DNA of 64,000 nucleotides from Chryseobacterium lathyri (lineage in GTDB: Bacteria; Bacteroidota; Bacteroidia; Flavobacteriales; Weeksellaceae): contig NZ_JAUSSF010000002.1 of assembly GCF_030812195.1 (NCBI RefSeq), positions 372,001-436,000 on the forward strand. The letters are read 5' to 3'. Position numbers and translations under genes: made by a program. Within the stretch, counting starts at the first letter, position 1. Every line of letters starts with the position of its first letter. Below are positions 1-64,000 of this stretch, piece after piece. The notes beneath the pieces were generated by a model that saw nothing but the letters and a program-made list of their open reading frames with translations, did no database searches and had not been told where the DNA came from.

Positions 1-390
1 AATCACAGGTATGGTTTATATGATATGATCATGTTGAAAGATAACCACATAGACTATAATGGAAGTATTACGAATGCCGTAAAAATGGCAAAAGATTATG
101 TTAAGAGTACAAAGAAAAAACTAAAGATCGAGGTTGAGACAAGAAACTTGGAAGAAGTAAAAGAAGCCATCAAAGCAAAAGTGGACAGAATCATGCTCGA
201 CAATATGAATGTCCCTATGATGAAGCAGGCAGTAGAAATGATCAACGGCTCTTGTGAGTCTGAAGCTTCAGGTGGAATTACCCGTGATATGTTAAAAGAA
301 ATTGCTTCTACCGGAGTCACTTATATCTCCGCTGGAGCCCTTACCCACTCGGCCGAAAATATAGATCTGAGTCTCAAAGCCGTGAAATAG
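1..390 (+). CDS. nadC: Nicotinate-nucleotide pyrophosphorylase (carboxylating), C-terminal part
   Basis: The reading frame is open from base 1, so the gene begins upstream of the window; the visible part is about 129 residues. NadC converts quinolinate and PRPP to nicotinate mononucleotide, CO2 and pyrophosphate in cytoplasmic de novo NAD synthesis. The visible segment carries the family's C-terminal alpha/beta-barrel signatures: a MLKDNHI stretch near the start, a KVDRIMLDNM strand, an EASGGI motif that lines the phosphate-binding side of the active site, and a GVTYISAGALTHS segment close to the end. The tail length is normal for the family. No downstream gene is close enough to form an operon. 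The family is certain; the upstream part cannot be judged. Confidence 0.95.
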   Translation, partial: NHRYGLYDMIMLKDNHIDYNGSITNAVKMAKDYVKSTKKKLKIEVETRNLEEVKEAIKAKVDRIMLDNMNVPMMKQAVEMINGSCESEASGGITRDMLKEIASTGVTYISAGALTHSAENIDLSLKAVK

Positions 391-599
391 CGTTATATTT
401 TTAATAAAAAGAGCCCCTGTTTGTTAAAAACTCAATAATATGATTTTTTTCATATAAAAATTCAATTTTTATTTATAAAACTGAAAATCAACAAGTTAAA
501 TCTTATTAAGATTAAGTAAAAATTAACATACAGTTAATATTAGTTAATTTTTATTTCGCGAATTTTGCAGAAAATTAAATCTAACTATTACTAACGATT
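391..599. other. Intergenic, nadC to TonB-dependent receptor
   Basis: AT-rich spacer without an ORF. A short AT-only inverted repeat (ATATGA, six T, TCATAT; about 437-455) follows nadC and may be a weak terminator. A GAATTTTG near 560-567 is one mismatch from the Bacteroidota -7 box and lies about 33 nt before the receptor start; no convincing TTG partner is seen. Confidence 0.4.
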
Positions 600-3263
600 A
601 TGAAATTAATCAACAAATCGATACTGACTGTAGCTATCACTCTATCTACAGCTAGTGTTTATTACGCTCAACAAGTTCAGGATACTGTAACAAAGTCCAA
701 AGACATTGATGAGGTAATTTTAAGAGGTGTTACTGATATCGCTAAAGATAGAAAAACGCCGGTAGCAGTTTCTACAATTAAAGCTGCACAGATTCTTGAA
801 AGACAAGGAAACCAAGAGCTTGTTGAATTACTAAACACAACACCGTCTGTATATGCTACAAAAGGTGGTGGTGGATTTGGAGATTCTCAAATCACTATGC
901 GTGGGTTTGAATCAAGAAACATCGCTGTAATGGTAAATGGTATGCCAGTTAACGATATGGAGGGTGGTACTGTGTATATGTCTAACTGGACAGGTTTGTC
1001 CGATGTAACCAGTACAATGCAGGTACAAAGAGGTCTTGGTTCGTCTAAATTGGCTATTGCTTCTGTTGGGGGTACAATGAACTTTCTTACTCGTTCTGCT
1101 GACATGAAACGAGGCGGAATTGTGAGATTAGGTGTTGGTAATAATGATTTCTTAAAAACATCTTTTGCATATAATACGGGTAAATCTGACAAAGGTTGGT
1201 CCACTTCATTCTTAATGAGCAGACAAGCGGGTAGCACATATATTCAAAATACAGATTATGAATCATATGCTTACTATTTTGCTTTAGGATGGGAGCCAAA
1301 CAAAAAACACAATTTCCAATTTACCATTACAGGATCTCCTCAGTGGCACAACCAGAGAACTTACTCTCCTTTCATTAAAGATTATATAACATATAACCCT
1401 GACCATGATAATACTCCTGACAGAACATATAACTCTGACTGGGGCTATTATACTAATGCAGAAGGAAAATCAGTTTCACTTGCAAACAGAGCAAATTATT
1501 ACTCAAAACCCGTAATGATGTTGAACTGGGACTGGACAATGAACGAAAAATCCAAACTAAGCACTGTTCTATATATGTCCAATGGTAGAGGTGGTGGAAC
1601 AGGAGATCTGGGAAGCTTCTGGAATGGAAAGTTCAATAGTAATGGAAGTCCTACTACAAATAACATCAACTCTTATAGAAGAACAGACGGAACTTATGAT
1701 TATGACAAAATTTTCGCATTAAACAACGGTTTAGTAGCTGGCACTCCTTATACTGTTACTAATCCTGCTAATGGAAGACAATATCAAGTAAGAGATGGTA
1801 TCATCAGAAGATCAAGTATCAATTCTCATAACTGGTATGGAATCTTGGCTAACTTCCAGCATAAACTTAATGATAATTGGAATTTCTCCATCGGTACAGA
1901 TGACAGATACTATTATGGTTATCACTATCAGGTAGTTTCTGACTTTTACGGAGCAAAGGGATATCAAGAAACTTTAAACAGCAATGTAGCGCCTTACAAT
2001 GTTACAAAAGCATATGATTATCAGAAACTTGCCTGGAACCCGTTTGGAGGAAAAACAGCTCCTTTAAATGAGCAGATCGGATACAGTAATGATGGTGAAG
2101 TTATTTGGTATAGTGCATTTGGCCAGGTTGAGTATACTAAAGATAAATTATCTGCATTCCTTCAAGGTTCGGTTTCTAACCAAGGATATCAAAGAATCGA
2201 TAACTTTATTAAGGATGGGGTAACTAAACAGCAAGGACAAATTGTTAATACCAAAACTGGATTCAAAAATCTTTTTGGATATAACATTAAAGGAGGTGCT
2301 AACTACAATATTGATGATCATAACAATGTGTTTGCAAATGTTGGTTATTACAGCAAACAGCCGTTCATGAATTCGGTTTACCCAAGCAACTTCCAGGTTT
2401 TAAATCCTAGTTTAACTAATGAGAAAATTTTCTCAGCTGAAATAGGATATGGTTTCAGATCTCCAAAATTCAGTGCTAATGTTAACCTATACAGAACCGA
2501 ATGGAAAGACAGATGGTTAAGAAGAACAAACCAAACATTTACATTGGCTGACAATACAACAACTACAGGTTATGCTGAAATCAGCGGTATCACTGAAATC
2601 CACCAAGGAGTTGAGTTTGATGCTGTTTACAGACCAACAAATTTCTTAGAATTTCAAGGAATGTTCTCTTGGGGTGATTACTACTATAAAGGAAATGCAA
2701 CAGGATCAGCATTTGATGACAATAATAACCCTCTTGCATTATCTGGAACATCAACTTCAACAACGCTTTATCTTGATAAAGTAAAAGTAGGAGGAACAAG
2801 CAACAACAGTATTCCTCAAATGACAGCCTCACTTGGAGCTACTGTTAAGCCAGTAAAAGACCTTAGCATTTTTGGAACATGGAGATATGTGGGAAAAGTT
2901 TATTCATCTATTGATATTGCTACTTTCTCTAACCAAGCAGCACAAGACAGAGGAGTATTACAATTACCTGACTTTAATCTATTTGACTTAGGTATTTCAT
3001 ACAAAATTAGATTAAAAGATGCTTCTCAGTATTTCACAATCGGAGCAAATGTTTACAATTTGTTTGACACATTCTACATTTCTGATGCGTCAACAAACGT
3101 ATTTGGATCTGACGCTCCGTCAAGATTGGCTGATGGTACAAACAATACAGCTAAAAAAACTTATGAAGAATTAGGGTATATGTACAAAGGTGTTGCAACT
3201 GACAACCGTGTACTTTTCGGATTCGGAAGAACATGGGCAGCAACATTGTCATTCAACTTCTAA
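600..3263 (+). CDS. TonB-dependent outer-membrane receptor
   Basis: Outer-membrane beta-barrel receptor for energised import of an unidentified substrate, 887 residues. A signal peptide ends about residue 23 (a YYA-QQ junction). The plug domain spans about 40-160 and shows the usual sequence of events: RGVTDIAKDRKTPVAVS near its start, a QITMRGF segment, an NGMPVNDMEGG turn and a VQRGLGSS strand. The rest is barrel strands rich in aromatic residues, ending in the terminal signature TLSFNF. There is no carboxypeptidase-like N-terminal extension and no adjacent SusD gene, so this is not a SusC-type receptor. It stands alone, with a strong hairpin terminator just behind it. Substrate unknown; plug sequences of this type are common among flavobacterial receptors annotated only as TonB-dependent receptor. 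Confidence 0.9.
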   Translation: MKLINKSILTVAITLSTASVYYAQQVQDTVTKSKDIDEVILRGVTDIAKDRKTPVAVSTIKAAQILERQGNQELVELLNTTPSVYATKGGGGFGDSQITMRGFESRNIAVMVNGMPVNDMEGGTVYMSNWTGLSDVTSTMQVQRGLGSSKLAIASVGGTMNFLTRSADMKRGGIVRLGVGNNDFLKTSFAYNTGKSDKGWSTSFLMSRQAGSTYIQNTDYESYAYYFALGWEPNKKHNFQFTITGSPQWHNQRTYSPFIKDYITYNPDHDNTPDRTYNSDWGYYTNAEGKSVSLANRANYYSKPVMMLNWDWTMNEKSKLSTVLYMSNGRGGGTGDLGSFWNGKFNSNGSPTTNNINSYRRTDGTYDYDKIFALNNGLVAGTPYTVTNPANGRQYQVRDGIIRRSSINSHNWYGILANFQHKLNDNWNFSIGTDDRYYYGYHYQVVSDFYGAKGYQETLNSNVAPYNVTKAYDYQKLAWNPFGGKTAPLNEQIGYSNDGEVIWYSAFGQVEYTKDKLSAFLQGSVSNQGYQRIDNFIKDGVTKQQGQIVNTKTGFKNLFGYNIKGGANYNIDDHNNVFANVGYYSKQPFMNSVYPSNFQVLNPSLTNEKIFSAEIGYGFRSPKFSANVNLYRTEWKDRWLRRTNQTFTLADNTTTTGYAEISGITEIHQGVEFDAVYRPTNFLEFQGMFSWGDYYYKGNATGSAFDDNNNPLALSGTSTSTTLYLDKVKVGGTSNNSIPQMTASLGATVKPVKDLSIFGTWRYVGKVYSSIDIATFSNQAAQDRGVLQLPDFNLFDLGISYKIRLKDASQYFTIGANVYNLFDTFYISDASTNVFGSDAPSRLADGTNNTAKKTYEELGYMYKGVATDNRVLFGFGRTWAATLSFNF

Positions 3264-3295
3264 TAACATCACAATATTAGATTTTATAAATATCT

Positions 3296-3320
3296 ATCCC
3301 GGCTTTTCGCCGGGATTTTT
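3296..3320 (+). terminator. Rho-independent terminator after the receptor
   Basis: Perfect 8-bp stem ATCCCGGC / GCCGGGAT with loop TTTTC, followed by a T run. It sits 33 nt behind the receptor stop codon. Confidence 0.85.
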
Positions 3321-3322
3321 GC

Positions 3323-3330
3323 TATATTTG
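3323..3330 (+). promoter_or_regulatory. Bacteroidota -7 box TATATTTG
   Basis: Exact TAnnTTTG match directly behind the terminator and 17 nt before the ATG at 3348. It lies upstream of that ATG and overlaps the alternative in-frame GTG at 3330, which argues for the ATG. No TTG at the expected -33 distance. Confidence 0.6.
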
Positions 3331-3347
3331 TGTACAAAAAATTGAAT

Positions 3348-3779
3348 ATGGATTTTTACAAGATTTTGCTTAATGCACACAAAGGATTTGGGTACCTTGA
3401 ACTTCTTTTGGTCTCGTTATTTATTATTGCCCTTTTAGCCACAATGTTTGGTTTCAGTGGTAAGGTGAACAAATTTTTAAAGAAGACTACTCTCTTTACG
3501 ATGATTTTCTTCCATGTTCAGTTTTTAATAGGGATCATCATGCTGGTAATTAATTTTACAAAAGGATTGGATATGGGATCAGTCATGAAAAATGCTGACT
3601 TAAGATTCCAGTATGTAGAACACCCGTTTTCTATGCTTATCGCAGCAGTACTGATGACTATCATCAACAAAAAAGTGAAGTCTAATGACACTATTTCCCT
3701 TGGAATTGTGATCATGGGTCTTATCGCTGCAGGTTTATTTGCATTTGCATTCCCTTGGACAAGAGTCTTTGGGGCTTAA
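3348..3779 (+). CDS. Small integral membrane protein, unknown function
   Basis: A 143-residue protein with four predicted transmembrane segments (about 15-35, 46-68, 88-106 and 115-135). The arrangement of four helices with conserved aromatic and His residues (an HKGFGYLELLL segment in helix one, FFHVQF in helix two, YVEHPFSM before helix three) resembles the small cytochrome-b-like membrane proteins of Bacteroidota, where such histidines could hold haem; this is inference. The start at ATG 3348 is chosen over an in-frame GTG at 3330 because a -7 promoter box ends at 3330. It stands alone between a terminator and asd, and appears to be transcribed by itself. Confidence 0.75.
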   Translation: MDFYKILLNAHKGFGYLELLLVSLFIIALLATMFGFSGKVNKFLKKTTLFTMIFFHVQFLIGIIMLVINFTKGLDMGSVMKNADLRFQYVEHPFSMLIAAVLMTIINKKVKSNDTISLGIVIMGLIAAGLFAFAFPWTRVFGA

Positions 3780-3810
3780 AACATAAAATAATAAGTTATC
3801 AATGATGAGT

Positions 3811-3818
3811 TAACTTTG
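3811..3818 (+). promoter_or_regulatory. -7 box TAACTTTG upstream of asd
   Basis: Matches TAnnTTTG, 32 nt before the asd start codon. No TTG at the expected -33 distance. Confidence 0.5.
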
Positions 3819-3850
3819 TAATAGTTTAACCTTAAATTTTAATTAAATCA

Positions 3851-4843
3851 ATGAAAGTAGCTGTAGTCGGTTCAACAGGAATGGTTGGACAAGTTATGCT
3901 GAAAGTTTTGGAGGAGAGAAACTTCCCTGTAACAGAATTAATTCCGGTCGCATCCGAAAGATCTGTAGGTAAGAAGGTGAAGTATAAACAGGAAGAATTT
4001 ACCATCGTAAGCATGAAAGACGCTATAGCTGCCAAACCGGATATTGCCATTTTCTCTGCCGGAGGAGATACTTCTCTTGAATTCGCACCACTGTTTGCTG
4101 AAGCTGGCACCACTGTGATTGACAATTCTTCAGCATGGAGAATGGATCCTACTAAAAAACTGGTTGTTCCGGAGATCAATGCCAATGTTCTGACCAAAGA
4201 AGACAAGATCATTGCCAATCCCAACTGCTCTACCATTCAGCTAGTAATGGTCCTGGGGCCATTGAATAAAAAATATGACCTGAAAAGAGTGGTTGTTTCT
4301 ACATACCAGTCTGTAACAGGAACAGGAAAAGCAGCTGTGGATCAGCTCAATGCTGAAATTAACGGTGATGACAGCATTGCAAAAGTATATCCTTATCAGA
4401 TCTTCAAAAATGCACTTCCTCACTGTGACGTATTCAGTGACGATGACTACACGAAAGAAGAGATTAAATTAATGAAAGAACCTAAGAAAATTTTAGGTGA
4501 TGATACGTTCAATCTTACCGCAACTGCCGTGAGAGTTCCTGTTCAGGGAGGACACTCAGAAAGTGTAAATATTGAATTTGAAAACGAGTTTGACCTTGAT
4601 GAAGTAAGGAAGATCTTATCCGAAACACCAGGTGTAGTGGTAATGGACAACGTGAAAAACAACGAATATCCAATGCCGCTGTACTCCGAAGGAAAAGACG
4701 AAGTTTTCGTCGGCAGGATAAGACGGGATCTTTCACAGCCCAAAACGCTGAATCTCTGGATCGTAGCAGACAATCTGCGAAAAGGAGCCGCAACGAACGC
4801 TGTACAGATTGCAGAATACTTAGCAGCCAACAACTTAGTTTAA
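3851..4843 (+). CDS. asd: Aspartate-semialdehyde dehydrogenase
   Basis: NADPH-dependent reductive dephosphorylation of aspartyl-4-phosphate to aspartate semialdehyde, the branch-point step for lysine/diaminopimelate, threonine and methionine synthesis in the cytoplasm. The 330 residues match the usual length. The N-terminal Rossmann motif GSTGMVG is at 7-13. The catalytic cysteine is Cys126 in NPNCSTIQ. The dimerisation domain follows, with a GGHSESV segment holding the catalytic histidine region, and the C-terminal return strand contains DNLRKGAATN. It is a single gene with its own -7 box and a terminator directly behind it. Assignment is secure. Confidence 0.97.
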   Translation: MKVAVVGSTGMVGQVMLKVLEERNFPVTELIPVASERSVGKKVKYKQEEFTIVSMKDAIAAKPDIAIFSAGGDTSLEFAPLFAEAGTTVIDNSSAWRMDPTKKLVVPEINANVLTKEDKIIANPNCSTIQLVMVLGPLNKKYDLKRVVVSTYQSVTGTGKAAVDQLNAEINGDDSIAKVYPYQIFKNALPHCDVFSDDDYTKEEIKLMKEPKKILGDDTFNLTATAVRVPVQGGHSESVNIEFENEFDLDEVRKILSETPGVVVMDNVKNNEYPMPLYSEGKDEVFVGRIRRDLSQPKTLNLWIVADNLRKGAATNAVQIAEYLAANNLV

Positions 4844-4860
4844 ACTAACAAAATAAAAAA

Positions 4861-4888
4861 GAGTCTCAGAATTGAGATTCTTTTTTTT
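4861..4888 (+). terminator. Terminator after asd
   Basis: Stem GAGTCTCA / TGAGATTC (one G-T wobble) with loop GAAT, then eight T. The next gene starts eight bases further on. Confidence 0.85.
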
Positions 4889-4896
4889 ATCAAACT

Positions 4897-5898
4897 ATGG
4901 AAAATAAAAAAACCATTACCCGCAAAGACAAAATAGGATTCCAAAGGCTGATAGCCGCTTTCGGAGTGATCTTATTCATAGGAAAGATCGTTGCCTGGAA
5001 ACTTACCAATTCTGATGCTGTTTTTTCCGATGCCATGGAAAGCATTGTAAATGTGATCAGTGCATTTATGGGGCTCTATTCCCTTCATCTTGCTGCAAAG
5101 CCTAAGGACGAGGACCACCCTTACGGCCACGGAAAAGTGGAATTTGTGACATCCGGCATTGAAGGGGCTTTAATAGCAATTGCGGGTATCATGATCATCT
5201 ATGAAGGCGTCAACAGCCTCATCATAGGAAAAACCCTGAACAAAATAGATCTGGGAATCTGGATTATCGCAGCAACTGCCATTGTCAATTACCTGCTGGG
5301 ATACATCTCCATTAAAAAAGGGCAGGCAGAAAACTCCCTAGTTCTTGTTTCGTCCGGAAAACATCTTCAGTCTGATACCATCACAACATTAGGTGTTGTC
5401 ATAAGTTTAATTATCGTTTACTTCACTAAGATTTACTGGCTGGATTCGGTTGTTGCCCTCATTTTTGGGCTTTACATTATCTATGTCGGATATAAGATTG
5501 TCAGGAAATCTCTGAGCGGTATTATGGATGAACAGGACCCTGATCTCCTGAATCAGATTATCAGGGTACTCGAAGAAAACAGACGGATAGAATGGATAGA
5601 CGTCCACAATATGAAAATCCAGCAGTTCGGTGCCAATCTCCATATTGACGCTCATATTACTCTACCTTGGTACTACAGCCTTCGGGAAGCCCACAATGAA
5701 ATGGAAAAAATGATTCTCGTTTTAGCTAAAAATACCAAAAGAAGTGTAGAATTCAACTTTCATATGGACGACTGTAAAACGGTGTCATGCCCTGTATGTC
5801 AAATCAAAAACTGCCCTGTCCGCGAAAAAGATTTTGTAAAAAGAGTAGAATGGACCCCGGAAAATGTCACCAGTATAGACAAACATACTATAGATTAA
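4897..5898 (+). CDS. Cation diffusion facilitator (CDF) family metal transporter
   Basis: Inner-membrane antiporter exporting a divalent metal such as Zn2+, Fe2+ or Mn2+; 333 residues, a little longer than the bacterial norm of about 300. Six transmembrane segments lie in the first 205 residues, with the metal-site pairs expected in helix 2 (Asp45 in FSDAMES) and helix 5 (His156 and Asp160 in KHLQSD), and the HPYGHGK loop at 74-80. The cytoplasmic dimerisation domain follows from about 210. Unusual is a C-terminal extension with Cys293, Cys298, Cys301 and Cys306 (C-x4-C-x2-C-x4-C), which looks like an additional metal or iron-sulphur site. Its stop codon overlaps that of the convergent gene within TTAA. 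Metal specificity cannot be read from sequence. Confidence 0.9.
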   Translation: MENKKTITRKDKIGFQRLIAAFGVILFIGKIVAWKLTNSDAVFSDAMESIVNVISAFMGLYSLHLAAKPKDEDHPYGHGKVEFVTSGIEGALIAIAGIMIIYEGVNSLIIGKTLNKIDLGIWIIAATAIVNYLLGYISIKKGQAENSLVLVSSGKHLQSDTITTLGVVISLIIVYFTKIYWLDSVVALIFGLYIIYVGYKIVRKSLSGIMDEQDPDLLNQIIRVLEENRRIEWIDVHNMKIQQFGANLHIDAHITLPWYYSLREAHNEMEKMILVLAKNTKRSVEFNFHMDDCKTVSCPVCQIKNCPVREKDFVKRVEWTPENVTSIDKHTID

Positions 5899-6341
5899 TT
5901 CCCACTTGACGGCCTCTTCATTAGCTGTTTTCTGTAATAAAACATCGGAACAATCAAAAGCAAAGCCAGCGGCTGGATCACAAACCTTCTCATGTAAAAG
6001 GAAAAAAGATATCCTATCTCAAACCTATCATGGATACAGTAAAGATAAATCGGGAAAGTAATCGTAAAGATAATGGTAATCAGTAATGCTCCCTGCGCCG
6101 TCCATTGACGGTTTTTAAAAAGACATTGAATGATCAGACATGAAAGAGCAAGATTAAGCATAAACCTAAAAAAATGTCCTGCAATTAATTTGCCCCATTC
6201 AAACCGGGGAAATGCAATGTTTTTAATTGCTTCATGAAAATACTCAAGAAAAGGATCATAGAAAATCTTGTCTTCAAGCATCCGTACGCTTATAAGACCA
6301 CAGATTCCTGCTATCACTAAAAGCCAGTTAAGAATTTTCAT
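5895..6341 (-). CDS. Exosortase F system-associated membrane protein
   Basis: A 148-residue membrane protein with about four hydrophobic segments (residues 3-22, 45-65, 72-95 and 115-138) that overlaps the 3' end of xrtF by 14 nt, so the two are translated from one message. In Flavobacteriia a small protein of this size regularly sits directly behind xrtF and is named for that association; its biochemical role is not known. The sequence shows no catalytic motif, so a role as partner or stabiliser of the exosortase is inference. Its stop codon overlaps that of the convergent CDF gene. Confidence 0.8.
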   Translation of the reverse strand: MKILNWLLVIAGICGLISVRMLEDKIFYDPFLEYFHEAIKNIAFPRFEWGKLIAGHFFRFMLNLALSCLIIQCLFKNRQWTAQGALLITIIFTITFPIYLYCIHDRFEIGYLFSFYMRRFVIQPLALLLIVPMFYYRKQLMKRPSSGN

Positions 6342-6858
6342 TTTTTAAAGCAAAGAATTTGATCCACACCAGCCAAAGAACCACTACAGTTCCGTAAATT
6401 ACTGCCGGAAAAATAAAATCATGGAATATTTTTCCATATTCCTGATGATCTACCATAACGATATTCAGTCCCACAATTCGCAGAAGATTCATCACGTAAA
6501 GCAAAACAAGCCCCGCCAAAGCAAAAATATAAGTTTTAGCACCTTTATAAAATGCAAAAACAAAGGCTATAAACAAGATCATAACGGAAACAGCATTACA
6601 CCCTTCCACCATTCTTGTCACATAATTTTTCTTTACATAAAACCAAACCTGCTCATTTTTCACATCATCATAAAGCAATGTAGGAAACCCTACAGCCTTT
6701 TGAATGGAAGCAACCTGATCTGCAATTATCCGGGAAAAAGGATCTAATCCGCTTTCTTTACCATTATTCAGGTAAAACTGGTACCCCAAAAGCAGCACCA
6801 GATAGATGACGATGAACCTCAGTAAAATGTTTAAAACCGGTTTAAAATCCTTTAACAT
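6328..6858 (-). CDS. xrtF: Exosortase XrtF
   Basis: Membrane-embedded cysteine transpeptidase of the exosortase/archaeosortase superfamily, thought to cleave C-terminal sorting signals of exported proteins. The 176 residues have the superfamily's helices and triad: Cys87 in MVEGCNAVS, Arg127 in NLLRIVGLN and His146 in FHDFIFPA. The short size and the immediately downstream associated gene fit the XrtF subfamily found in Flavobacteriia. No recognisable sorting substrate is encoded in the window, and its target in this group is unsettled. It starts at 6858; nothing else shares its transcript on the upstream side. Confidence 0.92.
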   Translation of the reverse strand: MLKDFKPVLNILLRFIVIYLVLLLGYQFYLNNGKESGLDPFSRIIADQVASIQKAVGFPTLLYDDVKNEQVWFYVKKNYVTRMVEGCNAVSVMILFIAFVFAFYKGAKTYIFALAGLVLLYVMNLLRIVGLNIVMVDHQEYGKIFHDFIFPAVIYGTVVVLWLVWIKFFALKNENS

Positions 6859-7038
6859 ACTGCAAAGATAGAAATTACACTTAAACTTATGCTAAGAAAT
6901 GTTTCATTTAGACTTCAGATATCAGGTATCAGATGTTAAATTGCAACCCTCAACTCCTAAACCAAGACCAACCCTATCTTCAAAACTCTAATACTCTCAA
7001 ACTCTACACTCAAAAGCATCAAACTCCCATTAAATTAG

Positions 7039-7046
7039 TATATTTG
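7039..7046 (+). promoter_or_regulatory. -7 box TATATTTG of the amino-sugar cluster
   Basis: Exact TAnnTTTG, nine bases before the ATG at 7056, which implies an almost leaderless transcript. It rules out the longer in-frame start at 6933, which lies upstream of the promoter. Confidence 0.65.
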
Positions 7047-7055
7047 TTCCATATT

Positions 7056-8075
7056 ATGACTTCCGAAAACGCAAAACGATTTTTTGAAAAATATCTGGGT
7101 GAATCATCTTCTGAGTTCGTTGCACTGGCTCAAAGCGGGTCTGCGAGAATGAATTTCCTGGCCAAAGCTGACACCAGAAAATATATTGTTACCAGCAATG
7201 AAAATATCCCGGAAAATGAAAGCTTTCTCTATTATTCTGAAATCTTTTCAGAACTTGGCCTCAATACCCCTGATATTTTCGCTGTTTCAGATGACAGGAA
7301 GATCTACATACAGGAATTTCTCGGAGAACAGACTCTTTCAGAGATCATTACAGAAGAAGGACTTTCCGGTCACGTAAGAATACTGGTAAAGCAAACATTA
7401 GAAAAGCTTTTCCAGCTTCAGATCCGGACTCAGGGAAAAATTGATTTCTCAAAAACTTTTGAATACGAAAGGTATGACGAACTTCCCGTAATCCATGATC
7501 TGTACTATTTTAAAAATTTTGTGGCTGATGTTCTGGAACTCGAGTATCGTAAATCTGCCTTATTGAAAGAATTTAAACAGATTGCTGCACTGATTGAGAA
7601 CCTTAAGCCTAAAGGAATTATGATCCGTGATTTTCAGGCAAGAAATATCATGGTTAATGAAAATCGTAAAGTTTCGTTCATCGATTACCAGTCAGCTATG
7701 GAAGGGCCATTAATGTATGATGTAATCTCTTTCCTTTTCCAGGCCAAAGCTGATTTCCCGGAAGACTTTAAAAATGAAATGCTTGATTATTATATCGGAC
7801 AGTTTAAAAATGAAGAAGTCAGAATTGAACTAAAAAATTCGGTAAAGCCAATCCAGATGATGAGATTTCTTCAGGTACTTGGAGCTTATGGATTCAGAGG
7901 GCTGATTCAAAGGAAGCAACATTTTATAGCCAGCCTCGAAAAAGGGATTCAAAATATCACACAGCTTGCTGAATCCTGGGAACAGATGCAGGATTACCCG
8001 GAACTGAAGAAAGTGATAGAACAGCTGTCTTTGGGAGAATCAAAATTAAAAATTAATGCAATTTTAAATCATTAA
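7056..8075 (+). CDS. amgK: AmgK-like anomeric amino-sugar kinase (aminoglycoside phosphotransferase fold)
   Basis: Cytoplasmic kinase of 339 residues with the APH/choline-kinase fold. The catalytic loop is RDFQARN (Asp192, Asn197) and the metal-binding Asp is Asp210 in FIDYQ. AmgK of Pseudomonas phosphorylates MurNAc or GlcNAc at the anomeric carbon so that MurU can make UDP-MurNAc, bypassing de novo synthesis and fosfomycin. Assignment rests on fold plus context: a MurU-like nucleotidyltransferase lies two genes downstream, a RapZ C-terminal domain in between. The start at 7056 is chosen because the -7 box at 7039-7046 lies between it and the ORF's first ATG. Exact substrate (MurNAc, GlcNAc or another sugar) is inference. 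Confidence 0.82.
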   Translation: MTSENAKRFFEKYLGESSSEFVALAQSGSARMNFLAKADTRKYIVTSNENIPENESFLYYSEIFSELGLNTPDIFAVSDDRKIYIQEFLGEQTLSEIITEEGLSGHVRILVKQTLEKLFQLQIRTQGKIDFSKTFEYERYDELPVIHDLYYFKNFVADVLELEYRKSALLKEFKQIAALIENLKPKGIMIRDFQARNIMVNENRKVSFIDYQSAMEGPLMYDVISFLFQAKADFPEDFKNEMLDYYIGQFKNEEVRIELKNSVKPIQMMRFLQVLGAYGFRGLIQRKQHFIASLEKGIQNITQLAESWEQMQDYPELKKVIEQLSLGESKLKINAILNH

Positions 8076-8110
8076 GCAATCTTAATGGTTCAAATAAAAA
8101 AATAAAAAGA

Positions 8111-8527
8111 ATGCTACACATCGACATACACAGTTTTTCCTACAAAAAAGGAGGAATTCCCAAGGACAATTCAGGAAATGGCGGAGGCTTTACTTTCGAC
8201 TGCAGAGGAATTTTGAATCCCGGAAGAATTGAGGAGTACAAAATCCAGACAGGAAATGATATCGGGGTTCAGGAGTACCTTGAAACGAAAACCGAAATGC
8301 CGAAGTTTCTGGAATTGGTAAAATCCATTATTTCAATCAATATCGATAATTATCTGGAAAGAGGTTTTGAAGACCTTCAGATCAATTTCGGATGTACTGG
8401 CGGACAGCACAGATCTGTGTATTCTGCAATCAAGATTGCTGAATTCATCAAGGAAAAATATCCTGAGGGAGTAGAAATAAGCCTTCACCATGACGAACAG
8501 CACCACCTGAATGTGGGTAACGGGTAA
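8111..8527 (+). CDS. Stand-alone RapZ C-terminal domain protein
   Basis: A 138-residue cytoplasmic protein that matches only the C-terminal half of RapZ; the N-terminal P-loop kinase-like half is absent. The family marks are all visible: a DCRG element at 30-33, the phosphate-cradle motif GCTGGQHRS at 94-102, and an HHDEQHH segment near the end. In Escherichia coli this domain binds glucosamine-6-phosphate and the small RNA GlmZ/GlmY. Here it sits 35 nt behind the AmgK-like kinase and 81 nt before the MurU-like gene, which suggests that it senses or handles an amino-sugar phosphate in the same pathway. That role is inference; RNA binding has no support from the sequence. Confidence 0.85.
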   Translation: MLHIDIHSFSYKKGGIPKDNSGNGGGFTFDCRGILNPGRIEEYKIQTGNDIGVQEYLETKTEMPKFLELVKSIISINIDNYLERGFEDLQINFGCTGGQHRSVYSAIKIAEFIKEKYPEGVEISLHHDEQHHLNVGNG

Positions 8528-8608
8528 TAAGCAATAGGTAATATTATTTTTACTTATCAATTAGACCCCTGAATTATTCATTATTTATTACTCATTATTC
8601 TATACTAT

Positions 8609-9322
8609 ATGAAAGCTTTAATTTTCGCTGCAGGAAAAGGCACAAGGCTAAAACCTTTTACGGATCAACATCCAAAAGCACTGGCTTCGGTAAACGGCAT
8701 ACCGCTTTTGGAAAGAAATATCAATTATCTTAAAGGCTTTGGAATAAAAGATTTTGTCATCAATATCCATCATTTTGGAAATCAGATTGTTGAATTTTTA
8801 AATAAAAACAATAATTTCGGATGCAACATTGAAATCTCAGATGAGACGGACGAGTTGCTGGAAACGGGTGGCGGCTTGATTTTTGCTAGAAGATTCCTCG
8901 ATCACGGGGAAGATTTTCTAATCATGAACGCTGATATTTTAACGGATATCAATATTGATGCACTCGTTGAATACCATAAAAATATAAAAGATTTCGCTAC
9001 TTTAGCGGTTTCTGATAGAGACAGTTCCAGAAAGCTGCTTTTCAATGATGATATGGTTTTGAGAGGCTGGCTTAATGTACAGTCGGGGGAACAGAGGCTT
9101 GCGGAATTCAACAAAGGCTTTAAGGCTCTTGCCTTCAGTGGTGTTCACTGTATCAACCCTGCTATCTTTGAAAAAATAAAGAGAACCGGCAAGTTTTCTG
9201 TTATGGAGGAGTATCTTGACCTGATGCAGACTGAACATATCCATGGATTTGTACATGACAGTATTCTGATAGATGTGGGAAGACCGGAATCTGTAATAGA
9301 AGCCGAAAAACATTTTAAATAA
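8609..9322 (+). CDS. murU: MurU-like sugar-1-phosphate nucleotidyltransferase
   Basis: A 237-residue nucleotidyltransferase of the GT-A-like NTP_transferase fold. The N-terminal nucleotide motif GKGTRLKPFT is at 9-18, with the sugar-phosphate lysine in HPKAL. A LLETGGGL segment in the middle and NADILTD (metal Asp) are as in MurNAc-1-phosphate uridylyltransferase and glucose-1-phosphate thymidylyltransferases. It lacks the left-handed beta-helix of GlmU, so it is a pyrophosphorylase only. Coupled to an AmgK-like kinase it would convert MurNAc-1-phosphate and UTP to UDP-MurNAc for peptidoglycan recycling. It ends 6 nt before the LOG gene, so the cluster probably extends to that gene. Confidence 0.82.
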   Translation: MKALIFAAGKGTRLKPFTDQHPKALASVNGIPLLERNINYLKGFGIKDFVINIHHFGNQIVEFLNKNNNFGCNIEISDETDELLETGGGLIFARRFLDHGEDFLIMNADILTDINIDALVEYHKNIKDFATLAVSDRDSSRKLLFNDDMVLRGWLNVQSGEQRLAEFNKGFKALAFSGVHCINPAIFEKIKRTGKFSVMEEYLDLMQTEHIHGFVHDSILIDVGRPESVIEAEKHFK

Positions 9323-9328
9323 TTTGCA

Positions 9329-10081
9329 ATGGAAATGGATGGAACCAGGGATGAAAGCTTAGTAAATCCTGCGCTTGATATTAACGAAACAAAACTTCAC
9401 AACAGCCTCAGACAAAAAACCTGGGACGAAACCATCACCAAAGACAGCTGGATGGTTTTCAAAGTAATGGCTGAATTTGTGGACGGGTATGAAAAACTGG
9501 CCAAGATAGGACCATGCGTTTCCATATTTGGCTCTGCAAGATTGAAACCTGAGAGCAGGTATTACGAAATGGCTGTTGAAATTGCTGAAAAGATTACAAA
9601 ATTGGGCTTTGGAATCATTACCGGAGGCGGACCGGGGATCATGGAGGCTGGCAACAAAGGTGCATTTAATGCTCAGGGAAGATCCATCGGGCTTAATATT
9701 GATTTGCCTTTTGAACAGCATTTCAATCCGTACATTAACAAATCCTATTCTATGAACTTCGATTACTTCTTTGTAAGAAAGGTAATGTTTGTGAAATATT
9801 CTCAGGGATTCGTAGTAATGCCGGGAGGTTTCGGAACCCTGGACGAGCTTACGGAAGCAATGACCCTGATTCAGACCAATAAAATAGGTAAGTTCCCGAT
9901 TGTTCTGGTAGGAAGTGAATTCTGGAGCGGATTACTGGATTGGTTCAGAGCAACACTGTTAAAAGAAGGAATGATTGCCGAAGATGATTTAGACTTATAT
10001 CGAGTGGTAGACACGGCTGACGAGGCTGTTGCACACATCAAGGCATTCTATGATAAATATTCTGTGAATGTAAATTTTTAA
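9329..10081 (+). CDS. LOG family protein (TIGR00730 Rossmann fold)
   Basis: A 250-residue cytoplasmic protein of the lysine-decarboxylase-like/LOG family, whose characterised members are cytokinin riboside monophosphate phosphoribohydrolases and other nucleoside 5'-monophosphate hydrolases. Both signature motifs are present: GGGPGIMEAGNKG at 99-111 and PGGFGTLDE at 165-173, along with the catalytic-region Arg150 (FFVRKVMF). An N-terminal extension of about 60 residues precedes the Rossmann core. It follows the MurU-like gene after only 6 nt, so it is likely cotranscribed with the amino-sugar cluster, but no functional link is established. It should not be read as a lysine decarboxylase despite old annotations. 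Confidence 0.88.
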   Translation: MEMDGTRDESLVNPALDINETKLHNSLRQKTWDETITKDSWMVFKVMAEFVDGYEKLAKIGPCVSIFGSARLKPESRYYEMAVEIAEKITKLGFGIITGGGPGIMEAGNKGAFNAQGRSIGLNIDLPFEQHFNPYINKSYSMNFDYFFVRKVMFVKYSQGFVVMPGGFGTLDELTEAMTLIQTNKIGKFPIVLVGSEFWSGLLDWFRATLLKEGMIAEDDLDLYRVVDTADEAVAHIKAFYDKYSVNVNF

Positions 10082-10139
10082 TTGGCATATTATTTGTGAC
10101 CTATAATTAGCAAGTATGATTGTAAATCTATTAATTAAG

Positions 10140-10610
10140 ATGAAAAAACTTTTATATATATCAGGAATTTTAACATTTTTTGTGTTAATGAGTTTTATGT
10201 ATGTAGACTTTTTCTCTTCAATGACCAAAGTTGATTATATAGATGGAAGCAAAACATTGAAGTTTACCACAAAAATGAATACCAACCATATTTCTGATGC
10301 TATTAAAATCAATCCTAGTACAGCAGGATTTGAAGCAGAAGTAAAAAAATATGTAAATAATAATTTTGATGTGTTCGTCAATGGCTCTCCAAAAACTATA
10401 ACCTTCACCGGAAGTCAGGTAAGCGGAGAAACTGTATGGGTATATTTTGAGACCGGTAGTGTTTCCGATATCAATACCTTAAAGATTAAAAACACCATTC
10501 TTTTAAGTGCTTTTCCTAAGCAGGTCAACATTGTTAGTGTTGCTTACAAAGGAAGCCAGAAAGTAATGAACTTCCAGCGAGGCAAGGAAGTGAACGAGGT
10601 TGCTTTCTAA
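10140..10610 (+). CDS. Exported or membrane-anchored protein, unknown function
   Basis: A 156-residue protein starting with a hydrophobic signal or anchor segment (MKKLLYISGILTFFVLMSF). The start at ATG 10140 is preferred over an in-frame ATG at 10116 because it puts the Lys-Lys pair directly at the N-terminus. The remainder is beta-rich and soluble, with repeated small strands (VDYIDGSKTLKF, GETVWVYFETGS). I recognise it only as a conserved flavobacterial type in which a DUF6702-like domain is possible; that name is a guess. It stands alone and is followed by a strong terminator. Confidence 0.7.
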   Translation: MKKLLYISGILTFFVLMSFMYVDFFSSMTKVDYIDGSKTLKFTTKMNTNHISDAIKINPSTAGFEAEVKKYVNNNFDVFVNGSPKTITFTGSQVSGETVWVYFETGSVSDINTLKIKNTILLSAFPKQVNIVSVAYKGSQKVMNFQRGKEVNEVAF

Positions 10611-10632
10611 AAGCAGAATAATTTTAAAATAT

Positions 10633-10665
10633 AAACCACTGCTGATGCAGTGGTTTTTGTTTTTA
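10633..10665 (+). terminator. Terminator after the 10.1-10.6 kb gene
   Basis: Perfect 10-bp stem AAACCACTGC / GCAGTGGTTT with loop TGAT, followed by a T-rich tail. Confidence 0.88.
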
Positions 10666-10694
10666 ATTTTTCATATAATTCAATCTAAAAAACT

Positions 10695-10901
10695 TCATAC
10701 ATATTTTTCAATCATATTCCAGCCGTTCTTATCATATTTAAAAGGAATACCGATTAACACCGGATCCAATTTCGGATAGATTTTTACTGTATAGGTGACT
10801 CTGTAATACCATATTTTCGAACATAATAAATCCATTTTTAATATCACTGAGTGAAAAGCAACAAGGGATCTTGTTTTTTTTAATTCTCCGTTTGAGTTCA
10901 C
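10695..10901 (-). pseudogene. Possible gene remnant or short hypothetical ORF
   Basis: A 68-codon frame that could begin only at a GTG. The last 30 residues (VKIYPKLDPVLIGIPFKY, then a DKNGWNMIEKYV end) read like the C-terminus of a real soluble protein, while the first half does not look like a folded domain. No ribosome-independent start signal or -7 box is found in front. I take it as a decayed 3' end of a gene. It lies in a 366-nt gap between two terminators; nothing else coding is seen there. Confidence 0.25.
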
Positions 10902-10928
10902 TCTTATAATACATCAAAACATATAAAA

Positions 10929-10953
10929 AGGCCGTCTCCTAAAAAGACGGCCT
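10929..10953 (-). terminator. Terminator of the DUF5689/receptor operon
   Basis: Stem AGGCCGTCT / AGACGGCCT with a 7-nt loop. Read on the minus strand it is followed by a T run and sits 24 nt behind the stop of the DUF5689 lipoprotein gene. Confidence 0.85.
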
Positions 10954-10976
10954 GTATTTAAAATATCAGATTTTAA

Positions 10977-12374
10977 TTATTGAACCTGAATATTATCTAA
11001 CTGAATAGTAGTCGTAACACCAGGTGATGCTCCGGTATATTCGAACAGGATAAATCCATTACCCGTTAATCCGGCAGGTAAAGTATAAGTTCCCGCAGGA
11101 GTTAATGTACCGTAACCAGTAACAGGGGTTTGTGGAATTGTAAATTCAGATGTAATATCTGTTTTAGTTGCTGCTGTAATATCTCCAAGCGGAGTATAAT
11201 TGGTTGTATAGTATACTTTTAAAGCATTCCCGTTCCAGAATCCGACGTTTACATCAAACTTCAAAGTATTGGCTGCTGTAAAATCAACAGGTACCGCAAA
11301 ATATGTTAAATAATTTCCAGACCCTGAATTAGCACCCAGCTGAATATACTTATTATTGCTGAAAGACTTTAACTGCCAGTATCTGTTTCCTAATACCGCA
11401 TCATTTACATATTTAGGATACACTTCAAGATTAGTAGGAGTTAGTGAATAGCTCTCAAAATTTTCAAGGAAAGAACCTGAATAAGCGATCTCTGTACCTC
11501 CTTTAGGCGGCGTTGAATCTACTCTTGTTCCACTGAAATTAATGTCAGATAAGCTTCTGATCAGCATTTGCCATGTTGTATTGTATCTGCTTACTACAAA
11601 AGTAATGGTTCCGCTTCCTTTTGGTACCAGCTCTCCCCCACTCTTGAAGAATCCTGAGTTTCTGATCACTGCAGTACCTCCCAATTTATCCTCAATATTT
11701 CTGTCTGTATCCAAACCTTGACCTCCTGCATCATAATCAAGATATTTTTTCTGAACCGGGAAAATCTCACTCATGCTGAACTGTACATCAGATACTGTTA
11801 CTAAAGTATTGATCAGATTAGCCTGCTTTGCATCATTCAATGAATTAAGCTTTGTCGGAATAATCGTCTGAATATCCAAACCATTGCCATTACATACTCC
11901 GGAAACATATCTTCCTACAAGAGCCTGAGGAATTCTGCCAATAGCGAAATTCGGATCTTCAGAGCCAAGCTTAATTGATCCTCTGTCAAGTCCTAAACGT
12001 AACCCTTTCGCATTAATTCTTATATGCGCCCCTACTGGGAAGTCTGCAAAATTACTTGCTTTATCCACTTCGATCTGAAGACCTACAGTAGGGTTTACCG
12101 TTTTATCCTGGAAAGAGATTGTTTTATAGAAATTCCCCTGAGCATCAGAAGAAACGATATAACCGTCGAAGATCTGATCTGTGGTAATCAGTTTATATCC
12201 TGTAGCAGGAGCCTGAGCTGCAAAATCAGCCATTGAAATGGTAGGCGCTTCGAATTTATTTGAACAAACGATCGGAGGGGTCTCCCAATCATCATTCTTT
12301 ACACAAGAAGACACTGCAGACAGTACACCTACTGCAACAAATGCCGTTTTGAAAAAGTTAGTGAAATTATTCAT
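10977..12374 (-). CDS. DUF5689 surface lipoprotein with choice-of-anchor J-like domain
   Basis: A 465-residue lipoprotein: the signal peptide of MNNFTNFFKTAFVAVGV ends in a lipobox (AVSSC, Cys about 24). The middle region matches DUF5689, a beta-barrel-like domain with OB-fold character typical of Bacteroidota (GYIVSSDAQGNFYKTISFQD). The last 170 residues form a jelly-roll with an FENFES-like opening (SFLENFESYSLTP) as in cleaved-adhesin/choice-of-anchor J domains. The true start is 12374; the longer frame to 12485 runs into the neighbouring receptor. It lies 19 nt behind that receptor, in the position SusD proteins take next to SusC, so it probably is the receptor's surface partner. The ligand is unknown. 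Confidence 0.85.
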   Translation of the reverse strand: MNNFTNFFKTAFVAVGVLSAVSSCVKNDDWETPPIVCSNKFEAPTISMADFAAQAPATGYKLITTDQIFDGYIVSSDAQGNFYKTISFQDKTVNPTVGLQIEVDKASNFADFPVGAHIRINAKGLRLGLDRGSIKLGSEDPNFAIGRIPQALVGRYVSGVCNGNGLDIQTIIPTKLNSLNDAKQANLINTLVTVSDVQFSMSEIFPVQKKYLDYDAGGQGLDTDRNIEDKLGGTAVIRNSGFFKSGGELVPKGSGTITFVVSRYNTTWQMLIRSLSDINFSGTRVDSTPPKGGTEIAYSGSFLENFESYSLTPTNLEVYPKYVNDAVLGNRYWQLKSFSNNKYIQLGANSGSGNYLTYFAVPVDFTAANTLKFDVNVGFWNGNALKVYYTTNYTPLGDITAATKTDITSEFTIPQTPVTGYGTLTPAGTYTLPAGLTGNGFILFEYTGASPGVTTTIQLDNIQVQ

Positions 12375-12393
12375 TGTTATTTTTTTATTTTTA

Positions 12394-15270
12394 TTAGAAT
12401 CTGAATTGTAAGTTAACGAAGTACGAACGTCCCTGGGTATACCAGTATTTCGGTCCGAAAGAAGATTTTGGGCTATAGTAATCATATGCGAAATCCATAG
12501 CTTTTGTTTCTCTTGTCTGTTCGAAACCTCCTGTGATGAATCTTCTGTTATTCAGGATATTATTCACAGAAGCTGTCAATAATATATAATACTTCCCGAT
12601 CATGAATGACTTCCCTGCATTAGCATTTAAGAAAAATGCAGAAGGAAGCTCAACCGGTTTCAGCATATCACGTACATCAGTCTCAGTAAGACCTAAATAA
12701 GGAGTGCTTGAATATGGGTTCTGAATGAAGTTATTCGTTCTTAAAGCCGGAGCAGGATCAAGATAATTATTATCAAAATAGTTCCAGTTCGCTCCTACCC
12801 ACCAGTATTTCGGATTGTTATACCGGAAACCTAATGAGAAAGCTCTCTGAGGAGTGCCTCCCTGCTTATAATCTTTCAGATATGCTTTTCCGAAAGACGT
12901 CACGCTGCTTCCTGATGCATCAGAAACCAAATAAACTTCCGGATTATTTCTGTACGTATACTGGCCTAAGCTTGCAAGACCCTGTAAAGATAAGGTAGGA
13001 ATAACTTTTAGGTCAACACCTAATTCCACTCCCATATTTCTTTTCTCAAGATTGGACATCACCTGGGTTACGAATGCACTCTGTACCTGAGAAACAGATC
13101 CGTCAGGATTGGTGCTGCTCATCTGAATTCCATCTGCAAAGAATCGCTGTACATTGGTTTCGTTCTCAGTATCTACAATATATCCTGATGCTCTTAATTT
13201 AAGGAAAGGAGTGTTGATCACATAGCTTAAATCATTGGCCGTGTACACTGTACTTCTGATATTAGGATTAACAAGTGCATTGATTCTAGGGTTGATAAAC
13301 AAATCTTCCAGGAATGGGGCCTGATTGTACATCGCTCCGTTGTACACTAAGAAATTACGCCCGTTGATACGATAGACAACCTGTCCTTTCAGACCGAAGT
13401 TCCAGAAATTGTAATCTTTACTTTTCCCGTAAGAATTTTCATATAAATAATGCTTGAAAAGACCTTCTCTGTTCGAAGTGGAATATCCGGCCAAAGCAGA
13501 AACAAATACATCGAAATTGCCTGTGGAGAATTTCAGTCCCGGATTTACTTTTGCTTCCTGTCTTCTCAGGATATAGTTATACGTCATACGATCTCCCTCT
13601 CTCAGCTGAACATTAGGATCCAAAGTATTATAGAATCCTGTAGAACCAGGCTTGGCAGATTCTTTAAACGGATCCACACCAATGGCATAATCTCCACCTA
13701 AAAGGTCTTTCATTTCACGGTAAAGCTCAGATTTGTAATTCTGATAAGAAACGTTCATGATGAACTTCATCCGGTCATTAAAGTTGTATGTATAATGTGT
13801 GCCTGCGTTGAAAATCTTATCATCGCTTACATCATCTACAAGATATATCTTGGAACGTTTCCCTGACAATCCGTACAGACGAGCCATTTCAGCCTGGTCT
13901 GTAACATCGTTCTTTTGGTTGTTGGCATAAATCTGCCCCCAGTTGATCTGAGTAACATTAGGATCTCCGTTCTGCCAGTTAGATAGGCTTGTATTATAGG
14001 CATCCCAAAGTGTATTATACTGCATGGGATCAGTTTCAGTGTTATTAACGGAGTTATAAATAATACTGTTAATATAATAACTTGGTAAGTTTCTGTAGTA
14101 TGTAGGTGACGGATTGGTAACCCCATTCCAGTCTAAACGTGAGCCTTTATCTTTTCCAAACTGGTAAGATGCGGTCGTCCAAAGGCTGGAGTTTTTGTTG
14201 ATCTTCCAGAAATCCTGAACCTGGAAAAGCGGCTGAAATCCTCTTCTCACTCTTTCGCTTCTTTTTTCTCCATCCTGCCATCCCCAGTAAGAGTTATAGT
14301 GTACGCCTCTGTAGTCATAAACTTCCTGCGTACTCGGGCTAGCTGTAGATCTTCTGTATGGTGCACCGATAAAGTTGAAAGTCATTGTATGGCTGTCACT
14401 GAATTTCTTTTCTACCCCTAAGTAAGCTCCATAGGCATCATAGAAAGTTCCTTCCTGAATTCCTTCTTCAGCCCATCTTCTGGCACCCATTACGGTAAAC
14501 GCCCATCCTTTGCTGTTCATTCCTGAGGTATATCGTAAAGATGTTCTGTTTCTGTAGTTTCTGTTAGTCAGGGATTGTGTAAACTGGAATCCTTTTCTAT
14601 ACTCACTGGCTTTTGTATTCTTGTAAACAACAGAGCTGTTTCCACCAAAAGCGTATTCAGACGGGGAATGGTTAGATGCGATCTCCGGATACCTCGTGAT
14701 CTCATTCAGTCCACCCCAATTGCTGAAGTCAACATTACCATTATCAGATTTTACCATTGAGACACCGTTCAGCATAGATTCTCCAGTTCTTCCGTCAATT
14801 CCTCTTGGACGGAACCAGTAAAATCCTAGATCAAACGCAGCAATCCTGCTGAAAATATCCTGAGAAGATTGTAATAACCCTACTGTAGAAGCCTGTCCGC
14901 TGCTGTTACTGTCGTCATCATCATTGTCTATAATCGCTAATCCCTGATCTGCGCTTGTAAGTGCAGAATATAGAGTTATAACCCCTAGATCCTTTCTTTT
15001 CTCATTGGCTACGTCAAACTCCATCATTTTGGTTTCGAAGTTTGGTTTCGTAATCATAATTTGATAATGGCCCGGCTGCAGGTCTACAAACTGGAAGTAT
15101 CCAATTTTGTCAGCCGTTACATCATTTTCGCTCCCTTTAAGATCTACTTCTGCCCGTTCAACAGGCTTTCCTTCAGCATCCTTAAGATACGCAAACACAG
15201 TAGTCTGCGCAAAATAGAATGAAGCAGGAAGTAAAGTAAATAAAGAGACTAATGATAATTTTTTAATCAT
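12394..15270 (-). CDS. TonB-dependent receptor with N-terminal carboxypeptidase-regulatory-like domain
   Basis: A 958-residue outer-membrane receptor. The signal peptide ends near residue 21 (FYFAQ). Residues 22-100 form a CarboxypepD_reg-like beta-sandwich (VFAYLKDAEGKPVERAEV). An Asp-rich linker (DNDDDDSNS) leads into the plug, which has the RPRGIDGRTGESMLNG and NWGGLNE segments. The barrel ends in FVNLQFRF. The start at 15270 is chosen because the upstream part of the frame contains the minus-strand -7 box at 15333-15340. It is the first gene of an operon with the DUF5689 lipoprotein and diverges from a secreted EEP-fold enzyme. Together they look like a capture system for something the enzyme releases, for example a phosphoester; that is inference. 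Confidence 0.9.
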   Translation of the reverse strand: MIKKLSLVSLFTLLPASFYFAQTTVFAYLKDAEGKPVERAEVDLKGSENDVTADKIGYFQFVDLQPGHYQIMITKPNFETKMMEFDVANEKRKDLGVITLYSALTSADQGLAIIDNDDDDSNSSGQASTVGLLQSSQDIFSRIAAFDLGFYWFRPRGIDGRTGESMLNGVSMVKSDNGNVDFSNWGGLNEITRYPEIASNHSPSEYAFGGNSSVVYKNTKASEYRKGFQFTQSLTNRNYRNRTSLRYTSGMNSKGWAFTVMGARRWAEEGIQEGTFYDAYGAYLGVEKKFSDSHTMTFNFIGAPYRRSTASPSTQEVYDYRGVHYNSYWGWQDGEKRSERVRRGFQPLFQVQDFWKINKNSSLWTTASYQFGKDKGSRLDWNGVTNPSPTYYRNLPSYYINSIIYNSVNNTETDPMQYNTLWDAYNTSLSNWQNGDPNVTQINWGQIYANNQKNDVTDQAEMARLYGLSGKRSKIYLVDDVSDDKIFNAGTHYTYNFNDRMKFIMNVSYQNYKSELYREMKDLLGGDYAIGVDPFKESAKPGSTGFYNTLDPNVQLREGDRMTYNYILRRQEAKVNPGLKFSTGNFDVFVSALAGYSTSNREGLFKHYLYENSYGKSKDYNFWNFGLKGQVVYRINGRNFLVYNGAMYNQAPFLEDLFINPRINALVNPNIRSTVYTANDLSYVINTPFLKLRASGYIVDTENETNVQRFFADGIQMSSTNPDGSVSQVQSAFVTQVMSNLEKRNMGVELGVDLKVIPTLSLQGLASLGQYTYRNNPEVYLVSDASGSSVTSFGKAYLKDYKQGGTPQRAFSLGFRYNNPKYWWVGANWNYFDNNYLDPAPALRTNNFIQNPYSSTPYLGLTETDVRDMLKPVELPSAFFLNANAGKSFMIGKYYILLTASVNNILNNRRFITGGFEQTRETKAMDFAYDYYSPKSSFGPKYWYTQGRSYFVNLQFRF

Positions 15271-15332
15271 GAGTATATTATTTTTTTTAATACTTTTCTT
15301 CTTAATTCTCAACAGTTTAAAAGTTGGGGGCA

Positions 15333-15340
15333 CAAATTTA
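15333..15340 (-). promoter_or_regulatory. -7 box TAAATTTG of the receptor/DUF5689 operon
   Basis: Read on the minus strand, 62 nt before the receptor start codon. No TTG at the consensus distance. Confidence 0.5.
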
Positions 15341-15476
15341 ATCAAAATTTGGAATCTCTAACTTTTTTAACAATATTTTTTCTTAACATTGCAACCTTTT
15401 AAGATTCATTATATAAGAGAATTGTTTTATCTTGTTTTAAATTTACAAATATTTAAATGGAGTGAATTAAAAAAGG

Positions 15477-15484
15477 TAAATTTG
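15477..15484 (+). promoter_or_regulatory. -7 box TAAATTTG of the EEP gene
   Basis: 29 nt before the start codon at 15514. Together with the minus-strand box it makes the 243-nt spacer a divergent promoter region. Confidence 0.55.
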
Positions 15485-15513
15485 TCTTTTAAATAATTTT
15501 AATACTCTAGAGG

Positions 15514-16701
15514 ATGAAGAGATTGATGAGTTTTATGGCTGTTATTTGTTCAATAATGGCTTTTACACAACAGGGAAAACTTAGGAAAGTGGCTACTGTT
15601 GGCTTTTTGAATGTTGAAAACCTTTGGGATACCATCCGTTCTGCGGATTATATTGATGGTACAAAAGATATCCGTAATCCGGCTTTCCACAGAAGCATTC
15701 CAATGGATTCCATTAAGTTTTTAGAAGCAGAGAAACATGACGGTCCCTGGAGCGACGGCGCTTTAGTGGGTAAAAAAGCAGTAAGATATCAAAGCGGATC
15801 TGACGAATTCACACCAAGCAGCGGTAAAAATTATAACACCAAAATTTACAAAGCCAAGCTTGCCAATGAAGCAAAAGTGATTTCCGAAATGGGTGCCCAG
15901 TACACCAAAACAGCACCTGCAGTAGTAGGACTTATTGAGGTTGAAAACAGACAGGTCATTGAAGACCTGGTAAAGCAGCCTGTTCTTGCTAAATACGACT
16001 ATGGAATCATTCATTATAATTCTTATGACTACAGAGGAATTGATGTGGCTTTGATTTATCAGAAAAGAAGATTTACTCCAACCAATTCATTGAAAAAAGA
16101 ATTAAAAGTTTTCGGTGATGATGGTAAAAGAGAATATACAAGAGATATTTTGGTGGTAACAGGTTTCCTTGATAATGAAAAAGTTGCATTTTTCATGAAC
16201 CACTGGCCATCAAGAAGAGGCGGTGAAGCCGTTTCATTACCTAAGAGAAATGCTGCCGCCGCTTTACTAAAACAACAGATGGACAGCATAAGAGCAGCAG
16301 ATCCTTCCACTAAACTTTTTGCAATGGGTGACTTTAATGATGACCCTGTAAGCGCCAGTTTAAAGAATTATTTAAAGGCAGTTCCAAGCCCTAAAGATCT
16401 GAGTGAAACCACACCCTATCTTAATTTAATGTACCCTTTATATAAGAAAGGTATCGCTTCGCTGGCTTACCAGGACGCTCCTAACCTTTTTGACCAGATT
16501 ATTGTTTCTAAAAATTTAGTATCTGATCAGGTAACAAAAGAATACTCTGTATATAAAGCAGAGATCTTTGCCCCGCCTTATTTAGTTAATAAAGAAGGAA
16601 ATTATAAAGGTTATCCTTTCAGGTCCTGGAACGGAGACCAGTTTACAGGAGGATACAGTGATCACTTCCCGGCATTTGTTATTCTTCAGAAAGAACCATA
16701 A
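15514..16701 (+). CDS. Secreted endonuclease/exonuclease/phosphatase (EEP) family enzyme
   Basis: A 395-residue enzyme of the DNase I-like fold, exported by a signal peptide (cleavage about residue 18). The metal and catalytic motifs are in order: FLNVENLWD (Asn33, Glu35), NHWPSRRGGE, GDFNDDP and the C-terminal SDHFP. Members hydrolyse phosphodiester or phosphomonoester bonds in nucleic acids, inositol phosphates or lipids. No membrane anchor or T9SS tail is visible, so it is probably periplasmic. It diverges from the receptor/DUF5689 operon. In this setting a role in releasing phosphate or nucleotides from extracellular nucleic acid is plausible but inferred. Confidence 0.87.
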   Translation: MKRLMSFMAVICSIMAFTQQGKLRKVATVGFLNVENLWDTIRSADYIDGTKDIRNPAFHRSIPMDSIKFLEAEKHDGPWSDGALVGKKAVRYQSGSDEFTPSSGKNYNTKIYKAKLANEAKVISEMGAQYTKTAPAVVGLIEVENRQVIEDLVKQPVLAKYDYGIIHYNSYDYRGIDVALIYQKRRFTPTNSLKKELKVFGDDGKREYTRDILVVTGFLDNEKVAFFMNHWPSRRGGEAVSLPKRNAAAALLKQQMDSIRAADPSTKLFAMGDFNDDPVSASLKNYLKAVPSPKDLSETTPYLNLMYPLYKKGIASLAYQDAPNLFDQIIVSKNLVSDQVTKEYSVYKAEIFAPPYLVNKEGNYKGYPFRSWNGDQFTGGYSDHFPAFVILQKEP

Positions 16702-16714
16702 AAAATTAACTTAG

Positions 16715-16740
16715 GCACTCATTTTGAGTGCTTATTTCTT
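16715..16740 (+). terminator. Terminator after the EEP gene
   Basis: Stem GCACTCA / TGAGTGC with loop TTT followed by TTATTTCTT. The next gene begins 18 nt later, so some read-through is possible. Confidence 0.65.
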
Positions 16741-16757
16741 ATATCAATGTTTTTATT

Positions 16758-17177
16758 ATGAAAAATCTTATTATACTGCTTTTCTTCGCAAGTATTCCTT
16801 TCAGCTGCTTTTCCCAGAACAGTCCCCAGAAAGGTGAAGAAAAATCAGAAATGAAGCCTTCTAAGAATGAAGACGGAGAGTGGGAACTTACTGTGATTGA
16901 CACCCAGTTCGATTATTTTCTGAATGCAGTGGCAAAACCGATAAGCCAGTATTCAGAGTCTTATCTGAAAACAAAAAACACATTCCTGGTGAGTGAATGG
17001 AATTCTTACTACAACTCAGGAAAATACAGGAATATTATAGAGTCAGGCATAGATTACGATCCAAAAGAAAGCTACGGAATAAAATTCGAGTATAAGCTGT
17101 ATCAGGTATTTGCTTATGTCAGCTGGAAATACGGACTAAGGATGAACGGACTTTCCGGAAGCGATGCCGTTAGATAA
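16758..17177 (+). CDS. DUF6146-like exported protein
   Basis: A 139-residue protein with a signal peptide (MKNLIILLFFASIPFSCFSQ). A Cys at position 17 in the hydrophobic stretch could be a lipobox (IPFSC), but the following FSQ also allows ordinary cleavage. The conserved-looking core is VIDTQFDYFLNAVAKP followed by SQYSESYLKTKN, which I recognise as a small flavobacterial family carrying the label DUF6146. The start is the ATG at 16758, the first Met with a signal peptide behind it. No function is known. It has its own position between the EEP gene's hairpin and a bidirectional terminator. Confidence 0.7.
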   Translation: MKNLIILLFFASIPFSCFSQNSPQKGEEKSEMKPSKNEDGEWELTVIDTQFDYFLNAVAKPISQYSESYLKTKNTFLVSEWNSYYNSGKYRNIIESGIDYDPKESYGIKFEYKLYQVFAYVSWKYGLRMNGLSGSDAVR

Positions 17178-17214
17178 AATAAATATTAATTTTTATACAT
17201 TTGATCTACAATAA

Positions 17215-17249
17215 AAAAGGTTCAGAATTTCTTCTGAACCTTTTATTTT
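17215..17249. terminator. Bidirectional terminator between DUF6146 gene and sod
   Basis: 13-bp stem AAAAGGTTCAGAA / TTCTGAACCTTTT with loop TTTC, T-rich on both sides, placed between two converging genes. Confidence 0.9.
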
Positions 17250-17264
17250 TATAATAGCTGAAAA

Positions 17265-17861
17265 TTATTTGTTGAATAATTCTTCCACCTTATCCCAGTT
17301 CACAACATCAAAGAATGCTGAAACATAATCAGGTCTTCTGTTTTGGTAGTTTAAATAATAAGCATGCTCCCAAACATCCAACCCAAGAACCGGAGTTCCT
17401 TTCACGTCTGCAACAGGCATTAATGGGTTATCCTGGTTTGGAGTAGAAGAAACAGATACGGATCCGTCTGCATTTTTAATCAGCCAAGCCCACCCTGAAC
17501 CGAATCTTGTTTTAGCGGCATCAGAAAAATCAGTTTTGAATTTTTCAAGACCTCCATAATTTTCAATGGCTGCCTTTACATTTCCTACAGGTTCCTTGCT
17601 TCCGCCCGGAGTTAAAATTTCCCAGAATAAAGAGTGGTTAAAGTGTCCTCCTCCATTATTTCTTACTGTTGGCTTGTCAGTTCCTGTCTGGCAGATCTCT
17701 TCGATCGTTTTTCCAGCCAATTCAGTTCCTTCAATAGCTTTATTTAAATTGTCAATATATGCCTGGTGATGTTTTGTATGGTGGATCTCCATAGTTCTTG
17801 CATCAATAGTAGGCTCCAATGCATCGTATGCATATCCTAATTTAGGTAATTCAAATGACAT
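17265..17861 (-). CDS. sodA: Superoxide dismutase, Mn/Fe type
   Basis: Cytoplasmic dismutation of superoxide to oxygen and hydrogen peroxide; 198 residues, normal length. Metal ligands are His27 (MEIHHTKHH), His76 (HFNHSLFW), Asp162 and His166 (DVWEHAYY). The outer-sphere pair, Gly72 with Gln143 (NQDNP), is that of manganese enzymes; several Bacteroidota enzymes of this kind accept either metal, so the metal in vivo is open. The start at 17861 is favoured over an in-frame ATG at 17888, because that ATG lies inside the -7 box at 17886-17893. It has no signal peptide. Confidence 0.96.
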
Positions 17862-17885
17862 AATTTTTATTTTTAATGTTATATC

Positions 17886-17893
17886 CAAATTTA
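17886..17893 (-). promoter_or_regulatory. -7 box TAAATTTG of sod
   Basis: Exact TAnnTTTG on the minus strand, 24 nt before the sod start at 17861. Confidence 0.6.
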
Positions 17894-18079
17894 GCCAATA
17901 TTTAAGCTATTATCAAAAACTGGGGATTACTTTAATAAATCTTTAACATTGATATATTGATTTAGAATGAATTAATTTTCATACGGGAAGAAAGAAACTG
18001 GAAAATAAGTGGTATTGTAGTCCAAAATCATCCCAATCTCTTTATGTAACCTCTCAAACAATCCAACCTCAATAAAAAA

Positions 18080-18105
18080 GCACGGAGATCAGCTGATCTC
18101 CGTGC
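18080..18105 (-). terminator. Terminator of rho
   Basis: Near-perfect palindrome: GCACGGAGATCA / TGATCTCCGTGC around a GC centre, followed on the minus strand by a T run (AAAAAA at 18074-18079 on the plus strand). It lies 22 nt behind the rho stop. Confidence 0.85.
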
Positions 18106-18126
18106 CTTATTAACAATTAAATTAAT

Positions 18127-19983
18127 CTATTTATTCATAGACATCAGGAATTCTTCGTTATTTAAAGTTCCTCTGATGTTTTTATTTACAAATTCCATTG
18201 CTTCTACAGGATTCATTTCAGAAAGATATTTTCTGAAAATCCACATTCTCTGTGAAGTCACTTCATCTAAAAGAAGATCATCTCTACGGGTGCTTGAAGA
18301 TACAAGATCGATTGCAGGATAAATTCTTCTGTTGGCGATTTTTCTGTCCAGCTGAAGTTCCATGTTACCCGTTCCTTTAAATTCTTCAAAGATCACTTCA
18401 TCCATTTTAGAACCGGTATCGATAAGTGCGGTAGCAATAATGGTTAATGAACCTCCTCCTTCAATTTTTCTCGCCGCCCCGAAAAATCTTTTCGGCTTGT
18501 GAAGCGCATTAGCATCCACACCACCCGATAAAACTTTACCTGATGCCGGCGTAACCGTATTATAAGCTCTTGCCAATCTCGTAATTGAATCCAGTAAAAT
18601 CACTACATCATGCCCGCATTCAACCATTCTCTGGGCTTTTGCTAAAACAAGATTTGCCACTTTTACGTGCTTATCTGCTGCTTCATCAAATGTAGAGGCA
18701 ATAACTTCTGCATTTACGCTTCTTTCCATATCGGTAACTTCTTCAGGACGTTCGTCAATCAGAAGGACCATCATGTATACTTCAGGATGATTGGCTGCAA
18801 TAGAGTTAGCAATATCTTTAAGCAACATCGTTTTACCTGTTTTAGGCTGGGCAACAATCATCGCTCTCTGTCCTTTTCCGATAGGTGCAAAAAGATCCAC
18901 AATTCTTGTTGAAAGTGTAGATCCATTTCCAGTAAGGTTGAATTTCTCTTCAGGAAAAAGCGGAGTTAAATATTCAAAGGCAACACGGTCTTTGATGAAC
19001 GCAAGATCACGTCCGTTCACTTCCGTAGGTTTTAATAATGAAAAATATTTTTCACCTTCTTTCGGAAGTCTTACAATTCCTTTAACGGTATCTCCGGTTT
19101 TTAAACCAAAATTTCTGATCTGCGCTGTAGACACATACACGTCATCAGGAGAAGAAATATAGCTGAAATCAGATGAACGAAGGAATCCGTAGTTATCCGG
19201 AAGGATTTCCAAAACCCCTTCAATGCTTACCATCCCATCAAAACTGAATTCTTTTCTCTGTTCAGAATGATGTTCCTCATTTCTGTCAGCATGTTGTCTT
19301 TGCTGATTTTGATTTGGATTCTGATTCTGGTGTTGATTTGGATTTTGATTTTGACCCTGATTTTGGCTTTGGTGTTGATTAGGGTTCTTATTTTGGTTTC
19401 CGCTGTTTTGCGGATTGTTGTGCCCTTTTTGCTGGGATCTGGCCTGAGGTTGGGAAGTAGCAGGCTTTTCTTCGGATGGAGCAGATTCCTGAGGTTCTGC
19501 ATTTTTAGGCGTTTCTGCTCTTTCTTGGGAAGCTTCTGTATTGCTTGTGTTGGCAGTCACTCTTTTTCTTTTTTTTCTAGCCTGTGCCGAATTATTTTCT
19601 TCGGGAGCAGAAACTGTTTCAGCTTTAGGCTCTTCCTGCTTTATTTCTTCAGCAGCCGGCACCTTTTCTTCTACTTTCTCTCCAGCTTTAGGGCTTTCTT
19701 CAGTGGGTGCTTCTGCTTTGGGTTTGGCAGGTTGTCTTTTAGGCGCTGCTTTTTTTACAGGTGCCTTTGCAGGTTTATCTGCCGGTTTTTCTTCAGTATC
19801 CATACTGGTTTCTGTGGCGTTGAAATAATCTTTTGCAACTTTAGGGTTAGAAGCCTGAAAGTCAAGAACGGCAAAGATCTTATCATTATCATTGCTGTTT
19901 CTAGCAACTTTAACGCCTAAATCTTTTAAGATTTTAGTCAGTTCCGTTACGGATTTTGACCTTAACGTTTCTATGTTAAACAT
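18127..19983 (-). CDS. rho: Transcription termination factor Rho with long disordered insert
   Basis: Hexameric RNA helicase that ends transcription; 618 residues against about 420 in Escherichia coli. Residues 1-55 are a SAP-like N-terminal domain. Residues 60-245 are an insert without fold: Lys/Glu/Pro/Ala-rich up to about 180, a KKRKR patch at 137-141, then a stretch at 184-230 built almost only of Asn and Gln with few His and Pro. The RNA-binding cold-shock-like domain starts about 250 ([14 protein letters not shown]). The ATPase follows, with Walker A QPKTGKT at 379-385, a [11 protein letters not shown] strand and [11 protein letters not shown]. Bacteroides Rho has a comparable disordered insert reported to drive phase separation; that this one does so is inference. 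Confidence 0.97.
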
Positions 19984-20063
19984 ACTTAATGTAAAAATGT
20001 AATTAATTGTGAGTAAGAAAAGTAAGTCCGGTGACTTTTGTTTTCAAGTACATATGTATAATG

Positions 20064-20093
20064 CAAATCTACACTTATTTTTGAATTGTGCAA
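20064..20093 (-). promoter_or_regulatory. Promoter of rho (TTG-N19-TAGATTTG)
   Basis: On the minus strand, TTG at 20093-20091 and TAGATTTG at 20071-20064 with 19 nt between, a full match to the Bacteroidota consensus. The implied leader is about 75 nt, room for autoregulation of rho by premature termination. Confidence 0.75.
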
Positions 20094-20110
20094 AATTTAT
20101 GTTATTTTTG
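20081..20110 (+). promoter_or_regulatory. Promoter of DUF4293 gene (TTG-N19-TATTTTTG)
   Basis: TTG at 20081-20083, TATTTTTG at 20103-20110, 19 nt between. It overlaps the rho promoter on the other strand by 13 nt. Confidence 0.75.
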
Positions 20111-20128
20111 CCAGGTATTTAATAATCA

Positions 20129-20518
20129 ATGTTACAGAGAATACAGACTATATGGACTCTTTTGGCTGTTTTGGCCGCAGTTTTCCTTTTCATTACGGGG
20201 CAGGATGTTGACGTTTTTGGCAACATTCCGGTGATTGACATAAGCTGTATTGCCCTTGTTTTGGCAGGAGCATTGAGTATTTTCAGTTTTAAAAACAGGA
20301 AAAGACAAATTTTGCTGAATACATTCAGCATCATTATAAACGTTTTGTTGATTGGTGTATTGGCGTACTGGTTACTAAACTTATCCGGAGGAATTCAGAT
20401 TCCTGAGAAGGGTATTGAGCCGGTTTTCCCATTGATCGCGATAATATGTCTGCTTATTGCAAATGTATTTATCCGCAGAGATGAGAGGCTCGTAAAATCT
20501 GTAGACCGACTTCGATAG
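20129..20518 (+). CDS. DUF4293 family membrane protein
   Basis: A 129-residue inner-membrane protein with four hydrophobic segments (about 5-23, 34-52, 60-82 and 95-115) and a basic end (RRDERLVKSVDRLR). The opening MLQRIQTIWTLLA is the hallmark of the DUF4293 family of Bacteroidota, which regularly lies next to and divergent from rho. No biochemical function is known. It shares an overlapping divergent promoter with rho, so the two genes may compete for or coordinate transcription. A terminator with a GAAA loop follows. Confidence 0.85.
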   Translation: MLQRIQTIWTLLAVLAAVFLFITGQDVDVFGNIPVIDISCIALVLAGALSIFSFKNRKRQILLNTFSIIINVLLIGVLAYWLLNLSGGIQIPEKGIEPVFPLIAIICLLIANVFIRRDERLVKSVDRLR

Positions 20519-20543
20519 CCTTACAACGATTTTTTGAGTGAGA

Positions 20544-20569
20544 ACAGTTCCGAAAGGAGCTGTTTTTTT
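20544..20569 (+). terminator. Terminator after the DUF4293 gene
   Basis: Stem ACAGTTCC / GGAGCTGT (one wobble) closed by a GAAA tetraloop, then TTTTTT. The remaining spacer up to 20798 holds no further feature that I can support. Confidence 0.85.
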
Positions 20570-20798
20570 GTGTTATAATCTGAGCAATGCATTTTTTTGC
20601 TCCATCAATTTTAAACTACTAAGGTTAATAAGCTTTAAAGGTTATTCAGGTACAAATATTCTGAAAAATTAAATGATTTTCTTAATTTCGCTTAACATCA
20701 TAAAGTTTCTTAATCGTTCAGATGCATATTAATTTATACCATTTCATGCAACATTTCCGTTAAGACTACGACTGATCTTATTAAATTGTATCAAAAAA

Positions 20799-21719
20799 AT
20801 GAAAAAACTAACCTACCTTGCCCTGTCCTTATTCTCAGTATTTACTTTGGCTCAGGAAGTTTCAAAAGAAAAAGTAACCACAATACTTGCGACCTTGGCA
20901 TCAGATGAAATGAAAGGCCGTGAGATTGGAACGCCGGAAAATGATAAGGCTGCAGAATATATTGCAAAACTTTTTAAAGAGAACAATCTTGAATACTGTA
21001 CCGGAAATTCTTACCTGATCCCCTTCGACTATGAAGGAAAAAAGGCCTATAATGTATGTGGCATCAAAAAAGGAAAAACAGATAAATACTTGGGATTCTC
21101 CGGCCACTTCGATCACATAGGGACAAGTGACAAAACCGGTGACAATATTTATAACGGTGCAGACGATGATGCAAGCGGAATTACAACTTTAGCCGGTATC
21201 GCCGATTATTTCAAGAATAAAAACCCTGAATTCTCAATGGTTTTCATGGCCTTCAATGGTGAGGAAAAAGGTATGCTGGGCTCAAGAGCTATTTCCACAG
21301 ATGCCGGTTTGGATAAGGTATATAATAATATGACGGCACTTTTCAATTTTGAAATGGTGGCTACAGAATCCCAGTTCGGAAAGAATGCTCTTTTTATGAC
21401 AGGCGATGAGTTTTCTGATTTTGATGAACTTTTTAATAAGTACGCCGCAAACGGATTAAAAATCAATTCAGATCCCTATGCTGCACAAAAATTATTCTAC
21501 AGATCAGACAATGTGAGTTTTGTAAAGAAAAAGATCATTGCCCACTCATTTTCTACCGTGGATATGACCAAAGCGTCCCACTACCATAATGAAAGTGATG
21601 ATGTAAACGTTGTAGATTTTGATAATTTAACAACCATCATCAATAACGTTGGAAAAACTTTGGAAAAACTGACACCACAGAATTTTGCCCCGAAATATAA
21701 CGACAAGGTAAAATTTTAA
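20799..21719 (+). CDS. M28 family zinc aminopeptidase, exported
   Basis: A 306-residue di-zinc metallopeptidase with an N-terminal signal peptide (cleavage about residue 18, TLAQ). Family M28 residues in order are: His103 in GHFDHIG, Asp122 in NGADDDASG as bridging ligand, the catalytic Glu pair Glu155/Glu156 in FNGEEKG, a metal-ligand acid in FEMV (about 185) and the last His in the HYHNESDD segment (261-263). These enzymes remove N-terminal amino acids from peptides or act as glutaminyl cyclase-like hydrolases; the sequence favours peptidase. There is no protease-associated domain and no T9SS tail, so it is probably periplasmic. It stands alone. Confidence 0.92.
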   Translation: MKKLTYLALSLFSVFTLAQEVSKEKVTTILATLASDEMKGREIGTPENDKAAEYIAKLFKENNLEYCTGNSYLIPFDYEGKKAYNVCGIKKGKTDKYLGFSGHFDHIGTSDKTGDNIYNGADDDASGITTLAGIADYFKNKNPEFSMVFMAFNGEEKGMLGSRAISTDAGLDKVYNNMTALFNFEMVATESQFGKNALFMTGDEFSDFDELFNKYAANGLKINSDPYAAQKLFYRSDNVSFVKKKIIAHSFSTVDMTKASHYHNESDDVNVVDFDNLTTIINNVGKTLEKLTPQNFAPKYNDKVKF

Positions 21720-21738
21720 ATAATAAATAACAAAAACA

Positions 21739-21762
21739 AAACCGCCGGACTGGCGGTTTTTT
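21739..21762 (+). terminator. Terminator after the M28 peptidase
   Basis: Stem AAACCGCC / GGCGGTTT with a 5-nt loop and a T tail. Confidence 0.88.
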
Positions 21763-21883
21763 CATGCCCCGAACCCTTCTGATCCCTAAAAATTAAACAC
21801 CCGTTTGTAACAAAACATATCTAATTGAAACATATTAATTAAAGTAAAACAGGATTAAGAACGTCTTTTCCTTTAATTTTACG

Positions 21884-21891
21884 TAATTTTG
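21884..21891 (+). promoter_or_regulatory. -7 box TAATTTTG of the ABC exporter gene
   Basis: 18 nt before the start codon at 21910. No TTG at the expected distance. Confidence 0.55.
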
Positions 21892-21909
21892 CTATCCAAT
21901 TTTTCTTGA

Positions 21910-23742
21910 ATGAAACCATTACAAAGAATACTTTATTTCGCGAAACCGCATCAAAAATACCTTTTTGGAAGTATGTTTTTCAATATACTGTACTCCTTAC
22001 TCAATATCTTATCTGTAGGAACTATGCTTCCTATTTTGGGACTGATGTTCGGTACGATTGAAAGACAGGGAAAAGAACCGGTATGGAGTGGGGCCTTCGG
22101 CGATTATTTCAATTATATAAAGGATACAGCTTATTATTTTGTACAGACACAGATTGATCAACATGGTGCTGTTTACGTACTTGCTGTTCTGTGTGCAATT
22201 ACAGGAGTTTCATTTTTACTGAGGAATATTTTCAGGTATATAGGTGCTTTCCTTTTGGTGAATTACCGTGTGGGTATTACCAAAGATCTTCGTACTGCGA
22301 TGTACAATAAATTTCTGCAGCTTCCGGTTTCTTTCTTTACAGAACAGAGAAAGGGGGACATGATGTCCAGGATTTCCAATGATATCGGGGGTGTAGAAGG
22401 TGGAATTATGGGGGTATTAGTGGATATCATCAATGCGCCGTTTATGATCATCTCCTCATTGATCGCATTATTTTTACTGTCTCCTCAGCTGACCCTGTTT
22501 TCACTGGTTGTTTTCCCGGTTATGGGATTGCTGATCTCATGGACCGGAAAAAGCTTAAAAAAACAGGCTCATTATGCCCAGGCTGAGCTAGGAAACCTAT
22601 TTTCACTGGTAGACGAAACTTTAAAATCGTCTAAAGTGATCAAGATCTTCAATGCGGATAAGATCCTTAAGAACAGATTCAACGAAACAACAACCAACTG
22701 GCAGAAATTTGCCATAGATATGAGCCGAAGAAGAGAACTGGCTTCTCCTATGAGTGAATTTCTTGGTTCTATTACCATTCTTATCATTACCTGGTATGCC
22801 GGAACTCAAATTTTAGAAGAGCAGACTATGAAACCACAGGCTTTCCTGGTCTTCATCGGAATGTTCTTCCAGATTTTGGATCCTGCCAAAAAACTTTCCA
22901 GTGCAATTTCTTCCATCCAGGGAGGAATGGCAAGTTTGGAAAGAGTAGCTGAAGTTCTTGATTATGATTTAAAGGTAGAGGAAATTGCAGAGCCTGTTTC
23001 AATCTCTACTCTTAACAATCAAATTGAATTCAAAAACATTGGATTCTATTATGATAAAGACAATGTTATCCTTAAAAATTTCTCACTGATCATTCCGAAA
23101 GGAAAAACCATAGCCCTTGTAGGACAGAGCGGAAGCGGAAAAACAACGATCGCCAACCTTCTGGCCAGATTCTATGATGTGAATGAGGGTGAAATTTTAA
23201 TTGACGGAACTGACATTAAACATTTAAAATTAAAAGAATACCGTCAGCTTCTGGGAATGGTAACTCAGGAGTCTGTATTGTTCAATGATTCGGTTTATAA
23301 TAATATCCTAATGGGTAAACCTGATGCCACCAAAGAAGAGGTAGTAGAGGCTGCAAAAATTGCCAATGCTGATGCCTTCATTTCGAATCTTCCTGATGGG
23401 TATGATGCCAATATCGGGGATGACGGGAATAAACTTTCCGGTGGCCAGAAACAGAGGGTGTCTATTGCCAGAGCCGTATTGAAAAATCCGCCGGTGATGA
23501 TCCTGGACGAAGCTACTTCTGCCCTGGATACAGAATCGGAAAGATTTGTTCAGGATGCTTTGGATAAAATGATGGAAAACAGAACATCCCTGGTTATTGC
23601 CCACAGACTTTCAACAATTCAAAAAGCAGACTGGATCGTAGTGATGGAGAAAGGAATTGTAGTGGAACAGGGAACACATCACGATCTTATTGCTAAAAAA
23701 GGAATGTACCACAAGCTGGTGGAGCTTCAAAATTTTGACTAA
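21910..23742 (+). CDS. ABC exporter with fused membrane and ATPase domains (MsbA-like)
   Basis: A 610-residue half-transporter that dimerises in the inner membrane. The six-helix membrane domain covers about residues 15-330. The nucleotide-binding domain holds Walker A GQSGSGKT (405-412), the ABC signature LSGGQKQR (from 509), Walker B VMILDEATSALD (about 530) and the switch His in IAHRLS. Length, layout and single-chain form match the MsbA/lipid A flippase group. Drug exporters look alike, so the substrate is not fixed by sequence. It is followed after 26 nt by a small DUF1801 gene on the same strand. Confidence 0.9.
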   Translation: MKPLQRILYFAKPHQKYLFGSMFFNILYSLLNILSVGTMLPILGLMFGTIERQGKEPVWSGAFGDYFNYIKDTAYYFVQTQIDQHGAVYVLAVLCAITGVSFLLRNIFRYIGAFLLVNYRVGITKDLRTAMYNKFLQLPVSFFTEQRKGDMMSRISNDIGGVEGGIMGVLVDIINAPFMIISSLIALFLLSPQLTLFSLVVFPVMGLLISWTGKSLKKQAHYAQAELGNLFSLVDETLKSSKVIKIFNADKILKNRFNETTTNWQKFAIDMSRRRELASPMSEFLGSITILIITWYAGTQILEEQTMKPQAFLVFIGMFFQILDPAKKLSSAISSIQGGMASLERVAEVLDYDLKVEEIAEPVSISTLNNQIEFKNIGFYYDKDNVILKNFSLIIPKGKTIALVGQSGSGKTTIANLLARFYDVNEGEILIDGTDIKHLKLKEYRQLLGMVTQESVLFNDSVYNNILMGKPDATKEEVVEAAKIANADAFISNLPDGYDANIGDDGNKLSGGQKQRVSIARAVLKNPPVMILDEATSALDTESERFVQDALDKMMENRTSLVIAHRLSTIQKADWIVVMEKGIVVEQGTHHDLIAKKGMYHKLVELQNFD

Positions 23743-23768
23743 GCGTTTATTGAATTAAATTCACTTAA

Positions 23769-24113
23769 ATGAATCCTATACAAGAGTATTTCTACAGAAT
23801 TAAAGAACCTGAAAGAAGTACTCTTTTGTTTTTACGCAAAAAGATCCTGGAATCCGACCCGGAAAATATAACAGAAACATTAAGTTTCGGGCTTCCATTC
23901 TTTAAATACAAAAAGAAAATGCTGTGTTATCTTTATTACAGCAAAAAGTATAAGCAGCATTATGTAAGTTTCTATCACGGGGACAGACTAGATCATCCCT
24001 TGCTGATTCAGGATGGCAGAAAGAAGTTTAAAATCCTTTTGATTGACATGGAAGAAGATTTACCTGTTTCTTTTATTATGAATGTCATTGATGATATAAA
24101 ACAGTACCTGTGA
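23769..24113 (+). CDS. DUF1801 family protein
   Basis: A 114-residue cytoplasmic protein of the YdhG/YdeI-like DUF1801 fold: an opening alpha-helical part (NPIQEYFYRIKEPERSTLLFLRK), the LSFGLPFFKYKKKMLCYLYY core strand and a C-terminal helix. It is shorter than many relatives but complete in its core. Function unknown; related proteins have been proposed as iron or intracellular-transport accessories without firm proof. It is 26 nt behind the exporter and may share its transcript. It is the last gene before the direct-repeat cassette. Confidence 0.8.
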   Translation: MNPIQEYFYRIKEPERSTLLFLRKKILESDPENITETLSFGLPFFKYKKKMLCYLYYSKKYKQHYVSFYHGDRLDHPLLIQDGRKKFKILLIDMEEDLPVSFIMNVIDDIKQYL

Positions 24114-24228
24114 CCAGCCAATACAGAAACTAAGCTCAACAAAATACAGCTGAAAATTCTTTTGATTTAACGAAATGCAAAGTTATTTAAATCAATCTGG
24201 TATAATCAAAATAGGATTACATAACATC

Positions 24229-24249
24229 ACGCATGAGTAGAAAAACTCA
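24229..24249 (+). repeat. 21-nt direct repeat, left copy
   Basis: The copy starts ACGCATGAGTAG and ends AAAACTCA; it agrees with the copy at 26163-26183 at 20 of 21 positions in the same orientation. It contains the imperfect palindrome TGAGT-N6-ACTCA. It lies 12 nt behind the stop of the LuxR-type gene, flanked by a further inverted pair CTGGTAT (24197-24203) and ATACCAG (24252-24258). Confidence 0.75.
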
Positions 24250-24260
24250 GGATACCAGGC

Positions 24261-25241
24261 TTATATTTTAAGTATAAAGTTGTTGATGTTAATATCAGAG
24301 GGGATATCCAATTTTTTTCGGATCCGATATTTTCTGCTTTCAATCGCTCTCACACTGCTATTGGTACATGAAGCAATTTTTTTAGTGTCAAAATTCAGTC
24401 TCATTAATGCACAGATATGGATTTCGGAACTAATAAGACCTGAGTTGATATTTAAAAGGCTAGGCAGAAAATCCGGAAAATAAATCTGAAATTTTTCAAT
24501 AAAGAGAGGTGAATCTACTTCTGCCAGCTCTAAAATTTCGGCAATATTGTCTTCAGTAAGATTATTGTTAATGATCTGCTGTTTCATCAATTCATTATTG
24601 ACCTTAAGCAGGTCTTCGATGGTTGAATCTTTAATCTCCGTTTCCTTCATTAAACCGTTAATGAGTTTATCTTTCTGGTATATAAAGAACGCATCTATGA
24701 GAAATTTCGTAAAGCAAAAAATGATATTAAGCAATCGTATTATCTTAAAGTCTGCCTCCTTTATATATTTGCTTCTTGGTAAAAAATTCAATTCAAAATA
24801 TAAACAGCCGACAAAGTTTAGAGCAATAATGATTACAATAAACAATATAAGATAATAATCTTCTTTGTAATTGAAATAAAAAGGCAATGCAAATAAAAGC
24901 GAAAAATAGAAATATTCAACACCTGCATTCCTAGAAGTATATATATAGAAAAAACTTATTATGAATGTAAGAGCTATAAAAACAATTATTATTGTTGCTT
25001 CTAAAACTCTTCTGAATTTACTGATTTTTCCTATAAAAAATATTAAAAATAACCAGAAAAAAGTAATACAGATAAGAAATGTAGATCTCCAGCCATCTCC
25101 AAATAAAAATACCGAATAAAATAAAAACAGTAAAAAAAGAAATAAAAGATAACGATTGATCAGCTTTACATAGTTATGGTCTAAATAATTATCATATACT
25201 TCATTTTCACTGTTAATTAGTTTAGAAATCTTGCTTATCAT
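24261..25241 (-). CDS. Membrane-anchored LuxR-type transcriptional regulator
   Basis: A 326-residue protein with a membrane part of about six hydrophobic segments (roughly residues 28-190), a short coiled-coil-like stretch (about 195-225) and a C-terminal GerE/LuxR helix-turn-helix (about 270-326), where ICALMRLNFDTKKIA and SSVRAIESRKYRIRKKL are the scanning and recognition helices. There is no receiver domain with a phospho-acceptor Asp, so it is not a classical response regulator; it more likely responds to a membrane signal. The gene is richer in A and T than its flanks and shares its strand with two small HTH genes. It is the left gene of a cassette bounded by 21-nt direct repeats. Confidence 0.82.
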   Translation of the reverse strand: MISKISKLINSENEVYDNYLDHNYVKLINRYLLFLFLLFLFYSVFLFGDGWRSTFLICITFFWLFLIFFIGKISKFRRVLEATIIIVFIALTFIISFFYIYTSRNAGVEYFYFSLLFALPFYFNYKEDYYLILFIVIIIALNFVGCLYFELNFLPRSKYIKEADFKIIRLLNIIFCFTKFLIDAFFIYQKDKLINGLMKETEIKDSTIEDLLKVNNELMKQQIINNNLTEDNIAEILELAEVDSPLFIEKFQIYFPDFLPSLLNINSGLISSEIHICALMRLNFDTKKIASCTNSSVRAIESRKYRIRKKLDIPSDININNFILKI

Positions 25242-25317
25242 ATTCCAAAACGTTTAAAATGTGACTGTATTACAAAATACATAGTAAAGATAATTTTCCA
25301 ACAGATTGATTACAAAC

Positions 25318-25647
25318 TTATATTTTAAAAATACGCTTCCACTTGGAAAGAGTATTCCGGCTCATTCGGAAATAGTTCGCCGTTTGCGTGTTATTAAGTT
25401 TGTTTTTTTTCTGATATTCAAGGATATTGAGAATTGACCTTTCGTCATAGGAGCGAAGTTTTTGGTTTTTACTTTCCATTAAAAGCTCTTGCTCACCAAA
25501 AATCATTCTGTTTAATGCTATAATATCTATAACAGTATTAATCGTTTCAATTTTTTGCATGATCTTGGAATTATCCAATTTATCAGGGAATTTCTCCTCA
25601 ATAATATCAATATATATTTTTTTATAATCCGGTCCCGTATCTTTCAT
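25318..25647 (-). CDS. Small HTH protein, transposase-OrfA-like (gene B of pair)
   Basis: A 109-residue basic protein whose only recognisable part is a C-terminal helix-turn-helix (about 75-109, NNTQTANYFRMSRNTLSKWKR) of the kind found in IS3-family OrfA and related DNA-binding proteins. The N-terminal half (KKIYIDIIEEKFPDKL) is helical and without a known motif. Its start codon overlaps the stop of the upstream HTH gene as ATGA, so translation is coupled. There is no DDE catalytic domain, so it is not a transposase by itself. I recall similar pairs in Chryseobacterium genomes, often multicopy and labelled transposase; this memory cannot be checked here. Confidence 0.72.
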   Translation of the reverse strand: MKDTGPDYKKIYIDIIEEKFPDKLDNSKIMQKIETINTVIDIIALNRMIFGEQELLMESKNQKLRSYDERSILNILEYQKKNKLNNTQTANYFRMSRNTLSKWKRIFKI

Positions 25648-26057
25648 GCTTTTTTAATCCACTTGGAAAGAGTGGTTTTAGGTATTTTGTATTTCAGGAC
25701 CACCTCATTCATTGTCATCTTTTTGCTGACAATCTTTTCTATTATAAAACTCTTCACTTCCTCAGTATATATGTTTTTTCTAAAAGCCGGCAAGTTATCT
25801 TTTGGCCTAGAAATATCATACCTCTTACTGGGAGGCGCATAAAGAATCAAATGCCCGCTATACACTCTAAAAAAATCATACTCCAGTAACTTGCTCCATC
25901 TTAACAATAAAAAGGTATCAATACTGCTTTCCCGATACATACTTTCAATCTCGACCTCACTGCATTTCATAAACTTCTCAATTCTGCCAACAGGCATCTC
26001 AACTTCACCAACCCGTTTATGTATAAGCTTTCCAATATGTATACTTTTTAAATTCAT
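25644..26057 (-). CDS. Small protein with C-terminal HTH (gene A of pair)
   Basis: A 137-residue protein with two parts. Residues 1-75 (HIGKLIHKRVGEVEMPVGRI, then MKCSEVEIESMY and LLLRWSKLLEYDFFRVY) resemble a Cro/XRE-type helical domain plus a conserved strand LILYAPP. After a linker, residues 95-137 form a second helix-turn-helix ending in KIPKTTLSKWIKKA, the same TLSKW element as in the next gene. This suggests that the two proteins bind related sites or form a complex. No catalytic motif is present. It heads the minus-strand pair, with a -7 box about 55 nt upstream and the right direct repeat beyond it. Function unknown. Confidence 0.72.
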   Translation of the reverse strand: MNLKSIHIGKLIHKRVGEVEMPVGRIEKFMKCSEVEIESMYRESSIDTFLLLRWSKLLEYDFFRVYSGHLILYAPPSKRYDISRPKDNLPAFRKNIYTEEVKSFIIEKIVSKKMTMNEVVLKYKIPKTTLSKWIKKA

Positions 26058-26111
26058 CCTTCATTGGTTTTTATTATTGATTGAAAATATTAACTATTGC
26101 TGTCGCGGATA

Positions 26112-26119
26112 CAAAATTA
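26112..26119 (-). promoter_or_regulatory. -7 box TAATTTTG of the HTH pair
   Basis: Minus-strand TAnnTTTG, 54 nt before the start at 26057. A CTACTCA/TGAGTAG inverted pair (26151-26157, 26168-26174) lies 32 nt upstream and overlaps the direct repeat, which could be an operator. Confidence 0.5.
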
Positions 26120-26162
26120 TCTACAACCCACTTAGTCCCCTCATAATAACCTACTCAATATT

Positions 26163-26183
26163 ACGCATGAGTAGTAAAACTCA
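26163..26183 (+). repeat. 21-nt direct repeat, right copy
   Basis: Same as the repeat at 24229-24249 except for one base in the centre (T for A). It lies upstream of the HTH pair and in front of the terminator that ends psd transcription, so the two copies bracket 1.9 kb containing exactly three genes. Confidence 0.75.
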
Positions 26184-26244
26184 TACACAAAGAGATTATG
26201 GAGGAATCAGAATAATTTCAAACTGTCAGCTTCATACAAAAAAC

Positions 26245-26276
26245 AAAAAAGGAGAAAACTTAATTTCTCCTTTTTT
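26245..26276. terminator. Terminator behind psd
   Basis: Stem GGAGAAA / TTTCTCC extended by A/T pairs on both sides, loop ACTTAA. It works in either direction and sits 22 nt behind the psd stop. Confidence 0.8.
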
Positions 26277-26298
26277 TATATTTTGATTTTATTCTGTA

Positions 26299-26952
26299 TT
26301 AATCTTTCATTTTGGCGATCACATCAATACCTCCTTTCGTAATATCTCCGATCTTGCAGATGATTTCAGTGTCTAAAGGCAGAAATACGTCCATTCTCGA
26401 CCCAAATTTGATAAACCCGAACTCATGCCCCGCTTTTGCCTGATCGCCCTCATTACAGTAGAAAACAATCCTTCTGGCTACATATCCGGCAATCTGTCTG
26501 AATACAACCTGATGATTTGTTTCTGTTTCTACAGCTACCGTTGTTCTTTCATTCTCTGTAGATGACTTTTCGTGCCATGCTACAAGATATTTTCCGGGAT
26601 GGTATTTCTTATAAATCACTTTTCCTGAAACCGGATATCGGCAGATGTGAACATTCAGCGGTGACATGAATATGGAAACCTGAATGGCCTTTCCTTTAAT
26701 AAATTCAGTCTCATCCACCTCTTTGATCATAACCACTTTTCCATCTACCGGAGCAATCACGTTTTCTCTGTGCTCAAGTATATCACGATCCGGAACTCTG
26801 AAAAACCAAAATACTAAACTGTAAACAACCAATAATGGCATAATGATGAGCAACGACCATATTTTAAGAAAATAAATAGCTAATACACTTATGATGATAA
26901 ACAGTATCGTTGCTACGGTAATCGTCCCTTTTGATTCCTTATGTAATTTCAT
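26299..26952 (-). CDS. psd: Phosphatidylserine decarboxylase
   Basis: Pyruvoyl-dependent conversion of phosphatidylserine to phosphatidylethanolamine at the inner membrane; 217 residues, the short bacterial type without the longer E. coli N-terminus. Two membrane segments at about 12-30 and 32-50 anchor it. The self-cleavage site that generates the pyruvoyl group is Gly184-Ser185 in KFGSRMDV. The substrate-side motifs APVDGKV (67-73) and SPLNVHICRYP (97-107) are intact. It starts 4 nt behind cdsA on the same strand, giving a phospholipid operon with cdsA upstream. Confidence 0.95.
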   Translation of the reverse strand: MKLHKESKGTITVATILFIIISVLAIYFLKIWSLLIIMPLLVVYSLVFWFFRVPDRDILEHRENVIAPVDGKVVMIKEVDETEFIKGKAIQVSIFMSPLNVHICRYPVSGKVIYKKYHPGKYLVAWHEKSSTENERTTVAVETETNHQVVFRQIAGYVARRIVFYCNEGDQAKAGHEFGFIKFGSRMDVFLPLDTEIICKIGDITKGGIDVIAKMKD

Positions 26953-26956
26953 GAGA

Positions 26957-27829
26957 TTAAATAAATTTTTCTAAAATAAAGTACAAATATACGACAGGAA
27001 CGCAGATTAAAAAACTGTCCAGTCTGTCCAGCACTCCTCCATGCCCAGGAATGATGTTTCCGCTGTCTTTCACCCCGAAATTTCTCTTAAGCTGGCTTTC
27101 TACAAGATCACCCAACGGAGCAAATGCAGCAACAAGGAAACCTACCACCATCCAGTTTCCACGAAGTTCGGGCTGGTAATGCTCTACAAAGTAAGATAAA
27201 ACCAACGTCAGGACAACCCCTCCTCCATATCCTTCCCAGGTTTTCTTTGGGGAGATTTTAGGGGCCATTTTATGTTTTCCGAAAAACTTTCCGGTAAGAT
27301 ATGCAAAAGTATCACTGCTCCAAATGAGGATAAATAGGAAAAGGACCTCCAGTGAAAATGTCCCTTCAAAGCTGGAAAACTTGGGCAGACCTAATGCAAA
27401 GCTGAAAGGCAATGCCACATAGATTACCGTGAATATCAGTTTTCCGCTGTCATAATATAATTCGTTGGGATATTTGAATAATGTAACCACCGCAATAGCA
27501 ATCAGAGAAATAGCCAGTATTTCGTTCAGCCTGAAATCAAAAAAGAAGTCGTGATGGAAATATCTTTTGGAAAAAACATAGTAAATAAAAATCACTAGCG
27601 GGAGTACGATCCATTTTTCATAACCTTTCCCAAACTTCATGATTTTAACGCATTCCCAGGTACCTACCAGCAGCAAAAGAGTAATCAGACCATGATACAG
27701 ATATTCCTGTCTGATAAGGTCCGGATGGATTTTGTTGATCAGCTGGGCACCCAGCGGTGTAGTGCAAAGAATGATAACGGCAACGTAAACAAGTCCGGAA
27801 ATGGTTCTTTGAATAAGGTTTTTGTCCAA
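26957..27829 (-). CDS. cdsA: Phosphatidate cytidylyltransferase
   Basis: Makes CDP-diacylglycerol from phosphatidic acid and CTP in the inner membrane, the precursor of all glycerophospholipids. The 290 residues span about eight membrane helices. The family signature is complete: SDTFAYLTGKFFGKHKMAP, then SPKKTWEGYGGG, and DSGNIIPGHGGVLDRLDS near the C-terminus with the catalytic Asp residues. It lies between the LUD gene (24 nt upstream) and psd (4 nt downstream) on one minus-strand transcript. Confidence 0.96.
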   Translation of the reverse strand: MDKNLIQRTISGLVYVAVIILCTTPLGAQLINKIHPDLIRQEYLYHGLITLLLLVGTWECVKIMKFGKGYEKWIVLPLVIFIYYVFSKRYFHHDFFFDFRLNEILAISLIAIAVVTLFKYPNELYYDSGKLIFTVIYVALPFSFALGLPKFSSFEGTFSLEVLFLFILIWSSDTFAYLTGKFFGKHKMAPKISPKKTWEGYGGGVVLTLVLSYFVEHYQPELRGNWMVVGFLVAAFAPLGDLVESQLKRNFGVKDSGNIIPGHGGVLDRLDSFLICVPVVYLYFILEKFI

Positions 27830-27853
27830 AATGTAAAATTTATAAGTTGATGC

Positions 27854-28435
27854 TTAATCTTCAAGCAGCAATAAAAACAGTTTTGTATTCGTATTGGAAG
27901 AAGTATCCAAGCTTGACTGACCTCCGCTGATGGAAGTAAGATTCTTGATATTCCCGTTCCTTTTTATTTTTCCCATTGCATCATTAAGGTTATTTACGAT
28001 CTGTGATACATTAGCCATGATAATGATTTTTCCCGGAAGTCTTGAAGAATGGTAATGCAGAATATTGTTGTGCGAAAGCATAATCCTGCCATCATAGGCA
28101 ATAAGATATTCGCAGGTAATGAAGGCAGCATCATTAGAGTGCTCCATTTCAGAAGTATAGGGTATTTTTACCACGTTCAAAAAGTTCTGAAGCTCTTTGT
28201 CCCAGCAGAAAACATTGTTAATTCCCTCTATTTTCACAATCTGGTTTAAAGTCTGTAGAGCTTCCGCTTCATCTGCACAGTAATTAAAAAAACCTCCTGA
28301 ATGCGTAAATAATTGCGCAAACTTATAGTCAAGATCCGCATTTTTCAGCGAATCCCCGAGCTTCTCCAGACTCTGTTTTTCTTCTTCCTCAGGCTGGTTG
28401 GTAAGTTTGCTTACAATCCTCTTGAATAAATTCAA
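27854..28435 (-). CDS. LUD domain protein
   Basis: A 193-residue cytoplasmic protein with the LUD/LutC-like fold (former DUF162): an N-terminal helical piece, FTHSGGFFNYCADEAEAL, VFCWDKEL and the loop AFITCEYLIAYDGRIMLS. LutC-type proteins take part in lactate oxidation with LutA and LutB, but neither is present here, so lactate utilisation should not be assumed. It is the first gene of the cdsA-psd operon, a common order in Flavobacteriia. Function in this context is unknown. Confidence 0.82.
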   Translation of the reverse strand: MNLFKRIVSKLTNQPEEEEKQSLEKLGDSLKNADLDYKFAQLFTHSGGFFNYCADEAEALQTLNQIVKIEGINNVFCWDKELQNFLNVVKIPYTSEMEHSNDAAFITCEYLIAYDGRIMLSHNNILHYHSSRLPGKIIIMANVSQIVNNLNDAMGKIKRNGNIKNLTSISGGQSSLDTSSNTNTKLFLLLLED

Positions 28436-28462
28436 CTTAATCTATTTTTAGTCAACTTTATA

Positions 28463-28470
28463 CAAAAATA
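28463..28470 (-). promoter_or_regulatory. -7 box TATTTTTG of the LUD-cdsA-psd operon
   Basis: Minus-strand TAnnTTTG, 27 nt before the LUD start and downstream of the ftsH terminator. Confidence 0.6.
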
Positions 28471-28513
28471 GAAAATAAATTACAATAGATTCTAAAAATA
28501 GTCCTTAAATATG

Positions 28514-28551
28514 AAAAAACCTGACAATTCTAAGAATGCCAGGTTTTTTTT
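28514..28551 (-). terminator. Terminator of ftsH
   Basis: Imperfect long stem (AAACCTG ... CAGGTTT with internal mismatch, loop TAA) with T runs on both sides, 20 nt behind the ftsH stop. It separates the rsfS-ftsH unit from the LUD-cdsA-psd unit. Confidence 0.8.
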
Positions 28552-28570
28552 AATATGTTTTGGAAATATT

Positions 28571-30583
28571 TTAAAGCTGAGTCGGGCTTTCCGGGGCCTG
28601 AATTTCACCTTCTTCATTCTTATCCTGAATCATCTGCTCATCGGTTTCTTTCACAGTAGAAATCGTGCTTGTAACAGGTCTTTCTGTTAACTCAGGATCC
28701 CATGCTCTTTTACCGAATATATCTTCAAGATCTTCGCGGAAGATCACTTCTTTTTCTAAAAGCTTATTCGCCAAAGCATCAAGCTTATCTTTATTCTCAG
28801 TAAGAATTCTTACTGCTCTTTCATATTGATTTTCAATGATCGATTTGATCTCTGCATCAATTTTCGTAGCAGTCTCTTCAGAATAAGGTTTCCCAAAAGA
28901 ATATTCAGACTGGCCTGAGCTGTCATAGTAAGAAATATTCCCAATATTAGGGCTTAGACCGTAAACAGTAACCATAGCCTGCGTTCTTTTTGTTACTGAT
29001 TCAAGATCAGACAATGCACCTGTCGAAATATTATTGAAAATAACCTGCTCTGCTGCTCTGCCTCCCAAAGTTGCACACAATTCGTCCAGCATTTGCTCTG
29101 TAGTCGTCAGCTGTCTTTCTTCCGGAAGATACCAGGCTGCGCCTAAAGAACGTCCTCTTGGGACAATCGTTACCTTTAAAAGCGGTGCTGCATGCTCTAC
29201 CAACCATGAGATCGTAGCATGGCCTGCTTCATGATAAGCCACCCTTCTTTTTTCAGACGGTTTGATAGCCATGTTTTTCTTCTCAAGACCTCCGATGATC
29301 CTGTCTACAGCATCAAGGAAATCCTGTTTTGTAACGGAAGTATGACTGTTTCTCGCTGCAATCAACGCTGCTTCGTTACATACATTCGCAATATCCGCAC
29401 CACTGAATCCAGGGGTTTGTTTTGCAAGGAAATCTCTGTCAACAGTATCGTCCAGCTTGATTTTTTTCAAGTGAACATCAAATATCTCTCTTCTTTCGTG
29501 TAATTCCGGAAGATCTACGTAGATCGAACGGTCAAAACGTCCGGCTCTCATCAGGGCTTTATCTAAAATATCCGCTCTGTTGGTAGCAGCCATCACGATA
29601 ACGTTAACGTCTGTTCCAAAACCGTCCATTTCTGTAAGAAGCTGGTTCAGGGTATTTTCTCTTTCGTCATTTCCTCCTGAGAAATTATTTTTTCCTCTTG
29701 CACGTCCAATCGCATCAATCTCATCAATAAAGATGATGGCGGGAGATTTAGCTTTTGCCTGAGCAAAAAGGTCTCTAACTCTTGAAGCTCCTACTCCAAC
29801 GAACATTTCTACGAAATCTGAACCTGAAAGGGAAAAGAATGGTACTTTAGCTTCACCTGCAACAGCTTTTGCCAATAATGTTTTACCAGTTCCCGGAGGG
29901 CCTACCAGAAGTACACCTTTAGGAATTTTACCTCCCAGCTTTGTATATTTTTCGGAATTCTTCAGGAAATCTACCACTTCCTGTACTTCTTCTTTAGCTC
30001 CTTCAAGACCTGCAACATCTTTAAATGTCACCTGGATTCTTTCTTTTTCGTCAAAAAGTTTCGCTTTAGATTTTCCTATTGAAAAGATCTGTCCGCCAGG
30101 ACCTCCACCTCCACCCATCTTTCTGAAAAGAAGGAAGTAGAAAAGGCCTAAGATCGCAATCCATATCAATGCGGAAACCAAGATATCCATGAACGGGTTT
30201 TTGCCTGCTCCGTAATCTTTTGTGGTTTTGATATTAGCATCTGCGGCTTTTATCTGATCAAATTTTTGAAGGAAAAGCTGAAGGTCTCCATATTTTACGG
30301 AGAAATCTGCTTTTGGGGCCATCTCGAATGCAGAAAGAGGATTGTTTTGGTTGGCCGTTTTACTGGCCATTGCTGTCTTTGCTGCTTTTGTCAGGAAAAC
30401 ATCAGCTTTCTCTGTGTCTTTGTATATGATAACGTTTTGGACCTTTCCTGCCTGCATTTCCCTAAAGAAAGCATCCTCATCAATAGATTTTGCACTGTCG
30501 CCTCCTAAAAAATTGGAACCGAAAAATAACAAAAGAGCCACGATTGCAATTGGAAAAAACCAGTTGAATCCTTTATTGTTCAT
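28571..30583 (-). CDS. ftsH: ATP-dependent zinc metalloprotease FtsH
   Basis: Membrane-bound AAA+ protease for quality control and regulated proteolysis. The 670 residues show a first membrane helix at about 8-24, a periplasmic region, and a second helix at about 134-153. The glycine-rich linker is followed by the AAA domain (Walker A GPPGTGKT at 228-235, Walker [12 protein letters not shown] near 283-293, arginine-finger region GRFDR). The zinc motif HEAGH is at 451-455. A Glu/Pro-rich tail of about 35 residues ends the protein. It starts 16 nt behind rsfS and is cotranscribed with it, the usual flavobacterial arrangement. Confidence 0.97.
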
Positions 30584-30599
30584 TTATACTTTTTAAAAT

Positions 30600-30968
30600 T
30601 TAAAATTCATATTCTATTTTGGTAATTGCCGCATCTCCCCAAAGTTCTTCAATATCGTAATATTCACGTACTTCTTTCTGGAAAATGTGCACTACCACTG
30701 TTACGTAATCTACCAAAACCCACATTGAGTTTTCGGTACCCTCTACATGCCAGGGTCTATCTTTAAGATCGTTTCTTACTTTTTTCTCAACACTTCCTGC
30801 CAATGCAGAAACCTGTGTATTGGAGTTTCCGCTACAAATTATAAAAGTTTCTGCGACAGAATTTTCAATTTTTGAAAGATCAAAAATCATTATATCTTCT
30901 CCTTTTACATCCTGGATGGCTTCAACAATTTTATCTATTAGCGCCTGCTTTTCTGCTGTTTTATTCAT
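30600..30968 (-). CDS. rsfS: Ribosomal silencing factor RsfS
   Basis: A 122-residue protein that binds ribosomal protein L14 and blocks subunit joining when nutrients run low. Family hallmarks are KGEDIMIFDLSKI, AETFIICSGNSNTQVSALA and the end region DVTVVHIF-like (DYVTVVVHIFQKEVREYYDIEELWGDA). The start at 30968 is preferred over the in-frame ATG at 30989, since that codon lies inside the -7 box at 30987-30994. It heads a unit with ftsH. Confidence 0.94.
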   Translation of the reverse strand: MNKTAEKQALIDKIVEAIQDVKGEDIMIFDLSKIENSVAETFIICSGNSNTQVSALAGSVEKKVRNDLKDRPWHVEGTENSMWVLVDYVTVVVHIFQKEVREYYDIEELWGDAAITKIEYEF

Positions 30969-30986
30969 TAAAATATCTATAATCTG

Positions 30987-30994
30987 CAAATTTA
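30987..30994 (-). promoter_or_regulatory. -7 box TAAATTTG of rsfS-ftsH
   Basis: Minus-strand TAnnTTTG, 18 nt before the rsfS start. Confidence 0.6.
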
Positions 30995-31053
30995 TTGTTT
31001 TTCTTTTACTTTAGCCTTATTTTTAGCCCTTTAAAGTCTTAAAGTTTTCTTAA

Positions 31054-31770
31054 ATGGGTCAATTATTTTATTTAAAAGAGTGTTCTTCTACTAATGACGA
31101 AATATCTCAGTTTTTACTTTACGGAAATTCAGATTTTACGGCTTTATATACATTCAACCAAACCAAAGGCCGCGGACAATACGGAAACTCATGGGCGGCA
31201 GCGGCCGGAAAAAATGTTGCGTATACACTGGCTGTTAAGGCTCAGAGCTTTCTGCTCTCAGATTTTATATTCAATTACTATACCGCAGTTGTTATCCGGG
31301 ATTTCCTTGCCAATTTGACTGATAATGACGTTAAAATAAAGTGGCCGAATGATATTATCCTTAAAAATAAAAAAATCGTCGGAATTTTAATTGAAAAGAA
31401 AAAAATTAACCAAAACAATTATTTTATCATTGGGGCAGGCTTCAATGTTCTGCAGGATCAATTTGATGAAATATCGCATGCAGGATCGCTTCTGACGCAG
31501 ACAGGACAGCTTTATGATCTTGATGATTTCGTATCAACGCTTCACGAATATCTGTCAGAAAAACTGAAAAACATTCCAACTGAACGGGAAATCATTGATC
31601 AATTCAACCGGAATTTATACCGTAAAGATGAGATCTCGGTCTTCGAGATTGAAAAAGAGAGACAAAATGGCATTATCCTGAATGCTGATGAAAAGGGAGA
31701 GATCTGGATAGAACTTGAAAAAGACGGATTAAAATCTTTCTACCATAAAGAGATTAAACTTCTTTACTGA
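31054..31770 (+). CDS. birA: Biotin--[acetyl-CoA-carboxylase] ligase
   Basis: Activates biotin to biotinyl-AMP and attaches it to the biotin carboxyl carrier protein. The 238 residues comprise only the catalytic core and the small C-terminal SH3-like domain; the DNA-binding N-terminal domain of E. coli BirA is absent, so it is a ligase and not a repressor. Motifs: SSTNDEI at the start, the adenylate loop KGRGQYGN, KWPNDIILKNKKIVGILIE and GAGFNV. It diverges from rsfS. Its last 7 bases overlap those of the convergent LptF/G permease gene. Confidence 0.94.
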   Translation: MGQLFYLKECSSTNDEISQFLLYGNSDFTALYTFNQTKGRGQYGNSWAAAAGKNVAYTLAVKAQSFLLSDFIFNYYTAVVIRDFLANLTDNDVKIKWPNDIILKNKKIVGILIEKKKINQNNYFIIGAGFNVLQDQFDEISHAGSLLTQTGQLYDLDDFVSTLHEYLSEKLKNIPTEREIIDQFNRNLYRKDEISVFEIEKERQNGIILNADEKGEIWIELEKDGLKSFYHKEIKLLY

Positions 31771-32876
31771 TTAGCTCTTTTCAGATACAAGTATAGGGTA
31801 AGCGGAAAAAATACCATATTGGGAAGCCACATGGCCACGGCCGGCGAAAGGCTTCTGTTCTCTGAAACTACTTTTAAGGCTTCAAAAGAGAAAACGAAAA
31901 CAAACGCCAGAGAAATCCCTATCGCCAGGTTGACGCCAAGGCCTCCTCTTTTTTTCTGAGACGCCAGTGAAAGTGCCAGGAATGTTAAAATAATAATAGC
32001 AACCGGCATTGAGGTTCTCTGATGAAACTCATTAAGATAAGAATTCAGGTTGCTGTTTCCCCTTTCTTTTTCCCTGTCGATGAATTTGATAAGTTCAGGG
32101 GTGGTTTTATTCTGACCAAGCAATTCGTTCGGGAAAAGCTCTTCAGGGGAATGCCCGTATTTTTTCCTCATTTCAATCCCGTTACCCAGCTTTTCAGTAT
32201 TGTCTTTATTGACGGTTTTTTCCAGGTAGTTAGTAATGATAAACTGTTTTTTAGCTTTGTCCCAATATACTTCTGACCCCTTCAGCTCATAGATCATCTT
32301 TCTGTTTTTATCAAATTTCTGATAAACAAAGCCTGAACCTCTGGTTTCCCTTTTATTCCAGGAATTCACGAAGATGTATTCTGATTTACTGAACTGGGCA
32401 GATGCCGGGCCTGTCCCCAGGATCTTTTCTTTGTTGGCGGCATTGTAGGTATAGGCTTCCAGCTCATTTTTCTTGATATTAGCCCACGGAAGCACCATAT
32501 GATTCACCACAAGCGATATCAAGGCAATAAAAAGGGAAGTATACAGGTAAGGTTTCGCAAATCTGTGGAAACTGGCCCCACTACTGATTACAGCAACAAT
32601 TTCAGTATTATTTGCCATTCTGGATGTGAAATAAATCACGGAAATAAACACAAGGATAGCCAGGAAGGTTACGACAAGGTTAATGATCCAGAACGGGTAA
32701 AAGTGAATCAGGAAATACATTACATCCAGCTTGGGATCTAATGCTTTTGCATTTTCTATTCTTGGAATTTTCTGCTGTACATCGATGACCAATACAACTA
32801 TAGACAACAATATCAGCATGAAACTGAACGTTCCAAGGTATTTTTTAATGATATATCTGTCTATAATTTTGATCAT
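31764..32876 (-). CDS. LptF/LptG family permease (YjgP/YjgQ)
   Basis: Inner-membrane subunit of the lipopolysaccharide exporter that works with the LptB ATPase. The 370 residues have one N-terminal helix after IIDRYIIKKYLGTF, two further helices before the periplasmic beta-jelly-roll domain (about 115-265), and three helices at the C-terminus. Length is that of LptG or LptF from E. coli; the sequence does not tell which partner it is, and the second permease is not in this window. It is the last gene of the unit dpm-DUF4296-tgt-permease on the minus strand, 12 nt behind tgt. Confidence 0.88.
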   Translation of the reverse strand: MIKIIDRYIIKKYLGTFSFMLILLSIVVLVIDVQQKIPRIENAKALDPKLDVMYFLIHFYPFWIINLVVTFLAILVFISVIYFTSRMANNTEIVAVISSGASFHRFAKPYLYTSLFIALISLVVNHMVLPWANIKKNELEAYTYNAANKEKILGTGPASAQFSKSEYIFVNSWNKRETRGSGFVYQKFDKNRKMIYELKGSEVYWDKAKKQFIITNYLEKTVNKDNTEKLGNGIEMRKKYGHSPEELFPNELLGQNKTTPELIKFIDREKERGNSNLNSYLNEFHQRTSMPVAIIILTFLALSLASQKKRGGLGVNLAIGISLAFVFVFSFEALKVVSENRSLSPAVAMWLPNMVFFPLTLYLYLKRANQ

Positions 32877-32888
32877 GATGTTTCTGTT

Positions 32889-34019
32889 TTAAAGTCTCTG
32901 TCTAAGAACCGGCACTACAGATTTTTTCCATTCATAGAAATCACCTGCCACAATATGCTCTCTCGCCACTTTTACAAGGTCCAAATAAAACGCCAGATTA
33001 TGTACGGACGCGATCTGTTTTGCAAGATATTCTTTTGACACAAATAAATGGCGCAGATATGCTTTTGAATATTCTCTGTCTACATAATTCGTTCCAAATT
33101 CATCCAGAGGAGAAAAGTCACGCTTCCATTTTTCATTTTTAAGATTCATTACACCTTGCCATGTGAAAAGCATTGCATTTCTGGCATTTCTGGTAGGCAT
33201 TACGCAATCCATCATATCGATACCCAAGCCGATAGATTCAAGGATATTCCACGGAGTTCCTACTCCCATAAGGTATCTTGGTTTATCTTTTGGAAGAATA
33301 TCCGTTACTTCATCCGTAATTCTGTACATTTCTTCTTCCGGTTCTCCTACAGAAAGTCCTCCGATTGCATTTCCCTCTGCTCCTGCCTCGGAGATAACTT
33401 CAGCCGATATTTTTCTAAGATCTGAATAGGTAGATCCCTGAACAATTGGGAAAAGTCTTTGTTTGTAGCCGTACATTTCTTTATTCTGCTCGGTCCACTC
33501 AATACATCTTTTCAGCCAACGGTGTGTAAGCTCCATGGATGTTTTGGCCTGATTGTATTCGCAAGGATAAGGTGTACACTCATCAAAAGCCATGAAGATA
33601 TCTGCTCCGATCTGTCTCTGGATCTCCATAGATTTTTCCGGGGTGAACATATGATAACTTCCGTCGATATGAGATTTGAACTTCACGCCTTCTTCAGACA
33701 TTTTTCTGCTTTTGGAAAGCGAAAATACCTGAAAACCTCCTGAGTCGGTAAGGATTGGCAGGTCCCAGTTCATAAATTTATGCAGTCCTCCTGCTTCCTG
33801 CATGATATCCATTGTAGGACGGAGATACAGGTGGTAGGTGTTACCCAGTATAATCTGGGCTTTAATGTCTTCTTTTAATTCTCTCTGGTGAACTGTTTTC
33901 ACACTTGCTACAGTTCCTACAGGCATAAAGATAGGCGTCTGGATCTTCCCGTGGTCTGTAGTGATCTCTCCTGCTCTTGCTTTTCCTTCAGAGGTTTTTT
34001 CTATATTAAAAAATTTCAT
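32889..34019 (-). CDS. tgt: Queuine tRNA-ribosyltransferase lacking the zinc cysteines
   Basis: Exchanges the guanine at position 34 of GUN-anticodon tRNAs for preQ1, the last tRNA step but one in queuosine synthesis. The 376 residues carry the catalytic barrel: GNTYHLYLRP, DSGGFQVFSL with the general base Asp, GGLSVGE, and GIDMMDCVMPTRNARN with the nucleophile Asp. Bacterial enzymes bind structural zinc through C-x-C-x2-C plus a His; here the region after DFSPLDE reads FGTNYVDREYSKAYL, with no cysteine, although the His in SVHNL is kept. It has an ordinary start and sits 69 nt behind the DUF4296 gene. Confidence 0.95.
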   Translation of the reverse strand: MKFFNIEKTSEGKARAGEITTDHGKIQTPIFMPVGTVASVKTVHQRELKEDIKAQIILGNTYHLYLRPTMDIMQEAGGLHKFMNWDLPILTDSGGFQVFSLSKSRKMSEEGVKFKSHIDGSYHMFTPEKSMEIQRQIGADIFMAFDECTPYPCEYNQAKTSMELTHRWLKRCIEWTEQNKEMYGYKQRLFPIVQGSTYSDLRKISAEVISEAGAEGNAIGGLSVGEPEEEMYRITDEVTDILPKDKPRYLMGVGTPWNILESIGLGIDMMDCVMPTRNARNAMLFTWQGVMNLKNEKWKRDFSPLDEFGTNYVDREYSKAYLRHLFVSKEYLAKQIASVHNLAFYLDLVKVAREHIVAGDFYEWKKSVVPVLRQRL

Positions 34020-34088
34020 TCGTATATTCTTTTAATTCACTGCCATTAATGGTCCTGCTTTGGTGGCAGAAACATTTCCGCATCATAA

Positions 34089-34457
34089 TTACCTGTTTAA
34101 AACGGGCGTGTTTCCACTGTTCTTCAACTTGTCTTGTATGTATTTATCCGCTTTCGGGTCTTTTTTCAATACTATTTTCTGTGCTTCTTCCGCAATATCT
34201 TTCATTTTGTCTCTAACGACATAATATTTAAAGCTTTCTACAAAATCATCAGATTTTACCTGGTGTGTTTTAAGGACAAACCTTGTTCCTGCTTCTAAGT
34301 TTTTGTTCTGATAAATAATGACCGCCTGATCCGTAATAGCAAGGTCGGCCAGGATCTCAGCCATCTTTTCAGGCTCGATCAGGTTTTTAGGCTTGTCGAT
34401 ATAGTCGCTGCATGAGAACATGAACAGCATAACGAAAATGAAGACCAGCTTTCTCAT
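34089..34457 (-). CDS. DUF4296 lipoprotein
   Basis: A 122-residue putative lipoprotein: MRKLVFIFVMLFMFSCSD places a lipobox Cys at position 16. The following domain (PKNLIEPEKMAEILADLAITDQAV) is the DUF4296 signature of Bacteroidota. The start at 34457 overlaps the stop of the upstream glycosyltransferase gene as ATGA, indicating coupled translation, and the longer frame is therefore rejected. Function unknown; this gene order next to a polyprenol-sugar synthase is common in flavobacteria. Confidence 0.82.
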   Translation of the reverse strand: MRKLVFIFVMLFMFSCSDYIDKPKNLIEPEKMAEILADLAITDQAVIIYQNKNLEAGTRFVLKTHQVKSDDFVESFKYYVVRDKMKDIAEEAQKIVLKKDPKADKYIQDKLKNSGNTPVLNR

Positions 34458-35170
34458 AATCTGTTGATTATTGATTTCCATTTTAAATTTAAAACTCCAA
34501 ATACAGCTTCATGAATAATGCCACCGTTCATTTTGCTTTCTCCTAAAATTCTGTTTGTAAATATAATAGGAACTTCTACAATTTTAAAACCTTTTTTAAA
34601 AGCTCTGAACTTCATTTCAATCTGAAAGCCGTATCCTTTAAGCTTCACATTATTCAGACCTATTTCTTCGAGAACTTTTCTGGAAAAACAGACAAAGCCT
34701 GCTGTGGTATCATGAATAGGAAGCCCTAAAATAAACCTTACGTATTTGGACGCAAAATAGGAAAGCAGAACACGCCCCATTGGCCAATTCACCACGTTTA
34801 CTCCTTTTGAATAGCGTGATCCTATTGCCATATCTGCATTTACGCAGGCTTCAAAAAGTTTAGGCAGATCATTTGGATTATGTGAAAAATCGGCATCCAT
34901 TTCAAAAATGTAGTCATATTTGTTTTCGATAGCCCATCTAAATCCGTGGATATATGCTTTCCCCAAACCGTCTTTCACATGCCTTACCGACATATGGAGA
35001 TGGTGTGGAAATCTTTTCTGAATTTCCCTTACTATCTCAGCCGTTCCATCCGGAGAAGAATCATCCACTACCAGAATATGAAAATCGTCCTCCAATGCAA
35101 AAACCGCGGAAATAATATTTTCAATATTTTCCTTTTCGTTATAAGTAGGGATAATGACGAGTTTTTTCAT
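34454..35170 (-). CDS. Polyprenol monophosphomannose synthase (GT2, Dpm1-like)
   Basis: Inverting GT-A glycosyltransferase of 238 residues that transfers a sugar, usually mannose, from a GDP donor to polyprenyl phosphate on the cytoplasmic face. Motifs: IPTYNEKENI at the N-terminus, VVDDSSPDGT, the metal motif EMDADFSHNP and a C-terminal IRILGESKM-type stretch (TNRILGESKMNGG). It has no added membrane domain. The start at 35170 is chosen because the -7 box at 35180-35187 lies just upstream; the longer frame to 35215 passes through it. The product would feed outer glycan or protein glycosylation; sugar specificity is inferred from family. Confidence 0.9.
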   Translation of the reverse strand: MKKLVIIPTYNEKENIENIISAVFALEDDFHILVVDDSSPDGTAEIVREIQKRFPHHLHMSVRHVKDGLGKAYIHGFRWAIENKYDYIFEMDADFSHNPNDLPKLFEACVNADMAIGSRYSKGVNVVNWPMGRVLLSYFASKYVRFILGLPIHDTTAGFVCFSRKVLEEIGLNNVKLKGYGFQIEMKFRAFKKGFKIVEVPIIFTNRILGESKMNGGIIHEAVFGVLNLKWKSIINRL

Positions 35171-35179
35171 TTCAGTTTG

Positions 35180-35187
35180 CAAAGATA
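35180..35187 (-). promoter_or_regulatory. -7 box TATCTTTG of the dpm operon
   Basis: Minus-strand TAnnTTTG, nine bases before the start codon; the transcript would be nearly leaderless. Confidence 0.6.
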
Positions 35188-35224
35188 GTTTATTTAACCT
35201 TTTTATTTTATACAAAATAATCTA

Positions 35225-35232
35225 TAATTTTG
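35225..35232 (+). promoter_or_regulatory. -7 box TAATTTTG of DUF4271-hemD
   Basis: Plus-strand TAnnTTTG that diverges from the dpm box. It lies inside the longer DUF4271 frame that starts at 35154 and so argues for a later start codon. Confidence 0.55.
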
Positions 35233-35246
35233 CAAAAAACATTCCT

Positions 35247-35915
35247 TTGCTGTTATCACAAAACTTTATAAACCACGTAAGAATACCTGAGAACAATGAC
35301 TGGGTAATCTTTATCTTAATAGGATGCATATTCCTGTATGTTTTCATGATGAATATCATAGAAAGGGACGCCAGCCTGAAAGACTTTCTGCTTCAGAAAT
35401 ATTTTGATGCCAGCAACAACCTCCCGAGCTGGATCATTACTTCCTGCGTAACGGCACTTACTTTATCTGCTTTACTTTCCCAATATATCCCCATAGTTCC
35501 AAAATACATTAATGATCTGCAGCTTTTCGGATATCAGCTTAATAAATTTGGGTATACATTGCTGGCGGTCGTATTTTTTTACACCTCGAAATCCGCATTG
35601 GGCTTTTTATTTTACCAAAGCATAGGTGATGGTAGAAAATGGACTATTTTTTATTTTACCTCCACAAAATTCTACTTCATCCTTTCATTTTTACTAATAA
35701 TTTTATGTGTAACCCACTATTATTTCCCAATAGACAGAAATAAAATATTTTCGTATTACTTCTACTTCTTTGCATTTGTCACTGTTTTCAAGATTTTCTT
35801 CTATTTGTTTCACAAAAACAATATTCTTCCCGAAAAATGGTATTATAAATTTTTGTATATTTGCACCCTCCAAATCGCACCTTTATTGTTGCTTTGGAAG
35901 TTGTTATTTTTTTAA
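35247..35915 (+). CDS. DUF4271 membrane protein
   Basis: A multi-pass inner-membrane protein of about 222 residues with roughly six hydrophobic segments. The opening INHVRIPENNDWVIFI and a later KSALGFLFYQSIGD are as in the DUF4271 family of Bacteroidota, function unknown. The frame is open from an ATG at 35154, but that start would lie on the other side of the divergent promoter; a TTG at 35247 is the best candidate behind the -7 box. The exact start is uncertain. It is 9 nt before hemD and cotranscribed with it; a link to haem synthesis is only suggested by position. Confidence 0.72.
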   Translation: MLLSQNFINHVRIPENNDWVIFILIGCIFLYVFMMNIIERDASLKDFLLQKYFDASNNLPSWIITSCVTALTLSALLSQYIPIVPKYINDLQLFGYQLNKFGYTLLAVVFFYTSKSALGFLFYQSIGDGRKWTIFYFTSTKFYFILSFLLIILCVTHYYFPIDRNKIFSYYFYFFAFVTVFKIFFYLFHKNNILPEKWYYKFLYICTLQIAPLLLLWKLLFF

Positions 35916-35924
35916 TAAAAGTCA

Positions 35925-36668
35925 ATGATGAGAATAAAGTCTATATTGGTTTCTCAACCAGCGCCTAGTGAGTCTTCTCCATATCTGGATATAGCAAAGA
36001 AGGAAAAAATAAAGATTGATTTCCGTCCTTTCATCCACGTCGAAGGAGTTGACAACAAAGAACTAAGAACTCAGAAGATAGATCTGACGCAGTTTACCGG
36101 GATTATTTTCACCAGCAAAAATGCGATAGACCATTACTTCAGACTTGCCGAAGAATTGCGTTTTGCAGTTCCGGATACGATGAGATATATCTGCCAGTCT
36201 GAGGCAATTGCCAACTATCTTCAGAAACATATCGTTTATAGAAAGAGAAAGATCAGCTTTGGGGAGAAAAACTTCTCAGATCTTCTTCCTCTGTTTAAAA
36301 AATTCCCTACTGAAAAATACCTTCTCCCGTCTTCAGACGTCTTAAGCCCGGATATCGTAAAAACGATGGAAACGGCTAATGTGGACTGGACAAGAGCAAT
36401 CATGTACAGAACAGTTTGCAGCGATCTTACGGATATCAATGCCAAAGATTACGACATGCTGATCTTTTTCAGCCCGCAGGGAATCAAATCTCTTCAGCAG
36501 AATTTCCCGGATTTCAAGCAGGAAGAAACAAAGATCGGTGTTTTCGGAAACACTACTTTAGCAGCAGCGGAAGAAGCTGGCTTAAAGGTAGATCTTATGG
36601 CTCCTACAAAGGAAACTCCGTCTATGACAATGGCACTTGAAAAGTATATTAAAGCTCTTCATAAATAG
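35925..36668 (+). CDS. hemD: Uroporphyrinogen-III synthase
   Basis: Cyclises hydroxymethylbilane with inversion of ring D to uroporphyrinogen III for haem and sirohaem. The 247 residues have two lobes; HemD proteins diverge strongly, and the best marks are TGIIFTSKNAIDHYF in the first lobe, the LLPSSDVLSPDI strand, DMLIFFSPQGIKSL and IGVFGNTTLAAAEEAGL in the second, ending in PSMTMALEKYI. Start could be either of two consecutive Met codons. It follows DUF4271 by 9 nt and is closed by a terminator. Confidence 0.88.
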   Translation: MMRIKSILVSQPAPSESSPYLDIAKKEKIKIDFRPFIHVEGVDNKELRTQKIDLTQFTGIIFTSKNAIDHYFRLAEELRFAVPDTMRYICQSEAIANYLQKHIVYRKRKISFGEKNFSDLLPLFKKFPTEKYLLPSSDVLSPDIVKTMETANVDWTRAIMYRTVCSDLTDINAKDYDMLIFFSPQGIKSLQQNFPDFKQEETKIGVFGNTTLAAAEEAGLKVDLMAPTKETPSMTMALEKYIKALHK

Positions 36669-36691
36669 ACTTTAATACCCAATATAAAACA

Positions 36692-36727
36692 GCCGTCTTT
36701 TCAATACAGAAAAGATGGTTTTTTTTT
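36692..36727 (+). terminator. Terminator after hemD
   Basis: 11-bp stem with two wobbles (GCCGTCTTTTC / GAAAAGATGGT), 6-nt loop, then a run of T. Confidence 0.83.
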
Positions 36728-36730
36728 AAC

Positions 36731-36738
36731 TAAATTTG
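36731..36738 (+). promoter_or_regulatory. -7 box TAAATTTG upstream of the S9 peptidase
   Basis: Exact TAnnTTTG directly after the hemD terminator; a leader of about 90 nt would precede the start at 36836. Confidence 0.45.
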
Positions 36739-36835
36739 AACAAGAATTAATATTGAATGAAATGTCCTATGAACCATCTCAAAACAAGAGAAATTTAGGG
36801 CATTACACCAGGCCAAATAAATTTAAAATATTTAA

Positions 36836-38881
36836 ATGAAAGCTCCACAGGCAAAAAAAATAGAAAAAATACTAGAAATACACGGCGACAGAAGAATTGA
36901 CAATTACTTCTGGCTTAATGAAAGAGAAAATCCTGAAGTTATACAATATCTTGAAGAGGAAAATGCCTATGAAGAGTTCATGATGAAAGATACCGAGGCT
37001 TTCCAGGAAGAGCTTTTCGAAGAAATGAAAGCCCGCTATAAAAAAGACGACGAGTCTCTCCCTTATTTCTTTAACGGATACTGGTATATTGTACGCTATG
37101 AAGAAGGAAAAGAATATCCTATTTTCTGCAGGAAACCCAAAAGCCTGGACAATGCAGAAGAAATCATCGTTGACGTTAATGTTTTAGCAGAAGGCGAAAC
37201 CTATTTTGAAGTGGGCAGTATAGCTGTTTCTCCAAATAATGAACTGGTTTCTTTTTCATCAGACAATGTAAGCCGCAGGATTTATACCATTAACTTTAAA
37301 AATCTTGTAACGGGAGAAATTTTCCCGGACCAGATTCTGAATACAACAGGAAAAGCCGTCTGGGCAAATGATAATGAGCATGTTTTCTATATCAGAAAAG
37401 ATGAAAGTTTACGGGCTTTCCAGGTGTACAGACATAAGCTTGGTACTGATGCCTCGGAAGATGTTTTGATTTTTCATGAAGAGGATGATACTTTTGATGT
37501 AAATGTCTTCAAGACAAAATCAATGCAATATATTTTTATTGCCAGCTCCAGCACGATTTCTGATGAGCACAGATTTATTCCTTCTGACAATGTTTTTGCA
37601 GAATGGAAAATCATCCAACCCAGAATAGATGATCTGGAATATTCGGTAGAGCATTTTGAAGATGAATTTTATATCATCACTAATGCAGATGACGCAACCA
37701 ATTTTAAAATCGTAAAAACGAAAATTGACAACTGTGGAATGGAGAACTGGATCGATGTTATTCCGCACCGTCCTGAGGTTCTGCTGGAAGGGTTTGAAAT
37801 TTTCAGAGATTATCTGGTTCTGGAAGAAAGAGAAGAAGGACTTCTTCAGATCAAAATCATTGATGAAAAAAACCAGGAATCTTATTATCTCCCTTTTTCT
37901 GATCCAACCTATACGACCTACATCGGGATCAATATGGAGTTTGATACTGAGGTTCTCCGTTATGGCTACACGTCACTGACACAACCAAGCTCAACCTATG
38001 AGTATAATATGAAGGAGAAGACCACTCAGCTCCTGAAACAGCAGGAAGTTCTTGGCGGAAAATTTGTTCCTGAAAATTATATTTCAGAAAGAATCTGGGC
38101 AGAATCAAGAGATGGAGAAACAAGAATTCCTATCTCACTGGTTTATCATAAAGACACTCAAAAGTCTGCAAATACGCCCTTACTGTTATATGGCTACGGA
38201 AGTTACGGACATACAGTGGATGCAAGCTTCTCCAATGTAAGACTTTCTATTTTAGACAGAGGATTCATTTATGCCATTGCTCATATCCGCGGTGGAGAAT
38301 ATCTGGGCAGAGAATGGTATGAAGACGGTAAAATGCTTTTCAAGAAAAATACATTCTTCGATTTCATTGATGCCGGAAAGCATTTAATTAAGGAAAACTA
38401 TACATCATCAAACCATATGTATGCAATGGGCGGAAGCGCAGGTGGTCTTCTGGTAGGAGCCGTTGTGAATTATGAACCTAAGCTTTTTAACGGAATTGTA
38501 GCACAGGTTCCGTTTGTAGATGTGGTGACAACAATGCTGGATGAAACTATTCCACTGACAACCGGAGAATATGATGAATGGGGGAATCCGAATGACAAGC
38601 AATATTATGAGTACATGAAGGAATATTCGCCTTACGATAATGTTGAAGCAAAAGATTATCCTCATATGCTGATCACAACAGGTCTTCACGATTCCCAGGT
38701 ACAGTATTGGGAACCGGCAAAATGGACTGCAAAACTAAGAGAACTGAAAACAGATGATCATCTTTTATTGTTCAAAACCGACATGAGCTCAGGCCACGGC
38801 GGAGCGAGCGGAAGATTTGAATCATTGAAGGAAGATGCTCTGGAATATGCGTTCTTGCTGAAAATAGATGATAATAGATAA
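36836..38881 (+). CDS. S9 family oligopeptidase (protease II/oligopeptidase B-like)
   Basis: A 681-residue cytoplasmic serine peptidase without signal peptide. The N-terminal half is the seven-bladed propeller that limits access to short peptides; it opens with DRRIDNYFWLNERENPEVIQY-type sequence characteristic of protease II. The C-terminal alpha/beta-hydrolase domain has the nucleophile Ser534 in MGGSAGGLLVG, the acid in the HDSQVQYWE segment and the His in SSGHGGASGR. Oligopeptidase B cleaves after basic residues; acidic residues that fix this preference were not checked. It is followed by two small genes on the same strand. Confidence 0.92.
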   Translation: MKAPQAKKIEKILEIHGDRRIDNYFWLNERENPEVIQYLEEENAYEEFMMKDTEAFQEELFEEMKARYKKDDESLPYFFNGYWYIVRYEEGKEYPIFCRKPKSLDNAEEIIVDVNVLAEGETYFEVGSIAVSPNNELVSFSSDNVSRRIYTINFKNLVTGEIFPDQILNTTGKAVWANDNEHVFYIRKDESLRAFQVYRHKLGTDASEDVLIFHEEDDTFDVNVFKTKSMQYIFIASSSTISDEHRFIPSDNVFAEWKIIQPRIDDLEYSVEHFEDEFYIITNADDATNFKIVKTKIDNCGMENWIDVIPHRPEVLLEGFEIFRDYLVLEEREEGLLQIKIIDEKNQESYYLPFSDPTYTTYIGINMEFDTEVLRYGYTSLTQPSSTYEYNMKEKTTQLLKQQEVLGGKFVPENYISERIWAESRDGETRIPISLVYHKDTQKSANTPLLLYGYGSYGHTVDASFSNVRLSILDRGFIYAIAHIRGGEYLGREWYEDGKMLFKKNTFFDFIDAGKHLIKENYTSSNHMYAMGGSAGGLLVGAVVNYEPKLFNGIVAQVPFVDVVTTMLDETIPLTTGEYDEWGNPNDKQYYEYMKEYSPYDNVEAKDYPHMLITTGLHDSQVQYWEPAKWTAKLRELKTDDHLLLFKTDMSSGHGGASGRFESLKEDALEYAFLLKIDDNR

Positions 38882-38894
38882 AAAATGATTGATA

Positions 38895-39284
38895 ATGAAT
38901 GCAGACAACAATTACAATCAAGTATTTTCAAAAAGAACTAAATCTTTGACGATTACTATTATTAATGAGCTGTCTGAGATTCCTTATTCAGATAAGATAT
39001 CAAATATCAGAAAACAGATTTTCAGATCAGCATCATCAACAGCCAGTAATTACAGAGCAATGTGCAGGGGCCGCTCTCTAAAAGAAAAATATTCTAAAAT
39101 ATGTATTGTTGTAGAAGAAGCTGATGAGACATTATTTTGGCGGGAACTCATTGATGAACTAAATTTGCTTGAAACAGAAAAAATAAATAGTCTCCTTAGA
39201 GAGGCTGATGAAATCGTAAAGTCAACATCGTCATATAAAAAGAAATTAGGCGAAGACTTAAAACGCTCTAATAATCAATTATAA
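38895..39284 (+). CDS. Four-helix-bundle protein (S23/IVS family)
   Basis: A 129-residue all-helical protein of the S23 ribosomal-protein-like family, first known from intervening sequences of 23S rRNA genes and later found as free-standing genes. The core marks are IRKQIFRSASSTASNYRAMCRGRS, then ICIVVEEADETLFWRELI. Here it stands in the chromosome behind a peptidase gene, with no rRNA nearby. The start at ATG 38895 is chosen; an in-frame TTG lies two codons earlier. Function unknown, but the family's surface is basic and nucleic-acid binding has been proposed. Confidence 0.8.
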   Translation: MNADNNYNQVFSKRTKSLTITIINELSEIPYSDKISNIRKQIFRSASSTASNYRAMCRGRSLKEKYSKICIVVEEADETLFWRELIDELNLLETEKINSLLREADEIVKSTSSYKKKLGEDLKRSNNQL

Positions 39285-39303
39285 ATTATCATTTACCAAT
39301 TAT

Positions 39304-39642
39304 ATGAATGAATCAGAATACTGGAAAAAAATAGAACAGTTTTTTATAGACAATTTTGATACTGAAAAAAATCCTCCGATTGAAACACTTTTATTTCTGA
39401 TCGGCCTGCAGGAATTAGGAAGCGGACAGCAGAAATATACCAAAGAGGACAAAGTAAACCTGATCCATATTGCAGTGTGCAGACTTCTGGAACCTTTTGG
39501 TTACTATAAGTTTACCCATTATGAAGATGGATGGCCGCAATATGATAAACTGGAAGAACTTCCGGAATTAAAACCAAATGAACAGTCTCTTCTGATGAAA
39601 AAAGCAATTATACAGTACTTCCAGGAAGAGGAGCTGATTTGA
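39304..39642 (+). CDS. Conserved hypothetical protein, flavobacterial
   Basis: A 112-residue cytoplasmic protein, acidic, mostly helical (PIETLLFLIGLQELGSGQQ, VNLIHIAVCRLLEPFGYYKF) with an aromatic middle (HYEDGWPQYDKLEELPEL) and a final helix. It has no signal peptide and no motif that I can tie to a reaction. It lies 19 nt behind the four-helix-bundle gene and ahead of a strong terminator, so the two may share a transcript. Confidence 0.75.
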   Translation: MNESEYWKKIEQFFIDNFDTEKNPPIETLLFLIGLQELGSGQQKYTKEDKVNLIHIAVCRLLEPFGYYKFTHYEDGWPQYDKLEELPELKPNEQSLLMKKAIIQYFQEEELI

Positions 39643-39696
39643 TGTTCCGATATGGCATTTTGCAATGATGCATGATACGATACATATATATAAATT

Positions 39697-39723
39697 AAAA
39701 AGACGAGCTAAGCTCGTCTTTTT
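39697..39723. terminator. Bidirectional terminator
   Basis: Inverted repeat AAAAGACGAG / CTCGTCTTTT around CTAAG, T runs on both sides, between converging genes. Confidence 0.87.
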
Positions 39724-39780
39724 GCTTACAAAAGAGCCAAAAGATAAAAAATGCATTCTGGCCTTTTAAAAATTTTTACA

Positions 39781-40266
39781 TTATTTGAGGATTTCTTCAA
39801 GTTGGGTCAGTCCCATTTTAAATCCTTCCTCAAACCCCATTTCCAGCTGTTGCTTCATAGCTTCAGAAGCTGGAAAATGAATATTGATGGTCACTTTTGT
39901 ACCTTCCTCTATCCCTGTAAACCCAATCAGCCATTTTGCCTGTGCAAAATCTCCATTAATGTTCCCTTTTTCATCACAAAAAGCATCTACCCCATCAAAA
40001 CTTCTATGTTCTGTGATTTCACCGTATGTCAGCTGACCATACATTTTTTCACCTTCGGGTCCTACCATTGCATAGCGCCAGATTCCGCCTTCTTTAAAAT
40101 CCTGTTTTACAGTTTCACATTTCCAGGGCTTCGGTGCCCACCATTGATCCAATAATTCGGATTTGGTAAAATAGTCCCACACTTTTGAAACATCAGCATC
40201 ATATATTTTCATGACATACACGCTGTTTGAATCAAAATCTTTGTTAAAAATGATATTAGATTCCAT
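39781..40266 (-). CDS. SRPBCC/AHSA1-like protein
   Basis: A 161-residue cytoplasmic protein of the START-like helix-grip fold (AHSA1/CalC family). Typical elements are DADVSKVWDYFTKSELLDQWWAPKP at the N-terminus, GGIWRYAMVGPEG, YGEITEHRSF and the long C-terminal helix with GFEEGFKMGLTQLEEIL. These proteins bind hydrophobic ligands or assist chaperones; the ligand is not known. It stands alone on the minus strand with no clear promoter match. Confidence 0.88.
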   Translation of the reverse strand: MESNIIFNKDFDSNSVYVMKIYDADVSKVWDYFTKSELLDQWWAPKPWKCETVKQDFKEGGIWRYAMVGPEGEKMYGQLTYGEITEHRSFDGVDAFCDEKGNINGDFAQAKWLIGFTGIEEGTKVTINIHFPASEAMKQQLEMGFEEGFKMGLTQLEEILK

Positions 40267-40466
40267 AAATAATTATTTTTATTAAAGCTACTTATTTATC
40301 CATTTATAGGACTTTTCATATGACAAGTTATTTCAAATTCATAAATAATTGTTAAAAAACTCCCTTTTAAGAGAAATTAAACAATTTTTTGGCTCGTTTT
40401 TTGTTTATCAAGTCTTAAAATAATTAATTTTAACATTCATTTTTTTTCAATATATAAAATTCAATA

Positions 40467-42014
40467 ATGAATAATAAATTCATCCCAATAATTTCGGTGT
40501 TTATGACAATCTCACTGATTGTTTTTGTCACGCTCCAATTTTATTGGCTGAAAGGTTATTACGGTGCTCTGGAGCAGGAATTTTCCAATAAAGTATACGC
40601 TGCTTTAGAAAACACTTCAAAAAATATTGAAGAAATTGAAGCTGACAAATACCTGAACCAGGATTATACTAATCTAAGAAACAATATCCTTGCCAGCAAA
40701 GATCAGCCTTCCTTAACAACCATTCAGCAGGTAGAAGATTCCGGTACACAGCGCCAGATCATCTATTCCAAAAACATCATATCAAAAACACAGCTTCCTA
40801 TCTCTCAGAAAGGTGATTCAGTAAATCTGACCACTCTGTATACTGACGATGCAACTTATAAAATAAAGAAAGATACCACCAACCGTGAGCTTCTTACCAC
40901 AGACCTCAACAATGATATTGAAAATGGGGATTATGCGATAAAAGAATTCGTAAAAGTGGTAGGCACCAATCTGCCCATCGATAAAAGAGTGGATCCCAGA
41001 GTTCTTGATTCAGTAATCGCTAAAGAACTGAAAGTAAAGGGCATCACTGCAAAATTCGGGTATGGGGTAATTGATAAGAACAACAAACTTACAAGTGTTG
41101 TCAATAAGGTTTATAAAGAGAAAAAAGACAGCAATACCTATATCTATCCTTTATTTACAGATAAGAAAGACCGGACTTTATACAGTCTGGCTTTAGTGTT
41201 TCCTAAAAAAGAATATTCTCTGGCAATGAACAACTGGCCTATGCTTCTGGGAACCTTCCTCTCGTTACTTACTATTCTCGGAATCTATATTATTTCAATC
41301 AATTATATGATGAGACAGAAGAAGCTGGCGGAAGTAAAAACAGACTTCATCAATAATATGTCCCATGAGTTCAAAACACCTCTGGCAACGATTTCTGTAG
41401 CCACAGACTCCTTAGCCAATGATAAGATTGCTACCAATCCAGATAAAGTAAAATACTATTCTGAACTGATCAAGCAGGAAAATCTAAGGATGAAAAAGCA
41501 GGTGGAAAATGTCCTGAATATGTCCAAGCTTGAAAGAAACGAGGTAGAGCTATTCTTAAAGGAAACCAATGTGCGGGAACTGATCAAAAGAACAACGGAA
41601 TCTTTTAATCTTATTGTGAAGCAGAGAAACGGTTCTTTGACACAGGAATTTAATGCAACGAACTATATTTTTAAAATAGACGAATTCCACATCTCAAATA
41701 TGCTGGTGAATTTGCTGGACAATGCCAACAAATATTCACCGGAAGCGCCAGAGATTAAAGTAAAAACAAGTAACGAAGGAAACTGGTATGTCATAGAAAT
41801 TTCCGATAAGGGAATGGGAATGGAGACTCAGAATAAAACCAAGATCTTTGAAAAATTCTTTAGAGAAGAAACCGGAAATATCCACAATGTAAAAGGACAG
41901 GGGCTGGGACTTTCTTACGTAAAGAAAATTGCAGAACTGCACAAAGGACAGATACTTGTGGACTCCCACAAAGACAAAGGAAGTACGTTTACGATAAAGC
42001 TCCCGATGAGCTAG
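40467..42014 (+). CDS. Sensor histidine kinase
   Basis: A 515-residue inner-membrane kinase. Helix 1 (about 8-27) and helix 2 (about 258-280) enclose a periplasmic sensor domain of some 230 residues without a known fold name. No HAMP domain is evident between helix 2 and the dimerisation domain. The phospho-acceptor is His300 in NMSHEFKTPL. The ATPase has the N-box LLDNANKYSPEAP, a D-box ISDKGMGM and G-box GQGLGLSYVKKI. Its partner response regulator follows 128 nt later on the same strand. The signal cannot be deduced from sequence. Confidence 0.94.
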   Translation: MNNKFIPIISVFMTISLIVFVTLQFYWLKGYYGALEQEFSNKVYAALENTSKNIEEIEADKYLNQDYTNLRNNILASKDQPSLTTIQQVEDSGTQRQIIYSKNIISKTQLPISQKGDSVNLTTLYTDDATYKIKKDTTNRELLTTDLNNDIENGDYAIKEFVKVVGTNLPIDKRVDPRVLDSVIAKELKVKGITAKFGYGVIDKNNKLTSVVNKVYKEKKDSNTYIYPLFTDKKDRTLYSLALVFPKKEYSLAMNNWPMLLGTFLSLLTILGIYIISINYMMRQKKLAEVKTDFINNMSHEFKTPLATISVATDSLANDKIATNPDKVKYYSELIKQENLRMKKQVENVLNMSKLERNEVELFLKETNVRELIKRTTESFNLIVKQRNGSLTQEFNATNYIFKIDEFHISNMLVNLLDNANKYSPEAPEIKVKTSNEGNWYVIEISDKGMGMETQNKTKIFEKFFREETGNIHNVKGQGLGLSYVKKIAELHKGQILVDSHKDKGSTFTIKLPMS

Positions 42015-42142
42015 GAAAGATAAATAATGATGGATAAGTGAGCATTCATCAATCATAAAATAGAAACCAAATAACAAATATAGAAGATAGAGTGAGAACG
42101 TTCATTCTTAATTTTTAATCATTAATTTTAATTATTAAAATC

Positions 42143-42829
42143 ATGAGCAACAGAATATTATTAGTAGAAGACGATCAGAGTTTCGGAGCAGTGCTGAAGG
42201 ATTATTTGACGATCAATAACTTTGAGGTAACCCTTGCTACAGACGGAGAGCAAGGTTTGAAAGAATTTACAGAAAATGAATTTGACATCTGTATATTTGA
42301 CGTAATGATGCCTAAAAAAGACGGGTTTTCATTAGCTGAAGACGTAAAAAAAATCGATAAAAACACCCCTATCATCTTCCTTACAGCAAGAAATATGAGA
42401 GAAGATATCCTGAAAGGATACCAACTGGGGGCGGACGACTATATTACAAAGCCGTTTGATACGGAACTTCTTTTATATAAGATCAAAGCGATCCTGCAGA
42501 GAAGCTCTACTTTAGAAAATGAAGAGCAGGAGCAGTTCAAGATCAGTAACATTTTCTTCGACTCTATGCTGAGACAGTTGAAAGTTGGTGATAAAGAATA
42601 TAAACTTTCTCCAAAAGAAAATGAGCTGTTAAAACTTCTCTGTATCCACAGAAACGATTTCATGCCGAGAGATCTGGCTTTGAGAAAGATCTGGAAAAAG
42701 GAAAATTACTTTACAGCAAGAAGTATGGACGTCTATATCGCCAAGCTTCGTAAGCTGTTAAAAGACGACGAAGGATTGGAAATCATCAACGTTCACGGAG
42801 AAGGATTTAGGCTTTTAGTTAAAAATTAG
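42143..42829 (+). CDS. Response regulator, OmpR/PhoB type
   Basis: A 228-residue regulator: receiver domain with acidic pocket VEDD (8-11), phospho-acceptor Asp53 (FDVMMPKKDG), the switch Thr in IFLTARN and Lys in YITKPFD; then a winged-helix DNA-binding domain from about 130 (LSPKENELLKLLCIHRNDFMPRDLALRKIW, SMDVYIAKLRKLL). It forms a two-component pair with the preceding kinase. Its 3' end is followed by an AT-rich hairpin that overlaps the promoter of the next gene, so the metal locus behind it probably has its own control. Confidence 0.95.
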   Translation: MSNRILLVEDDQSFGAVLKDYLTINNFEVTLATDGEQGLKEFTENEFDICIFDVMMPKKDGFSLAEDVKKIDKNTPIIFLTARNMREDILKGYQLGADDYITKPFDTELLLYKIKAILQRSSTLENEEQEQFKISNIFFDSMLRQLKVGDKEYKLSPKENELLKLLCIHRNDFMPRDLALRKIWKKENYFTARSMDVYIAKLRKLLKDDEGLEIINVHGEGFRLLVKN

Positions 42830-42852
42830 GCTTAAAAACATATTATAAATAT

Positions 42853-42891
42853 AAAATTAGCAAAACAATTAAAAATGTTTTGCTAATTTTG
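42853..42891 (+). terminator. Long AT-rich hairpin overlapping the next promoter
   Basis: Perfect 15-bp inverted repeat (AAAATTAGCAAAACA at 42853-42867 and its complement at 42876-42890, 8-nt loop) behind the response regulator. Its 3' end is T-rich. The last eight bases form TAATTTTG (42884-42891), a -7 box for the lipoprotein gene at 42908. Confidence 0.7.
42884..42891 (+). promoter_or_regulatory. -7 box TAATTTTG of the lipoprotein gene
   Basis: TAnnTTTG 16 nt before the ATG at 42908, embedded in the right arm of the hairpin. No TTG at the usual spacing. Confidence 0.55.
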
Positions 42892-42907
42892 TTTCATACG
42901 ATTGGAT

Positions 42908-43540
42908 ATGAAAAATACATTTTTAGGCATAATTGCCATTTCCTTATTAGCTGTTTCATGCAATAAAGACGAAAAGCCTACTTATTTAAAAGAAGAAGCA
43001 GGTGTTCAACAGCCTGCTGTGGCAGTTAACTCAGCTCCCCAAACTTCCCTGATAGATCAGGCAGGTGTACAGTCCAATCCAAATCCGGCTTCTATTAGTG
43101 CAGCTCCGGGAATTAAAAACCCTCCGCATGGACAGCCGGGTCACAGATGTGATATTCCGGTGGGACAGCCTCTTAATGTAAGCCCAACAGCTATACAGAC
43201 TGCTCCGGGACAAAACCCCAACAATGCCATTAAAATAGATGCCAATTCTGTGTCACAAGGAAAAGTCTCGGTCAGCAATAGCGGAAGTCAGGTCAAAACT
43301 CCTCCGGGCATGAACCCTCCCCACGGACAGCCTGGCCACAGATGTGATATTCCGGTAGGACAGCCCCTGAACAGCAAACCGGCACCAACACCAGCCCCAC
43401 AACCAGTTCAAAGCGCAGCGCAGAATGTCCCGGGACCTGTAACAGCCGCTCCGCCAACAGGTGAAAAACCCAAATTGAATCCTGCCCATGGAGAGCCCTG
43501 GCACAATTGTGCATTAAAAGTTGGTGATCCTTTATCTTAA
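42908..43540 (+). CDS. Lipoprotein with three HGxPxHxC repeats
   Basis: A 210-residue outer-envelope lipoprotein; the lipobox Cys is Cys18 in LLAVSCNK. After a Pro/Ala/Gln-rich disordered part come three copies of a 20-residue unit at 71-90, 136-155 and 191-210. The first two begin NPPHGQPGHRCDIPVGQPL and are nearly identical; the last is NPAHGEPWHNCALKVGDPL. Each contains His-x4-His-x-Cys (74/79/81; 139/144/146; 194/199/201), which looks like a metal-binding ligand set. It heads a row with a Cys-rich secreted protein and an HMA-TonB receptor, so a role in surface copper handling is inferred. I know of no named function. The start is ATG 42908; an in-frame TTG two codons earlier is not favoured. 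Confidence 0.82.
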   Translation: MKNTFLGIIAISLLAVSCNKDEKPTYLKEEAGVQQPAVAVNSAPQTSLIDQAGVQSNPNPASISAAPGIKNPPHGQPGHRCDIPVGQPLNVSPTAIQTAPGQNPNNAIKIDANSVSQGKVSVSNSGSQVKTPPGMNPPHGQPGHRCDIPVGQPLNSKPAPTPAPQPVQSAAQNVPGPVTAAPPTGEKPKLNPAHGEPWHNCALKVGDPLS

Positions 43541-43553
43541 TTTTGTATTTTTG
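43521..43553 (+). promoter_or_regulatory. Promoter of the Cys-rich protein gene (TTG-N22-TATTTTTG)
   Basis: TTG at 43521-43523 within the end of the lipoprotein gene, -7 box at 43546-43553, start codon only 5 nt further. Transcription would begin at or close to the start codon. Confidence 0.6.
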
Positions 43554-43558
43554 CAGAG

Positions 43559-43921
43559 ATGAAGCTGTTTCACATTCTTGCAGTCATTTTTTGTTTAGGA
43601 ATTTTTTTAGTTCCTAAAGACAGCTTTTACTCTCAATCGATGCAAGATACCTGCTGTAAAGCCAAGTCTGAGCAGAGCGACGACTGCTGCAAAAATCACA
43701 CTTCAGAAGATAGTAAGGACAACACAACAAAATCTTCATGTAATGACGATTGCTGTTCAACGTGCGTTGCATGCTATACTTATATAGAAACTCCGTTTTC
43801 AAAGAATTTACATTTTGAGCTGTCTTATTACAAAGCGAATAAGAATCCACAGTTCCAATATTCACCCCCTCATTTATCAGACCGTTTAAAAGAGATCTGG
43901 CAACCTCCTAAACTAGGTTAA
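43559..43921 (+). CDS. Small secreted Cys-rich protein
   Basis: A 120-residue protein with a hydrophobic N-terminal signal (MKLFHILAVIFCLGIFLVPK). The mature part has nine cysteines in a cluster: Cys32/33, 43/44, 61, 65/66, 69 and 72, mostly as CC pairs, in a Lys/Asp/Ser-rich context. It ends with a Pro-rich, aromatic tail (QYSPPHLSDRLKEIWQPPK). Proteins of this kind with CC and PP motifs are found beside metal-related TonB receptors in Bacteroidota; a role as periplasmic metal carrier for the neighbouring receptor is inference. It begins 18 nt behind the lipoprotein gene. Confidence 0.78.
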   Translation: MKLFHILAVIFCLGIFLVPKDSFYSQSMQDTCCKAKSEQSDDCCKNHTSEDSKDNTTKSSCNDDCCSTCVACYTYIETPFSKNLHFELSYYKANKNPQFQYSPPHLSDRLKEIWQPPKLG

Positions 43922-43935
43922 TTATCCAACTGATC

Positions 43936-43965
43936 GTCCGTTAAATATTTTAATGGACAGTTTTT
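43936..43965 (+). terminator. Hairpin between Cys-rich gene and HMA receptor
   Basis: 10-bp stem GTCCGTTAAA / TTTAATGGAC (one G-T pair) with loop TAT, then AGTTTTT. It would act as a partial terminator or attenuator inside the metal locus. Confidence 0.6.
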
Positions 43966-43988
43966 AATTAATCTAAATTTTAAAACAA

Positions 43989-46673
43989 ATGAAATTATAT
44001 ATTTCCAAGTTTATTCTTGGGCTATTGATCCTGTCTGTACAATTTATATCAGCACAAAACCTTTTAAAAAGCCAGTTTAAAGTCAAAGGAAACTGCGAAA
44101 TGTGCCAATCAAGAATAGAAGAAGCAGCCAAAAAAGCAGGTGCTAAATCCGCTGTTTACTCCATTGATCTGCAGATTTTAACCCTGGAAACAGACCGCAA
44201 AGTTTCCACAGACGAAATTTTAAAGAAAGTTGCCGATGCAGGCCATGACAATGAAAAGTTCAAATCACCCGATGATACTTATAAAGGTCTTCCGGGGTGC
44301 TGTCATTACGAAAGGGATCTTCAGCCTTCTCCTACAGAAGCTCAAGAGCATCACACTAAAAAAGAAAATGAGTTTTATGTAAAAGGAAATTGCGGCTCAT
44401 GCAAATCCAGAATCGAGAAAGCCGCAAAAACAGCTGGTGCCGATTCCGCAGAATGGAGCGCAGAAAAGCAGACAGTCATTTTAAATTTTGACCCTTCGAA
44501 AACATCATCAGATAAGGTTTTAAAAGCTATTGCCGATGCCGGTCATGACAATGAAAAATACAAGACATCTGATGCTGTTTACAAGAACCTTCCGGGATGT
44601 TGCCTGTACGACAGAGATATTCCTTTTGGAGATGCCAATCCAAAGGTGCATTTCGAGGAAGAGGCAAAACATGATGACCACAAAGATCATGAACCTGCTC
44701 CTACTGAAAGCCATGAGCAGCCCGGGAAAAATATTGAAGGCGTTACCATTACCGGTTCAAAAGCAGCGACTGCATTAAGCAAAAAGGAAGCAGGCCTTGT
44801 TTTTAATATTGATAAGAAAGAATTATTGAAAGCAGCTTGCTGTAACCTCTCCGAAAGCTTTGAAACCAATGCAACCGTAGATGTTTCATTCAGCAATGCC
44901 GTTACGGGAACCAAACAGCTGAAAATGCTCGGCCTGGATCAAAAATACACAAGTTTAACGAAGGAACTTCTTCCGGAGATCAGAGGATTAGCCTCGGCTT
45001 ATGGGCTGAATTTCATTCCCGGTCGATGGATCGAAAGCATTCAGCTGACAAAAGGCGGCAGTACAGTAACAAACGGTTACGAAAGTATCACAGGGCAGAT
45101 TAATACTGAACTTCTGAAAAATGCCAAGGAACCAGAAACTTCTTTGAATATTTTCGCTGATTTTAACGGAAGAGCTGAAGCCAATATCACCAGTGTCTCT
45201 CCTATCAATGAAAAATGGTCACAGACATTCTTATTGCACGGAAACGGAACTTTCGGAGATACGGATATGAATGATGATACTTTCTTGGACAGACCGAAAG
45301 GAACGCAGATCAATGCAGCCTATCTCCTTAATTATAACGACTTGGAAAAGTCAGGATTCGGGTCTCATTTCGGAATCAATTTTATCCGGGATGAGAGAAC
45401 AGCCGGACAGGTAGGCTTCGATAAGAAACTGGGGCAGGATAAACAGCCTGCTTACGGTGTAGGCATTGATATTTCAAGATTCCAGGTTTGGAATAAAACA
45501 GGATATGTTTTTAAAGGAAAACCTTACCAGAGCTTAGGCTGGATGAACCAGTATGTGTACCATCAGCAGGACAGCTTTTTCGGACTGAGAAATTATGCCG
45601 GAAAGCAGCATACTTATTATTCAAATTTAATCTTTGAAAGCATTATCGGGAATACGAATCATAAGTATAAGGCCGGAGCGAGCTTTTTGTATGACGGATA
45701 TGAGGAAACTTATCTAAAGGACGATATGAAAAGAAATGAAATCGTTCCCGGAATTTTTGCAGAATATACGCTGACAGGATTAAAATATACTTTGGTAGCA
45801 GGAGCCCGGGCAGATTTTCATAATCTTGCAGGAACTCAGTTTACCCCAAGAATTAATTTTAAATATGATTTTACACCTCAGACGATCTTAAGACTTTCTG
45901 CCGGAAGAGGATTCAGAACAGCTAATGTTTTTGCGGAAAACCAACAGTATTTTGCATCAAACAGAAATATTCAGATTTTGCAGAATGGCGGAAATATTTA
46001 TGGATTGAGACCTGAAATTGCATGGAACTACGGAGCCAGCTTACAGCAGGAGTTCAAGCTTTTTGGAAGGAAGTCTTCCATCGTGGCAGATTTTTTCAGG
46101 ACCGATTTCCAGGATCAGGTGCTTGTTGATCTTGACCGTTCCCCGCAACAGCTTACTTTTTATAATTTAGAAGGAAAATCTTTTGCAAATTCTTTCCAGA
46201 CGCAGTGGGATTTTACACCTTTCAAAAACTTTGACGTAAGACTTGCTTATAAATATTACGATGTTCAGGCAGATTATATTGATGGTAGAAGAACAGTTCC
46301 TTTTATGGCCAAACACAGAGGTTTTGTGAATCTTGCCTATGCAACGAATAAAAATAATAAAGGCGGATTCTGGAGTTTTGATACGACCCTGAATTGGGTA
46401 GGAAAACAGAGGCTTCCCAATACATTAAGCAACCCTGCTGAATTCCAATTGCCTGTATATTCTGATTCTTACGCTGTTTTGAATGCACAGATCTCAAGGA
46501 ATTTCAATAAAAAGATCAGAGCTTATTTAGGGGGAGAAAACCTTACGTCTTATTACCAGAAAAATGCAATTGTTGATTTCAGAAATCCTTTTGGAAATTA
46601 TTTTGATGGCGGGATGGTGTATGCTCCTATCATGAAAGCTAATTTTTATGTAGGACTGGATGTGACTTTCTAA
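43989..46673 (+). CDS. TonB-dependent receptor with two fused HMA metal-binding domains
   Basis: An 894-residue outer-membrane receptor with an unusual front. After the signal peptide (to about residue 22) come two tandem heavy-metal-associated domains, 28-105 with CEMC (Cys36, Cys39) and 127-205 with CGSC (Cys135, Cys138). Each ends in ADAGHDNEK and a LPGCC element, so the second looks like an internal duplication of the first. A His/Glu/Asp-rich linker (222-245) joins them to the TonB box/plug (GVTITGSKAA onward, with AACCNLSESFETNA, then GGSTVTNGYESITGQIN) and the barrel. HMA domains bind Cu+ or similar soft metals, so copper uptake or sensing is the likely role; the metal itself is inference. 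It follows a repeat lipoprotein and a Cys-rich protein. Confidence 0.9.
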   Translation: MKLYISKFILGLLILSVQFISAQNLLKSQFKVKGNCEMCQSRIEEAAKKAGAKSAVYSIDLQILTLETDRKVSTDEILKKVADAGHDNEKFKSPDDTYKGLPGCCHYERDLQPSPTEAQEHHTKKENEFYVKGNCGSCKSRIEKAAKTAGADSAEWSAEKQTVILNFDPSKTSSDKVLKAIADAGHDNEKYKTSDAVYKNLPGCCLYDRDIPFGDANPKVHFEEEAKHDDHKDHEPAPTESHEQPGKNIEGVTITGSKAATALSKKEAGLVFNIDKKELLKAACCNLSESFETNATVDVSFSNAVTGTKQLKMLGLDQKYTSLTKELLPEIRGLASAYGLNFIPGRWIESIQLTKGGSTVTNGYESITGQINTELLKNAKEPETSLNIFADFNGRAEANITSVSPINEKWSQTFLLHGNGTFGDTDMNDDTFLDRPKGTQINAAYLLNYNDLEKSGFGSHFGINFIRDERTAGQVGFDKKLGQDKQPAYGVGIDISRFQVWNKTGYVFKGKPYQSLGWMNQYVYHQQDSFFGLRNYAGKQHTYYSNLIFESIIGNTNHKYKAGASFLYDGYEETYLKDDMKRNEIVPGIFAEYTLTGLKYTLVAGARADFHNLAGTQFTPRINFKYDFTPQTILRLSAGRGFRTANVFAENQQYFASNRNIQILQNGGNIYGLRPEIAWNYGASLQQEFKLFGRKSSIVADFFRTDFQDQVLVDLDRSPQQLTFYNLEGKSFANSFQTQWDFTPFKNFDVRLAYKYYDVQADYIDGRRTVPFMAKHRGFVNLAYATNKNNKGGFWSFDTTLNWVGKQRLPNTLSNPAEFQLPVYSDSYAVLNAQISRNFNKKIRAYLGGENLTSYYQKNAIVDFRNPFGNYFDGGMVYAPIMKANFYVGLDVTF

Positions 46674-46742
46674 ATGTTCTTAACATTGAAGAGTGTAAAG
46701 AATCAACAGGTTGATTAATAAATCTTATCAACTAACAACTAT

Positions 46743-46775
46743 AAATAGACTGTTTCAGAACAGTCTATTTTTTTA
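46743..46775 (+). terminator. Terminator after the HMA receptor
   Basis: 12-bp stem AAATAGACTGTT / AACAGTCTATTT, loop TCAG, then a T run. Confidence 0.88.
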
Positions 46776-46881
46776 TTAAGTGAAACCGAGTTCGGGATAG
46801 GGATTAAATAAACGCAATGATAAACAAAGCTTTAAAAAAGCATTTAACAAAATCTCTTCTATAGATAAACATCTATAATTT

Positions 46882-46897
46882 ATCGATATATATCGAT
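46882..46897. repeat. 16-nt perfect palindrome
   Basis: ATCGATATATATCGAT, upstream of the broken small gene. Either an operator site or chance in AT-rich DNA. Confidence 0.35.
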
Positions 46898-46981
46898 GCT
46901 TTTTATAGGGAATTTTATTTTAGAAAGCTGTTACTTTGTACCAGTAAAATTAGCCAATGGGAAATTTTACAAGAAACAAAA

Positions 46982-47103
46982 ATGATGAAACAAAATATTG
47001 ATGTACAGATAACCTCAAGAACTTTTTGAAAACTTAAAAACACAAATAAAAGAAATTAACTTGGTTGAGAGGTTATTTGATACAAATAAAAAAGACTGTT
47101 TTT
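46982..47103 (+). pseudogene. Frameshifted remnant of a small HTH/excisionase-type gene
   Basis: The frame from ATG 46982 reads MMKQNIDVQITS and then runs into a stop at 47027-47029. In the next frame, from 47016, the sequence goes on as QELFENLKTQIKEI and NLVERLF until a stop at 47101-47103. Joined by a one-base shift at about 47015, the two give VQIT-QELFENLKTQIKEI, the kind of N-terminus that precedes the excisionase-like HTH of many Bacteroidota accessory regulators. The HTH part itself is missing. I take it as a decayed gene; the family is a guess from the opening residues. Confidence 0.4.
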
Positions 47104-47119
47104 AAAACAGTCTTTTTTT
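47088..47119. terminator. Bidirectional terminator before the cupin gene
   Basis: Stem AAAAAAGACTGTT / AACAGTCTTTTTT with a 5-nt loop. On the minus strand it lies 13 nt behind the cupin stop and closes the N-glycan locus. Confidence 0.87.
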
Positions 47120-47132
47120 AATTTTGCAAATA

Positions 47133-47630
47133 TTATCTTCCAAAATCATCCTGTACTCTTACAATATCGTCTTCATCCGAAGGATTGGAAGCATCAGTAT
47201 GCTGCCATATTTCCGCTACTACACCCCAACCGGATAAACCTATCAGCCTGTGTCTTTCACCCTGCTGAAGCTTGATCTGATCTTTTGGATGATATTCTTT
47301 CAGTTCACCTTCTTCATTGGTGGTGCTGGTTTTGATCCCAACCGTTCCTTCGACTACCTGCCATATCTCTGCTCTGCGGTGATGGTATTGCCAGCTTAGA
47401 CGGGCATTGGGAGCAACAAGAAGAATTTTAGGACTCAGTTTTCCTCCTATTTTTAGACTTTCTACATTAATTCCGTCAAAATACTGATTTGCAAAATCCT
47501 GTGCCTGATTTTCATCAATTACAAAAAAACCGCCCCAAGGTCTTGTACTGTCTTTTGCGGCAATGTTGAAACCCTGGGTTTCCAGAATTTTTGCTACTTT
47601 ATCGAATATTTCTGTTTTCTCTGCACTCAT
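47133..47630 (-). CDS. Cupin resembling type II mannose-6-phosphate isomerase
   Basis: A 165-residue single-domain cupin. The C-terminal core SWQYHHRRAEIWQVVEGTVGI, then QGERHRLIG, carries the metal-binding His/Glu ligands and matches the isomerase half of GDP-mannose pyrophosphorylase/mannose-6-phosphate isomerase (ManC). Flavobacterial copies are sometimes labelled phosphoheptose isomerase without biochemical backing. As last gene of a mannan-directed locus it probably interconverts mannose-6-phosphate and fructose-6-phosphate. It starts 50 nt behind the GH92 gene. The N-terminal 60 residues (STRPWGGFFVIDENQ) belong to the same family, so the protein is complete. Confidence 0.78.
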   Translation of the reverse strand: MSAEKTEIFDKVAKILETQGFNIAAKDSTRPWGGFFVIDENQAQDFANQYFDGINVESLKIGGKLSPKILLVAPNARLSWQYHHRRAEIWQVVEGTVGIKTSTTNEEGELKEYHPKDQIKLQQGERHRLIGLSGWGVVAEIWQHTDASNPSDEDDIVRVQDDFGR

Positions 47631-47680
47631 AATTTATTCCTGTTCTAAAATTATTTTTCAAATATAAAGTTTGTTAATCA

Positions 47681-49951
47681 TTATTCCTTTGACATTGAAT
47701 AAGGAAAGTCTTTTTCTTGTGAGCCTCTTTCTTTATTCGGCTTATTATCCATCTGAAATTCCAACATTGCTCCGTTCATCAGTTCTTTGTGGCTGAGCCA
47801 GTTTTTCGAATAAGACCTAAAGTTTACGTTTAATGATTTAACATATAGATTTTCAGCACTATTTTCCGGTGCTGCTATTACAATTTTCTTACCGTTTTCT
47901 AAATGGATCACAGCTTCTTTAAAAAGCGGCGCCCCTAAAACATACTGGTCTGTGGCTGGCGTTACCGGATAAAATCCTAAGGCTGAGAACACATACCACG
48001 CAGAAGTCTGCCCGTTATCTTCATCACCGCAATAGCCGTCCGGTGTTGCATAGTATAGTTTATCCATCACCTGTCTCGTCCAGTACTGTGTTTTGTATGG
48101 CGCTCCGGCATAGTTGTATAAATAGATCATATGCTGGATCGGCTGGTTTCCGTGGGCATACTGTCCCATATTCATGATCTGCATTTCACGGATTTCATGG
48201 ATGACACTTCCATAATAACTGGCGTCAAAGACTGGCGGAAGAGAGAAAACCTCATCCAGTTTAGCTTCAAATTTCTCTTTACCTCCCATCAATTTAGACA
48301 AACCGTCAATATCCTGGAACACTGACCATGTATAATGCCAGCTGTTTCCTTCTGTAAAGGCATCGCCCCATTTGAAGGGATTGAATGGAGACTGAAATTT
48401 TCCGTCTTTATTTTTTCCGCGCATCAGTCCGGATTCAGGATCGAAAACGTTTTTGTAGTTGTAGGATCTTTTTTTATAAATATCAATTTCAGAAGCAGGT
48501 TTTCCCAGTGCTTTTCCTAACTGGTAAATTGCAAAATCATCGTAGGCATATTCCAGGGTTCTGGCAGCATTTTCATTGATCTTTACATCGTAGGGAACGT
48601 ATCCTAAAGTATTGTAATACTGCACTCCTCTACGGCCTACAGCATCGATCGGGCCTTCATTATTGGCTCCATGTTTCACTGCCTGCCAAAGGGTTTCCAC
48701 ATCATACCCGCGAAGTCCTTTGATGTAAGCATCAGCAACAACTGAAGCGGAATTGTTTCCTATCATAATATCGGAATATCCCGGGCTGCTCCACTCCGGG
48801 AGAAATCCTCCTTCCTTAAAAGTATTGACTAAGCCTTCCTGCATTTCAACATTGATGCTTGGGTAGACCAGGTTCAGAAAAGGATACAGGGCACGGAAAG
48901 TATCCCAAAAACCTGTTCCTGCGAACATTTTTCCATCCAGTATTTTTCCGTTGTAAGGACTCCAGTGCTTTACTTTGTTGTCGGCATCGATCTCGTATAA
49001 TTTCTGAGGGAAGAACAATGTTCTGTAAAGAGAGGAATAGAATGTTCGGATCTGCTGATCTGTTCCGCCTTTCACTTCAATTCTGCCTAAAGTTTTATTC
49101 CAGATATTCTTAGCATCTGTTTTTACCTGCTCAAAATTTCTGCTTCCAATTTCTCTCTTCAGATTCAGTTCTGCTTGTTCGAAACTGATGAATGAGGAAG
49201 CTGTTCTTGCGTAAACACTTTCTTTATTTTTTAATTTAAATCCAACAATTGCCCCGGCATGTTCGCTTGTAATTTCTAACTGATTCTTTACAAACATGCT
49301 GTCTTTCCAGGTAGTCGTTAAATCAAAATCTTTATCAAACTGAATGACAAAGTAGTTTTTGAAATTATTATATTTTCCTCTGGAATATTTTGTGGTATAC
49401 CCTAGGATTTTTCTTTCTTTAGGGAGAATTTTGACGTAGGAACCTTTGTTTAATGCATCAATTACGACATAAGCACTGTCTGTTTTTGGGAAATCAAATT
49501 TGAAAAAAGCTGCTCTTTCCGTTGGGGTAAGTTCTGTCGTCACATTAATATCTGCCAGATAAACGCTGTAGCTGTAAGGCTTAGCATTCTCAGCTTTATG
49601 GCTGAACCAGCTTGCCCGTTCTTCCTCCTTAAATTTTAGTTTACCGACTCCCGGCATGATGGCAAAAGCACCATAATCATTCATCCATGGAGATGGCTGA
49701 TGGGTCTGCTTGAATCCTTTTATCTTGTCTGCATCATAGGTATAAGCCCATCCGTCACCCATTTTTCCGGTTTGCGGAGTCCAGAGATTCATTCCCCATG
49801 GCAAGCCTATGGCGGGATAGGTATTCCCATTGGATAAAGACGGTTTGGACTGTGTACCCATCAAAGGATTCACATAATCTGCAGGAAATATTTCCTGGCT
49901 AAACGCAAAGACATTTAATAGAATAAAAAAAGTTGAAAATAGAGACTTCAT
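47681..49951 (-). CDS. GH92 alpha-mannosidase (first copy)
   Basis: A 756-residue exported calcium-dependent exo-alpha-mannosidase; signal peptide to about residue 18 (NVFAFSQ). The N-terminal beta-sandwich opens with ADYVNPLMGTQ, and the (alpha/alpha)6 barrel carries GTGFWDTFRALYP and the C-terminal catalytic region DEDNGQTSAWYVFSALGFYPVTP with its acid/base Asp residues. It differs from the second copy in the substrate loop (QTHQPSPWMNDYGAF instead of HNHLSGTGWADLGDI), so it probably cleaves another linkage. Family members act on alpha-1,2, 1,3, 1,4 or 1,6 mannose, and the linkage cannot be fixed from sequence. No lipobox. Confidence 0.93.
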   Translation of the reverse strand: MKSLFSTFFILLNVFAFSQEIFPADYVNPLMGTQSKPSLSNGNTYPAIGLPWGMNLWTPQTGKMGDGWAYTYDADKIKGFKQTHQPSPWMNDYGAFAIMPGVGKLKFKEEERASWFSHKAENAKPYSYSVYLADINVTTELTPTERAAFFKFDFPKTDSAYVVIDALNKGSYVKILPKERKILGYTTKYSRGKYNNFKNYFVIQFDKDFDLTTTWKDSMFVKNQLEITSEHAGAIVGFKLKNKESVYARTASSFISFEQAELNLKREIGSRNFEQVKTDAKNIWNKTLGRIEVKGGTDQQIRTFYSSLYRTLFFPQKLYEIDADNKVKHWSPYNGKILDGKMFAGTGFWDTFRALYPFLNLVYPSINVEMQEGLVNTFKEGGFLPEWSSPGYSDIMIGNNSASVVADAYIKGLRGYDVETLWQAVKHGANNEGPIDAVGRRGVQYYNTLGYVPYDVKINENAARTLEYAYDDFAIYQLGKALGKPASEIDIYKKRSYNYKNVFDPESGLMRGKNKDGKFQSPFNPFKWGDAFTEGNSWHYTWSVFQDIDGLSKLMGGKEKFEAKLDEVFSLPPVFDASYYGSVIHEIREMQIMNMGQYAHGNQPIQHMIYLYNYAGAPYKTQYWTRQVMDKLYYATPDGYCGDEDNGQTSAWYVFSALGFYPVTPATDQYVLGAPLFKEAVIHLENGKKIVIAAPENSAENLYVKSLNVNFRSYSKNWLSHKELMNGAMLEFQMDNKPNKERGSQEKDFPYSMSKE

Positions 49952-49967
49952 GATATCGTTTTATTAA

Positions 49968-50834
49968 TTATCTGTTGCTTTTCTTCAAAGCATAACCTGC
50001 AGCACCGAGAATGGCCGCATCTTCAAAAATAGCGGAAATTTTAATAGGAAGGTTGATTTTATGCTCTTCCAGATGTTGATTTAACCTGTTTTTAAAGTAA
50101 GGATAAATTTTTGCGATGTTTCCACCTATGACCAAAACTTCAGGATCATATTTTCTGACATACTTCACAATGAATTCCGCAAATGAATCTGCATAATCAT
50201 CAAATATTTTGGTCTGAATATCTTCAGGCTTATCCAATAAGTCTTTGGTTCCGGATATTTCCCCTCCTGTTAAAACTTTATAATATTTTACAAACCAACG
50301 CGTTGCAAGATAATCTTCACAGATAGACTCTTTGAAAGGTGCATCCCACAGATCTTCATCCGTTGCTTCTTTTCCGTTGTAAAAAGCGGTTCCCAGTCCT
50401 GTTCCTAAGGTCACTCCAAAGATTCTGCTGTACTCTTGTACACCCCCTCCAAAAACTTCTCCTTCAAGAAAGGCTCCTGCATCATTTACAAAATGAATCT
50501 GATCAGGGGAAACGGAGAGCCTTTCAGCCAATTCTTTTTTAATATTGACCTGATAGATATCGATAAATTTTCCCTGCTGCATCAGCGAAATTCCGTTTTC
50601 ATAATCAAAAGGACCGGGCATGGCTATACCGATCAAAAGGTCTTTTTTAACCAAATCAACAGCTACTTTTTCAATGGCTGAAATCCAGGCAGAAAAAATA
50701 ACCTCCTTTTGTCCAAAAGAATCCACATGTTCTCTTACATAGGTAGAAGTAATGATTTTACGTTTTTCAGGATCAACCTGTGCCATGGTTATGTGCGAGC
50801 CTCCAATGTCTATTCCTACTATATTCTGCATCAT
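49968..50834 (-). CDS. ROK family sugar kinase
   Basis: A 288-residue cytoplasmic kinase of the ROK family: phosphate motif GIDIGGSHITM at the N-terminus, catalytic-region FVNDAGAFLEGE, GVTLGTGLGTAFY and a C-terminal LVIGGNIAKIYPYF. The zinc motif C-x-C-G-x2-G-C of ROK repressors and many glucokinases is not present, and there is no DNA-binding domain, so it is an enzyme. Similar proteins are annotated as polyphosphate glucokinase or fructokinase. Between GH92 and endoglycosidase genes it most likely phosphorylates mannose or GlcNAc released from N-glycans; this is inference. Either of two first Met codons can start it. Confidence 0.85.
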   Translation of the reverse strand: MMQNIVGIDIGGSHITMAQVDPEKRKIITSTYVREHVDSFGQKEVIFSAWISAIEKVAVDLVKKDLLIGIAMPGPFDYENGISLMQQGKFIDIYQVNIKKELAERLSVSPDQIHFVNDAGAFLEGEVFGGGVQEYSRIFGVTLGTGLGTAFYNGKEATDEDLWDAPFKESICEDYLATRWFVKYYKVLTGGEISGTKDLLDKPEDIQTKIFDDYADSFAEFIVKYVRKYDPEVLVIGGNIAKIYPYFKNRLNQHLEEHKINLPIKISAIFEDAAILGAAGYALKKSNR

Positions 50835-50973
50835 ACTATTTCTTTATTTTTCTCTGTAATAATTCTTTTCCTTAAAAGAGGACAGACAGGAAAGTATTTA
50901 TACTCCCCGCCTGCCCATCCTAAAATCCCCTAATTTTATTTCTACTTTTTATACGTCCACGAGGATTAAGCTT

Positions 50974-53385
50974 TTATTCTATGATCACTTTTCCAGAAGA
51001 TTTAACCTTACTGTCTTTTGAATGTATTATATAGGTATAGGTTCCTGCGGATAAATTCTGACTGCTGATCACCATATCATTTCTATCAATTTTTTTGTTT
51101 GTTATTAATTTTCCTGCCATATCATATAACGTAATTTCACCGGCTGATTTGTCTTTAATGGTAAAATGAATATCATTTCCTTTTTTAACCGGGTTTGGAT
51201 ATGCATAATTCCTGTGATTTTTTTCAGAAGAAATATCTTTTGTTGATAATGTAGTGCAGGCTACATCTGTTCTCCAGTTGGTATTGGACATTGCGATCAG
51301 AGTTGCAAAGTGCGTGTTGGCTGTAGCATCCAGAGCACCGTTTCCACTGCCTTCATTCATTTTCCAGTTGGCTTCAAGGTTGGAAGAATTGGCTGGAACA
51401 TTGCAGTTATTTGCAAGGATTTCCGCGGGTGTTAATGCTCTTTTCCAAACTCTGAATTCATCCAGGAATCCATTAAGAGTACGGGCATTTTCATAATTCC
51501 TGCCCAGGTAAAGAATGCCATTGGCTGTGAAATTCCCTGAAGCAGCTGCACTGGCATCAAGAACACCGTTGATGTAGATTTTCATAGTCGAACCGTCATA
51601 AGTCGCTGCGATATGATTCCATGTATTGGTGGTCAGCCCTGTAACACTGTTAAGCTTTACCTGAGCAGATCCGAAACTTAAGATAAATTGCAGCTTATTA
51701 TTAGCAAGGTTTCCATCTCCAAATCTTAGGATTGCGGAATTACTATCTCCAACTTCGATTCCAATTACTGATGAGATATAGGGAAAATTGGGTTTGAAAG
51801 CATTTACTTTTACCCAGCCTTCAAATGTCACTGCGTTTCCGCTAAGATTAAATTGCCCTGCATTCAGATATTGAGTGCTTCCATTGAACGAAAGTGATCT
51901 TGCACCAGGGCTCTGCACAGGAGCAAATCCACTGTTGAATGTTGACTCTCCCGAATATACACTGGTGGCTGTTCCACCACATACGGCCTGTACTTTCCAT
52001 ACATAATTCGTATTCTCCGTTAATCCCGGTAAGGTATAAGAGTTTGTGGAAATATTCTGAACATCAGTCCAGGTTGTTGCTACAGCTGTTTTATATTGTA
52101 AATTATAGGATGAGGCACTTGCTACCGCATCCCATGATATTTTAGTGGTTGTTCCCAAAAAGCTTTCAGACTTCATGCCGGACGGCGTTCCACATGTACT
52201 TCCGGAATTAAAACGGGGAGCAAACAGATAGGTGCTTTTTATGGTTGCTGAACAGTTCGACTGTATTCTCCAGTCATAATCCGTATTCAGGGTCAGGTTA
52301 TTAACCATAATATTGTTTCCGGAATAATTGCTCGCAATGTTTGTCCAGGTGGTTGAATTGGCAGGCTTATAATCAATATTATACGTCTGGGAGGCATTCC
52401 CTGTCCAGTTCAATTTAGCTGAAGTTCCTGTGGTATTGGTTGCTTCAAGTCCTAAAGGCGGATTACATGCATCTCCCTGAGTCCAGGAATAAAGCGGGCC
52501 GCTAAGGAGTGTATTTTCATTATAAAGAATATTTGATCCTGTACTCAGATAGCTGGCATTGTTAGCTCCATTAAGATCGTACCACATAAATACTCCATAA
52601 CCATCATTGATCGTATTGGTAGCAAGAGTGGAAAGTGTAGCGGCAGAAGTGGATTGAGGATTACTGTTCTGTATCCAGGTAGCTGCAGCTGAAAGTTTAG
52701 TATTGTTAAGTGGCGGCACTACGGGAGCACTATACGTCCCATAATACGGATTCCAGCTGTAATTGATATAATTTCCGGCTGCATCGCCGTTGTAACTTTG
52801 TCTTGATGTTGCCGGACCTAAATAATAAAAGGTGATCAGCTTATCCGGCATTGCGGCCTTTAATTCCTGCAAAAGCATTACAAAAGAGCTGCTGTTGGGC
52901 TGCCCGGTCCCGTTGTTGCCATATCCTGCATATTCATCATCAAGATCAATACCGTCCAGACCATAGGTATAAACAGTGTGGGCAAGCTGCCGTGCGAAAT
53001 CTCTAGCAGCCTCACGATTCGGAAAATTTGAAATTCCGGCTCCCTGGTGATTTCCTAAAATATCCAGCAACACCTTAATGCCTTTTTGCTGTAAAGGTCT
53101 TACATAAGTGTTCACATCATTCAACACTTTGGTAACATTATTATTGTTGGAAATGTAAGCTCTGCTTTTAGAAACATCATAATTAATATTAGCAGCAAAA
53201 ATAATCGCCACATCAAAAAGCTGTCTGTTAGTATTCTGAAGGGTATAAGATCCTACATTCAGCATATTGTTGTTATTCACCTCTACATAGCAAATTCCCA
53301 GAGGATTAAGCTGCTGCGCATGAAGCATAGATGTCACCTGGGTGACCAATGCTATCAAAGCAGTAAAAATGGAGTTTTTTTTCAT
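50974..53385 (-). CDS. EndoH-like GH18 endo-beta-N-acetylglucosaminidase with two FN3 domains, T9SS-exported
   Basis: An 803-residue secreted enzyme that should cut the chitobiose core of N-glycans. Signal peptide to about 23. The GH18 barrel covers about 25-300 with the catalytic DGIDLDDEY (Asp149, Glu151) and the EndoH-type line SFVMLLQELKAAMPDKL, WNPYYGTYSAPVVPPL. Two fibronectin type III-like modules follow (about 310-395 and 405-495), then a LamG-like sandwich (510-710) and a C-terminal T9SS type A domain (from about 735, YPNPVKKGND). So it is exported across the outer membrane by T9SS and probably attached at the cell surface. It lies 60 nt behind a paralogue with one FN3 module. Confidence 0.92.
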   Translation of the reverse strand: MKKNSIFTALIALVTQVTSMLHAQQLNPLGICYVEVNNNNMLNVGSYTLQNTNRQLFDVAIIFAANINYDVSKSRAYISNNNNVTKVLNDVNTYVRPLQQKGIKVLLDILGNHQGAGISNFPNREAARDFARQLAHTVYTYGLDGIDLDDEYAGYGNNGTGQPNSSSFVMLLQELKAAMPDKLITFYYLGPATSRQSYNGDAAGNYINYSWNPYYGTYSAPVVPPLNNTKLSAAATWIQNSNPQSTSAATLSTLATNTINDGYGVFMWYDLNGANNASYLSTGSNILYNENTLLSGPLYSWTQGDACNPPLGLEATNTTGTSAKLNWTGNASQTYNIDYKPANSTTWTNIASNYSGNNIMVNNLTLNTDYDWRIQSNCSATIKSTYLFAPRFNSGSTCGTPSGMKSESFLGTTTKISWDAVASASSYNLQYKTAVATTWTDVQNISTNSYTLPGLTENTNYVWKVQAVCGGTATSVYSGESTFNSGFAPVQSPGARSLSFNGSTQYLNAGQFNLSGNAVTFEGWVKVNAFKPNFPYISSVIGIEVGDSNSAILRFGDGNLANNKLQFILSFGSAQVKLNSVTGLTTNTWNHIAATYDGSTMKIYINGVLDASAAASGNFTANGILYLGRNYENARTLNGFLDEFRVWKRALTPAEILANNCNVPANSSNLEANWKMNEGSGNGALDATANTHFATLIAMSNTNWRTDVACTTLSTKDISSEKNHRNYAYPNPVKKGNDIHFTIKDKSAGEITLYDMAGKLITNKKIDRNDMVISSQNLSAGTYTYIIHSKDSKVKSSGKVIIE

Positions 53386-53413
53386 ATAATTTTAATTTTT
53401 GTGGTTGGTAAAA

Positions 53414-53435
53414 TCATTGGGCCTAAGCCCAATGA
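53414..53435 (-). terminator. Hairpin between the two endoglycosidase genes
   Basis: Perfect 9-bp stem TCATTGGGC / GCCCAATGA, loop of four, followed on the minus strand by a short T run. It may attenuate or stabilise the message for the downstream gene. Confidence 0.55.
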
Positions 53436-53445
53436 CTGTTTTTAT

Positions 53446-55584
53446 TTATTTTACAATTAATTTTTCTGTCTGTTTTAAACCTCCGTTCTGAGATTCAAAC
53501 TGAATGATATAGGTACCCATCGAAAGCTTGGAGAAATCGTACTGATGATCTCCGGCCTGCAATGTTTTTGTTTCTACAATAATTCCATTAAAATTATAAA
53601 CCGATAATTTTCCTCTGTTATATTCTTCAGGAACAGAAACACTAAGCGGGGAAGATGTACTTACAGGATTTGGATACATTTTGATCTGCTTTTTAGCCGT
53701 TACCTGCTCCAGATCTATTGCCTTTTGATTTTTTGCCGCAACTTGAGTTCCTGCAGGACATGGGACATCTGTTCCCCAGTTGGAAGCATCCACACCCGTC
53801 AATGTTAATGTAACTCCGTTTCCTGAACTGTCCTGAACAGATGAACCGCTGCCTTCATTGAATTTCCAATAGGCTGCAAGGGAAGTTGCCGGAAGGGTCA
53901 CATTACACATATTCTGGCTGATCTCTGTCTGGCTTAATGCTCTTTTCCAGACTCTAACCTCATCTACTTTACCGTTGAAATTTCTGGATGTACTGTATAA
54001 ATACCCTACATTGAAAGCTCCGCTGGAAGAAACGCTTCCTGTCTGGGATTTAGTCGCATCAAGAGTCCCATTGATATAGATTTTCATTGCAGAGCCATCA
54101 TAAGTTGCAGCAACGTGGTACCATGTATTGGCATTTAATGCTGTAGTGGCAGTCAGTTTTTGCTGTACATTATTGATGCTTACCACAAACTGAAGCTTGT
54201 TATTGGCAATATTGGCATCTCCCAAACGCAGGAAAGCTGAATTACTGTCGCTTACTTCCGTACCCATAACTGATGAAATATAAGGAGAGGCTGATTTAAA
54301 AGATGATGGCTTTATCCACCCTTCCAATGATAATGCCGATCCGCTTAAAGTAAGATTTCCGGCTGCACCGGACTCACTGCTTCCGTCCAGGGAAAGAGCA
54401 GTAGAACCTGAAGGAGCCGTTCCTGTTCCGCTGTTAAATCTCGGAGCAAAAATATAGGTGCTTTTTACGCTGCAGTTCGTTCTGATTCTCCAGTCATATT
54501 CAGTATTGACGGTTAACCCTGATATTGTTACTGAAGTAGCAGAAACAGCCGTTGCAGCATTGGTCCAGGTGGCAGAAGAAGCCAGTTTATAATCTACATC
54601 ATACGTATTGGTTCCCACTGCTGACCAGTTCAGCTTTGCACTCGTTCCGGTAAGGTTGCTGGTAAATAACCCGATAGGAGCATCGCAATTTGTTCCCTGC
54701 GTCCACGACTGTAAAGGAGTACTTAAAACCGTCTGTTCCCCATATAGGGTCTGTGTTCCGGCTGAAAGCTGTGATGTTTCATTGGTTCCGTGAAGGTCAT
54801 ACCACATAAATACTCCGTATCCTCCATTTTTAGTCTGGGTAGCCAGGCTGGTGGTAGTAGAATTGGAAGTATTTCCCAGCCATACAGCTGCCGGAGAGAT
54901 CTGTGCATTGGTAAGAGGCGGAACATTGGGTGCAGAGAAAGTTCCGTACATCGCGTTCCAGCTGTGGTTGACATAATCTCCTACCCTAAGCCCGTTCCAG
55001 GAAAGCCTTGAAGCTGCAGGGCCATAATAATAAAAGGTGATCATTTTATTCGGCAGTAAAGCCTTCAATTCCTGTACAAGCATTACAAAAGAACTGGCGT
55101 TGGGCTGGCCGGTTCCGTTTTGACCATAGTCTGAATATTCATCATCAAAGTCGATTCCGTCAAGACCGTAAGTGTTCACAGTATGGGCAAGCTGCTGGGC
55201 AAAGTCTCTGGCTGCTTCACGGGTTGGAAAATTACAGAGACCCGCTCCCTGATGGTTTCCTAAAATGGTTAATACCACTTTCATTCCTTTCGCCTGAAGC
55301 GGCTTTATGTAGGTATCTGCATTGGTCAGTACTTTCGTAACGTTATTGTTACAATACAGGTAAGGTCTGCTTCTGGCTGTATCGTAATTGATATTCGCTG
55401 CAAAAATATTGACAACATTAAACAAATATTTACCCGATGTCTGCAACTTATACGATCCGGCATTCAGGATATTATTGTTGTTTACTTCCACATAGCATAT
55501 TCCCGTAGGGCTAAGCTGCTGTGCATACAGCACAGGGATTGCATGAATGATCATTAAGATCAATGTAGTAAGGGCTTTTTTCAT
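53446..55584 (-). CDS. EndoH-like GH18 endo-beta-N-acetylglucosaminidase with one FN3 domain, T9SS-exported
   Basis: A 712-residue paralogue of the downstream gene. Signal peptide to about 21. The GH18 barrel has DGIDFDDEYSDYG (Asp147, Glu149) and SFVMLVQELKALLPNK. One fibronectin type III-like module (about 310-400), a LamG-like sandwich (about 410-615) and a T9SS type A sorting domain (from about 655, MYPNPVSTSSP) follow. It is one FN3 module shorter than its neighbour. EndoH/EndoF1-like enzymes cut high-mannose or hybrid N-glycans between the two GlcNAc residues. That both are secreted and different in their accessory parts suggests different glycoprotein targets; that is inference. Confidence 0.92.
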   Translation of the reverse strand: MKKALTTLILMIIHAIPVLYAQQLSPTGICYVEVNNNNILNAGSYKLQTSGKYLFNVVNIFAANINYDTARSRPYLYCNNNVTKVLTNADTYIKPLQAKGMKVVLTILGNHQGAGLCNFPTREAARDFAQQLAHTVNTYGLDGIDFDDEYSDYGQNGTGQPNASSFVMLVQELKALLPNKMITFYYYGPAASRLSWNGLRVGDYVNHSWNAMYGTFSAPNVPPLTNAQISPAAVWLGNTSNSTTTSLATQTKNGGYGVFMWYDLHGTNETSQLSAGTQTLYGEQTVLSTPLQSWTQGTNCDAPIGLFTSNLTGTSAKLNWSAVGTNTYDVDYKLASSATWTNAATAVSATSVTISGLTVNTEYDWRIRTNCSVKSTYIFAPRFNSGTGTAPSGSTALSLDGSSESGAAGNLTLSGSALSLEGWIKPSSFKSASPYISSVMGTEVSDSNSAFLRLGDANIANNKLQFVVSINNVQQKLTATTALNANTWYHVAATYDGSAMKIYINGTLDATKSQTGSVSSSGAFNVGYLYSTSRNFNGKVDEVRVWKRALSQTEISQNMCNVTLPATSLAAYWKFNEGSGSSVQDSSGNGVTLTLTGVDASNWGTDVPCPAGTQVAAKNQKAIDLEQVTAKKQIKMYPNPVSTSSPLSVSVPEEYNRGKLSVYNFNGIIVETKTLQAGDHQYDFSKLSMGTYIIQFESQNGGLKQTEKLIVK

Positions 55585-55765
55585 AATGTTTTTTTTAAGT
55601 TATTTGATGTATTTATATGTACTCATCTCTCCGGAAAAGGAGGAAAAATGATCAATTACGGACAGAAAATTTCATAAGGCTCTCCCTCAATGAATTCTCT
55701 GTAAAACACTGCAACTAAAAAAACGGGAATAAAAGTTATGCTGGCGCCTGCTGCAAATATCAATT
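55585..55765. other. Spacer between GH18 and GH125 genes
   Basis: 181 nt without ORF, clear hairpin or -7 box on the minus strand that I could identify; the genes on both sides are probably on one transcript. Confidence 0.4.
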
Positions 55766-57193
55766 CTAAGTCAGTAAATCCTGATTCTCGTTAAAGGTCT
55801 TCCATAACAGTTCACCGAATAATGTATTCGCCCATGCAAACCATTCTCTTGTAAATTTCTTGTCATTATCCTTATGGAAGGATTCATGCATAAAGCCAGT
55901 CCCTCCATGGGTTTTCTGTAACGTTTCTATGCACCATCTGATCTCTTTTCTGTCTTTGGTGGTAAGGGCTTTCATAATAATGCTCATCGGCCAGATCATA
56001 TCAAGACCGATATGCGGACCACCGATTCCTTCTGCCAGTTTTCCTTTGAAAAAGAACGGGTTGTCTTTTGACCACACATAATTTCTGGTATTTATATAAA
56101 CCGGATCATCAGCTTTTACGGCATCCAGGTAAGGAAGCCCTAGAAGGCTTGGACAGTTGGCGTCATCCATTAAATTGTAGCTGCCAAATCCATTGGTTTC
56201 AAAGGCATAGATCTTTCCGTATTCAGGATGATCATAGATTCCATATTTCTTGATGGCTGCCTCTACCTCATCGGCAAGGCTGTTTAACTGCTGAGCCAAT
56301 GCTGTTTCATTTTTGATATTTGAAACCATTTCTGCAGCCTGGCGTAAACTTACTACAGCAAATAAATTGGAAGGAATGAGGAAAGCATAGATGGTAGCAT
56401 CATCACTTGGCCGAAACATAGAATTGATCAATCCTACGGGGTTTGTCGGATAACCGTAGCCACCCATCGGAATTCCGTCTGTAGCCCAGGCTGTGGTACG
56501 CTCGAATTTATATGGGCCCAGGTCTGTTTTTCTCTGTTGCTCTACGAAAGTCTGTAAGGTCAGTTTGATTCCCTGCAGCCAATTGTTATCAAATGGTTTT
56601 GTATCTCCTGTGGTTTTCCAGAAATGGTAAGCCAGACGGATAGGATAGCAAAGTGAATCTATCTCCCATTTTCTTTCGTGAGTCCCCGGTTTCATATCTG
56701 TATGATCGTATTCTTTCCACTTGCTTATTTTATTGTTATCGTTATAAAAAGCATTGGCATAAGGATCTTTCAGGATGAATTCTGTCTGTTTGTGAATAAC
56801 TCCGGAAATGAGTTTATGAAGTTTTTCGTCTTTTTTTGAGAACTGCAGGTAAGGGAAAACCTGTGCAGAGCTGTCACGAAGCCACATGGCATCAATATCT
56901 CCTGTAATAACGTATGTGTCCGGAGTCCCATTGATTTCTTTATAAAAAACAGTAGTATCTAAAGTATTGGGAAAGCAGTTTTCAAAAAGCCATGACAGCT
57001 CTTTGTTTTTCACTTTCTTTTTAAAAGCTGCAATAGCACTTTCTACCGCCTCACTGGTAAATTGTCTTTTATCTTTTGGAACGCGGACCACAGGAAAATC
57101 TTCCATGCTTAGCGTTTTTGCGAAAACATTTTGAGTAAACAGTAATCCTGCTCCGGCAATTGCGCTTGTCTTTATAAACTTTCTCCTTTCCAT
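55766..57193 (-). CDS. GH125 exo-alpha-1,6-mannosidase, Tat-like signal
   Basis: A 475-residue enzyme of family GH125 (former DUF1237), known to remove non-reducing alpha-1,6-linked mannose from N-glycan cores and fungal mannans by inversion. Family marks are GDIDAMWLRDSSAQVFPYL, ANAFYND, MKPGTHERKWEIDSLCYPIRL and MWRPSDDAT-like SMFRPSDDATIYAF. The N-terminus MERRKFIKTSAIAGAGLLF has the twin-Arg and hydrophobic core of a Tat signal, so export as a folded protein to the periplasm is likely. It sits among GH92, GH130 and GH18 genes and completes the set needed to trim a Man9-type glycan. Confidence 0.93.
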   Translation of the reverse strand: MERRKFIKTSAIAGAGLLFTQNVFAKTLSMEDFPVVRVPKDKRQFTSEAVESAIAAFKKKVKNKELSWLFENCFPNTLDTTVFYKEINGTPDTYVITGDIDAMWLRDSSAQVFPYLQFSKKDEKLHKLISGVIHKQTEFILKDPYANAFYNDNNKISKWKEYDHTDMKPGTHERKWEIDSLCYPIRLAYHFWKTTGDTKPFDNNWLQGIKLTLQTFVEQQRKTDLGPYKFERTTAWATDGIPMGGYGYPTNPVGLINSMFRPSDDATIYAFLIPSNLFAVVSLRQAAEMVSNIKNETALAQQLNSLADEVEAAIKKYGIYDHPEYGKIYAFETNGFGSYNLMDDANCPSLLGLPYLDAVKADDPVYINTRNYVWSKDNPFFFKGKLAEGIGGPHIGLDMIWPMSIIMKALTTKDRKEIRWCIETLQKTHGGTGFMHESFHKDNDKKFTREWFAWANTLFGELLWKTFNENQDLLT

Positions 57194-57224
57194 TATACTT
57201 TTTGTTTCGTTATTTTTTAGTGAT

Positions 57225-59459
57225 CTATTTTACAGGCTTGCTTCCCATTACAAATTTCAGTTCTCCTCCATTCATAATATCACTGTGGTTAATTTCCCAG
57301 CTTTTGAATTCTTTTCCGTTCAGGAACATTTTCTGAACGTACATGTTTTTATCCGAAATCTTATCAGCTATTACTGTGAAGGTTTTTCCATTTTCCAGTT
57401 TTAAAGACACCTTCGGAAACTGTGGCGCCCCAATGGCGTAGACAGGTTTTCCGGGAGTCACCGGATAAAATCCTAATGAAGAGAAAATATACCATGCAGA
57501 CATCTGACCGCAGTCTTCATTATTAACAATACCATCCGGTTTTGCTGCATACATATTATCGCGGATGAATTTGACCATTTTCTGGGTTTTGTAAGGAGCT
57601 CCTGCGTAATTGTACAGGTAAGGAACATGATGTCCCGGCTCATCACCAAATCCCAGAGAACCGATGAATCCGGAAATATCTACATGCTGCTCGCCGATCA
57701 TTTTAAGTTCTTCTGTAAAAGTTTTATCCAGTTTTTCTTCAAAACCTTTTTTTCCGCCATATAAATTCATCATTTCATCGATCTGATGAGGCACGAAAAA
57801 ATCATACGCCCATATGTTTCCGGAAACCCAGTGCAGCTGTAATTTTTTCCAATCGTTTAAAACAAAATCAGGTAGGAATTCTCCGTTTTTCTGTTTTGGC
57901 CAGAAATGGTTATTTTCTTTATTGAATGTATTAAGGAAACTCATAGAACGTTTTTTATACACTTCCGCTTCTTCTTTTTTACCTAATTTTTCGGCAAGCT
58001 GCTGAATACACCAGTCGTCATATGCATATTCCAGCGTTGCAGAAACTGAAGCACCGTTTTCGGATGGCGTGTACCCTAATTTGATATAATCGTTAAGACC
58101 GCCGCCGCCATCGCTGCTGCTCATTTTGTCCGTTAAGGAAGCATCTTTCATTGCTGCAAATGCTTTCTCCTGATCGATTCCCGGTACCCCTTTGGAAATG
58201 GCATCCCAGATTACCGATACACTGTGATAGCCGAGCATACAGAAGTTATCGTACCCACACAACTCCCAGATTGGCATATGGTCTTTTCGATCCGTATACC
58301 TGCTGATCAGCGAGTTGGCAAATTCTTTTGTATGTTTCTGATCCATAATGGTCAGCAAAGGATGTGTAGCTCTGAAGCCGTCCCAATAGGAATAGGTACT
58401 GTAATTGGTAAACCATTTGGTATTCATGTTTTCCTGAGCGGCAACATAATCTCCGTTGGTATCCATATAGAGATTAGGCGCGATGAAGGTATGATATACT
58501 CCGGTGTAGAAGATTTTTCTCTGGTCATCCGTACCGCCGGTCACCTGAAATCTGTTAATGAGATCCCTCCATGTTGTTTGAGCGGTTTCTTTGGCTTTAG
58601 CAAAATCTACATTCTTTGCTTCGGCATCAAAGTTTTCCTGTGCACCTTCCGTACTTACAGGAGATATAGAAACTTTTACTTCAATGCTTTCATTCTCCTG
58701 AGTGGAAAACCTTACAAAAGCTTTGGCATCTTTGGCAAGAGCGATTTTCTCGTTCTCTTTTATTTTCCCTTCTGAATAGGTTCCATAGGATTTAAAAGGT
58801 TTTGAAAACTCCATGACAAAATAAGCAAAACGTTTTCCGCCCCAACCATTGCTGTAGCAGTATCCTTTGATTTTATTGTTTCCTTCTATACTTACAAGCG
58901 TATGATAAATATTTCCGAAGATCTTATTGGTAGGATCTATGATAATATTTGACTCTTCGCTCTTTGGAAAAGTGTATTTATGAAAGCCTACTCTTGGAGA
59001 AGCCGTCAATTCAGCCTTAATTCCATAGCTGTCTAGCATCACTGAATAATATCCCGGTGATGCAGTTTCTTTTTCATGACTGAATGTAGAACGGTAGCCC
59101 GTTTCCGGTTTTTCTTCTGAGCCGGGAAGCATTTTTATTTTCCCGGTCGTGGGCATCACTAAGATATCTCCAAGATCCGCCCAACCTGTTCCGCTGAGAT
59201 GATTATGACTGAAACCCATGATGGTTTTACTGCTGTAGTGGTATCCTGAGCACCAGTCCCAATCTCCGCTTTTGGTATTCTGATCCGGACTGAGCTGGAT
59301 CATCCCAAACGGTGTAGTTGCCCCTGGAAAAGTATGACCATGCCCTCCAGTTCCAATAAACGGGTCCACCCATGAAAGAACGTCATCCTTCCGCTGCTGG
59401 GCATTTCCGGCATGAGAAAACAGGATCATTGATAAAAATATAAGCAGTTCTTTTTTCAT
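57225..59459 (-). CDS. GH92 alpha-mannosidase (second copy)
   Basis: A 744-residue exported exo-alpha-mannosidase (signal peptide to about 22). The N-terminal domain starts WVDPFIGTGGHGHTFPGAT and PFGMIQLSPD. The substrate loop is HNHLSGTGWADLGDI, and the C-terminal catalytic part reads NNEDCGQMSAWYIFSSLGFYPVTP. It is the type of GH92 with alpha-1,2 activity in characterised Bacteroides enzymes, though linkage is not proven. An in-frame Met two codons upstream (59465) is possible; 59459 is preferred because it gives a standard signal peptide. It lies 31 nt upstream of the GH125 gene. Confidence 0.92.
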   Translation of the reverse strand: MKKELLIFLSMILFSHAGNAQQRKDDVLSWVDPFIGTGGHGHTFPGATTPFGMIQLSPDQNTKSGDWDWCSGYHYSSKTIMGFSHNHLSGTGWADLGDILVMPTTGKIKMLPGSEEKPETGYRSTFSHEKETASPGYYSVMLDSYGIKAELTASPRVGFHKYTFPKSEESNIIIDPTNKIFGNIYHTLVSIEGNNKIKGYCYSNGWGGKRFAYFVMEFSKPFKSYGTYSEGKIKENEKIALAKDAKAFVRFSTQENESIEVKVSISPVSTEGAQENFDAEAKNVDFAKAKETAQTTWRDLINRFQVTGGTDDQRKIFYTGVYHTFIAPNLYMDTNGDYVAAQENMNTKWFTNYSTYSYWDGFRATHPLLTIMDQKHTKEFANSLISRYTDRKDHMPIWELCGYDNFCMLGYHSVSVIWDAISKGVPGIDQEKAFAAMKDASLTDKMSSSDGGGGLNDYIKLGYTPSENGASVSATLEYAYDDWCIQQLAEKLGKKEEAEVYKKRSMSFLNTFNKENNHFWPKQKNGEFLPDFVLNDWKKLQLHWVSGNIWAYDFFVPHQIDEMMNLYGGKKGFEEKLDKTFTEELKMIGEQHVDISGFIGSLGFGDEPGHHVPYLYNYAGAPYKTQKMVKFIRDNMYAAKPDGIVNNEDCGQMSAWYIFSSLGFYPVTPGKPVYAIGAPQFPKVSLKLENGKTFTVIADKISDKNMYVQKMFLNGKEFKSWEINHSDIMNGGELKFVMGSKPVK

Positions 59460-59587
59460 AATCATAATAGGGAAATCTTAAAAATTTCTCAAGATAGGAG
59501 TTTATTTAACAATATAAAAACCATAGCAATGATTTCAACAAGCGGAAAAACAAAGGCAAGCGGCATTTTTTTCAGATTTTAATCAGT

Positions 59588-60559
59588 TTAAAGCGAATTC
59601 TTTTTCATAAAATCAATAATTTCTGAAATGTATCCAAACGCAATGGCCACAACAGTATCCGCTGCACCATAATATACAGTTACCTTATCTCCTTCTGAAA
59701 GGGCAGCACACGGGAAAACCACATTAGGAATATCCCCTGTGAGCTCGTACAGTTCTGCAGGAGCCAGTAAATAAGGTTTCGTTCTGTACAATACTTTCGA
59801 TGGGTCTTCAAGATCCAGCAGTGAAGCTCCCATAGAATAACGGAACCCTCTGCAGGTATTGATCACTCCGTGATAAAAAAGGAGCCATCCTTCTTCTGTT
59901 TTAATCGGGACAGGACCTGCTCCAATTTTTGTACACTGCCACGCACTGTCTTCAAACGGTGCCACCTTCATTACACAGCGGTGTTCACCCCAGTATTTCA
60001 TATCCGGACTGTAACTGATGTATATATCTCCAAAAGGGGTATGACCGTTATCACTCGGTCTGCTCAGCATGGCATATTTACCATTGATCTTTTCAGGAAA
60101 AAGAACTCCGTTCCTGTTAAAAGGCAGGAATGCATTTTCACACTGAAAGAATTCTTTAAAATCAAAAGTATAGGCAATTCCTATTGTGGGACCATGATAT
60201 CCGTTGCACCATGTGATCCAGTAGCGGTCTTCTATAAAGGCAACACGAGGATCGTATTTATAGTCAGATTCTATCATTTCAGTATTTCCGGCTTTCATAT
60301 CAATAGGATCATGGTTGATTTCCCAATTGATCCCGTCTTTACTGAAACCTGCAAAAATATTCATCTGCACGGCTTTGTTATCGCAACGGAAAACTCCTGC
60401 GAACCCATCTTCAAAAGGAACCACTGCACTGTTAAAAATGCTGTTGGATGTAGGTATTGCATATCTGCTGATGATCGGATTTGCAGAGTAACGCCACATG
60501 ATATCACGGCTGTCTTCCGGACGATCCTGCCAAGGGATCTTTGCTGGTTGAAATGTCAT
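59588..60559 (-). CDS. GH130 mannoside phosphorylase
   Basis: A 323-residue cytoplasmic or periplasmic five-bladed propeller enzyme without signal peptide. The proton-donor Asp is Asp103 in [10 protein letters not shown]. Other marks are [22 protein letters not shown]-like [17 protein letters not shown] and [20 protein letters not shown]. Family members phosphorolyse beta-mannosides; the N-glycan-associated group splits Man-beta-1,4-GlcNAc into mannose-1-phosphate and GlcNAc, and this neighbourhood points to that group. It follows the MFS transporter by 39 nt, consistent with action on the imported disaccharide. Confidence 0.92.
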
Positions 60560-60598
60560 AAAGTATTTTTACTTTTATTTATGTATTTAATAAATGAT

Positions 60599-61891
60599 TT
60601 AGTGTTCTTTTAATTTTTCAGGATAGGAGAACGGAACCAGAAGTGTTACTATAAAAGCCGGTATGGTGGCTATCAGGACCCAGATGAAAAACATTTTGTA
60701 TCCTATCCAATCGCTGATCATCCCGCTGAACATTCCGGGAATCATTACCCCCAGATTCATAATACCGGTTGCAAAAGCATAATGGGCTGTTTTATGTTCG
60801 CCGGGTGCGATCTGCTGCATGATATAGAGCATAAGCCCTACAAACCCGAATCCGTAGCCAAAATATTCTACGACCACCGCAACGCCTACCGGAAGCAATT
60901 CTGTTGGCTGGAAATATGCCAATAATGCATATACTACGAATGGAATGTTAAAAGCAGAACACAGCCAGATCAAAGATCTTTTCAGCCCTCGGGCAGCAAT
61001 AAAATATCCAGCCAGGACAGATCCCAGAATAAATGCAGCCGACCCGTATGTACCATATATAAGCCCTATATCCGATGTTGATAATCCAAGACCTCCTGAG
61101 GTTCTCGGTGCTTTGAAAAACAAGGGGGCAATCTTTATGGCAAATCCTTCTGCAAAACGATACAGGATAATGAACAGTACCGCCCACATGATATTCTTCT
61201 TTTTGAAGAAAGAGGTGATCACGTCCAATAGCTCTTTACGGATATTTCCTGCTTTTCTGGTCTCTTTTTCATGTTTATTTTCTTTCGGTAAAACAGTATA
61301 ATGATACAAAGCCAGTGCAAGAAACAGAAGGCCATAAATTCCCATAATGATCATCCAGGCATTGACAACTCCTTTGGTTTTCTCTAAAACTCCTGCAAAA
61401 TATACCAGCACTCCACTGCTGATGATTTTGGCCAGATTATAAAAAGCACCCTGCCATCCGATATATTTTGCCTGCTCTTTGTTCGTCAAAAAATTAATAT
61501 AGGTCCCGTCGGCAGCTATGTCATGTGTTGCTCCGCAGAATGCAACGACCGCAAAAAGAGCAATGCTGTATTTAAAAAAATCAGGCATTGGTAAACTTAA
61601 TGCAATCAAAGCGAACAGAATTCCTATGGCAAACTGAGTTGCTACAACAAAGAATTTTTTTGTTTTATAGATCTCAAGAAAAGGGCTCCAAAGAGGTTTT
61701 AATGTCCAGGAAAACATAATCAGAGCTGTCCAGAATGTAATCTTAGAATCTGAAATCCCCATGTCTTTGTACATAATCCCTGAGACCGCATTAATGGTTA
61801 CAAAGGGAATTCCCATTGCAAAGTATAATGTTGATATCCAGAAAATCGGTTTTACCGAACGGATTTCTGAGCTGTTGTTTCCCATGTTCAA
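60599..61891 (-). CDS. MFS transporter of the N-glycan locus
   Basis: A 430-residue inner-membrane transporter with twelve predicted helices, of the AmpG/PAT-like type with YFAMGIPFVTINAVSG and WSPFLEIYKTKKF in the first helices. It is placed between SusD and GH130, the position of the sugar importer in N-glycan loci such as those of Bacteroides; the likely cargo is Man-beta-1,4-GlcNAc or GlcNAc. Cargo is inferred only. The start may be M1 or M3. A long imperfect inverted repeat separates it from susD. Confidence 0.85.
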   Translation of the reverse strand: MNMGNNSSEIRSVKPIFWISTLYFAMGIPFVTINAVSGIMYKDMGISDSKITFWTALIMFSWTLKPLWSPFLEIYKTKKFFVVATQFAIGILFALIALSLPMPDFFKYSIALFAVVAFCGATHDIAADGTYINFLTNKEQAKYIGWQGAFYNLAKIISSGVLVYFAGVLEKTKGVVNAWMIIMGIYGLLFLALALYHYTVLPKENKHEKETRKAGNIRKELLDVITSFFKKKNIMWAVLFIILYRFAEGFAIKIAPLFFKAPRTSGGLGLSTSDIGLIYGTYGSAAFILGSVLAGYFIAARGLKRSLIWLCSAFNIPFVVYALLAYFQPTELLPVGVAVVVEYFGYGFGFVGLMLYIMQQIAPGEHKTAHYAFATGIMNLGVMIPGMFSGMISDWIGYKMFFIWVLIATIPAFIVTLLVPFSYPEKLKEH

Positions 61892-61907
61892 ACTAAAATA
61901 GTAAAGA

Positions 61908-62041
61908 AAAGAGAGCCTCTCAAAAGCATCATTCCGAATTGAAACGAAACTAAAATTGAAGAATCTTTAAAACAAGTGTTTATCCGATATTTCTCCTGCC
62001 GAAATGAAAAAATTAAATTTAACCTTTGAGACGGCCTCTTT
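61908..62041 (-). repeat. Long-range inverted repeat between susD and the MFS gene
   Basis: Arms at 61908-61924 and 62025-62041 pair over 16 positions (AAAGAG, GCC, TCTCAAA against their complements) with one bulge on each side, enclosing about 100 nt. On the minus strand the distal arm is followed by TTTCTTT. It could reduce expression of downstream genes relative to SusCD. Confidence 0.5.
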
Positions 62042-62069
62042 ATCTTTATAATTGATCTGCTTAAAATTA

Positions 62070-63698
62070 TTACTTTTTATCCCACCACAATTTGGTTCCT
62101 CCTGTATCGGGACCTCCAAGATACTGCAGGGCCTGAGCATAATTCAGGGTATTGTTTCTGTATTTGGTCGGGATAGGAACCCTTCTGATCATAGCATCAG
62201 TGCTGATGGTTCCCTGACTATCATTGAGAACATTTTTGAAAATAACAGGATAACCAGTTCTTCTCTGTTCTGCCCAAGCTTCAGAGCCATCAGGATAAAT
62301 AGCGATCCATTTCTGGGTCATAATTCTTTCTAGTTTTCTTTCAAAAGAATCTTCTTCATTCCATTTAATGGTAATTGTGCTTAGCATCGGGCTTCCTGCA
62401 AGAATACTATTTGATGCATTTTTAGGATCAATATAGGGAGCTTCCTTAGAAATGGCATCTGCTACATAAGTTGCATATGATGCGCTTTTTCCCCATTCAG
62501 CAAATGACATTTCGATGCCTTTGTTGTAATTTGTTCCCGCATCTCCTGCCCCGGCATACCCTCTGATGGCAGCTTCCGCTTTCAGGAACCATATTTCCGC
62601 AGCAGTAAATACTTTATTTTTACCATTGCTATTGGAAAAATAATCTCCATTAGCAGATGCTGCGATAGGCTGGGAGAAGTCTCCATATCTGTCTTTACTG
62701 CCTCCCATATCCACTCCTTGTCTTATTCCTATATATTGTCCGGCTACACTAGGATCGGTAGCAGGTTTAGCATAGGCAGATCTTCTTGGATCATTAAAGC
62801 CGTTCATAAATGCCATTAATGGTGCCCCAATTTTACAATCGCCCCACGAATAAATAATATCGCTGAGAGGAGAAGCTCCTCCATAGTTAATCAGTGCATT
62901 TGCAGAATTGTCATCAATAAACCCCGCCGGAGATGCTAAAGCCTGTTCTGCGTACAATTTTGATTTGGCAGGATCGGCATAACTCATTCTCATTGCAAAT
63001 CTTAATTTTAAGGAATTGGCAAGTTTTGCCCAATTAGCCAGGTTACCGCCATATATAAGATCCGATTTAGTAATAACCGCCTTATCTTCAACACCCGGAG
63101 TCTGCTGCAGGTCTGAAATAGCAGTAGTAAGGTCTGCAATGAAATTGTTATAAGCTTCCTGCTGTGAATCGAAATCTGTAATTCCCGTTGAAGGGTTAGG
63201 GGTTTCAAATTTACTGTAAATGATAGGCCCATGTGCATCCGAGACTTTACTTGCAGAGATTACTTTAAGAATTTTTGCAAGAGCAAGAGATGCCCTAAAA
63301 TTGATACCCGGATAGTTTTCTTTGATCACAGTGTTGATTGTCTTTGATTTGTCAAAAACATCTTCCAGCTGCGTCATCATAATTCTTTCGTTCCACCCAT
63401 CCATAATGAAATAAGTGGTATTGTTTCTTCCTCCATTATAGGGGGTAGCTGTACTGAATAAGCCACTAAACATGTCCGCATTAAGGTTGGTCTGCAACTG
63501 ATAGATCCAGTTGGTAGAACTTTGCTGGTTTCTCTGCATCAATTTCAGGGGATTTACAATCTGCGTGAAATCGGCATTGAAATTTTCAGGACCTCCAATG
63601 TATTCCTGGTTATATTTATCAAATTCGCCCGTGCAGCTTAAAGCGGAAAATAGCATACATGCACTGAGTGATATGGTTTTAATATGAGATATTTTCAT
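62070..63698 (-). CDS. SusD/RagB family nutrient-binding lipoprotein
   Basis: A 542-residue outer-membrane lipoprotein with lipobox Cys22 (SALSCTGEF). The SusD fold of TPR helices is visible, with the hallmark N-terminal YNQEYIGGPENF region, LAKILKVISASKVSDAHGPI, NLANWAKLANSLKLRFAMRMSYADP and the C-terminal ERIMTQKWIAIYPDGSEAWAEQRRTGYP. SusD proteins cap the SusC pore and bind the glycan at the surface. It follows the SusC gene after 10 nt. The substrate is inferred from the enzymes downstream: high-mannose N-glycan. Confidence 0.93.
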   Translation of the reverse strand: MKISHIKTISLSACMLFSALSCTGEFDKYNQEYIGGPENFNADFTQIVNPLKLMQRNQQSSTNWIYQLQTNLNADMFSGLFSTATPYNGGRNNTTYFIMDGWNERIMMTQLEDVFDKSKTINTVIKENYPGINFRASLALAKILKVISASKVSDAHGPIIYSKFETPNPSTGITDFDSQQEAYNNFIADLTTAISDLQQTPGVEDKAVITKSDLIYGGNLANWAKLANSLKLRFAMRMSYADPAKSKLYAEQALASPAGFIDDNSANALINYGGASPLSDIIYSWGDCKIGAPLMAFMNGFNDPRRSAYAKPATDPSVAGQYIGIRQGVDMGGSKDRYGDFSQPIAASANGDYFSNSNGKNKVFTAAEIWFLKAEAAIRGYAGAGDAGTNYNKGIEMSFAEWGKSASYATYVADAISKEAPYIDPKNASNSILAGSPMLSTITIKWNEEDSFERKLERIMTQKWIAIYPDGSEAWAEQRRTGYPVIFKNVLNDSQGTISTDAMIRRVPIPTKYRNNTLNYAQALQYLGGPDTGGTKLWWDKK

Positions 63699-63708
63699 TT
63701 TGTTAAAA

Positions 63709-64000
63709 TTAGAAGTTAGCTTTTAATGATAGACCAACTGATCTGGTAATCGGCATTCCAAACATATCAATACCTACACCTCCAGGATTAACTCCTGATA
63801 CTTGTTCCGGGTCAAACGGAGCGTCTTTATATAAGAAGAACAGGTTGCTTCCGATTAAACTTATTGTTGCATTTTCCATATATTTTGAATGTACACCAAA
63901 CGTGTATGAAATGGAAGCCTGTCTCAAACGCACGGCTGTCGCTTTATACATGTATGGTTCATCAATGGATCCTGATACTTTTGAATAGTATTTTTCAGCA
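63709..64000 (-). CDS. SusC/RagA TonB-dependent receptor, C-terminal part
   Basis: The frame is open to the edge of the window; about 96 residues of the C-terminal barrel are visible. They show the classic SusC end: ATAVRLRQASISYTFG, a NATISLIGSNLFFLYKDAPFDPEQ strand pair, and SVGLSLKANF as terminal strand. The upstream part (plug, TonB box) is outside. It forms the outer-membrane import pair with the SusD gene 10 nt downstream and is the first visible gene of the locus, so the promoter and any regulator are beyond the window. Confidence 0.9.
   Translation of the reverse strand, partial: AEKYYSKVSGSIDEPYMYKATAVRLRQASISYTFGVHSKYMENATISLIGSNLFFLYKDAPFDPEQVSGVNPGGVGIDMFGMPITRSVGLSLKANF

Follow-up and report, generated by a model that had tools for sequence, protein, structure and literature searches.

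The window analysed here is a stretch of 64,000 nucleotides from Chryseobacterium lathyri (contig NZ_JAUSSF010000002.1) that contains three plus-strand genes, encoding a lipoprotein, a CC-rich ORF and a TonB-dependent receptor. An initial annotation had placed all three at this site, and inspection of the sequence and its ORFs recovered each of them, together with the features below (window positions).

42853..42890, no strand: inverted repeat 5' of the lipoprotein gene, in the interval that separates it from the upstream response regulator, ending in TAATTTTG
42908..43540, plus: lipoprotein with three H-G-x-P-(G/W)-H-x-C repeats and mature N-terminus C-N-K-D-E (ORF, ATG start)
43544..43551, plus: TATTTTTG, candidate promoter -7 element, 7 nt 5' of the CC-rich ORF ATG (from the sequence)
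43559..43921, plus: CC-rich ORF, HYC_CC_PP-like, 120 aa, 10 Cys (ORF; NCBIfam match below cut-off)
43936..43958, plus: RNA hairpin in the gap from the CC-rich ORF stop to the receptor start, with a short T run behind it (terminator-like scan)
43989..46673, plus: TonB-dependent receptor with N-terminal HMA arms, 894 aa (Pfam, AlphaFold2, fold matches)
44064..44303, plus: HMA arm 1 and CC tail, receptor residues 26-105 (C36, C39, C104, C105)
44370..44603, plus: HMA arm 2 and CC tail, receptor residues 128-205 (C135, C138, C204, C205)
44739..44756, plus: TonB-box-like GVTITG, receptor residues 251-256 (by inspection)
44838..44843, plus: vicinal plug cysteines C284-C285 of the receptor (invariant in 77/77 sequences)

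Pfam analysis of the receptor revealed a TonB barrel (PF00593, 4.1e-26) and a Plug domain scoring 16.4 bits, under its 23.9 cut-off; these assignments, the AlphaFold2 model (mean pLDDT 90.9, pTM 0.72) and PDB matches with Z above 30 identify a TonB-dependent receptor with a 22-strand type barrel and an N-terminal plug. The annotated pair of HMA domains, with CEMC at residues 36-39 and CGSC at residues 135-138, is present, as indicated by a PF00403 match (1.2e-09, 38.8 bits versus a gathering cut-off of 24.8) whose best stretch covers residues 134-187 of arm 2, by CxxC and by the ferredoxin-like fold. The annotation had not recorded the CC tails, one behind each HMA (104/105 and 204/205), or the plug pair 284/285. 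All ten cysteines precede residue 286, the barrel having none, and C284 and C285 are the only plug cysteines, with S288 and E289 at their +4 positions. AlphaFold2 pLDDT was mostly above 90 in both HMA units and below 50 in linkers 111-122 and 221-251. In structure comparisons, the HMA arms alone matched MerP (Z 9.9) and CopZ (Z 10.3, rmsd 0.9 over 64 residues); they resemble CopZ and other HMA metallochaperones in CxxC and fold but, unlike CopZ, have an extra C-terminal CC tail and are tethered before the TonB box.

Comparison across Bacteroidota linked HMA domains to this receptor family. The HMA domain was fused to the receptor (27) or lay within 1.3 kb on its strand (34) at 61 of 77 loci, a count from which 4 of 81 loci with less than 28% identity were left out, and was matched in 0/40 control windows from 40 of the same genomes, indicating that the association exceeds chance. 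Over a larger set of 157 loci, HMA was fused in 58, downstream in 66, upstream in 17 and lacking in 16, and the tree required at least three changes between fused and separate states, two or more of them forced by starred branches. The HMA CxxC and CC tail were invariant in 18/18 sequences, and C284-C285 was retained in 77/77, namely the window receptor and 76 relatives from a whole-protein search that did not use the motif. The 80 named loci are the best 80 of 583, and because the pattern used to retrieve them contains ACC, 80/80 among them is no independent evidence. The recurrent fusion or adjacency of HMA, in combination with the invariant plug pair, gives good support to the predicted tethered hand-over of metal from the receptor to its HMA arms, as the annotation had suggested. 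This arrangement is reminiscent of MerP/MerT, in which an HMA domain serves a membrane transporter with a vicinal Cys pair and the two proteins exchange mercury by thiol chemistry. Unlike MerT, the receptor is an outer-membrane beta-barrel, and no mer gene was noticed on reading through the loci.

The lipoprotein, with lipobox LLAVSC, has repeats of which two are encoded by 59-nt DNA copies (88% identical, 195 nt start to start) and the third, NPAHGEPWHNC, is diverged. Its gene was found in 45 of 120 family genomes and lay no more than about 3.5 kb from the receptor in 36 of those 45 (distances taken by hand from coordinates), in agreement with its initial assignment to the receptor unit. In a sister family, the lipoprotein neighbours had nothing copper-like in common (12 loci fetched, gene called in 11). 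Receptors are paired with surface lipoproteins in SusCD and BtuBG, and BtuB1G1 and BtuB3G3 were among the fold matches of the receptor; unlike in those systems, the lipoprotein here is a small repeat protein that matched no Pfam family and gave only a sub-cut-off NCBIfam match to its signal region. Its mature N-terminus bears the C-X-K-(D/E)2 signature of lipoprotein surface export (PMC5080379).

The CC-rich ORF, 18 nt downstream of the lipoprotein gene, has an export-type N-terminus (by inspection), CSTC/CVAC at residues 66-72 and the C-terminus IWQPPKLG. It matched NCBIfam NF047658 (HYC_CC_PP) with 17 bits (E 0.0064), short of the 28-bit cut-off, which another gene of the same genome exceeds; 34 of 66 relatives matched at E 0.05. 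The CC-rich ORFs are typically 110-150 aa long with 4 to 12 Cys. Leader profiles matched at 152/157 loci, and 152/152 hits lay 5' to the receptor and had its orientation (the profiles were trained on 66 upstream ORFs, making the 80 named loci the fairer test of position), and the CC-rich ORF stays 5' while HMA changes sides. A CC-rich ORF filter gave 68/77 loci, a count that is approximate because it overlooked at least four true ORFs (L070, L081, L084, L091) and selected a wrong one at two or more loci (L095, L119).

Features of the C-terminus suggested a function in cis. Pro-Pro occurred within the last 30 residues of 54/68 CC-rich ORFs, and of 76/78 at the named loci compared with 26/371 other small ORFs, some relatives having none. 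The distance from the last Cys motif to xxPP was nearly constant (SD 1.3 in 35/43 Weeksellaceae, those with CxxC; SD 1.9 in 48/50 Flavobacteriaceae, most of which have CC in place of CxxC), whereas the distance from the start to the Cys motif was far looser (SD 9.1 and 10.2, respectively). The Weeksellaceae median from the last CxxC to xxPP is 41; in the window, 44 or 41 residues intervene, CSTC 66-69 to WQPP 114-117 giving 44. Spacing was looser in other lineages, with 48 to 90 residues in 47/59 rows, most 49-57. Conservation was highest in the C-terminal ten residues rather than the Cys region, in figures grouped by taxon, grouping by C-terminal motif being one that inflates C-terminal identity; in the last ten codons of 17 Chryseobacterium rows, synonymous differences were 0.329 and nonsynonymous 0.09. 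We propose from this analysis that the CC-rich ORF is a cis-acting copper-sensing leader ORF, since the fixed 5' position, ruler-like spacing and conserved C-terminus fit such a leader better than the periplasmic acceptor of the initial annotation. The annotation is thus supported for the copper link, the HMA hand-over and the lipoprotein, but not for this acceptor.

Upstream of the ORF, TATTTTTG at 43544..43551 fits TAnnTTTG, the consensus of the Bacteroidota promoter -7 element, and TAnnTTTG lay within 30 nt 5' of 96/152 CC-rich ORFs compared with 112/1055 other called ORFs of at least 85 aa, as would fit a predicted promoter-like element belonging to the CC-rich ORF itself. On the other side, the 67-nt gap to the receptor start holds the hairpin, for which 98.3% of cells were paired in an alignment of 17 Chryseobacterium-type rows, one genome being counted twice with different cuts (L004, L056). 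Its covariation score was equalled by 0/500 shuffles and double changes occurred in 4/7 pairs, a number reached by 68/500; two of five covariation measures showed no clear win over shuffles (68 and 255 of 500).

The closest parallel is CruR-CrtA (BfrG) of Bordetella pertussis, in which, according to the available portions of PMC9426467 and PMC12914433, a small export-type ORF with a Cys motif heads the operon of a TonB-dependent receptor. CruR is a leader ORF that senses copper, and its hallmarks include copper-dependent stalling and Rho termination. The likeness extends to Pro-Pro three residues from the C-terminus, to a spacing near 45 between CXXC and xxPP (45 intervening residues in CruR, and about that in the window ORF), to relatives at the head of other copper operons, MbnPH-like included, and to the place of first gene before a copper receptor, though the window lipoprotein gene stands upstream. 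In contrast, DUF2946, the Pfam family of CruR, was not matched by any of 66 relatives at E 0.05, nor by the window protein at E 10; the R-A-P-P of CruR is replaced by Q-P-P, A-P-P, S-P-P and other forms; the short gap with its hairpin compares with 162 bp in Bordetella; and, unlike CruR, the CC-rich ORF family heads CusA efflux operons too. The receptors also belong to different families, CrtA having two conserved His and no conserved Cys where ours has an invariant Cys pair and HMA arms.

OprC of Pseudomonas is likewise a copper-linked TonB-dependent receptor with a plug cysteine and the same fold (Z about 32; available portion of PMC8610252). Nevertheless, the receptor here lacks the CxxxM of the OprC plug, its Cys pair lies about 33 residues past the TonB box versus about 75, and HMA arms occur only here. 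Copper passage over the outer membrane is poorly known, and the one Bacteroidota precedent in the literature consulted is a prediction of copper uptake from OprC similarity in Bizionia argentinensis, whose receptor is reported to keep CxxxM-HxM (available portion of PMC11213822). Among the titles listed in literature searches, none concerned a Bacteroidota TonB receptor fused to HMA domains, and a search for the name HYC_CC_PP yielded no paper either. If the receptor does carry metallochaperone arms of its own, these would provide a defined copper hand-over path.

The gene surroundings point to copper as the likely metal, in keeping with the initial reading of a copper-linked locus centred on the HMA-fused receptor. 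Fourteen of 20 HYC_CC_PP genes away from the receptor, hand-chosen from 58 rather than random, sit directly 5' of CusA-type RND genes, and for two (L348, L358) the following gene is not clearly a copper gene; in the genome from which the window comes, a second copy stands in front of DUF3347 and a multicopper oxidase, and relatives also head MbnP operons. In addition, Cu-ATPases over the TIGR01511 cut-off occur in two receptor gene runs. As to regulation by iron or zinc, the available portions of PMC7221216, PMC5609570, PMC11960050 and PMC10434189, some of which give TonB receptors by locus tag only, name no HMA receptor. Dedicated supply of heme-copper oxidases was rejected as a role for the receptor because it showed no association with COX1, being present in 8/13 COX1-negative and 190/282 COX1-positive genomes (class sample, Fisher p 0.76; two of those eight are less than 85% complete).

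Gene content, the HMA fold, the HMA-receptor link, the position, spacing and C-terminal selection of the leader, and the downstream hairpin are computational observations, around which we propose, as the somewhat favoured explanation of the whole, a copper-handling outer-membrane unit of capture lipoprotein, receptor, tethered HMA arms and cis-acting leader. The His/Cys repeats of the lipoprotein would collect copper outside the cell, and the receptor would move it, ionic or chelated, past the plug, where C284-C285 may take the metal and pass it to the two periplasmic HMA arms by MerT/MerP-like thiol exchange. The Cys motif of the leader would emerge from the ribosome at about the time the C-terminal Pro-Pro is decoded; by analogy with CruR, copper on the nascent leader could change ribosome stalling, and stalling could decide whether transcription reads through the hairpin and reaches the receptor gene. 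A broader proposal has, in our judgment, close to an even chance of being right: HYC_CC_PP and the diverged WQPPK branch may form a Bacteroidota-wide family of nascent peptides that sense copper, have no Pfam relationship to CruR and stand at the head of HMA-armed receptor operons as well as CusA, multicopper-oxidase and MbnP operons, such that one ribosome-based switch governs copper entry and export. A motif-named protein family heading copper operons phylum-wide would then become a ribosome-based metal sensor.

The export-type N-terminus, Cys content and length of the CC-rich protein, as well as the gene runs it has in common with other copper proteins, would also suit a real exported copper-binding protein acting in trans with the receptor and efflux pumps. 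We consider this unlikely, as such a protein would have no need for a locked 5' position beside a mobile HMA, a nearly fixed Cys-to-Pro-Pro ruler or conservation peaking outside the Cys region; moreover CruR, also predicted to be exported, yielded no peptides in proteomics (available portion of PMC9426467). Less probable still is that the hairpin and Pro-Pro are incidental and separate promoters operate without attenuation: the gap is short compared with that of Bordetella and some covariation measures are weak, but the covariation score of the hairpin and the Pro-Pro enrichment over other small ORFs speak against this reading.

For the receptor, a role in copper stress defence in place of nutrition is possible, if doubtful; copper would then induce it, and it would capture or retrieve the metal to have it sequestered or exported. 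Near-identical C-termini of receptor and efflux-operon leaders in part of the Flavobacteriaceae, with similar spacing (the C-termini of the two copies in the window's own genome differ), would, if they signify regulation of the same sign, make the receptor copper-induced and argue against simple nutrition; the gene run of locus L091, with its Cu-ATPase and AraC-type regulator, and the retention of the receptor in COX1-negative genomes point the same way. Against this, TonB-dependent receptors import, the characterised copper receptors OprC, CrtA and TccA serve acquisition (available portions of PMC8610252, PMC12914433 and PMC12617631), and Cu-ATPase/CusA genes within about 7 kb of the receptor were not enriched (5/77 loci versus 2/40 controls, with query proteins taken from the test loci themselves). 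HMA and CC motifs bind Hg, Ag, Zn and Cd too, and vicinal Cys pairs occur in mercury and arsenic proteins as well. Although the HMA arms also fit MerP nearly as well as CopZ, it is very improbable that the receptor naturally carries a soft metal other than copper (Hg, Ag, As, Zn or Cd), given the Cu-ATPases, multicopper oxidase, MbnP and DUF3347 in HYC_CC_PP gene runs.

Finally, the inverted repeat at 42853..42890 was considered as a regulon operator and rejected: the genome has one other copy, with a different centre, and two other genera carry different repeats at the same place, making it probably a terminator overlapping a promoter.

Computational analysis of the locus confirmed that three successive plus-strand genes encode soft-metal ligands, in a pattern richer than first noted, since the ten cysteines of the receptor form five pairs (36/39, 104/105, 135/138, 204/205 and 284/285). 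The genome is Chryseobacterium-like, and its nearest named relative is C. angstadtii (92% over the receptor). The genes are:

42908-43540, plus strand, lipoprotein gene
43559-43921, plus strand, CC-rich ORF
43989-46673, plus strand, receptor gene (HMA-fused TonB-dependent receptor)

The initial annotation proposed a copper locus in which the lipoprotein captures metal and the barrel passes it to the HMA arms or to the CC-rich protein in the periplasm. This interpretation was partly supported: the CC-rich protein as periplasmic acceptor was not supported, and the motifs and layout of the middle gene indicate that it is probably a copper-sensing leader. Five results favor a leader ORF, namely its position, its own start, its C-terminus, a near-fixed internal spacing and a hairpin in the gap before the receptor gene. 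All 152 matches to a CC ORF profile, covering 152 of 157 loci (the window and relatives from a whole-protein search, 77 in all, plus 80 named loci, the best 80 of 583), lay 5′ of the receptor gene on the same strand, unlike the HMA domain, which switches sides. A promoter-like TAnnTTTG element occurred in the 30 nt ahead of 96 of the 152 CC ORFs (112 of 1055 for other called ORFs). Its distance to the called start was mostly 4 to 9 nt, a closeness that makes leaderless or near-leaderless transcripts likely; in the window, as elsewhere, the element is very near the start codon (43544-43559). Of 68 CC ORFs, 54 had Pro-Pro no more than 30 residues from the C-terminus, as did 76 of 78 from the named loci, versus 26 of 371 other small ORFs. 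Over the last ten codons in 17 Chryseobacterium rows, synonymous differences were 0.329 and nonsynonymous differences 0.09, compared to nonsynonymous values of 0.22 to 0.73 farther 5′. The length between the last Cys motif and xxPP had a SD of 1.3 in Weeksellaceae (the 35 of 43 with CxxC) and 1.9 in Flavobacteriaceae (48 of 50), versus start-to-Cys SDs of 9.1 and 10.2, respectively; the Cys-to-xxPP spacing was looser in other lineages. Finally, a hairpin about 15 nt 3′ of the stop codon covaries, with 98.3% of cells paired (17 rows). No shuffle of 500 matched its covariation score and double-change cells, but 68 reached its tally of doubly changed pairs (4 of 7) and 255 its pair-type count.

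The comparison case is CruR, the copper-sensing leader ORF heading the Bordetella CrtA receptor operon, as treated in the main text of Roy et al. (PMC9426467), in which the string 'Bacteroid' is absent. The window CC ORF carries CSTC/CVAC and, three residues short of its end, WQPP, with 44 or 41 residues between. Unlike CruR, it is not a DUF2946 member (Pfam) and lacks RAPP; by analogy it may work as CruR does, though not filed as CruR.

Position and motifs also suggest kinship with HYC_CC_PP genes (NF047658; 58 places in 40 of 119 genomes of the order), of which the window CC ORF, under the family cut-off, would be a diverged branch. Twenty of these places, picked for lying away from any known receptor gene and not at random, were inspected. 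A CusA-type RND gene lay directly 3′ at 14 (five tested, all above the TIGR00914 cut-off; nine judged by similar N-termini), two genes preceded MbnP genes, one with an intervening HMBD gene, one headed a run with a Cu-ATPase above the TIGR01511 cut-off, and two places showed no clear copper gene. The last of the 20 is a second leader-like gene in the genome of the window (L341:1011-1391, G000:C1:557813-558148); it scores above the family cut-off and stands before genes for DUF3347 and for an HMBD-containing multicopper oxidase (Pfam). Cys-to-xxPP spacing was tight in this set as well, with a median of 51 (SD 1.5; 15 of 20 measurable). Among the receptor gene runs, two hold a Cu-ATPase above its cut-off.

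The receptor joins HMA to a TonB barrel (Pfam), and relatives occurred in 109 of the 120 family genomes (E 1e-60), 198 of 295 of a class sample (E 1e-70, plug and barrel as query) and 99 of 296 of a phylum sample (E 1e-40). HMA was fused to the receptor in 27 of the 77 loci, lay no farther than 1.3 kb away on its strand in 34 and was undetected in 16. None of 40 control windows from 40 of the same genomes contained it; over all 157 loci it was fused in 58, downstream in 66, upstream in 17 and undetected in 16. Fused rows fell in Weeksellaceae, a Chitinophagaceae and Sphingobacteriaceae group and one Saprospiraceae row, requiring three changes on the FastTree tree, at least two forced by starred branches, with a tool warning of long branches that include the Saprospiraceae row. 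The receptor and its HMA domain form a single evolutionary unit. L089:5954-6703 and L090:9235-9969, in relatives, encode membrane proteins joining HMA to MauE, between leader and receptor.

All receptor cysteines precede residue 286, leaving the barrel without cysteine. Each HMA unit has CxxC plus a CC tail; the four Cys columns of arm 1 were invariant in 18 aligned sequences, and C284-C285 was constant in all 77 sequences of the whole-protein search set (the window receptor plus 76 relatives). The AlphaFold2 model (mean pLDDT 90.9) was confident for both HMA units, with linkers 111-122 and 221-251 below 50. Barrel and plug resembled many TonB-dependent receptors about equally, including OprC (Z about 32), so the fold is silent on cargo; the arms alone matched CopZ (Z 10.3, rmsd 0.9, 64 residues), with MerP a close second. 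The proposed hand-over from receptor to HMA arms is backed by HMA fusion or adjacency and by the CxxC and CC tails: the plug pair C284-C285, placed periplasm-side from its position about 33 residues past the TonB box, would pass metal to the tethered arms. Residues 426-434 (45264-45290) form a DxNxDxFxD loop resembling a calcium site, with D426, D430 and D434 nearly invariant.

Of 120 family genomes, 45 carried the repeat lipoprotein gene, and each of these also had the receptor; by hand-calculated distances the gene lay within about 3.5 kb of the receptor gene in 36 (23 upstream, 13 downstream) and elsewhere in nine. In the 13 sister-family genomes with both genes, it was >100 kb off or on a different contig. 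The mature start, C-N-K-D-E, conforms to C-X-K-(D/E)2, described in excerpts of PMC5080379 as the optimal export signal in Capnocytophaga, the F. johnsoniae consensus being different; K-(D/E)2 occurred in 26 of 55 distinct lipoproteins of the set.

Several findings speak against a straightforward import role. The receptor was not associated with COX1 in the class sample (8 of 13 COX1-negative versus 190 of 282 positive genomes) or the phylum sample (1 of 13 versus 98 of 283, p 0.07). Copper-efflux genes were not enriched nearby (5 of 77 loci versus 2 of 40 controls). In part of Flavobacteriaceae, leaders of receptor and efflux operons have common C-termini, so both kinds of operon may be controlled with the same sign, in which case the receptor might be copper-induced. 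Uptake appears slightly more likely by analogy, because the copper receptors characterized in print, OprC, CrtA and TccA, serve acquisition (excerpts of PMC8610252, PMC12914433, PMC12617631).

Upstream of the lipoprotein gene lie genes for an RprY-like response regulator (300.9 bits, under the 370 cut-off) and a histidine kinase. An inverted repeat with 18-nt arms (42853-42890), ending in TAATTTTG, is nearly constant in 12 Chryseobacterium loci despite differing flanks, and two other genera carry a different inverted repeat there. In the genome of the window, L055:6896-8965 (minus strand) encodes a second TonB receptor (24% identical, plug CSVC), perhaps another soft-metal receptor; by inspection, the next gene is thioredoxin-like. 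A candidate family of metal-sensing AraC-type regulators, with NMVCxRC near the N-terminus, adjoins receptor and CusA operons (L091:3483-4049, L106:6414-6980, L224, L343 and L344).
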